This document shows positions 1 through 24,124 of a stretch of 24,124 nucleotides of DNA, in pieces. The translations under genes and the position numbers were made by a program. Numbering within the stretch: the first letter of the stretch is position 1; every line of letters begins with the position of its first letter. The notes under the pieces are model-generated. The model was not told the DNA's origin. It saw only the letters and a program-made list of their open reading frames with translations, and made no database searches. This DNA comes from a virus: positions 1 through 24,124 of IMG/VR virus record IMGVR_UViG_3300003321_000505; one strand, given 5' to 3'.

Positions 1-29
1 GGTCCTCGCTCGTCTGAGCGGCCTGGACC
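1..29 (-). terminator. Candidate hairpin after the last left-arm gene
   Basis: A two-tier inverted repeat: GGTCC (1-5) pairs with GGACC (25-29), and CGCTC (7-11) pairs with GAGCG (16-20) around the 4-nt loop GTCT. It lies just downstream of the minus-strand HNH-AP2 gene, where a terminator for the left-arm operon would be expected. The U-tract that would confirm an intrinsic terminator on this strand would fall outside the window, so it cannot be judged. Confidence 0.35.
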
Positions 30-45
30 CCTCCGAAAGAATCTC

Positions 46-579
46 CTACAATGTACGGGATACGACCTCCTCTCCAACGGCATTAGGGCATGCGAATTCT
101 CCAAAGTGTAACCTCGCTGCCTCATCGTAGGCTTGGGCTGCGAGCTCGGGAGACTTATGAACGCCGAGCCAAAGTCTCTTTCCATTTACCGTGATGCTCG
201 CGCCATAATTTCCAGTGTGCGTTTTGACTAATCCCTGGAATCCGTGGGAATTTCTCCGCCTTCGGTTCTGGCAGTTTTGACGCTGAGTCGCCCATCGGAG
301 ATTGCCTCTTCGATTGTTTAACGGGTCACGATCTCGATGCTCGTGAATGTGTCCCGGTTTCTCGCCCATGATGGCTGTAGCCATAAGCTGGACGCCATGC
401 CGCCCGTTTTCGAGTTTCACAGTTCTACCAACGTGGGTTACCTTGCCGCGCTTCAAATAGACCTTCCATGCGTGTTTCGAGAGCGAATCAAGGTCCTCGG
501 GATCGCATTCAGCCCAAAATCCCTGAGTAAGAGGGATGCGTCCGTCTACTGGTTGGCGTCTCGCCTCGCGCTTATTCAT
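46..579 (-). CDS. HNH-AP2 homing endonuclease
   Basis: A 177-aa free-standing homing endonuclease of the HNH plus AP2 type, which cuts DNA at a recognition site and promotes its own spread by recombination. The N-terminal 'IPLTQGFWAECDPEDL' (res 15-30) is the usual lead-in of this family. The HNH core is at about res 78-106 (HEHRDRDPLNNRRGNLR). An AP2-like DNA-binding domain covers about res 112-167, with the typical GxxxSPELAAQAYDEAA and FGEFACPN ends. The His of the upstream 'MHR' element seen in the relative at 18514-18996 is replaced (LMATAIM), so activity is not certain. Its ATG overlaps the stop of the upstream structural gene by 8 nt and follows a weak GGAA ribosome site. It is the last gene of the left arm and a clear relative of 18514-18996. 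Confidence 0.85.
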   Translation of the reverse strand: MNKREARRQPVDGRIPLTQGFWAECDPEDLDSLSKHAWKVYLKRGKVTHVGRTVKLENGRHGVQLMATAIMGEKPGHIHEHRDRDPLNNRRGNLRWATQRQNCQNRRRRNSHGFQGLVKTHTGNYGASITVNGKRLWLGVHKSPELAAQAYDEAARLHFGEFACPNAVGEEVVSRTL

Positions 580-1924
580 ACGTTCCAGGGGCTATAAAAT
601 GAGGCGAGTTGGGGTTGGAATACCTGTCCGCCATTTCATTGGCGTACTGTTTCCACTGCTCCGGCACGTCATTCCAGTTGGACATATTCAGGAATGGCGA
701 CTGTGTGGTCTGCATGCCATTGCCGCCGAAACGGCTCCGGTTCATACCTCCGCCTCCGCCGCCTCCGCCCGATCCCCCGCCGCCGAACATATCCCCGCCG
801 ATCATCGCGGGCTGAGCCCACTGGGTAGCGAGGTCAGCGTCGACTCGAGCGCCGAGTTGCTGCGCCGATCCGGCAAGTCCCCCATCCGCGTAGCGGTTCA
901 TGCTGACCATTCCTCCTCGGCGATATCCCTGACCGACGGCAGGCACGCCAGCGTTATCGGTTCGGCCCCCCTCTTTCATGTTTTTCAGGTGGACTTTGAG
1001 CGCGTCCTGATGCTTACCGATGTGGTGCATGTGGTAAGTGTGACGCAGCTTTTCGAGCAGTGGCAAAACGCCAGGGATGTGCACAACGTCGGCAGGCATC
1101 ACAAATTCCCCCGTCGATAGACGCGCTGGAATTGAGTCGGACGTCCCCGTCCCGGGCCCGCGAATTAGGCCGCCGTGCTTTTTGCCCATGCCAGGGTTGC
1201 CCATTGATCCGTAGATGGCCGCGGCGTTCAGAATTCCCTGGTCGAGCGAGTCCGCGACGTCCGCCCACATATTGGGGGACTTCTGCAAACCGTAAAACGT
1301 GTTGGCCTCGTCGGCATTCGCCAGCCCGCCGAGCACTCGGTTCTGTTGCTCCATGAGCGATCCCTGAGCCTGAGCCGGCACGAGCGCCCTTTGCGCCTGA
1401 GCGTTGGTCAGAGCTTCACGCTGACCGGCCAGTGAGAGCTGGTTGCCCGTCACGTAACCCAAGTCCGCGCGTGCCTGGTTGGCATTGTCGAGCGCAGCCT
1501 GAACCCGGATCGGCGTGGTCGCGGCCATCGCCTGCCGCGTGTTGTAGCTGCTGAGGCCTCCGGAACCAGTCAGCCGAGAAGAGTCTTGAGCTCTGAGCGC
1601 CTGCTGGACTGCAACGTCCGCCGCGGCGTTGGTCGCCTGCTGCCGCTGCTGGCGCAGTTGCGCGAGCTGGTTGGACATCGCGCCGTTGTAGAACTGGCCG
1701 ATTGCACCGACCTCTTGATTCGTCTGAGTGCGGGTTGTGGGAGTTGCAGCATTCCAGTTGCTAGTGAAGGTCCCGAGGGAGTTGTTAATGTTCGCCTGAT
1801 AGCTCGGGAGCTGCCCGATGGCCGAATTGATGGATCCGCCCAGGGCTTGATTCTTGACCGAGCTAACGGTCGAATACTGCCCCGGTCCTGACGTTGCTCT
1901 GAGTATTCCGCCAATTGCGCCCAT
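572..1924 (-). CDS. Internal virion / DNA-ejection-like structural protein
   Basis: A 450-aa probable virion protein. The first half is Gln/Ala-rich and predicted helical, with many NQ and LRQQRQQ stretches, like internal or ejection proteins. In the middle is the motif GGLIRGPGTGTSDSIPARLS followed by TGEFVMPADVV, which recurs in phage tape-measure and internal virion proteins. Near the C-terminus is a flexible Gly-rich run (GGGGSGGGGGGGG) coded around 750-780, then WNDVPEQWKQYANEM. I place the start at the ATG at 1924 because it lies just after the acetyltransferase stop (1935-1937) and follows AAAAGAG. A longer reading to 1996 would run into the upstream gene. Position after the tail-tube genes matches internal virion proteins in T7-like phages. 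The exact role is inferred. Confidence 0.6.
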   Translation of the reverse strand: MGAIGGILRATSGPGQYSTVSSVKNQALGGSINSAIGQLPSYQANINNSLGTFTSNWNAATPTTRTQTNQEVGAIGQFYNGAMSNQLAQLRQQRQQATNAAADVAVQQALRAQDSSRLTGSGGLSSYNTRQAMAATTPIRVQAALDNANQARADLGYVTGNQLSLAGQREALTNAQAQRALVPAQAQGSLMEQQNRVLGGLANADEANTFYGLQKSPNMWADVADSLDQGILNAAAIYGSMGNPGMGKKHGGLIRGPGTGTSDSIPARLSTGEFVMPADVVHIPGVLPLLEKLRHTYHMHHIGKHQDALKVHLKNMKEGGRTDNAGVPAVGQGYRRGGMVSMNRYADGGLAGSAQQLGARVDADLATQWAQPAMIGGDMFGGGGSGGGGGGGGMNRSRFGGNGMQTTQSPFLNMSNWNDVPEQWKQYANEMADRYSNPNSPHFIAPGTYE

Positions 1925-1934
1925 TGCGGCTCTT

Positions 1935-2375
1935 TTACGACTTTTCGCCCCTCTTGCAAGCCAAATCAAGTGGACCCATGTATTGGGCCTCGGCAAGCTT
2001 CAGCCCGCGGACCTCGTAGAACCGCTTGCCGACGTGCTTCGGCGCCACGGTTGCCACGTTGATATGAGTCGCTCCGGCCTCGCGGCAGCGGCAGACCAAC
2101 ACGTCGAAAATGGAAATCTCCCTCCGGTGTTCGATATACCAGAACACCACTTGAGCGACTATCGCCTCATGGTTGTATGGGAATGGACAAAGGAGCGCCC
2201 CGGCGCAGCTTTTCTGACCGACGAGGCAGACGCCTCGCGCGATGGTGTCCAGAACGGTCTGGAGACAAGAGGCGTGATCGTACCTGATTCCGTATGGGCT
2301 ATGGGAGGAGTAAAACCGCCGGAGCATTTGGGCGATGATGATGACGTCATCGCCATTTGCCGTCCGAATGCTCAT
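1935..2375 (-). CDS. GNAT-like acetyltransferase
   Basis: A 146-aa protein resembling the small GNAT-fold N-acetyltransferases often found among podovirus tail genes. The start is IRTANGDDVIIIAQMLRRF, the usual strand 1/helix 1 of GNATs. The later block, FWYIEHRREISIFDVLVCR followed by CREAGATHIN and GKRFYEVRGLKLAEAQYMG, matches the phage-type pattern (fWyv..e.R, eAGA, fYe..Gf, Y). The textbook R/QxxGxG/A acetyl-CoA loop is not visible, as is common in this phage subgroup. The ATG at 2375 overlaps the preceding stop as TGATG, so translation is coupled to the 119-aa fibre-like gene. The acceptor is unknown; modification of a virion protein or of the cell surface is possible but not shown. Confidence 0.6.
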   Translation of the reverse strand: MSIRTANGDDVIIIAQMLRRFYSSHSPYGIRYDHASCLQTVLDTIARGVCLVGQKSCAGALLCPFPYNHEAIVAQVVFWYIEHRREISIFDVLVCRCREAGATHINVATVAPKHVGKRFYEVRGLKLAEAQYMGPLDLACKRGEKS

Positions 2376-2734
2376 CAGTTTTGACCGCGGATCAGCCACT
2401 GCGTACCATTAGATTCGACCTCCACGAATTTATATCGCGCGGTGATGCTGAAGGTCCCCGCTCCGTCGATTGTCTCCGCCCCGTTGGCTGCTACGGTCGA
2501 TGTACCGACCGCAGTCAGCTTGATCAGGTATCGCTTGCCGATTGGCACATTGGCGACTGCCGGCAGGGTAACAGTCTTGCCTGTGGCTGTGACCTCTATG
2601 AATTCGTCGTGTACGTCCGCGATGTAGTCAACAGCCGTGCTGGTCAGAGGCAGAGCCAGGGAGCTTATGGTTGCGGTGCCAATTGTGGCCGTGCCTGGGA
2701 CTACGAGGTTGTCGCCAATGATTTGAGTGCTCAT
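2375..2734 (-). CDS. Small fibre-like structural protein
   Basis: A 119-aa beta-rich protein. It starts with IIGDNLVVPGTATIGTATIS, a short repeated GTATI pattern like the shaft of a phage fibre. It then has a compact domain built of EVTATGKTVTLPAVANVP, GKRYLIKLT, GAETIDGAGTFSI and VEVESNGTQWLIRG. This 'VTLP ... GkrylIKlt ... tIdGa ... v.sdGt.W.i' pattern occurs at the C-terminal end of many phage appendage proteins. Its ATG overlaps the stop of the 180-aa gene by 4 nt (ATGA), and its stop overlaps the next ATG. A tail appendage or spike-tip role is inferred from fold signature and position; no enzymatic motif is visible. Confidence 0.6.
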   Translation of the reverse strand: MSTQIIGDNLVVPGTATIGTATISSLALPLTSTAVDYIADVHDEFIEVTATGKTVTLPAVANVPIGKRYLIKLTAVGTSTVAANGAETIDGAGTFSITARYKFVEVESNGTQWLIRGQN

Positions 2735-3273
2735 AGGATTACGAGTGTACCGTCGACTTTCAAAACTCCCTCGATCGTGAGACCTCCGGCAATTACCCCG
2801 TTTCGGTTCGGCGGAACGTGAACCGTATCAGTCGCGGGGATAATGTTCCTGGCAAAGCCATCGTGATCGAACAGGCTCAGCCATCCCGTTTCGGTCATGT
2901 AGGGCTTGGTCGCGGTAGACGGGACGTCATCCGTCGTGAGCTCGACCTCGCCTTGCTTGCCATTGACCGACGTAACGCCCGTTACGCCTTGCGTCGTATC
3001 TGTTGCGCTCGGGCTCGTGGTCGGGGTCGAAGTGGAGGCGGCTGTTTTCCCCAGGGGCTGGTTGTTGGGTTGGGTGATGCGTTCATTGACGGACCGCTCC
3101 GCGTCCTGCCTCCATTGTTCCATCGCCTGATCGTGCGCCTGAAATATCTGATTGAGCGTACCGCCCTTAGCCATGGCATCGCTCAGCTTGGGCATTGGAC
3201 GTAAGCGGAAGTCCGCCGCGAAACTGGAGGGGGTCGCGGCTACGAGGGCCTCGAAATTGGGATTGGTAGCCAT
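2731..3273 (-). CDS. Putative tail fibre / appendage protein
   Basis: A 180-aa protein. The first ~70 residues are helical (KLSDAMAKGGTLNQIFQAHD, then QWRQDAERSVNERI) and could form a trimeric attachment stalk. A Thr/Ser/Pro linker follows (ASTSTPTTSPSATDTTQ). Next comes a short GVTSVNGKQGEVELTTDDV segment, which matches the 'v.sVNGktG.VtLt..dv' element common in tail-fibre shafts. The C-terminal IIPATDTVHVPPNRNGVIAG and GLTIEGVLKVDGTLVIL look like a small beta-strand cap. The ATG at 3273 overlaps the upstream stop as TGATG; a TTG six bases earlier is less likely. Its neighbour genes are the nozzle-like and 119-aa fibre-like proteins, which supports a tail appendage role. Confidence 0.6.
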   Translation of the reverse strand: MATNPNFEALVAATPSSFAADFRLRPMPKLSDAMAKGGTLNQIFQAHDQAMEQWRQDAERSVNERITQPNNQPLGKTAASTSTPTTSPSATDTTQGVTGVTSVNGKQGEVELTTDDVPSTATKPYMTETGWLSLFDHDGFARNIIPATDTVHVPPNRNGVIAGGLTIEGVLKVDGTLVIL

Positions 3274-5279
3274 CAGCAATTCTTGCTCCGGGCGCTCGCT
3301 TTAATGCCCACATTGAGCTTGGAGAATAGGGCGTCCCCTCCGACTCCGGTGATCGAAAGCTCGATATAGAGAAATCGTCCCTCGCGCCAGAGCTGCCACA
3401 ACGCCCGCCCGTCCGGAACTGTGCCGTCTGCTAGGTGCTGAGCTTGATCCTTGGCGGTGTTGTATTTGATGGGCTTGCCCGAGTGCTGGAAAAACACGAT
3501 CCCCTCTCCGGTGTTTGGGTCTGCCGGCTCGGAAGAGATCCCGACTCGGAGCACAACATCGAGCGGATCGTCCTGTGGCTGAGGAACGAATTTGAGCTCG
3601 ATCTTTTCCATGCAGACCTGTGAGTCCTCCGCGAATGCCGGCGCAAACCGGATTATCGAGGTGATCGGCTGCAGGAGGTAACTCCCGATTGCCGCGGTGT
3701 AACCATTCGAGTCCGTGGTCCCGGTCGCGGAAAAATTTTGACACTGTTCCCGGTAGAACACCTCCCCGAGCTCTTTGATGCACCAGTCGACCGAAGAGGC
3801 CGCGATTAGCTTGGGCGGGACTTTGCACGTCCTGCATATCTCATCCAGGCGCTCGCTCCCGAGCAAAGCGCAAAGGCTGTGAACCGACGAATTGGGCTGA
3901 GTGTAGTCCTCGACGTGAGATCCCGTTGTGTACTCGAGGGGGACATTGGTGTAAATGTGGTCGGGTGTAAAAGGCGCTGATCCGGATGGAAGCACGCGCG
4001 GAAGCTCCTGGGTGCCGTACGGGAAACCGGCGGAGGCCAGGCCAGCAAGGCTACAAATCTCATTCTCGACGATAAAGTCCCTGATCGTCGGGACGTCCAT
4101 CGGGGAAAACTGTTCGAACACTAAAAAGCCGTCGTCGACCACGTCCGCAACCTCATACTTCTTATTGATTCGAAGCGTATAGTCAGGGCAATGGTTGGTC
4201 GCCTGGTCAGTGGCAACAGAGTAAAGGACCTCGTCCCCGTAAGCGGTCGCGACGTGAGCGTCACAAGCGTTTGAGTCGATCCTCTGCATGAGGACCGCAC
4301 TCGCGCGGTGCAACCATTCAGGTCGATCTGGTGCAACGTAGTACTGACCAAAGAAGTAAATGCCGTCATGTCCGACGTAGCTATGGAGATCATTGATCGG
4401 GCAAAGGGTATTTGGATAGGCCAGGACCCCCTTGAGCTCGTTCTTTTCCCCATCGTAGACCCGCCGAAAATCGAAAGATTGGTCCCCTCCGACCGCTATC
4501 ATCTCCCAAACTCCATGAGTCGTATAAATGAACATGGAGTTGCCGACGGGGGCGGCCGCTAAAATCTGCTCGTAAGTGAAGAGGTCCTTAAATCCGGTGA
4601 TCGATTGGAGGTTGGCAGGATCAAACCCGAGCGGGTTGTTGTAATCCGACCAAACGATCCGGTACGGGACGTTCTCCTGCTCCATGGTCACGTTGGCCAG
4701 GAACACCACATTTTTCCACGAGAAGATCACCTTCGCTCGGGAGAGCTCAATCGTGTCGAGATCGTCGATGGTGTAGAGGAACTTTCCGGTGTCTGGATCC
4801 GCCGCCTGCTCGAGCCGGAGGTATTGGACCTTATCGAAATTGTTGGTCAGCACGATATAGTCCCCCACCTGGGCGGCGTGAAACCGCGGGGCTGTGGCAT
4901 CCTGAGAAAAGGTCCCGCCGAATCCGGACCCGAGGATCCGATACCCGCCGGAATGGACGTCGAGCTGAGCAACGGTCTGCTGTGTCGCGGCCAGGAGCGA
5001 GCGCACTCCATTGGTGCTGATCGCCTGGAATAGCATTGTCACCGGCTGGCGTCCGGAGGCGCTCGAGAGCGCAATTAACTGATCGTGAAAATCTGAATTA
5101 TTGTAGTTGGCCACGCTGAGCAGCTTTTGATAGCCGCTCCCGCGCCGGAGGACCCCCGCCCCAACGGTCTGAAGGTTTTGGCGCATGCGCACGCCTCCGG
5201 AGTCCAGCAAGTCCGGAATGGAACGGAGATCCAGCGTGCCGGTTAGAGGACTAATCGGTTTGATCGGTGCCTGTGGCAT
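3273..5279 (-). CDS. Tail tube nozzle-like protein (T7 gp12-type position)
   Basis: A 668-aa large beta-rich protein. The N-terminus has GGVRMRQNLQTVGAGVLRRG, resembling the 'qsRnv.....G..rRpG' opening of podovirus tail tubular B/nozzle and phage-stabilisation proteins. Mid-protein elements such as YIVLTNNFDKVQYLR, SWKNVVFLANV, RIVWSDYNNPLGFDP and NSMFIYTTHGVWEM repeat the pattern of a beta-propeller that lines the tail channel. VGHDGIYFF followed by the R-x-x-W-L-H segment fits the later blades. In length it is close to T7 gp12-like proteins (about 700-800 aa). The ATG at 5279 overlaps the collar-gene stop as TAATG. It is rich in Cys in the C-terminal half (for example LDEICRTCKVPPK), which is unusual. 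Family assignment rests on pattern and position. Confidence 0.65.
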   Translation of the reverse strand: MPQAPIKPISPLTGTLDLRSIPDLLDSGGVRMRQNLQTVGAGVLRRGSGYQKLLSVANYNNSDFHDQLIALSSASGRQPVTMLFQAISTNGVRSLLAATQQTVAQLDVHSGGYRILGSGFGGTFSQDATAPRFHAAQVGDYIVLTNNFDKVQYLRLEQAADPDTGKFLYTIDDLDTIELSRAKVIFSWKNVVFLANVTMEQENVPYRIVWSDYNNPLGFDPANLQSITGFKDLFTYEQILAAAPVGNSMFIYTTHGVWEMIAVGGDQSFDFRRVYDGEKNELKGVLAYPNTLCPINDLHSYVGHDGIYFFGQYYVAPDRPEWLHRASAVLMQRIDSNACDAHVATAYGDEVLYSVATDQATNHCPDYTLRINKKYEVADVVDDGFLVFEQFSPMDVPTIRDFIVENEICSLAGLASAGFPYGTQELPRVLPSGSAPFTPDHIYTNVPLEYTTGSHVEDYTQPNSSVHSLCALLGSERLDEICRTCKVPPKLIAASSVDWCIKELGEVFYREQCQNFSATGTTDSNGYTAAIGSYLLQPITSIIRFAPAFAEDSQVCMEKIELKFVPQPQDDPLDVVLRVGISSEPADPNTGEGIVFFQHSGKPIKYNTAKDQAQHLADGTVPDGRALWQLWREGRFLYIELSITGVGGDALFSKLNVGIKASARSKNC

Positions 5280-5938
5280 TAGCAAATAATGTAAACGTAA
5301 ACCCCAAGCGCGGGCGGGATGATGTCGAAAGGATCAGCATCATCCTTGAGTTTCACGTTGGTTGGTCCCTGAGTCCCGAGGCTCCCCGCATCACCGAATG
5401 TGGTCCCGTTTATCTCGAGCGTCTCAATCGATACCCTGACCCCTGTCTGCGCATCCCCATCGTCCTCAGTAATGGTGACGTCCAGTGAACCCTGGTTTGT
5501 CGGGCCTAGCGTTACCTGGTCGGCCCCCAAAGCTGTTCCGACCGACACCGTGCCGGCATTGTCGAACGTGCCGATCCCGACCGGGAATTTTGCGCGAAAA
5601 TCCGGCAGCTTGAAATTGCCGGCGCTCGCGGTCCCATACGTCGCCCCGATGGCCGCATAGAGGTCCGGATAGGTTGCCTGTGCCACTTGTCGCCCGTCGC
5701 AAAGGAGTCGCGTGCCGTCCTCGGTTTGGGTACACCCCGAGAAGATGAAGTCCCCCGGCCGCGCGACTTGGTTCACAAAAGCCTTTGTCGGGTTGCCGGA
5801 GCTATCGAACAAATAGTTCATCACCTTCCAAATCAGAACCGGCAATTTAAGAAGTGTGTTTACAAAATTCGAGCAAAGCGAGGAGCTTGGATCACTTATA
5901 CACGCTTTGAACTCCGCGGGAGTTACGGGGCTTGACAT
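5279..5938 (-). CDS. Phage tail collar domain protein
   Basis: A 219-aa protein with a tail-collar (microcystin-dependent-protein-like) domain at about res 61-122. Landmarks are GDFIFSGCTQTEDGTRLLCD, YPDLYAAIGATYG and GNFKLPDFRAKFPVGIG, which match the family's 'GWllCdGq...i....yp.Ly..iG..yG......F.lPdlrgr.p.G.g'. The C-terminus is beta-rich and ends with DIIPPALGVYVYIIC, close to the 'n..Pp...l.yiIk' end of collar fibres. The first 50 residues carry a hydrophobic stretch (FVNTLLKLPVLIWKVMNYLF). The start follows a clear AAAGGA ribosome site 4 nt upstream. The GIY-YIG gene overlaps its first 16 nt. It likely forms a short tail fibre or receptor-contacting piece. Confidence 0.8.
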   Translation of the reverse strand: MSSPVTPAEFKACISDPSSSLCSNFVNTLLKLPVLIWKVMNYLFDSSGNPTKAFVNQVARPGDFIFSGCTQTEDGTRLLCDGRQVAQATYPDLYAAIGATYGTASAGNFKLPDFRAKFPVGIGTFDNAGTVSVGTALGADQVTLGPTNQGSLDVTITEDDGDAQTGVRVSIETLEINGTTFGDAGSLGTQGPTNVKLKDDADPFDIIPPALGVYVYIIC

Positions 5939-6489
5939 GATTCCTTTCTCTTACCCCACGCTCGGACCATTGCCTCGACGTGAGATTGGCTTTTGGGTTT
6001 GCGGTTTGACTCTGAAATCTTACGCCTCGTCTCGGCGCTGACCGGTCTGCCCACGAGTCCCCTCCCTATATTGCGCCGGTGCTCCACGGTCAGTCTCTTG
6101 CCTGAGTGAGCTATCGAGATTTTGGATTTTGTCGCTTCGCTCAGCTTTTTCCCCTTTTTAGAGTTGGCTATTTTTTCTCGTGTACGCTCGGTGAGAGCTC
6201 CTCCGGAACCGACATTATAGCCATTTGGGACCAAGCTTCGTTCGCTGTTAATCCAAAATTCTTCTCTGGCGTTGACGTTAGATGGTGAAAGTCCCGACTC
6301 AAGGACGTCCACACGAAAATTTTCCCATCCGTACTTTCGGATAGCACGGCAAACGATCATGCTGCATCCGTTTTTTGCAGAGGATCGGTGTGTTATTATT
6401 CTGCGGTCCACTGTGCAGATGGTCTGCCCTACGTATTTCCTGCCGTTAAGCAGGTTCGTGATCCGATAGATCGTGTAAAGGCTGGCCAT
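5923..6489 (-). CDS. GIY-YIG homing endonuclease with NUMOD3-like repeats
   Basis: A 188-aa free-standing GIY-YIG endonuclease. The catalytic module has YTIYRI (res 5-10) and KYVGQT (18-23) as the two halves of the signature, Arg29 and His34, KYGWENF (53-58), Glu76/Glu77 in NAREEFWI as the likely metal-binding acid, and NGYNVGSGG (89-97). After that come lysine-rich repeats of the NUMOD3 type (KIANSKKGKKLSE, KISIAHSGKRLT, RRNIGRGLVGRPVS, RRKISESNRKPKS) that contact the target DNA. It sits 3 nt after the LamG-like gene and overlaps the collar gene start by 16 nt. Its DNA is visibly more AT-rich than its neighbours, which fits recent acquisition. Confidence 0.9.
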   Translation of the reverse strand: MASLYTIYRITNLLNGRKYVGQTICTVDRRIITHRSSAKNGCSMIVCRAIRKYGWENFRVDVLESGLSPSNVNAREEFWINSERSLVPNGYNVGSGGALTERTREKIANSKKGKKLSEATKSKISIAHSGKRLTVEHRRNIGRGLVGRPVSAETRRKISESNRKPKSQSHVEAMVRAWGKRKESCQAP

Positions 6490-6492
6490 CGG

Positions 6493-7428
6493 TTAAAATG
6501 CGATTCCCCACAAGTTCGCGAGATATCTCCGAACCTGGGCCCGCTCATCGTTAGTTAGCCGTCTGCTCCAAAGGTAAAGGCCCGCGATATTGCAATGGGT
6601 GTAATTGAACGATCCGCCAAGCCCGTAATTGATTGCCCCGCCGAGGGTGTAAGTGGTCTCGAGCGTGCCCCTGGATCGAAACGTGTATTGCCCCATCCCG
6701 AACGAGGCAAAATTATTCGAATTCATCCAGGCCTTGAATGAGCTCCCGTCCGCCGCTGCCGCCAGGTTGTAAGCGGCAAATCCGGCTGATGGGTCAATAG
6801 GGCTGACTCCCAAGTCAAGATTGCCAGTCATCAGAGTTTGGTCGGTTCCGTTGGCAAAGGGCTCCATCCAATGGCCCGTTGTGCCGACGCCGGCAAAGAT
6901 GGATCCGACTGGCTGGTTGGGTGAGTTGCTGACCCAAATAAAAAACGGGCTGAAAATGAAAATGTTGGCTGTGCGTTGATAGCTGAAAACCGAGCCCTGA
7001 CCCGCGGGCGGTGGATTGGCGTCCAGCTTGTAGATTACGATGATCTCCAGGCCGGTCAGCCCAGAGGGAGGAATGAAGAGGCCCGCGGAACTTACCAAAA
7101 CCTGGTTGCCTCCGAACCGCACCGTCGCATGCCCGTTGAGCTTTCGGGTCTGGTCGACCGTCGGGGAGATGTCCGATCCACTGATGCCGCCAGCATTCCC
7201 GACTCCGTGCGTCATGTGATGCAGCAGACCCGTCTTGTCGGTCCACTGGTGGATATCGGTCCCGTCGCCGCTGCCGTCAAAATCGGAGCTCTCGAGCCAT
7301 TGGATGAGGTCCTCAGTAACAAGGCTGTCGGCGTCATTGTCCCCGCTGAGCTCAGCCCTGGAGATAACGGAGGACGCCCGTACGATCGGGAAAGTTATGG
7401 GCTCGGACTTCTCATCGACGATAATCAT
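6493..7428 (-). CDS. LamG / concanavalin A-like domain structural protein
   Basis: A 311-aa protein with a LamG-like jelly-roll. After a 40-aa leader comes LIQWLESSDFDGSGDGTDIHQW, matching the 'l..WLdasd....dGt.v..W.D.sG' entry of this fold, then LNGHATVRFGGNQVLVSS. The exit is NIAGLYLWSRRLTNDERAQV and RRYLANLWGI, the usual 'iaEl.iynraLs..er..v..YL..kwgi' end. Such domains bind sugars or proteins. Its ATG overlaps the stop of the adaptor fusion gene by 4 nt (ATGA). Because it lies in the tail block, a receptor-binding or decoration role is inferred. No glycosidase active site is apparent. Confidence 0.7.
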   Translation of the reverse strand: MIIVDEKSEPITFPIVRASSVISRAELSGDNDADSLVTEDLIQWLESSDFDGSGDGTDIHQWTDKTGLLHHMTHGVGNAGGISGSDISPTVDQTRKLNGHATVRFGGNQVLVSSAGLFIPPSGLTGLEIIVIYKLDANPPPAGQGSVFSYQRTANIFIFSPFFIWVSNSPNQPVGSIFAGVGTTGHWMEPFANGTDQTLMTGNLDLGVSPIDPSAGFAAYNLAAAADGSSFKAWMNSNNFASFGMGQYTFRSRGTLETTYTLGGAINYGLGGSFNYTHCNIAGLYLWSRRLTNDERAQVRRYLANLWGIAF

Positions 7429-9008
7429 TTGCTCAGCTCAAGCGTGTCGATCAGTTCGCCGTCTTTGGTCCAGAACTCCGCTACGAAGCTGGTGTCTTTG
7501 GCCGTCATGCGCAGAGCTCCGGCCTTGGCTGCGTAGCTGCTCTGAGTCTCTGCCGAGGCGTAAATGCCCAACGGCTGGAACGGACCGAGTCCTCCCAGGC
7601 CATCGTTAATCACCGGCAGACCGGAAATGTCGAGCCGCTCGTAGTTCAGCGCCTGGCTGCAAATGACCAAGTCCGCGCCCCACGTCTTGAACGGCCATTG
7701 CAAATTCGCGTCGCTGTAGAGCGAACCATAGGGGGCCTTGTCCATCACCACGATTTTCCAGATCGCCGCTGATGCTGCGAGGCCCGCCTGGAGCCAAAGT
7801 CCTTGCGTGCTACCGGCGGTGATGCCGTCGGGCTCGCTCGAGCTCGTATCCAGCACGAAAAATTGACAGTCCCCGATTGTGGCCGAGTAGTACCGCTTGT
7901 TGCCGCCAAGGGGGAAGTAGCCTTTGAACGTGGTCAGGGCGTCGAGGTCCCAATCGAATTGCGTCGGTATGGCCCAAAGCGCATTGCCATCGTCGGACCC
8001 GTCCCCTTTGTCTCCGCTGTAGGGGTCAAGGTAATCGTGGAATTGGTCGCCCGCGGTCGCGTCGTAGTCGGTCAGGACGTGATTGATCCAGCCAGCTCCA
8101 AAGATGGCCGATGGTCCCCAGTTCCGGACGAGCCTGCCGACGTCGTCGAGATCCTCGCCCGTGGTCGATCCGTTGCCCAGGTGTGCCAGGACCAAATCGG
8201 TAACGCCGGCAATGAAGGCATCGTCGCTGATTTCCGCGCAGAGCCGGTTTCGCTCGTTGTGCTGCGGGAACTCGTCGCGCGTCTTGGTCCGCTCTCGGCA
8301 CTCGTGGATGAGGTCTCCGAGCGACTCGTCGAAAAGTCCGTTATGGCTAACGGGATTATGAAACGCGAGGGCCTCCTGCATGGAGCCGTAATCCCGCTCG
8401 TGCGCATACTGGACGAACAGCTTGACCGCCGCTCGGTACATCACCTCCGGATTGATGAGATCGTTGTCCTCCCAATTGGTTTTGATGCCCTTCCACTCGA
8501 TGACTACCAACTCATTGCTCTGGATCCAGGGAGCAATGTAAATGTTGTTCTGGTAAACCGCCCAAATCGCCGTACGAGCTCGGCCGTACAGGCTGTCATT
8601 GTCCGCGCTTGCGTAGCCGAAGCCCACCGGTAGCTTGCCGGCCTTGGTGAAGTCGGGCAGGGGCGAAAGATACAGGTTGCGGGCCCAGGATTCGGGCTCC
8701 GGCCATTGGCGTTGCCGGACGTAAACGGGGTCCGTGAAATTTTCGTTAGCGACGGTAAAAACCCTCTGAACAATACCGCGCGGGGCGGGGATGACAGTCA
8801 TCCCGTTTTTGTAGAAGGTCTTTTCGAACTTGATGACGTTGACGTTGTCCTCCCGCTCGCAAATCACCCACTTGGCGATCTGCGCAAACGCCTCTTGAAA
8901 GTGAGCGTTATGGGCGTTGACGAGGTTTTCCGGCTCGCCGCTGGCCCAAATTTGAGCCCGAATGTCAGCCTTGAGCTGGCCTACGGTTATTGTTTTGTCG
9001 CGGGACAT
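7425..9008 (-). CDS. Tail adaptor-like protein fused to a degenerate calcineurin-like phosphatase
   Basis: A 527-aa two-part protein. Res 1-255 look like a head-to-tail adaptor (position of T7 gp11): helical start, then FYKNGMTVIPAPRGIVQRVF, NIYIAPWIQSNELVVIEWKG, and a helical PEVMYRAAVKLFVQYAHERD. Res 265-527 follow a secreted-type metallophosphoesterase: VGRLVRNW, FHDYLDPYSGDKGDGS, GNKRYYSATIGDCQFFVLDT, SEPDGITAGSTQGLWLQAGL, LQWPFKTWGADLVI, NYERLDISGLPVINDGLGG and EFWTKDGELIDTLELSK. The catalytic signatures are altered: GD-Y-G to LGNG (277-280), GDNNY to GAGWI (304-308), GNHDW to TQFDW (349-353), HHxPY to DKAPY (423-427) and GHDHTYER to SQALNYER (451-458). Enzyme activity is therefore unlikely. 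The start overlaps the 178-aa gene by 44 nt and is the only ATG. The family patterns quoted are from memory. Confidence 0.75.
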   Translation of the reverse strand: MSRDKTITVGQLKADIRAQIWASGEPENLVNAHNAHFQEAFAQIAKWVICEREDNVNVIKFEKTFYKNGMTVIPAPRGIVQRVFTVANENFTDPVYVRQRQWPEPESWARNLYLSPLPDFTKAGKLPVGFGYASADNDSLYGRARTAIWAVYQNNIYIAPWIQSNELVVIEWKGIKTNWEDNDLINPEVMYRAAVKLFVQYAHERDYGSMQEALAFHNPVSHNGLFDESLGDLIHECRERTKTRDEFPQHNERNRLCAEISDDAFIAGVTDLVLAHLGNGSTTGEDLDDVGRLVRNWGPSAIFGAGWINHVLTDYDATAGDQFHDYLDPYSGDKGDGSDDGNALWAIPTQFDWDLDALTTFKGYFPLGGNKRYYSATIGDCQFFVLDTSSSEPDGITAGSTQGLWLQAGLAASAAIWKIVVMDKAPYGSLYSDANLQWPFKTWGADLVICSQALNYERLDISGLPVINDGLGGLGPFQPLGIYASAETQSSYAAKAGALRMTAKDTSFVAEFWTKDGELIDTLELSK

Positions 9009-9501
9009 TGGTCGCTTGTTTTCTCTGGCCTAAGGTCGGTTTGAACTCCGGTTGCTCGGGGGCCTTAGCGGGGTTGGTTGGTTTTGGTTCTTCTGGTGCC
9101 TGATCGGCCACGGTGAGAGCGCCTCGGCGCACGTCGGTTTTGCCTTTAACACCGAGTGCATCCAGGCTTGCCCCACCAGCTCGCGCGACGACTTCGCGGT
9201 TTACTAATCCGAGGCCCGCCGACTTGGACAACTCCTCCCTCCACGGGTCCAGGGTTCTCTCTTCCCCGTTCATTTTTTTTTGAGCGTATTCGGCGTCGTA
9301 CTCCTCTTTGCTGATTTCGGTGATCCCGCCCCGCTGCTCTCGAATGAGGCGGAGGAATTCGTTTTGGACCGCCTCGTCCTCCGTGCCGTAGTAGCCGAGC
9401 ACGTGGTCGAACGTGTCAAATGTGATGGCCTGGTGAGAGCCGTTGGGAGCGATGAATGCCGGAGTACCCGGGCTGTATTTTTTGAAATAGCGAGCTGCCA
9501 T
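8965..9501 (-). CDS. Conserved-type small structural/assembly protein, function unknown
   Basis: A 178-aa protein; I do not recognise a named family. It starts with MAARYFKKYSPGTPAFIAPN and YGTEDEAVQNEFLRLIREQR, a compact domain resembling short phage proteins that sit between capsid and tail genes. A charged helix follows (KEEYDAEYAQKKMNGEERTL). The C-terminal ~60 residues are Pro/Gln/Asn-rich and probably disordered (EEPKPTNPAKAPEQPEFKP). The start at 9501 was chosen over an upstream frame extension to 9552, because that extension would run into the terminator region and has Cys/Trp-rich, non-homologous-looking sequence. It is the first gene after the strong terminator at 9543-9584, and its 3' end overlaps the adaptor gene by 44 nt. 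Confidence 0.65.
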   Translation of the reverse strand: MAARYFKKYSPGTPAFIAPNGSHQAITFDTFDHVLGYYGTEDEAVQNEFLRLIREQRGGITEISKEEYDAEYAQKKMNGEERTLDPWREELSKSAGLGLVNREVVARAGGASLDALGVKGKTDVRRGALTVADQAPEEPKPTNPAKAPEQPEFKPTLGQRKQATNVPRQNNNRRPAQG

Positions 9502-9542
9502 GGGGCAGACTCTTACAACCGAGCGCCAGGAATGGGAAGCGC

Positions 9543-9584
9543 AAAAAAACACGGAGCCGGCCAGAGTGAACTCCGACCGGCCCC
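9543..9584 (-). terminator. Strong intrinsic terminator
   Basis: Read on the minus strand this is a 14-bp stem (GGGGCCGGTCGGAG with CTCTGGCCGGCTCC, three G-U pairs) closed by a TTCA tetraloop and followed by GTGTTTTTTT. In plus coordinates the arms are 9553-9566 and 9571-9584, and the A-tract is 9543-9549. It lies between the 88-aa gene (stop 9655) and the 178-aa gene (start 9501), so it should separate capsid-side from tail-side transcription. Confidence 0.9.
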
Positions 9585-9654
9585 TCTCGTGTACCTTGCT
9601 CTATAAGCAAGCGCCTCGGGTCCCTCATTGCCCGAAGCAAGAACGAGTAAAAAA
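9585..9654 (-). other. Structured intergenic region upstream of the terminator
   Basis: Two further inverted repeats precede the terminator on the minus-strand transcript. CCTCGGG (9614-9620) pairs with CCCGAAG (9631-9637, one G-U). CTTGCT (9595-9600) pairs with AGCAAG (9606-9611). A second copy of AGCAAG at 9636-9641 could compete for CTTGCT. I see no convincing sigma70 promoter. The region may be an RNA-processing or regulatory leader, or simply a folded 3' untranslated tail of the 88-aa gene. Confidence 0.4.
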
Positions 9655-9921
9655 TTATGCGCTACCGGTCCCGGTAGTTGGTCCGGTTGTTACTGATCCC
9701 TGAGGCGCAAGATTGGCGCATGCAGCTTTGACGTCGTCATAGTGCAAGCACTCTTGAAGGTTGGGCATCGGGTCAATTGGGGAGGTTGCCGCGATTTTTC
9801 CGTTACAGGTATCGTTTCCCGCTACTGCATCGTAAAGGATCCCAACGATGGGGGCACCGTACGAGGGAAACACAACCACCTTGTCACCGTTCTTAGCTTC
9901 TCTGCCGTTTTTGTAGTGCAT
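9655..9921 (-). CDS. Small Cys-containing phage protein, function unknown
   Basis: An 88-aa protein beginning MHYKNGREAKNGDKVVVFPS. It has the 'm.YkdG.eA..GD.V' opening and a later NDTCNGKIA plus LQECLHYDDVKAA pattern shared by a group of small phage/bacterial proteins with a short beta-barrel look. No function is known to me. The ATG at 9921 was preferred to a TTG at 9957 because the TTG lies inside the upstream terminator hairpin. It stands alone between two intrinsic terminators, directly behind the capsid gene, which suggests separately set expression. A head decoration or accessory role is a guess from position only. Confidence 0.6.
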   Translation of the reverse strand: MHYKNGREAKNGDKVVVFPSYGAPIVGILYDAVAGNDTCNGKIAATSPIDPMPNLQECLHYDDVKAACANLAPQGSVTTGPTTGTGSA

Positions 9922-9930
9922 GGCCCGGAA

Positions 9931-9968
9931 AATAAAACGGGCCTGCCCCAAGATCAAGAGCAGGCCCG
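9931..9968 (-). terminator. Intrinsic terminator after the capsid gene
   Basis: A perfect 9-bp inverted repeat, CGGGCCTGC (9938-9946) and GCAGGCCCG (9960-9968), with a 13-nt loop. On the minus strand it is followed by TTTTATTTT (9931-9937 and on). It starts 29 nt after the capsid stop. It fits partial or full termination of the capsid message before the 88-aa gene. Confidence 0.85.
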
Positions 9969-9997
9969 AGGATCCAGCATCCTAACCCGTTACTGCC

Positions 9998-11839
9998 TCA
10001 GTACAGGTTAGAATAGGACGGGTTAGCCGTGTAGCCGACCGTTGTCGGAGGTCCAGCCGCAACACCCATGATCCAAACTGAGTTAGCGGGGCACTCCACG
10101 ATTGCGGTACAGGTCTCACTGATGAGGGTGATCTCTTCAGTGATGTTTTCCATCGTGCAGGCAAAAGTTGGGTCGATTCGCGCCAATTGCTCGATCTCGC
10201 CCAAGGTCCGGACCTTACGGTTAGTGGCGATCATACCGGGGTAGATCGTACCGCCCTTAGGTCCAGGCTTGCCAATATCCAGAATGAGCATCATGCGCCC
10301 CGCGGAGTCGATATTCTCCGTTGTGAAGGCGTTTAGGATGTCATCGAAGAACTCGTGAGTAACGATGGCAATGGTCAGGCCGGCGGGGAACTTGACCTTG
10401 TACTTCCGCCAGTAGAAGCCGAGCTCGTTGGAGCCCTCCTCGATGTTGATACGGACAATGTCGCCGTATTCCTTGCGGTAGTAGCTGATCATTGCCGACT
10501 CGAAGTCAGCCGCCGTCTGGTTATCGGTGAAGATATCGATGGTGTCGACAACCTTCCCCTGGCTCTTGCGAGCACGCATGATGTTGTAAATCTCCTTGAG
10601 TAACTCGTAGAGATTGAGGCTCTGGTTTTGCAAGTCGCGAACGCGGTCGCAAGCCAGGAGCTGCTCGAATACACCCACCATGTTGGCCCGATAGGCGATG
10701 ATTTTTCCGCCCGTGCCAGGGTCCACGCTTCCACCGGTTACCGTCAGGATCTGCTCGAGGTTCTGCCAATTGGACAGGGTTTGATTGGCGCTGATCTTCT
10801 TTCCATAGAAGAAGCTATTGAGCCAGCTCCGCTGCCAAAGTTCCTCGTCCTGGCGGTTACGCTCGGCCAGGTCCAAGTCACCGAATTGACGGAAGTACTC
10901 GTTCGACTCCATCAGGCGGGCGAAAACCTTCTTATATTCCGAGTCCACGCGCCGGCCTCGGCGGATGGTTTGGAACCAGAAGGGCACGCGCTTGCGGGGA
11001 TCCAACGTAGGCCGGTTATGGCACCAGCTCTCATAGTCGTTGACGTTGTTGCCGCCGTTGAGCAGCACGCCAGCGGTCGGAGTCGGATCGTATGGGGTCG
11101 CCGAGCCGGCATTTTCAGAGGTGATGAGGACGTCAACATAGCTGAAGTCCGCGGCCACTTCCGAAGCCAGCACTTTCCATTGACCGATAACGGTTTGGCC
11201 GCCAATGCGCCCGAAAATGTGGACGCGGTCTTTGTCGACAAACCAGTTCGGATCCATGTCGATCCCGTAACGGCTGACCACGCGGACAACTCGGTCGGAC
11301 CCTGCTCCGAGGGCTTTGTCAGCCACGGTGAGGGGACCGGTGACCAAGGCGGTATAGGCCGAGTTAGCGAAGCCCGTCGAGATCGCCCAAAACTCTTTAT
11401 TCACAACGGAGTCCTGGCGCCCGAGCACGAATGGCTTGAGCAGCGACGGACCGCGGTCAACTTTCTCGTAAGAGAGCAAGCTGCCCATGTTCCGCTGGCT
11501 GGACATAACCCAGTCGTACATGCCGTTGACCTTGATTCCGCAGGCTTTCATTTCGAAGGCCGTTCGAAACCAAGAGTCCATATCGGCAAAAAGCCCGTTC
11601 GGTCGGAACAGGTTTTCAAGGTCCGTAGGTGTGAGGTGAGCCACACTCGCCCGCGTGATGGTGCCGTGCGTGTCGAAGTTATTCGACACAACCACTGTGC
11701 AGGGAGTGTCCTGAAAACGCCGCGACGTGCTCGTTACCGCCAGAAACGGCAGAGCACAAAGGGCGCTGAGAGCCCACATGGGGCACAGAAGGAACGCGGC
11801 CAGGAAGACTAGGCCGATACCAACAGTTTTTCGTCTCAT
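9998..11839 (-). CDS. Major capsid protein candidate with an N-terminal hydrophobic segment
   Basis: A 613-aa protein placed where the major capsid is expected: after portal and scaffold, flanked by its own terminator and with a structured leader. The body looks like a soluble virion protein, with DLENLFRPNGLFADMDSWFR, RVPFWFQTIRRGRRVDSEYK, GGKIIAYRANMVGVFEQLLA and VKFPAGLTIAIVTHEFFDD. I recognise no specific capsid family and cannot show the HK97 fold. The first ~37 residues are basic then strongly hydrophobic (MRRKTVGIGLVFLAAFLLCP), like a signal anchor, which is odd for a capsid. The ATG at 11839 follows GGAAAG at short spacing. A GTG at 11695 is an alternative start that would remove the segment. 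The gene is unusually long for a capsid. Confidence 0.6.
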   Translation of the reverse strand: MRRKTVGIGLVFLAAFLLCPMWALSALCALPFLAVTSTSRRFQDTPCTVVVSNNFDTHGTITRASVAHLTPTDLENLFRPNGLFADMDSWFRTAFEMKACGIKVNGMYDWVMSSQRNMGSLLSYEKVDRGPSLLKPFVLGRQDSVVNKEFWAISTGFANSAYTALVTGPLTVADKALGAGSDRVVRVVSRYGIDMDPNWFVDKDRVHIFGRIGGQTVIGQWKVLASEVAADFSYVDVLITSENAGSATPYDPTPTAGVLLNGGNNVNDYESWCHNRPTLDPRKRVPFWFQTIRRGRRVDSEYKKVFARLMESNEYFRQFGDLDLAERNRQDEELWQRSWLNSFFYGKKISANQTLSNWQNLEQILTVTGGSVDPGTGGKIIAYRANMVGVFEQLLACDRVRDLQNQSLNLYELLKEIYNIMRARKSQGKVVDTIDIFTDNQTAADFESAMISYYRKEYGDIVRINIEEGSNELGFYWRKYKVKFPAGLTIAIVTHEFFDDILNAFTTENIDSAGRMMLILDIGKPGPKGGTIYPGMIATNRKVRTLGEIEQLARIDPTFACTMENITEEITLISETCTAIVECPANSVWIMGVAAGPPTTVGYTANPSYSNLY

Positions 11840-11887
11840 TGCTTTCCGGCTCGGGGCGGTTCTAGCACGCCCGTCGCGCGGAAAGCA
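11840..11887 (-). promoter_or_regulatory. Leader hairpin that can occlude the capsid ribosome site
   Basis: The whole scaffold-capsid gap is an inverted repeat. TGCTTTCCG (11840-11848) pairs with CGGAAAGCA (11879-11887), and inside it GGGCG (11854-11858) pairs with CGCCC (11868-11872). On the minus-strand mRNA it begins directly after the scaffold stop and ends directly at the capsid ATG. The 3' arm therefore contains the only ribosome-binding-like sequence (GGAAAG). It is not followed by a U-tract, so it is not an intrinsic terminator. Confidence 0.5.
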
Positions 11888-13474
11888 TCATCTCGAAAAG
11901 GCGACGGTTATGGCGTCGTCTACATACTTTTTGTTGGCTGAAGCGCCCGCGGCTCCAGTGGCTACGAGATCAGCCTGACCCCCGAGAGCGGGCGACTGAG
12001 GTTTTCCTCCGGCGGGCGCGGGAGGAACCGGGGGAGGATTGGGGGGCTGTGGTGCCGCCGGAGCTCCGCCGCCAGGAGCCACTTTGAGAAGTTTTTTGGC
12101 CTGAGCGACTCTTTTGTCTATTATCCCCTTAGCTTTCTTGGCGTAGAAATCGACCATCAGCTTTTCCAGCATGTCCGCGCTGACAATCCAGAAACTACGG
12201 TCCAGGGCGGAGAGCTGCGCCTCCTTCTGCGGGTTTGTGAGCGTCTTGTCCCTGGCGATGGCATTCGATTGGGCGGTGTAATCATCGATGCTGATCCACT
12301 GGCGCCCCTTCTCGTCGATACGCTGAGCTGCGGGGGCCTCGGCCATGGCCTTTTCTTTTGCCGATAGGAATTTCCAAATCGCCGCATGAGCGGGGTTCTC
12401 GCGCGAATTGAGCCGATACCCCAGGCCTGGCACGGTTGTCTTTTCCAGCTCGAAAATGAGGGGCTCGAGCTCTCCTTTGACGATCTCGTCGAGGACCTCC
12501 CGAGCGATGGGGTGAGCCTCGTCCATCTTATTGACGTTTTCCTCCGTAAGGACGGGGTTGCCGTTGGCATCCTTAACAAATTTGCCGAGCTCGGGGTCCA
12601 CGGCATCGACGAAGGCCAGGATGTTGCGGTCGATTTGTGCCACGATTTGATTGCCGGCCTGAGCGAGAATCTGCTCCTTACGCGCTTTTTCGCGTTCCTC
12701 CTCGATCGGCTTCATCTGCTCTTTGACCTTGGCTTCAGCGGCCATGTCGATCCGCGCTTGCTCGAGGTCATCACCGTCGATCTGCGGCTGCGTGTCGTAA
12801 AACGCCTGATGCTCCGGCGCGTCGGGGTTGTAATCCTCGTCCGGATGCTCCGTTACCCACCTCTCGTAATACTCGTAGTGGCGCTTCACGTAGTCCGTGT
12901 ACTTAGCGGTCATGCCGGCATACTTCGGATTGGTCGCCTCGAGGTATTGGATCGCGGCAATGTCCCGCTTGTCCGAGTCATTCATCTCGAATGCTGGCGC
13001 GGGCGGAGTAGCGGCCGGGGGCGGGGTCTCCGGTTTGAGGACCTTGGCGACTTCTCGAGCGGTCTCCCTGGCGGTCAAAGTGGCTATTTCCTGAGGCGTG
13101 AGCGGTTCAGGCTCGGGGATCTCGGGCTCAGGCTCAGCCGGAGCGGCCGGGGCAGCGGGTGCTGCCGGTGCCGCGGCAGCGGGTGCAGCAGGAGACGCGG
13201 GGGCTGCTGCCGCGGGCTTTTGGAGAGCTGAGGCCGGAGGATTCCCCCATCCCATCGTTGACCACGTGTCGAGGGTGTTCTGGATTACCTCGTCAGGGGT
13301 CGGAACGTAAGCCAATTGTCCTTGGTCCGCCGGAGCTGCCGGAGCCGCGGGCGCGGCAGGCGTGCTGCCTGCAGCGGGTTCTTCAGGGGCGGCCGCAGTC
13401 GGTCCGCCAGGGGGGATTTCGTCAGGCTTTTTGATGGGCTCGGGCTTTTTGCTTTGGGTGAAGGTTACTTCCAT
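11888..13474 (-). CDS. Scaffold-like protein
   Basis: A 528-aa acidic, Pro/Ala-rich protein between portal-side genes and the capsid candidate, the usual place of a scaffolding protein. Disordered Ala/Pro tracts (PAAPAAPAAPADQGQ; PAEPEPEIPEPEPLTPQE) occupy roughly the first 170 residues. A long charged helical middle follows (EEEREKARKEQILAQAGNQI, EENVNKMDEAHPIAREVLDE). Then there is a short basic region (GIIDKRVAQAKKLLKV) and a second Pro-rich tail. Scaffold proteins chaperone shell assembly and often bind the shell through a basic C-terminal helix. The start ATG follows a good AGGAG site, 5 nt after the preceding stop. It could instead be a minor head protein. Confidence 0.55.
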   Translation of the reverse strand: MEVTFTQSKKPEPIKKPDEIPPGGPTAAAPEEPAAGSTPAAPAAPAAPADQGQLAYVPTPDEVIQNTLDTWSTMGWGNPPASALQKPAAAAPASPAAPAAAAPAAPAAPAAPAEPEPEIPEPEPLTPQEIATLTARETAREVAKVLKPETPPPAATPPAPAFEMNDSDKRDIAAIQYLEATNPKYAGMTAKYTDYVKRHYEYYERWVTEHPDEDYNPDAPEHQAFYDTQPQIDGDDLEQARIDMAAEAKVKEQMKPIEEEREKARKEQILAQAGNQIVAQIDRNILAFVDAVDPELGKFVKDANGNPVLTEENVNKMDEAHPIAREVLDEIVKGELEPLIFELEKTTVPGLGYRLNSRENPAHAAIWKFLSAKEKAMAEAPAAQRIDEKGRQWISIDDYTAQSNAIARDKTLTNPQKEAQLSALDRSFWIVSADMLEKLMVDFYAKKAKGIIDKRVAQAKKLLKVAPGGGAPAAPQPPNPPPVPPAPAGGKPQSPALGGQADLVATGAAGASANKKYVDDAITVAFSR

Positions 13475-13478
13475 GGTT

Positions 13479-13787
13479 TCAGTTCTCCTGTTTGGTGGTT
13501 ACCGGTCGGGGTGTGAGTTGAGTCAGCTCTGGCGTGAAATTGCGATCCGCGAATTGAAGCATGATTTCCCATGCCTCGGCATACTTGCGGCCCTCATCGG
13601 CCTTGCGCTCGGCCTCGATTTTGTCGGGAGCCGTCCCGCGCATCATCAGATTGCCCGACTCAGCGGCGTAAGCTGCCGCTTTGTTAGCGAGCCAGCTCAC
13701 GAAGGTATCGAAGGCGGGATTTTTGAGCCAATCGCGGACGGCCTTAGCTTGGACCTCCGGCAAAGGCATGGGGTTAAGATGGATCAC
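13479..13787 (-). CDS. Small helical protein between portal and scaffold
   Basis: A 102-aa protein of unknown family, predicted mostly helical: EVQAKAVRDWLKNPAFDTFV, then SWLANKAAAYAAESGN and a charged helix (KIEAERKADEGRKYAEAWEI). I prefer the GTG start at 13787. It overlaps the preceding stop as GTGA and follows GGGGGA at good spacing; an ATG at 13769 is the alternative. Small genes of this kind are common between portal and scaffold in podoviruses. A head-assembly role is inferred from position only. Confidence 0.6.
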   Translation of the reverse strand: MIHLNPMPLPEVQAKAVRDWLKNPAFDTFVSWLANKAAAYAAESGNLMMRGTAPDKIEAERKADEGRKYAEAWEIMLQFADRNFTPELTQLTPRPVTTKQEN

Positions 13788-14158
13788 GATTTCCCCCGTT
13801 TCAGTCTGCCTTTTTTGGAGGCATCCAGCATGTTATCAACCTGGGTCCCCTCGAAAAAGTGAGAGAATCGTACACATAGGCCCCTGTCGCATCTGTGGAG
13901 GACGTTGGCTCGCGGCATCCTGCCTGTTTCAAGGAAAAATGCGGCTCTAGGTGCGTTGATCTGACCTTTTCCTGACCAGTGTGCAACATATCCGCGGGGA
14001 TGGAGTCTGCGCGATCCGCTGCCGGTCCAAAGCCAGCATCTTCCAAGTCTTCCGTTCTTGGGTCCGCGTTTATTTACCTTTTCGAAGAACCTCTTCCGGA
14101 AAAGTTTAAGAGCCTCCGACTGGGATAGGTCCCTGTATGGGTGAGGGTACTGATTCAT
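13784..14158 (-). CDS. HNH endonuclease, probably degenerate
   Basis: A 124-aa protein of the phage HNH type usually written 'CWlWtG...GYg...AHR...L..G..p....vlH.CDnp.CvNP.HLf.GTq.dNm.Dm..KGR'. Visible matches are CWLWTGSGS (41-49), GYVAHW (57-61), NVLHRCDRGLCVRFSHFFEG (85-104), GTQVDNMLDASKKGR (104-118). Key positions differ: AHR is APR (69-71), CDN is CDR, and CVNP is CVRF. The usual His and Asn are therefore missing, and nuclease activity is doubtful. Its first 53 nt overlap the portal gene out of frame, and its stop overlaps the next start. A former homing endonuclease in decay is the simplest reading. Confidence 0.75.
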   Translation of the reverse strand: MNQYPHPYRDLSQSEALKLFRKRFFEKVNKRGPKNGRLGRCWLWTGSGSRRLHPRGYVAHWSGKGQINAPRAAFFLETGRMPRANVLHRCDRGLCVRFSHFFEGTQVDNMLDASKKGRLKRGKS

Positions 14159-16484
14159 TCGCTGGATGCGGGGCGCCGGAGATCGCCTGAGCCAGGGTAG
14201 CGATATCCTGCTGATTCTTGGTTGCCTGATCGGCCAATGGCTTAATGACCTTCTGGACCTGGCTCAGCACAGCCTGAGTAACCTGCTGCAACTGCTGTTG
14301 TGCGGCCTGCTGTTGCTGCTGTGGCGATGCGCCGGCCGGGGTGACGTCGCGCAGCGCGAAGTCCCGGTCCAGGCCCGCGAGCTGGCCGATCTTGTTAGCC
14401 AGCTCAATCGCCTGCTGTGATCCGATGGCCTGGGCGGTTATCGGGTTGGCCATCAGGGTTTGAACGAGCTGCGCCATGACTTGGGCAGTTTGCGCATCGT
14501 TCATTCTGTCATCCCCGTCTCGCGTAGCCGCGATCTCCCAAAGCTCAATCGCCGTGTTCTTTTTCTTCACCCGGATCCGTCGGTGCCGGTCCATCTCGAG
14601 GTGAGCTTCATCTTCGCCGTCGAGGGTGAATCCCATTTTCTCGAGAACGGGCCTGGAGAGCGGGATATCGCTGGCAATGTGCGCATAGATATCCTCGTCG
14701 CCGTAAGCCATGAGCCCGTTGTAGAGCTGGCGCTTCCAGGCGTCCCGGTAAATGTCAACGGGCGTGCTCGTGAAGAGCAGCCGCGTGGACGTCGATTGGG
14801 CGATGTTCCGGACCTCCTCGCGCGTCTGCTCGTGACTGGCCGCTTGGGCTACTTCATGGCTGCTCATCACGAGCACTCGCTCGAGTACGTCGAGAATGGT
14901 TTTCAGCACATTGGTTAGCTCTGCGGTGTTGCCCTTGGGCAGCGCATGCGGGATAACCGCCTCTTGGATTTTGTTCTGCGCCCGCACGGCCTGCTTGCCG
15001 CTGAACGGAACAAAGTTGAGGCTCCGGAAAATCTTTTCACCGAGGTTTTTGATGACGCTCTTGCCCTCTGCGGTGATTTGGTCCTCGTCGATAAACGTGA
15101 TGTTGGACAGGTTTTGCTTCGCCGTTAGGATGATCTGCGTGAGCACGTTCGAAAACTGATCCTGAAACGGGAGGATCTCCAGGCTGAGGCTGGCGTTGTT
15201 GGTCCGGCTCTCATCGGCGTCATAGCCCAGGTAAAGGATCGGGCAATATGGCAGGGGCTCAGCGTAGAGGAACGTGGAGATATCGCCGGCAATCACGAAA
15301 CGGAACCAAACGGGCTCATCGTAGTCCCCCAGTCCGTTTTGCTTGGGGATGAGCTTCTCGAAATGCTCAGTCGTCAGGACGCCCTGATCAAGGTGGTCAG
15401 TCCCGTAATAGAGGTACGCGAGCTGTTTCTCGCGATCCATGTCCCCTATCCCTGCCCCGGTTTGTGCCAGGAGGGTGTTGCCGTCGTTTTTGGAGGTCTG
15501 CAAGACGGGCATATCAAGCGTACACGCGGAATAGACGGTCGCGAAAAAGGTCCGGTGGTCGACGACAAGGGAGTTTGGCCCGACTGAAATTTGGTCTTTG
15601 TTCCAGAAATTGGAGTTGTAGATATCGCGGTACCGGCGGATTGACCAATACCCTCCGAACTCGCATCCGGTGTCATAATTGTAGGTGTAGGGGCCATGGT
15701 TCAGATCGCGATAAAATCGGGTTGGGTGCGGATGGTGGTAGCGGAGGCCCTCTTTAACCGTCACCTTGATTTTCTCCCCGACCTCTTTAGCCCGACCGAT
15801 GGCGACGTCCTTCTCGTCGGCAGATTTCCATTGCTCCTCATGGTGCCAGGACTCTTTCGGGAACTGGAAACACCATCCGTAGTGAAGCATTTTCAAAACG
15901 GCCTGCTTCATCACGTCATAGTAACCGTACTGGTTACTCATCACTTGGATCCGGTCGGTGATGGCCCCGCACTTGAGCCGGTTGACCGCGGTCGCTTTGA
16001 CGGGGTCAAACTTGAAAAACGGAATGAGCCGGCGGTCATTCATTATTTTCGCCCAACGGATCGTCACATACGCGCGAACCAATGGGACGAAAATGTTATA
16101 GAACATCGGCAGGTTGAACGTCTTTTTGCCTGTCGGTATGCCGGTCCTGGGGTCGAGCTCCTGATCGATGAGGTGAGTCAGCCCGAGGTCTGTCACCATC
16201 TTCTGGACGTCCTCGTCCTCGATCGAACCGCCCTTTTCGATGAAGTAACCCAGGAGCGTAGGACTGATCTGCCGGAAAGGGGTTTCCCACGCGAGGTCAA
16301 GGGCGTGATAAATCCGGTAATCCATGAAGTTGCGGTTCATCCCCTCCTGAATGCGGGAGCGGATGCGCTGCCAAAGGGCTACCGGTCCCTCCGAGGCGTT
16401 CCACGTGAGCGGATTGCCGGACAGCTTGCTCCGCAGAAACTCCGGGGTGATTCCGCGGGCCTTGAGTATGTCGAGATCAACCAT
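14106..16484 (-). CDS. Portal protein
   Basis: A 792-aa protein next to the large terminase gene, the standard place of the portal, which forms the dodecameric DNA entry ring. The central part has portal-like features: RAYVTIRWAKIMNDRRLIPF, a run of helical and wing-like strands, EILPFQDQFSNVLTQIILTA and AQNKIQEAVIPHALPKGNTA, where a long helix lines the channel. The C-terminal 100 residues contain a Gln-rich stretch (ASPQQQQQAAQQQLQQV) that should form a coiled barrel. The length fits large podovirus portals. The ATG lies 1 nt after the upstream stop (TGACATG). The degenerate HNH gene overlaps its 3' end. Confidence 0.75.
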   Translation of the reverse strand: MVDLDILKARGITPEFLRSKLSGNPLTWNASEGPVALWQRIRSRIQEGMNRNFMDYRIYHALDLAWETPFRQISPTLLGYFIEKGGSIEDEDVQKMVTDLGLTHLIDQELDPRTGIPTGKKTFNLPMFYNIFVPLVRAYVTIRWAKIMNDRRLIPFFKFDPVKATAVNRLKCGAITDRIQVMSNQYGYYDVMKQAVLKMLHYGWCFQFPKESWHHEEQWKSADEKDVAIGRAKEVGEKIKVTVKEGLRYHHPHPTRFYRDLNHGPYTYNYDTGCEFGGYWSIRRYRDIYNSNFWNKDQISVGPNSLVVDHRTFFATVYSACTLDMPVLQTSKNDGNTLLAQTGAGIGDMDREKQLAYLYYGTDHLDQGVLTTEHFEKLIPKQNGLGDYDEPVWFRFVIAGDISTFLYAEPLPYCPILYLGYDADESRTNNASLSLEILPFQDQFSNVLTQIILTAKQNLSNITFIDEDQITAEGKSVIKNLGEKIFRSLNFVPFSGKQAVRAQNKIQEAVIPHALPKGNTAELTNVLKTILDVLERVLVMSSHEVAQAASHEQTREEVRNIAQSTSTRLLFTSTPVDIYRDAWKRQLYNGLMAYGDEDIYAHIASDIPLSRPVLEKMGFTLDGEDEAHLEMDRHRRIRVKKKNTAIELWEIAATRDGDDRMNDAQTAQVMAQLVQTLMANPITAQAIGSQQAIELANKIGQLAGLDRDFALRDVTPAGASPQQQQQAAQQQLQQVTQAVLSQVQKVIKPLADQATKNQQDIATLAQAISGAPHPANESVPSPIQGPIPVGGS

Positions 16485-16485
16485 G

Positions 16486-16809
16486 TCAGCTAACGGAGCG
16501 AGTCGAGCCCCGGTAAGCTTCGTCGGTTTGTCTCTCTTTCATGTACTCGAGCGGCGAGGTCTTGGTCGGTCGCTTGGCTGAGCCGCCTTGAGCCTTGGGC
16601 GCGTTGTGCCGCTTGATCTCCATGACATGAAAATCATGCGTCAGTGGCATGGTGCGCTCGCCTTTGGCGTTACCCCCGCCAGGCATCTCAGGCATATCCT
16701 TTGGCTCGGGCACTTTCTTGACCGTAACGACTGCGGTGTCGTTGTCGCCCATGGCCGCAACCTCCGGGTGATGCGCTGGAAGAGTGATCCGATGCAATGG
16801 TTTGCTCAT
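16486..16809 (-). CDS. Small protein of unknown function, first gene of the left arm
   Basis: A 107-aa protein with no recognised domain. It starts MSKPLHRITLPAHHPEVAAM and has a beta-like segment (NDTAVVTVKKVPEPKDMPEM), a Gly-rich turn, then HDFHVMEIKRHN and a basic, disordered end. I chose the ATG at 16809 because the frame stays open to 17010 only by running into the terminase gene on the other strand. An ATG at 16752 (MGDNDTAV) is possible. Its stop is 1 nt from the portal start, so it is cotranscribed. It could be a small head protein or a terminase partner, but nothing in the sequence proves it. Confidence 0.5.
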   Translation of the reverse strand: MSKPLHRITLPAHHPEVAAMGDNDTAVVTVKKVPEPKDMPEMPGGGNAKGERTMPLTHDFHVMEIKRHNAPKAQGGSAKRPTKTSPLEYMKERQTDEAYRGSTRSVS

Positions 16810-16863
16810 ATCGAGGTTGGCTTTAGCGTTGAGCTGGGGGACTTGCAAGTATAAAAGCAGGCC
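16810..16863. promoter_or_regulatory. Divergent intergenic region between left arm and terminase
   Basis: This 54-nt gap separates the minus-strand left arm from the plus-strand terminase gene. An AT-rich core, AGTATAAAA at 16848-16856, can be read as TATACT on the minus strand (about 39 nt before the ATG at 16809) or TATAAA on the plus strand with TTGAGC 15 nt upstream. The minus-strand -35 is poor, and the plus -10 sits only 8 nt from the ATG. A divergent promoter is plausible but weakly supported. Confidence 0.3.
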
Positions 16864-18426
16864 ATGCCGCTCGATACACACGGTCACTGGTATCCGAATT
16901 TGTTCGGGAGACAGCTCGAGGTTTTCAATAATTTCTGCCGCGCTCTGCTGGTTTGTGGACCGCGAAAAAGCGGCAAAACCTGGGCTGTTCTGCATAAGAT
17001 CGCCCGCCATCTTTGGGAGACAAAGGGCGCTCGAGTAGCGATGTTTTCCCGCACGCTGAAAAATTCAAAGGAGGGCGGGACTTGGTCCGATTTGCACACG
17101 ATTGTTTTGCCCGAATGGATCAACGCCAAGATCGGTTTCAAGTACACAACCAAGGGCGCTGAAGGGAAGCCTGGGCCCAAAGTCGACGGGCAGACGCGAA
17201 CCCCCTACTTCCGAATCCGCAACGCGCACGGGGGCGAGTCCGAGCTTATGCTCTTCTCTCTGGATTACGATCCGGACATTGAAGCCAAGCTAAAGGAACA
17301 GCGTTTTAGCATGATTTACTTTTCGGAGCTCTCCAAATTCAAGGATCGCCGGATCCTATCGGTGGCGCTCCCGTCACTCCGCATGCCTCACTTGAAAATG
17401 GATGAGCAGCAATGGATCGCGGACACCAATCCGGGCGAGGAGGGTGACGCCTCGTGGATCTACGAAGTGTGGTACGTCGAGCGCATCCAGACCTATCAGC
17501 AGTATTTCGACCGCAACAAAGAACGGGGGCGGCCGTGTTTGCCCGAGCAGCTCTTTTACACGTTCCAGAAGGGGCTCGGGCTCATCGAAATCAAGCCCGA
17601 GGAAAACCCGTTTCTCGATCCGGCTGAGCTCGACGAGCTCAAGGCCACTTACTCATATGACGAGGGACTTTATGAGCGGTACGTCAATGGCAAATGGGTC
17701 TACGGGGAAGGGGACGCATCCATCCATTTCAAGGGTAAGTTTCACCCGCTCCGCCACGTGGTTGGGGGAATTGAGTCACCGGATCAAAAGGACCACGTTT
17801 ACGCCAATCCCCATCCCAATAGCTTCGAGCTGATCACCGGATGGGACCTTGGCGACACAAATCACGCCGCGGTGATCCTTGATCGCGTGTACATCGGAGG
17901 CAAGAGCCACTACATCGTTTTGGACGAGCTCGAGGTCTTGGGCGAAGAGGTGAGCAATGAGGATTTTACCGAGGAATTCATGGGGCTCATTGTCAACCTC
18001 GAGGAGACCGCCGGCAAAAAGTTCGGCCTGGACCGCTCTTGGTCGGACCGGTCGGCTCTCGAGAAATATTCCGCCAGCGGTGACACCTACGCATACCTCC
18101 AAGTCTACGCAGCCAGCAACAAGCGGATTTACCTCCGGGCCTGTCCCAAGCCAGCCGGCTCAGTGCGCACGCGCGTCCAGCTCGTGAAATCACTCCTTCA
18201 CAACAACCGCCTGCATATCTCGGCTCACTGCAAAGGGGTCATCCGAATGATGAAGGAGCTAAAGAAGGGGGCGGGGAAACTCGACTTTGTGGCTCAGGAT
18301 GAGAACAAGCACATTTTTGACGCGCTCACGTACGCCCTGCTGATGGAGTGCGCGGAGGAGCTCGAACTCATGCCCGCGGTGACAGAGGGGCCCAGGGATA
18401 GCATTGCTCTGAGTATCCGGCTTTAG
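16864..18426 (+). CDS. terL: Terminase large subunit
   Basis: A 520-aa DNA-packaging motor that cuts concatemers and pumps DNA into the prohead. The ATPase half has Walker A GPRKSGKT (32-39), Walker B MIYFSEL ending in catalytic Glu155 (150-156), and coupling motif ADTNPGEEG (186-194). The nuclease half has GWDLGDTNHAAVIL with Asp328, the later DRSWSDRSALEKY (390-402) and HIFDALTYAL with Asp486, the acidic triad region. Length is normal for TerL. It is the only plus-strand gene and is convergent with the HNH-AP2 gene that ends at 18514. The 87-nt gap 18427-18513 holds only small inverted repeats (for example CGTGA-TCG-TCACG) and no clear terminator. No partner small subunit is obvious. Confidence 0.92.
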   Translation: MPLDTHGHWYPNLFGRQLEVFNNFCRALLVCGPRKSGKTWAVLHKIARHLWETKGARVAMFSRTLKNSKEGGTWSDLHTIVLPEWINAKIGFKYTTKGAEGKPGPKVDGQTRTPYFRIRNAHGGESELMLFSLDYDPDIEAKLKEQRFSMIYFSELSKFKDRRILSVALPSLRMPHLKMDEQQWIADTNPGEEGDASWIYEVWYVERIQTYQQYFDRNKERGRPCLPEQLFYTFQKGLGLIEIKPEENPFLDPAELDELKATYSYDEGLYERYVNGKWVYGEGDASIHFKGKFHPLRHVVGGIESPDQKDHVYANPHPNSFELITGWDLGDTNHAAVILDRVYIGGKSHYIVLDELEVLGEEVSNEDFTEEFMGLIVNLEETAGKKFGLDRSWSDRSALEKYSASGDTYAYLQVYAASNKRIYLRACPKPAGSVRTRVQLVKSLLHNNRLHISAHCKGVIRMMKELKKGAGKLDFVAQDENKHIFDALTYALLMECAEELELMPAVTEGPRDSIALSIRL

Positions 18427-18513
18427 GGTGCGGTCCGGGGAGGCCATCCGGTCCCCCAAAACCTGCCGGTGTCGAGAGCATGCTAGAACACTGCTCACAG
18501 CAAGCCGTGATCG

Positions 18514-18996
18514 TCACGCGGACCGCTCCCAAAAGTTAGGATTAGCGAATTCCCCAAATTGTTCAAGAGCTGCTGAATCGTAGGCCATTGCGGCCTCTTC
18601 TTCCGTAGCGAACCTTCCGATTATTCGTCCCTTTCCGAAAACCTTTATTTGCGCCCTCCACTTTCCCCTGGCCGCGTCCCACGTAACTCCCTTGAACGGG
18701 CTCGTGCATCCTTCTCTCTTTCGAGAGTTGGCCTGCTGTTGGGAATGGGTTGCGCCCCTTAAATTGCCTCTTCTGTTGTTCAACCCGTCGCGGTCCCGGT
18801 GATCGACCTGACCGCGTGAATGGAGAATTTCCTTGTGCATTAGGACGGTTTGGCATTTGCCGTCTTTCCAAAATGTTCTAACGGCGTACCACGTGCGCCT
18901 GACCTTTTGCGCCTGCCATTTCCATTGGGATAGCCATTCGAAGTCCGCGTCGTCAACAACGGCAGATTTACCTTGGGTCAAAGGTATTAGCTCCAC
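18514..18996 (-). CDS. HNH-AP2 homing endonuclease
   Basis: A 160-aa endonuclease. It opens with ELIPLTQGKSAVVDDADFEW, carries the MHKEIL element (53-58) and the HNH core VDHRDRDGLNNRRGNLR (64-80), and ends with an AP2 domain (res 99-154: SPFKGVTWDAARGKWRAQI, EEAAMAYDSAALEQFGEFAN). I chose the GTG at 18996. It follows AGAGG at good spacing, overlaps the preceding stop by only 10 nt, and gives the family's usual N-terminus; the longer reading to 19137 lies inside the regulator gene. Unlike its relative at 46-579, it retains the MHK histidine. It is the last gene of the right arm and converges on the terminase gene. Confidence 0.85.
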   Translation of the reverse strand: MELIPLTQGKSAVVDDADFEWLSQWKWQAQKVRRTWYAVRTFWKDGKCQTVLMHKEILHSRGQVDHRDRDGLNNRRGNLRGATHSQQQANSRKREGCTSPFKGVTWDAARGKWRAQIKVFGKGRIIGRFATEEEAAMAYDSAALEQFGEFANPNFWERSA

Positions 18997-19331
18997 GATG
19001 GCCTCTGCAAATCTTCGATTAGACGCTTGTACATTCGTCGCTGTGATGGGCTGCTCCTCCTCATAAACTCCATTTTTCCCTGGCGCACAAGTCGATTGTC
19101 CCGACGCTCGTGTGGTGCCATGAGGTTTACCCCGCAACCGGTCGCAAATGCCTGGATGGTCTCGAGCTTCACCTTATTCCAGTTTCGGAGCTGGGATATC
19201 TTGTTGACCATCGCCCGCGAGAGCCCGGAGGCCATTGCGATATCGGCATTGGACAACGGATGGGTGCCGCGCCGAGCCAGGAGCCGGCATCGGGCGGGGG
19301 GGAAGCGGTTTACGAAATCCAGCAGCGTCAC
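18987..19331 (-). CDS. Cro/XRE-like helix-turn-helix regulator
   Basis: A 114-aa DNA-binding protein. The helix-turn-helix is at about res 26-70: PLSNADIAMASGLSRAMVNK, ISQLRNWNKVKLETIQAFAT, GCGVNL. This is the pattern of short phage/bacterial regulators that read 'ls..dIa.asGls...v..is...sW..v.l.ti..f..aCgvdl'. A basic tail follows (RRDNRLVRQGKMEFMRRSSP). I chose the GTG at 19331 because it overlaps the previous stop as GTGA, the local rule; a GTG at 19361 is possible. It lies between a hydrophobic 119-aa protein and the HNH-AP2 gene. It may control phage late or lysis genes, but no operator is visible. Confidence 0.65.
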   Translation of the reverse strand: MTLLDFVNRFPPARCRLLARRGTHPLSNADIAMASGLSRAMVNKISQLRNWNKVKLETIQAFATGCGVNLMAPHERRDNRLVRQGKMEFMRRSSPSQRRMYKRLIEDLQRPSWS

Positions 19332-19687
19332 GCCTTCTGCGTGTCCGTGCTCTTCTTCCACTGGGGACCGCTGAAATCAAGCAGGGTAATCGCCTGAACT
19401 CGGTTCAGGATATTCTGCTGCATTTCCACGGTGTAGGTCGGTCCAATGGGGATTTGCTCGAGCAGAGGCAGCAGGGCAGCGGCTGCGCTCACGCCAAGCC
19501 CGACCGGACCTCCGGCGGCAGCAAGGGCGGGGACAGCGGTCTCAAGTACGGGCAGGACGTTGTTTACAAACGCGATCAGCTTCTCGCCGTCGACTTCGAT
19601 GGTTTGGATTATCGAGGTCGGAGCTGCTGCGGGGGCTGGAGTCGTAGGAGTCGGATCCGAAACTCCAGGGGTGACATTGTTTTCCAT
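19328..19687 (-). CDS. Hydrophobic small protein, possible membrane-active
   Basis: A 119-aa protein of unknown family. A Pro/Ala/Thr-rich N-terminus (SDPTPTTPAPAAAPTS) is followed by IIQTIEVDGEKLIAFVNNVL and a long apolar stretch (ETAVPALAAAGGPVGLGVSA, AAALLPLLEQIP) that could sit in or on the membrane. The C-terminus is polar (MQQNILNRVQAITLL). The ATG is 3 nt after the lipoprotein stop, and the stop overlaps the regulator start. Its place among lipoproteins and membrane proteins suggests a lysis-cassette role, which is inference. Confidence 0.55.
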   Translation of the reverse strand: MENNVTPGVSDPTPTTPAPAAAPTSIIQTIEVDGEKLIAFVNNVLPVLETAVPALAAAGGPVGLGVSAAAALLPLLEQIPIGPTYTVEMQQNILNRVQAITLLDFSGPQWKKSTDTQKA

Positions 19688-19690
19688 ACG

Positions 19691-20140
19691 TCAGTGAGTT
19701 GAGTTAGTGATCGCGGAGGATGCTGCCGCTTGGGCTGAAATCTGAGAAACCGACGCCTGCAGCACATTGCTTGCGGCAGAAGCTGCGCCGGGATTGGATC
19801 GCCAGAGAAACACGTAGTTCGAACGCGCGATATACGCATTTGTGAACCAAAGCGGGGCTTCGTCGCGGATTGTATCGGCTACCTTGGTGACACTTGCCGG
19901 CAGAGATGGCCGGTTCTGGAGCTCCCAAGTCACGAAAGCGTTGAGGGTCTGTTTGGAGTCACCCAGGGTCTTGTCGACCGAAAGGATGAAAAAGTTATTG
20001 TTGGTCCCAAACTCGCCGGATGGACCGTAAACGCCGGCAGGGTCGATCTGAGTCGCGCACCCCGGTAAGCCAAGGGTGCAAGCGCATAGTGCCGCTCCGA
20101 GTAACACGGAGCCGGCAAAGAGGGCGAATGGATTTTTCAT
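19691..20140 (-). CDS. Lipoprotein with two candidate lipidation cysteines
   Basis: A 149-aa exported protein. The signal is MKNPFALFAGSVLLGAALCA, and both LCAC (C21 as +1) and LPGC (C28) resemble lipobox ends, so the processing site is unclear. The mature part is soluble: GEFGTNNNFFILSVDKTLGD, SKQTLNAFVTWELQNRPSLP, PLWFTNAYIARSNYVFLWRS, then an Ala/Ser-rich helix. The ATG at 20140 overlaps the previous stop (ATGA). An outer-membrane spanin-like subunit is possible by context, but the protein is longer than most and no family match is evident. Confidence 0.6.
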   Translation of the reverse strand: MKNPFALFAGSVLLGAALCACTLGLPGCATQIDPAGVYGPSGEFGTNNNFFILSVDKTLGDSKQTLNAFVTWELQNRPSLPASVTKVADTIRDEAPLWFTNAYIARSNYVFLWRSNPGAASAASNVLQASVSQISAQAAASSAITNSTH

Positions 20141-20346
20141 TGTGCTGGTGGTTGAGTTGCGGCTGAGCTGTCTCCGGCCTTGGCAATGCCAGCCCGCATC
20201 GTGACGGTTGCAGTCCCGCCAAGGACGAGGTCGAGCGCGACGTTGTGCTGCCAAAGGCCCAATCCGATGCCCGCGCCGTAGATTGCAGCCGCGAAGCCAA
20301 CGATGTAGGTCTTTTTGCCGCTCAGCCAGGAAACGATCTTGCTCAT
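20137..20346 (-). CDS. Small membrane protein, holin-like
   Basis: A 69-aa protein starting MSKIVSWLSGKKTYIVGFAA, with one clear transmembrane stretch (TYIVGFAAAIYGAGIGLGLW) and a second weak apolar segment (ALDLVLGGTATVTMRAGIAK). This 'gKKTyi.....a.y......' pattern is common in small phage inner-membrane proteins. The ATG at 20346 follows AAGGCGGA, a good ribosome site, and lies 44 nt after the upstream lipoprotein stop. The longer frame to 20508 is overlapped by the lipoprotein gene and is rejected. A holin or anti-holin role is inferred. Confidence 0.6.
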   Translation of the reverse strand: MSKIVSWLSGKKTYIVGFAAAIYGAGIGLGLWQHNVALDLVLGGTATVTMRAGIAKAGDSSAATQPPAQ

Positions 20347-20390
20347 GGTCCGCCTTTTACGCTCCGCCGCTTCGTCCGGCAAGCTATTTC

Positions 20391-20810
20391 TTACGGCTGA
20401 ATCCCGTACGTACGCCAGAACTTGACCACACTGTTCGTCATATAGACCGTGTATGTGTTGGTCCCGGGCCCACCCACCCACCAGTATTGCCAGGCGTTTG
20501 TCCCCCACGTGTAATGGGCATCCTTCGCGGTCGGGGCGATGGTGTACCAGACCTTGTTATCTGCGGACTCCTGAAGCTGCCATAGGAACTTATCCGCGTT
20601 GGTCGGGTAGCTAAGCTTGATGTAACGCTCCATTGGCTTTTTGCCGGCAGTCGAAACCAGAGGCGTTATCAGCGGGCGCTGAACCTTCGGGAGGATCGGA
20701 GGCCCGTTGGTCGCGATCAGATCGGAGGCCTGGTTTGGAGGGTAAGGAGGAGGCACGGTTTTGCACGCGGCCAAAATCAACAGTGGGAGAAGGACGATCA
20801 GTTTTTTCAT
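20391..20810 (-). CDS. Lipoprotein, unknown function
   Basis: A 139-aa exported lipoprotein: MKKLIVLLPLLILAAC is a textbook signal peptide with lipobox LAAC (C16). A Pro-rich linker follows (KTVPPPYPPNQASDL), then a small beta domain (YIKLSYPTNADKFLWQLQES, NKVWYTIAPTAKDAHYTW, TYTVYMTNSVVKFWRTYGIQ) reminiscent of a fibronectin type III-like fold. The ATG overlaps the LuxR-type gene's stop by 4 nt (ATGA). It could be an outer-membrane spanin partner, or a surface lipoprotein made to exclude other phages. Neither is shown. Confidence 0.7.
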   Translation of the reverse strand: MKKLIVLLPLLILAACKTVPPPYPPNQASDLIATNGPPILPKVQRPLITPLVSTAGKKPMERYIKLSYPTNADKFLWQLQESADNKVWYTIAPTAKDAHYTWGTNAWQYWWVGGPGTNTYTVYMTNSVVKFWRTYGIQP

Positions 20811-21253
20811 TCGCGGGCTTTTACACCCGTAGCGCGGGAAAGCAAGGGTGTTCTGACTCCGGCGCGGTGGACCTCGATCTCGAGCCGGGTGAGACTGATC
20901 AGTGTGTTGGTCAGTTGGCAGATATCAGACACCCTCCGCGAGTCGATGTTCTTTCCGTTGGCGATATCGTTCGCCATCTTTTTGAGGAGGACGGCAAAAT
21001 CGCGAGAGCTCTCGAGGACTACTTGGTCGACGCTGATCGGGTCGTGCTTATCGGATCGCACATAGCCGTTCTGGTTTGCGTACTTTGTTAGCTCCCGCGG
21101 TCCACGTGCCCCGGTGATTTCGTAGAGCTTTGTGGTGTGGTGCGTGATGGTCTTGGGAGAAAGACCCATGGTGAAGGCGATCTCTTTTGGTGATTTACCC
21201 TCCCCCAGGTAGCTGAGGATCTCGCTTTGCTGCGGTGTTAGCTCGTTGCTCAT
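20807..21253 (-). CDS. LuxR-type helix-turn-helix protein
   Basis: A 148-aa protein with an N-terminal LuxR/GerE helix-turn-helix (res 4-62: ELTPQQSEILSYLGEGKSPK, EIAFTMGLSPKTITHHTTKL). The rest is helical with no receiver or ligand domain: ESSRDFAVLLKKMANDIANG, ICQLTNTLISLTRLEIEVHR. It should bind DNA. In phages a short HTH followed by a helical oligomerisation region is also the layout of small terminase subunits, so it could be either a regulator or the missing TerS. The ATG lies within the 3' end of the zinc-ribbon gene (59-nt overlap, different frame), and no later start keeps the HTH intact. Confidence 0.7.
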   Translation of the reverse strand: MSNELTPQQSEILSYLGEGKSPKEIAFTMGLSPKTITHHTTKLYEITGARGPRELTKYANQNGYVRSDKHDPISVDQVVLESSRDFAVLLKKMANDIANGKNIDSRRVSDICQLTNTLISLTRLEIEVHRAGVRTPLLSRATGVKARE

Positions 21254-21617
21254 TTCTCAGTAGTCGAAGCAGAATAATCTGCGCCCTCTTCAGTTTGACC
21301 ACATCTTCGGGCCAGGCGCTAGGGGGAATTCCTGACCTTTGGCTCAAGCACGTTCGGATGTACCAGTCCGTCAACCTGTCCTTCTGGTTACGTGCGTATC
21401 TGGCAAGGTGAGGGGGAGCAACTCGTTTCCTCGGCCGGGGTTTGTACAAAATTCGGCGCCGAGTGTTGTTACAAAAGGTGCAATAGCGAAGCGGGGACCT
21501 CTCAGGCCGATAACCTCCCTTACGGTCCTTTTTCCTGACCCAACAGATCCGTAGCGGGCTTCCGCATTTCGGGCAGGCAGGACTTGAGGCGTTCGAGCTC
21601 TTTGGCGTCGGCTGCAT
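21195..21617 (-). CDS. Zinc-ribbon phage protein
   Basis: A 140-aa basic protein. Four cysteines in CPKC (15-18) and CTFC (46-49) form a likely zinc ribbon, followed by RRRILYKPRPRKRV. The later LTDWYIRTCLSQRSGIPPSA and VVKLKRAQIILLRLLRNEQ match the 'ltd.yVr..l.......p.elielkRaqi.lkR.lrn' end I associate with small phage proteins. It may bind nucleic acid or another zinc-dependent partner. The only ATG that keeps the first CxxC lies 98 nt inside the upstream holin-like gene, a long overlap, so the exact start is open. The C-terminus overlaps the LuxR-type start by 59 nt. Confidence 0.6.
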   Translation of the reverse strand: MQPTPKSSNASSPACPKCGSPLRICWVRKKDRKGGYRPERSPLRYCTFCNNTRRRILYKPRPRKRVAPPHLARYARNQKDRLTDWYIRTCLSQRSGIPPSAWPEDVVKLKRAQIILLRLLRNEQRANTAAKRDPQLPGGG

Positions 21618-21789
21618 AGAAAGCGGTGACTGCTCTTCCGGCTGCGCTGAGGACTACTCCGATGAAAGCGGCTACGGCTACCCACTTTGGACACGATTGC
21701 GAGGCCATCCAGACAACCGGAGCGCCGATCATCGTCGTGCCAAACACGCCGATTGCTCCGCCCAGGCTCGTGCGCCAGTTGCGCCTCAT
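21520..21789 (-). CDS. Small two-helix membrane protein, holin candidate
   Basis: An 89-aa protein starting MRRNWRTSLGGAIGVFGTTM, with two transmembrane segments (about res 9-29 and 36-54), a short loop, and a charged cytoplasmic tail (DAKELERLKSCLPEMRKPAT). The basic N-terminus followed by 'NWrTsl.G' is typical of small phage holin-like proteins. Its ATG overlaps the 146-aa gene's stop by 4 nt (ATGA). Holins form the membrane lesions that time lysis. No endolysin is nearby in the window, so the role is inferred. Confidence 0.65.
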   Translation of the reverse strand: MRRNWRTSLGGAIGVFGTTMIGAPVVWMASQSCPKWVAVAAFIGVVLSAAGRAVTAFYAADAKELERLKSCLPEMRKPATDLLGQEKGP

Positions 21790-22226
21790 GGATTGGGTTT
21801 TGCCCGAGGGTTCTTCAACTCGTCGATCAGGCGATCGTACTGCCGTTGCTCGAGGCGATGAATGTCCTCCCGGTTGAGCTTGATTTGCTCGCTCAGCTTG
21901 GAGTCGAGCTTATCGAAGCCAACGTCCAGCCGGCCAATCTCCCTGTTGATTCCGTAACCAAAAGCGGTCCCCAGGAGAGCGATAAACGAAATCGCGACGC
22001 CGATCCCCATCCAAATGTTGCCCATGTTAGGGCTCGCCGCGCGTCGGACCTGCTCAAACATCCGCTCAGCTCTCTCGGAGGTCTGCTCAATCGCGCGACG
22101 GAATTCGATGACTACGGCGTCGAGCTTGTTGCCGAGTGCCGCGAGCTGCTCCGCGTTCTGGCGGGACTGCGCGAAAACCTCTCCAAGCTGAACCTCTGTT
22201 GCATCGGGATCGTGTTTGTTGGTCAT
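21786..22226 (-). CDS. Coiled-coil membrane protein
   Basis: A 146-aa protein with one transmembrane helix at about res 71-92 (IWMGIGVAISFIALLGTAFG). Coiled coils lie on both sides: AEQLAALGNKLDAVVIEFRR before it, and GRLDVGFDKLDSKLSEQIKL then NREDIHRLEQRQYDRLIDEL after it. This layout recalls inner-membrane spanins or tethered tail-associated proteins, but I do not recognise a family. The ATG is 3 nt after the upstream stop, and its own stop overlaps the holin-like gene. It is likely part of the lysis group. Confidence 0.65.
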   Translation of the reverse strand: MTNKHDPDATEVQLGEVFAQSRQNAEQLAALGNKLDAVVIEFRRAIEQTSERAERMFEQVRRAASPNMGNIWMGIGVAISFIALLGTAFGYGINREIGRLDVGFDKLDSKLSEQIKLNREDIHRLEQRQYDRLIDELKNPRAKPNP

Positions 22227-22229
22227 AGT

Positions 22230-24124
22230 TTATCGGTATCCGCCTCCAAGGGCCTGCCTGAGCGTCTGCACTCGGTTGTACTCATTTTGCCCGTCGCTCG
22301 TGCTTAACCCCTGGCGAAAACTGGTGTAGGAAATCGTGCTGGCGCTCGGCTCGTAGTCCGCGCTGATCGTCGGAATGTTGGAGGCGAAAACATCCACCGT
22401 TCCATTCAAATAAGTTACGGTCCTTGTCGTGCTGTTGTTCCCGATCTGAGCCCAGGCCGATCCCGAATTGGCGAAGAATAGTCGATGATCCGTGCTGCTC
22501 ACGCGGTTTCCGCTATAGAACCCATTGCCCGGAGAAGGATGCACGCTCACGCCCGATGGACTTTGGCCAAGTCCTGAGTTGGCTGCTCCGGAGGCAATGT
22601 CCGAGGCGTTCATCTGCAAGCCAAAACTGGCATCAGTCGCAACGACATAGCTTCCGCAATCCCGGTATGCACCCGAGGTAGTTGCGTACCCGTAGAGCGA
22701 AATTCCAGCGTTGTCCACGCTCACGCCAGTCGAGGCGTTGAAGCCGGTGTCGAGGTATTTGTTCGATCCGTTTCCGGTCAGGCCGTTCACACTGAGATCG
22801 CCGGAGACGAAGTTATGATTTACCCAAAGCACGCTCCCCGATCCAGGCAGGAGCGGGGTGAGAGCTGCGGTCAAACTGTCAGGGACGTAAGTATTAACGA
22901 CTACTTCTTTGGAGCTAAGTCCATCGGTTACCAGTCCATTCCAGAATTGATCCTGTGCCCAAATCGTATTCGAGGAAAGCACGGACGCGCCATTGACCGC
23001 GCATTGCACAACCCAGTTGCTTACGGTTGTGGTTGTGACCGTCGCAAGCTGGATGGAGGAGGATCCATACGTGCGTCCGGAAAGTGTCGCGAAACATTGG
23101 TAGGTCCCGAAGTCGGAGAGAGCGGCAGTCCCGACCGTGTACGAGCTTTGGGTAGCGTTAGCGATGTTGACCCCGTTTTTCTGCCACTGGTAGGAAGGCG
23201 ATCCGGCGGCAGGGGCGTAGAGGGTTTTGCTATTGCCGATGAGGACCACACTGTTCGTTATGTCGGTAGTGAATGGCTTAGCTGCCCCGCCTCCCTTCGT
23301 CGTAAGGAAGTTTTCGACAAGCCAAAAATAATTAGAGGAGTCAGCCGCGCTGAAGCTTGACGGAGCGTACGAGTAATAGGAAATGGTGTTGGTCGTCAGT
23401 CCTTGTATGCCGGCATTGCGCTCCGAGATGGCAAACAGAGTGACCGCCAAGTTAAAATCTGGACTCGCTTTCGTGTTTGCCGTTGTGCCCTGAGCATATA
23501 GTCCGTGCGCGAGCGTGGAGCTTGCGATATAGACGTCGAGCTCGGTCGAATTAACCCTCGTGGTTGTCATGTACCCGGGCACAGCCGTATTGGTGAATAC
23601 TTGAGACGCACCCGTGCCAAATGCTCCGCCCTCGCCAACTCCGCTGTAACCTGCGGTCCCAAAGATCCCGTTATTCGGAGTCGCAAAGTCATCGTAGCCC
23701 CCAAAGCAAAATTTACCCGCCTCCACTCCCGCGGTGTACATGTAGATCGTCTGAGCCGCGCTATTGTAGCTTGGGGACTCGTCCGAAAGTCCAGGATGAC
23801 CATTGACCCCAGGGTTCAGGTACTTCGTGCTCCCGTCTCCCTTCATGCCGTTGATGCTCACGTCCGCATCGACAAAGTTGTTGTTCATGTTGGCCACGGG
23901 ATTGAAGAAAATGAAGGTGTTGCCTCCGTTTATCTGCCACATTCCCTTGATGGGCGTCAGGGCATCTTTGAGCGTGGTTCCACCCAGGGCGAGGATCATC
24001 GGGACTTTACTCCATAGGTTGGTCGTGACCATGCCGTCGACGAAGTTGACAACCGCGTTCGAGTTTGCGGATGATATATTTGTGCCGCCCGCCTGAACGA
24101 TGGCCCAGTTGTAGGTGTACTCCC
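22230..24124 (-). CDS. LamG-like / Ig-like / LamG-like repeat protein, 5' end outside window
   Basis: The frame is open from the window edge to the stop at 22230, at least 630 codons. The ATG at 24032 is internal: the codons upstream read YTYNWAIVQAGGTNI, matching the NWVVQCAVNGAS that opens the second repeat. Two copies of a beta-rich, ConA/LamG-like domain are visible. Numbered from 24032, copy 1 reaches about res 250 and copy 2 spans 339-600. Paired landmarks are NGMKGDGSTKYLNPG (61-75) with NGLTGNGSNKYLDTG (416-430). Between them is an Ig-like domain (about 261-333; YQWQKNGVNIANATQSSYTV, SDFGTYQCFA). Such proteins bind surfaces or glycans, so a fibre or adhesin role is likely. It is followed by small membrane-protein genes. 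Confidence 0.7.
   Translation of the reverse strand, partial: EYTYNWAIVQAGGTNISSANSNAVVNFVDGMVTTNLWSKVPMILALGGTTLKDALTPIKGMWQINGGNTFIFFNPVANMNNNFVDADVSINGMKGDGSTKYLNPGVNGHPGLSDESPSYNSAAQTIYMYTAGVEAGKFCFGGYDDFATPNNGIFGTAGYSGVGEGGAFGTGASQVFTNTAVPGYMTTTRVNSTELDVYIASSTLAHGLYAQGTTANTKASPDFNLAVTLFAISERNAGIQGLTTNTISYYSYAPSSFSAADSSNYFWLVENFLTTKGGGAAKPFTTDITNSVVLIGNSKTLYAPAAGSPSYQWQKNGVNIANATQSSYTVGTAALSDFGTYQCFATLSGRTYGSSSIQLATVTTTTVSNWVVQCAVNGASVLSSNTIWAQDQFWNGLVTDGLSSKEVVVNTYVPDSLTAALTPLLPGSGSVLWVNHNFVSGDLSVNGLTGNGSNKYLDTGFNASTGVSVDNAGISLYGYATTSGAYRDCGSYVVATDASFGLQMNASDIASGAANSGLGQSPSGVSVHPSPGNGFYSGNRVSSTDHRLFFANSGSAWAQIGNNSTTRTVTYLNGTVDVFASNIPTISADYEPSASTISYTSFRQGLSTSDGQNEYNRVQTLRQALGGGYR

Follow-up and report, generated by a model that had tools for sequence, protein, structure and literature searches.

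A phage adaptor-like protein carrying a phosphatase fold without metal ligands: a likely virion pseudophosphatase

The protein considered here is encoded by an environmental phage, in an IMG/VR virus record of 24,124 bases (this whole stretch of DNA is called the window below), and joins a tail adaptor fold to a phosphatase fold that has lost all its metal ligands. It is likely, with a probability of about 0.72, to be a virion pseudophosphatase of the tail neck, serving as a binding or structural module; its virion location, inactivity and binding are inferred.

The gene, its neighbours and the adaptor half

The gene occupies positions 7425..9008 (ATG at 9008, stop codon at 7425-7427) and encodes 527 amino acids. 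The original prediction, made from the letters alone, had described here a T7 gp11-type tail adaptor fused to a dead phosphatase domain; the open reading frame is real, and its strand, absent from that claim, is minus. IMG/VR was scanned with three queries, the whole protein, its C-terminal domain and its N-terminal domain, for close relatives first and then for the broad family, and homologues of the same length were found at 71-83% identity (L001/L003, L002 and L007). In the full-length AF2 model (pLDDT 84.9, pTM 0.54) two domains are separated by a low-confidence linker. All on the minus strand, the adaptor domain comprises residues 1-245 (8274..9008), the linker residues 246-270 (8199..8273; pLDDT below 50 at 246-269) and the purple acid phosphatase (PAP)-like metallophosphoesterase fold without metal ligands residues 271-527 (7428..8198). 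The first assignment rests on the full-length model and Foldseek matches in the PDB, the last on AF2, Foldseek and a profile HMM, and both folds are regarded as shown by computation.

The N-terminal domain contains helices at residues 9-20, 27-47, 189-207 and 225-241 and a beta fibre-dock-like part at 55-173. A helix bundle with a beta fibre dock is the layout of the T7 and SU10 adaptors (PMC6702177, PMC9509320), and the criterion of a T7 gp11-type adaptor, a four-helix bundle with a fibre-dock beta part, is met. Foldseek matches include the SU10 tail (7z47, E 6.1e-8) and structures of cyanophage A4 (9k09), GP4 (8jov) and KHP30 (7wmp), and the solved tail chain of the VP1 phage is also similar. 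No match of the window protein to known adaptor sequence families was found in Pfam or PHROGs. Since the match is structural only, the domain is adaptor-like by fold and is not a member of a sequence family, and the predicted adaptor identity held in this sense. The protein shares with the gp11 adaptors of T7 and SU10 the four-helix bundle, the fibre-dock-like part and, as far as gene order indicates, the location of the gene in a head-tail block, but it lacks a sequence match to known adaptor families and adds a whole C-terminal phosphatase-fold domain of ~260 residues.

The adaptor gene lies between the probable capsid and nozzle genes, an order matching that of a head-tail block. The probable nozzle or virion structural protein is encoded at 3273..5285 (minus strand; phrog_3287, E 3.3e-18). 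The probable major capsid gene (9998..11839, minus strand) is assigned by position and gene order and not by family, as it matched nothing in Pfam or PHROGs; related loci have a homologous-looking gene upstream of the adaptor. A probable portal of 792 amino acids (14106..16484, minus strand) is proposed from size and gene order, with only a phrog_332 match at E 0.22, and the terminase large subunit is encoded on the plus strand at 16864..18426 (PF03237, E 2.1e-9). The next gene encodes 311 amino acids (6493..7428, minus strand) and shares 4 bp with the adaptor gene at its stop; its product is LamG/concanavalin-like by eye, Pfam found nothing in it, and PHROGs gave a weak match to a virion structural protein (phrog_10356, E 4e-4).

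Other genes of the window may be mentioned. Four putative homing-endonuclease-type ORFs, judged by eye to be GIY-YIG-like and HNH/AP2-like, are scattered in the phage gene block on the minus strand (5923-6489, 13784-14158, 46-579 and 18514-19137). A large Ig-domain protein (22230-24032, minus strand), Hoc-like and matching the tail protein family phrog_3995, has a frame open to the contig end.

The phosphatase fold and the loss of its metal ligands

The AF2 model of the C-terminal domain (residues 271-527) has a pLDDT of 94.9 and a pTM of 0.92. Its closest solved structures are PAPs (1qhw, E 4.8e-12, TMq 0.69, Foldseek against PDB), followed by GAP50, Rv0805, GpdQ and VPS29, and the criterion of a double beta-sandwich metallophosphoesterase fold is met. 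The alignment given to AF2 included phosphatases with intact sites, ~31-39% identical to the window protein, so the predicted fold is partly informed by them. With such identity across the whole domain, another fold is improbable. An HMM built from 30 real bacterial homologues matched residues 279-524 with 157 bits, over profile positions 7-254 of 255; together with the predicted fold, this shows that the relationship to phosphatases is beyond chance. The domain shares the fold and near full-length sequence homology with PAPs and secreted calcineurin-like phosphoesterases (PF00149), and differs from them in lacking all seven metal ligands, in its fusion to an adaptor and in being probably non-enzymatic.

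The window protein is recognised by none of Pfam, PHROGs and NCBIfam, PF00149 included, so its recognition had to rest on relatives. Direct searches were equally poor: the window and L002 domains, compared with PDB by phmmer, gave chance matches only, tblastn of GenBank phages revealed no clear relative (MT837099, E 1e-7, for one intact homologue only), and a first genome scan with a ligandless alignment as query returned zero relatives. A PhoD-like identity (PF09423) was considered and rejected, the match being local and below threshold (E 0.07; 12.8 bits, where the cutoff is 27).

In another genome scan, 139 bacterial or archaeal stretches were found to encode relatives of the first row of the search alignment. 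The ligand set GD.G, GDNNY, GNHD, VxxH and GHxH is present in the 30 aligned bacterial homologues with few exceptions, namely a fragment lacking the first motif (L057), which is also the homologue with K for Y, and a second homologue with L for Y. Pfam assigns Metallophos to all five bacterial ORFs tested, and the N-termini of several homologues look like signal peptides by eye. An artificially composed phosphatase-like bait guided the choice of search patterns, helped to confirm candidates, and was used in one NCBIfam and one PDB search. Its own similarity to the window protein is excluded from the evidence, and all homology statistics quoted were obtained with real loci. Of the two genome patterns derived from the bait, one prescribes a His beside the VxxH ligand, and the bait used for tblastn confirmation holds all ligands; because both favour intact homologues, the bacterial sample is somewhat biased to intact sites.

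The metal ligands D, D, N, H, H and H and the PAP tyrosine are all absent from the window protein (0/7). The five motif replacements quoted in the original prediction were all present as claimed, on the minus strand. Asn279 (8172..8174) replaces the ligand Asp of GD(Y/F)G and is shared by the entire window clade. GAGWI at residues 304-308 (8085..8099) stands for GDNNY, the ligand Asp falling in a three-residue deletion and the ligand Tyr corresponding to W307. TQFD at 349-352 (7953..7964) replaces GNHD, with Q350 for Asn, F351 for His and the Asp retained; DKAP at 423-426 (7731..7742) replaces HHxP, with D423 at the VxxH ligand; and SQAL at 451-454 (7647..7658) replaces GHDH, both His ligands being gone (Q452 and L454).

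This loss is specific and does not reflect a general divergence of conserved columns: among the columns conserved at 80% or more in intact homologues, the window protein keeps 0/7 ligand positions versus 27/39 others (Fisher p 0.0009). Its histidines occur only at positions 33, 36, 203, 217, 222, 235, 250, 276, 310 and 324, and since none follows residue 324, the VxxH and GHxH ligands are not merely shifted. An assembly error was also considered as the cause and is ruled out, as the loss recurs in independent contigs.

The original prediction would have been refuted by another fold or by ligands at shifted positions together with activity. The predicted fold is PAP-like, which makes the former unlikely, and shifted ligands are excluded by the histidine positions. 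Its claims of a calcineurin-like fold along the C-terminal half (structure prediction, the HMM, PAP matches) and of a fold kept with every ligand lost (sequence, structure prediction, relatives) therefore held. In the profile search proposed for each half, the C-terminal domain was matched by the bacterial HMM, and the whole protein had no Pfam or PHROG adaptor match.

The adaptor-phosphatase family and its history

The fusion forms a widespread IMG/VR family, in which 14 lineages have intact ligands, four have lost them partly and nine have lost all or nearly all of them; a fusion peculiar to the window phage is thereby ruled out. The intact lineages (L100, L101, L102, L104, L105, L107, L108, L110, L112, L118, L123, L133, L141 and L148) include L101 without the Tyr ligand and L148, which aligns with K at this position. 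Intact fusions such as L100, L102, L104, L105, L107, L112 and L118 have a two-domain architecture identical to that of the window protein and, unlike it, keep the metal ligands. In L090/L105, L110 and L141, such an intact fusion also matches PF00149. These intact proteins are probably active enzymes, as inferred from ligand retention without activity data. Partial loss (L120, L121, L126 and L131) always affects the GNHD asparagine together with the first GHxH histidine. All or nearly all ligands are missing in eight fused domains (window, L001, L002, L007, L095, L098, L122 and L134), and in L145 (9980-12315) the ligandless phosphatase-fold domain is a separate ORF directly downstream of the adaptor. 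L099 and L142, from the wider clade of the window, have no such domain, and some lineages can therefore do without it. Standard annotation sees little of this family: the domains of the window and L098 escape Pfam, and none of the proteins tested has a PHROG match.

Some members show further peculiarities. In L145 the fusion is naturally split into two ORFs, which share only a few bases. The intact fusion L110:9998-12097 (IMGVR 3300011438_000014) has its adaptor domain divided by an insert in the same frame that is Hint/intein-like (PF13403, E 2.9e-8; PF14890, E 4.7e-6), and the ligandless domain of L134:9974-11860 has an extra insertion of ~75 residues before a QWPF-like motif.

The adaptor C-terminus behaves as a variable decoration site. 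According to Pfam, it carries chitobiase-type domains (CHB_HEX_C_1/Fn3_assoc) in L128 and L143, the only two loci where these are confirmed, and DUF5977 in L109, and an Ig domain follows the phosphatase domain in L141. The phosphatase-less adaptor of L142 is directly followed by a gene with Big_2 and VWA domains (L142:6194-7024), possibly an adhesin-like virion part. Other long C-terminal extensions replace the phosphatase on adaptors of the same family in L128, L132, L136, L138, L143, L144, L146 and L147.

It is shown by computation that the ligands were lost several times independently and the domain itself was preserved. In the tree with ligand columns left out, eight ligandless domains form the window clade with 98/93 support, and the ligand loss common to homologues, which the original prediction asked to be checked, was confirmed in this clade. 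A single origin of all losses was rejected (AU p 1.1e-9 in the C-terminal domain tree and 4.6e-6 in the N-terminal one), and each careful tree needs five changes of ligand state. The loss in L121 is clearly separate because L121 nests, fully supported, with L118 and L123, which are both intact. The groups were set by ligand state before tree building, and deep branches are weak in both trees. Loss, not regain, is in all likelihood the natural direction of change, the trees alone being no proof of it.

In the window clade, the ligand loss is old and the domain is under purifying selection, as also shown by computation. Between the window protein and its three closest relatives, dN/dS is 0.10-0.16 for the ligandless domain and 0.07-0.16 for the adaptor half, so that unconstrained decay is disfavoured. 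These values are approximate, as dS is ~1-2 and near saturation; against more distant members, the dN/dS of the C-terminal domain climbs to ~0.3, mostly faster than in the adaptor half. The criteria for a pseudophosphatase, intact-ligand relatives, a loss common to orthologues and purifying selection, are met. Clade members differ in the residues of the former metal site (at the VxxH position, D/E/W/Y/E/A/N), and Asn279 is the sole replacement common to all members; a single conserved ligand in the old metal pocket is thus unlikely. The Asp of the GNHD motif, D352, is retained in 7/7 clade members scored.

Proposed role, precedents and significance

In the proposed mechanism, a podophage-type head-tail adaptor carries a C-terminal PAP-like domain predicted to have lost the capacity to hold its two metals. 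If the analogy with solved adaptors applies, a ring of twelve copies, a number that is inferred, would surround the neck beneath the portal, with roughly twelve pseudophosphatase domains suspended from it by flexible linkers close to where the fibres attach. As most relatives retain the ligands, an active enzyme is inferred for the ancestral fusion; in the window clade, catalysis would have been lost and the folded domain kept by selection for binding or structure. Its contacts may be phosphate-bearing envelope groups, glycan groups or a neighbouring virion protein. The original prediction suggested recruitment as a structural or receptor-binding decoration: a structural or binding role is the limit of the data, and receptor binding is only an inference. 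The varied residues of the former metal site and the missing domain in L099 and L142 speak against the main reading. In our opinion, a binding role deserves a slight preference over that of a pure spacer, in the absence of binding data and of an identified target.

The rival closest to this reading is purely structural retention, with the domain as a spacer or rigid scaffold for neck or fibre assembly without host binding. It is supported by the conserved core alongside unconserved former active-site residues in the clade, and by VPS29, a rigid scaffold of the metallophosphoesterase fold without phosphatase activity (PMC3101248). However, the low-confidence linker argues against a rigid joint, chitobiase-type domains, as in carbohydrate-active proteins, occur on other adaptors of the family, and the domain is absent from some relatives; we place this explanation clearly below an even chance.

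The remaining rivals are all very unlikely. An enzyme with a metal-independent or rebuilt active site could be supported by the retained fold, strong purifying selection and the invariant D352, but all seven ligands are missing, no histidine remains beyond residue 324, and close relatives differ in their old-site substitutions. For a decaying remnant on its way out speak L099 and L142 without the domain and the stepwise loss in L121, L131, L120 and L126; against it stand a dN/dS equal to that of the adaptor half, the absence of frameshifts and stops in eight members, the conserved core and the confident fold. The domain could also be an inhibitor or decoy that keeps a phosphatase of the host or of a rival from its substrate or partner by sequestering the latter, either in the envelope or once the phage has entered. 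Such a role is a common fate of pseudoenzymes, but there is no direct evidence for it, and a position at the virion neck disfavours a cytoplasmic role.

For what became of the fold in the window protein, here preferred as a virion pseudophosphatase, the best precedent is VPS29 of the retromer (PMC3101248), a metallophosphoesterase fold used as a scaffold without phosphatase activity (Foldseek E ~1e-5). It differs in being eukaryotic and single-domain, with weak metal binding still detectable. VPS29 belongs to a separate branch of the metallophosphoesterase superfamily. Plasmodium GAP50 (3tgh, E 5.6e-11) uses the PAP fold as an anchor, but it is a eukaryotic membrane anchor, and its catalytic unit is described as intact (PMC4256932), so it is no clear pseudoenzyme. 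No adaptor-phosphatase fusion or phage pseudophosphatase was found in the open-access literature searched, subscription papers being outside the search. This is consistent with the original statement that no such case was known, although the implied singularity did not hold, the fusion being a family trait. In BFVD, the uncharacterised protein A0A6J5NEL2 aligns with the window protein over 538 columns, and the architecture may therefore already be in databases without a name. A structural alignment over 542 columns was also obtained with an annotated metallophosphoesterase of 866 amino acids, gp352 of Bacillus phage G (L156:24583-27183). Phage adaptors and pseudophosphatases are already known; what is new, within the reach of the searches made, is that the two are combined and that the loss is graded and recurrent.

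A bolder reading, for which the odds seem to us slightly below even, is that adaptors took up a secreted phosphatase of bacteria to decorate the virion, and that this domain was then converted several times independently to a dead binding protein. If this is true, one phage family records the transition from enzyme to binder stepwise, with a likely receptor-processing enzyme as its starting point. The best-known pseudoenzymes belong to eukaryotic signalling. A virion pseudophosphatase whose family still contains intact, half-degraded and ligandless members together would open this step to testing. The intact members, apparent virion-borne phosphatases on a tail adaptor, suggest that a phosphate-bearing surface structure may be processed or recognised at infection.

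Follow-up and report, generated by a model that had tools for sequence, protein, structure and literature searches.

The window analysed here is a complete virus record, linear and 24,124 bases long, and at one end of it lies an adhesin-like open reading frame (ORF) of at least 630 amino acids on the minus strand (22230–24122), which stays open to the contig edge and has its 5' end beyond it. Two concanavalin A-like modules, A (residues 1–279; 23286–24122, minus strand) and B (residues 368–630; 22233–23021, minus strand), flank an Ig-like domain (residues 280–367; 23022–23285, minus strand), A being the more diverged of the two copies. An earlier sequence-only reading of this stretch had pointed to landmarks common to the halves, and these were confirmed: NW occurs at residues 5–6 and 369–370, each half has a KYL motif, and GGG closes each of them, while the Ig signature, YQWQKNG and DFGTYQC, is found between the halves. 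A motif search placed the signature motif of A, GDGSTKYLNPG, at residue 95 (23808–23840, minus strand) and that of B, GNGSNKYLDTG, at residue 450 (22743–22775, minus strand). The ATG at 24032, which had been taken to lie inside the first repeat, does so: its codon is residue 31, and homology to the module, as aligned with the family profile described below, already begins at residue 5, so that the true start of the ORF lies beyond the contig edge.

Self-alignment bore out the proposed relationship of the halves. A and B are homologous, with 80 of 285 BLASTP columns identical (28%, E 2e-14), and their local alignment score of 202 lies 18 standard deviations above that of shuffled sequences (47.0 ± 8.5; none of 1000 shuffles scored as high). 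At the DNA level a single 15-nt direct repeat pair is all that remains of the repetition, which indicates that the relation is old.

The halves had also been called LamG-like, and a concanavalin A-like jelly roll was indeed predicted for both. The AlphaFold2 model of B reached a pLDDT of 84.5 and a pTM of 0.87, and that of A a pLDDT of 74.2 and a pTM of 0.80 with low-confidence loops; helices at 2–10, 18–33 and 51–55 and a C-terminal helix coincide between the two models, which are not independent of each other because the modelling alignment of each half contained the other. The 14 best matches among predicted viral structures were common to A and B (14 of 14) and include uncultured-phage proteins labelled "Ig-like domain-containing protein" and "Collagen triple helix repeat". 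The highest VIA Z values were 17.8 (B) and 13.8 (A). In the PDB, B matched concanavalin A-like folds, among them CBM40, laminin G domains and, distantly at 9% identity, the cyanopodophage Pan3 tailspike (PDB 9vyh; 282 alignment columns, TM 0.49, E 5e-5). The predicted jelly-roll fold places both halves in the concanavalin A-like lectin/glucanase superfamily; the window protein was not matched by Pfam Laminin_G_3 (PF13385) at a limit of E 0.1.

For the Ig-like domain, the best PHROG match was PHROG_3995, a tail protein (2.8e-12), followed by matches to the Hoc-like PHROG_4069 (1.5e-7) and PHROG_2973 (0.0024). Ig proteins of phage virions in the PDB, 9ncf and 9c2d, were matched at 2.8e-23 and 9.2e-18, which are whole-chain E-values spanning several Ig copies, and Pfam Ig_3 was matched at 3.6e-5 with 24.6 bits, under the curated cut-off of 30. 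In the published account of phage Sf14, 9c2d is the capsid map of that phage, and its gp20, described as Hoc-like, contains three Ig-like domains (PMC11821841). Judged by these matches, the window protein carries an Ig domain related to the Ig domains of phage virions; the domain by itself favours neither tail nor head.

The module family

No homologues were found when the whole window protein was searched against viral contigs. In a phage collection 70 records matched it, none over 80% of the query, and in the 20 listed of these 70 the match was confined to the Ig region; the A–B alignment, used as a query, gave no match. Four records reached by way of portal and terminase likewise had no match to the protein, an empty result that carries no weight. 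The module family was reached by scanning a degenerate KYL-motif pattern over the viral contigs, which yielded 49 stretches, and an alignment of B with the modules of loci L043 and L011 served as a second route to family members. The ORFs around the motif stretches have a module of ~270 residues in common. An iterated HMM search drifted into full-length proteins and was dropped, and motif-anchored domains were used instead. The family profile was built from 31 modules of other phages, with zero rows from the window and with those loci excluded in which the domain is cut or interrupted (L013, L016, L019, L023, L028, L031, L032 and L034). This window-free profile matched A over positions 4–271 of 277 (77 bits, 4e-22) and B over positions 2–275 (123 bits, 6e-36), of which only the part outside an 11-residue motif is independent evidence, since the profile loci were chosen by that motif, which they have in common with the window. 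On these profile matches, A and B are full-length members of a phage module family, relatives of PHROG_17104.

Motif loci and later loci together, the window included, provided 86 distinct module-bearing ORFs, a count that is slightly high because exact duplicates were removed but shortened duplicates of one contig stay (e.g., L011 and L063). Of the 78 ORFs in which the 3' end is closed, 74 have the end of the module at most 15 residues from their C terminus. PHROG_17104, annotated as of unknown function, matches 20 of 25 aligned modules (best E 8.2e-83) and has no direct match to the whole window protein (E up to 0.1) or to B (E up to 0.01). Only G81, G86 and Y90 are invariant over the 25 modules, and the region after the motif is far more variable than the motif itself. 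The family profile found nothing reliable among PDB sequences (best E 0.83), and annotated phages contained no match to two typical modules; a module of the L010 type matched seven records there, representing four distinct cyanophages, and a genome scan for the module gave two loci. In the literature searched, no paper was recognised as describing the ~270-residue module.

The segments that precede the module in other phages are of several kinds. Among ten relatives, Pfam identified collagen in L020, Laminin_G_3 in L046, L048, L054 and L013, an atrophied bacterial Ig domain in L008 and a phage tail repeat in L014, the matches in L008, L014 and L054 lying under the curated cut-offs, and no match upstream of the module in L043, L049 and L052. 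Nine further relatives gave invasin-type Big_1 domains in L101 and Ig in L061 and both L098 genes (under the cut-off in L061 and one L098 gene), with no upstream match in L096, L097, L063, L100 and L072. In five more, a tail repeat was found in L065 and a head-fibre-like segment (Phage_head_fibr) in L065 and L073, all under the cut-offs, with no upstream match in L034, L031 and L077. PHROG tail labels were obtained for L014 and L020, and PHROG_10356, labelled "virion structural, head and packaging", matched upstream of the module in L013, L048, L049 and L072. These upstream matches show the module in its usual C-terminal place behind shaft-like segments and make it a virion part by association, with the tail a more likely position than the head.

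The number of modules varies among relatives, as the sequence-only reading had thought worth checking. Two modules per chain occur in the window protein and in the uncultured phages L052, L100 and L034; unlike the window protein, L052 and L100 have linkers shorter than 10 residues and no Ig domain, and L034 has, likewise without Ig, a segment of ~275 residues without a Pfam match between an edge-cut first module and a full second one. Neighbouring module genes are also found, with four in L063, three each in L010 and L018, and two each in L059, L060 and L098. Ig-plus-module units, with the Ig domain immediately before the module as in the window, occur once in L061 and twice in L098, both uncultured phages, and the L061 unit aligns with the window Ig plus B over 403 columns at 37% identity (E 2e-58); these chains differ from the window protein in having one module rather than two, the A half being absent. 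When every module-bearing ORF was scanned with a four-Ig profile, Ig turned up in the window, in L061 (also present as L095) and in the two L098 genes only, so that the order module–Ig–module is seen in the window only, within the sensitivity of that profile, which may overlook Ig domains of greater divergence (one is suspected in L096). With the window Ig as sole query, the Ig domains of L061 and L098, which are divergent, had gone undetected.

An insert of more than 100 residues breaks the module at profile position ~62–87 in L013:1768–4716 (+), L023, L040, L031 and L032, which from sequence points to a recurrent insertion loop for whole domains. L013 is counted here as one interrupted module, though the module scan gives two copies; its insert is overlapped by a sub-threshold CBM_4_9 match. 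As a separate observation, a gene of ~225 codons directly follows the module gene at L043:8271–8960, L061:2912–3622, L098:7665–8336 and L098:11930–12595. The four products are mutually related (BLASTP 7e-41 to 2e-5 in a four-sequence comparison), and they are possibly partners of the adhesin; no such gene was seen beside the window gene, and the L043 copy has no PHROG match.

Origin of the two halves

A tree of 33 modules placed B in a group with L043 and L011 (100/99) to the exclusion of A, which forms a long branch elsewhere, its position unsure and its best scores being to L011 (203) and B (202). The tree did not demonstrate tandem duplication within the gene, proposed from sequence alone, B grouping with modules of other phages, although a clade of A and B was not rejected: constraining the two together cost 12.6 log-likelihood units (p-AU 0.285). 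Placing A with B, L043 and L011 was not rejected either (p-AU 0.404). A different history is that separate module genes recombined or fused, joining A to an Ig–B unit, and we judge this about as likely as not. The clustering of B apart from A argues for joining, as do the Ig-module unit that forms a protein of its own in L061 and L098 and the arrays of adjacent module genes. Against it stand the unrejected A–B clade, the long branch of A with B among its two best scores, and locus L052, the two copies of which are sisters (100/100), indicating that in-gene duplication does occur in the family.

Genomic surroundings

The gene had been described as lying upstream of lysis-type genes rather than with tail genes. 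Several of the small genes downstream of it do encode hydrophobic segments and one is lipoprotein-like, which agrees with that description, but no lysis family was found among the eight small downstream genes with PHROGs or among five of these eight with Pfam, so that "lysis-type" remains an unproven label. An adhesin gene close to lysis genes would not be odd: in Synechococcus phage S-CBS4, two module genes (gp056 and gp057) are separated by 2.5 kb from the annotated tail fibre genes that precede them and by 3.1 kb from an N-acetylmuramidase gene that follows on the opposite strand.

L006 is syntenic with the window, its terminase being 79%, its portal 83% and a neighbouring gene product 67% identical. 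In the same slot, 3.7 kb from the terminase, it encodes a protein of 315 residues with a Laminin_G_3 match (1.6e-11) beside a further gene, and the module profile had no match in L006 or L007; a lectin-fold protein is thus retained in the slot despite a different module. The window terminase (16486–18426) is on the plus strand, with portal, capsid-side and adhesin genes on the minus strand, and its 5' end shares 147 bases with a gene on the minus strand; L006 is arranged likewise.

Other observations concern the structural genes. The gene at 6493–7428, near the tail collar gene, has a weak match to PHROG_10356 (4e-4) and none in Pfam, and is possibly a second lectin-type virion protein. The gene at 7425–9008 encodes a protein of 527 residues within the structural gene run, the C-terminal part of which resembles a PhoD-like phosphatase at E 0.066 only. 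Homing-type endonuclease genes lie amid the structural genes, two of HNH/AP2 type and one of GIY-YIG/NUMOD3 type (46–579, 18514–19137 and 5923–6489).

Probable function and place on the particle

In our view the gene product is probably a modular adhesin, carried on the virion of a tailed phage, that has two lectin-like heads and an Ig spacer and belongs most likely to the tail-fibre or tail-spike type; the modular fibre or adhesin of the sequence-only reading fits the architecture of the relatives. In such a protein, the portion past the contig edge would attach the adhesin to the particle, and the visible portion would present two concanavalin A-type heads kept apart by the Ig-like spacer. 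Being 28% identical, the heads may add avidity for one cell-surface glycan or may bind two different glycans; no binding site was identified in the window protein.

Several lines of evidence favour a tail adhesin. The module is C-terminal (74 of 78) behind collagen, tail repeat, bacterial Ig, Laminin_G_3 and Ig segments; L014 and L020 bear PHROG tail labels; the S-CBS4 module genes are close to tail fibre genes, and L006 has a Laminin_G_3 protein in the slot. The Ig-module unit recurs in L061, and the predicted fold of B matches CBM40, laminin G and the Pan3 tailspike. Evidence on the other side includes the head label of PHROG_10356, the head-fibre matches of L065 and L073, the Hoc-like head protein among the nearest solved Ig structures, and the neighbours of the L043 and L098 modules, which have no tail-family match. 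The proposal that the L043 and L098 modules lie in a window-like tail cluster was rejected, as 9 of 10 neighbour genes had no PHROG match and one was a "virion structural protein", and among window genes searched against these loci the adhesin alone matched. This failure and the weak head-fibre matches lower our confidence in the tail adhesin. Also rejected was a fusion of the L096 module to a window-like tail protein, its best match to a window gene lying at E 0.83 and one other ORF being found in L097.

We tentatively suggest, as a possibility that falls short of an even chance, that the module represents a large, unnamed group of lectin-like tips in phages, whose copy number widens or sharpens host recognition, and that the window protein is a dual-specificity version in which the Ig spacer presents two diverged heads. 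The copy-number part rests on the chains of the window, L034, L052 and L100, the four-gene array of L063 and the fixed-loop inserts of L013, L023/L040, L031 and L032.

It is unlikely, in our judgement, that the protein is instead a Hoc-like head decoration or head fibre, with Ig and lectin-like domains projecting from the capsid and sticking to surfaces rather than acting as a specific receptor-binding protein. The matches to PHROG_4069 and PHROG_2973, the capsid map of Sf14 with its Hoc-like Ig protein (PMC11821841), the "head and packaging" family in four relatives and the sub-threshold Phage_head_fibr matches speak for such a protein, but the strongest Ig match is a tail protein, relatives carry tail repeats and collagen shafts, and the S-CBS4 module genes lie near tail fibre genes. 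PHROG and Pfam family searches found no capsid-binding domain in the visible 630 residues, nor was an attachment domain found there, the N terminus and remaining protein being off the contig. That the domains are purely structural, as fibre spacers or trimerising caps without ligand, seems still more improbable: no conserved binding residues were identified and the invariant G81, G86 and Y90 can be read as positions of a structural turn, but most of the proteins matched in fold bind carbohydrates or receptors and the variability after the motif is what recognition loops would be expected to show, both indirect arguments.

Compared with known systems, a tail adhesin of this kind recalls the tentaclins, phage proteins with a lectin domain and Ig domains that were proposed to function in binding (PMC10743442). 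As outlined there, however, tentaclins are defined by a C-type lectin domain under a diversity-generating retroelement, and this domain is N-terminal, whereas the window halves are predicted to be concanavalin A-like. The Hoc-like gp20 of Sf14 likewise has a related Ig domain on the phage particle, but in the account available from PMC11821841, Hoc-like proteins combine Ig and capsid-binding domains and a lectin-like module is not described. The separate elements are already known or catalogued: phage particles with Ig domains, phage proteins with concanavalin-like domains, and PHROG_17104. The analysis suggests a function, as a lectin-like recognition tip, for an unannotated module in 86 distinct ORFs, the counterpart of a PHROG of unknown function. 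The building blocks of the window protein recur in many environmental phages, and the protein offers a testable case of one phage chain in which two diverged copies of one head flank an Ig spacer. Among the ORFs examined, the module–Ig–module order itself was found in the window alone.
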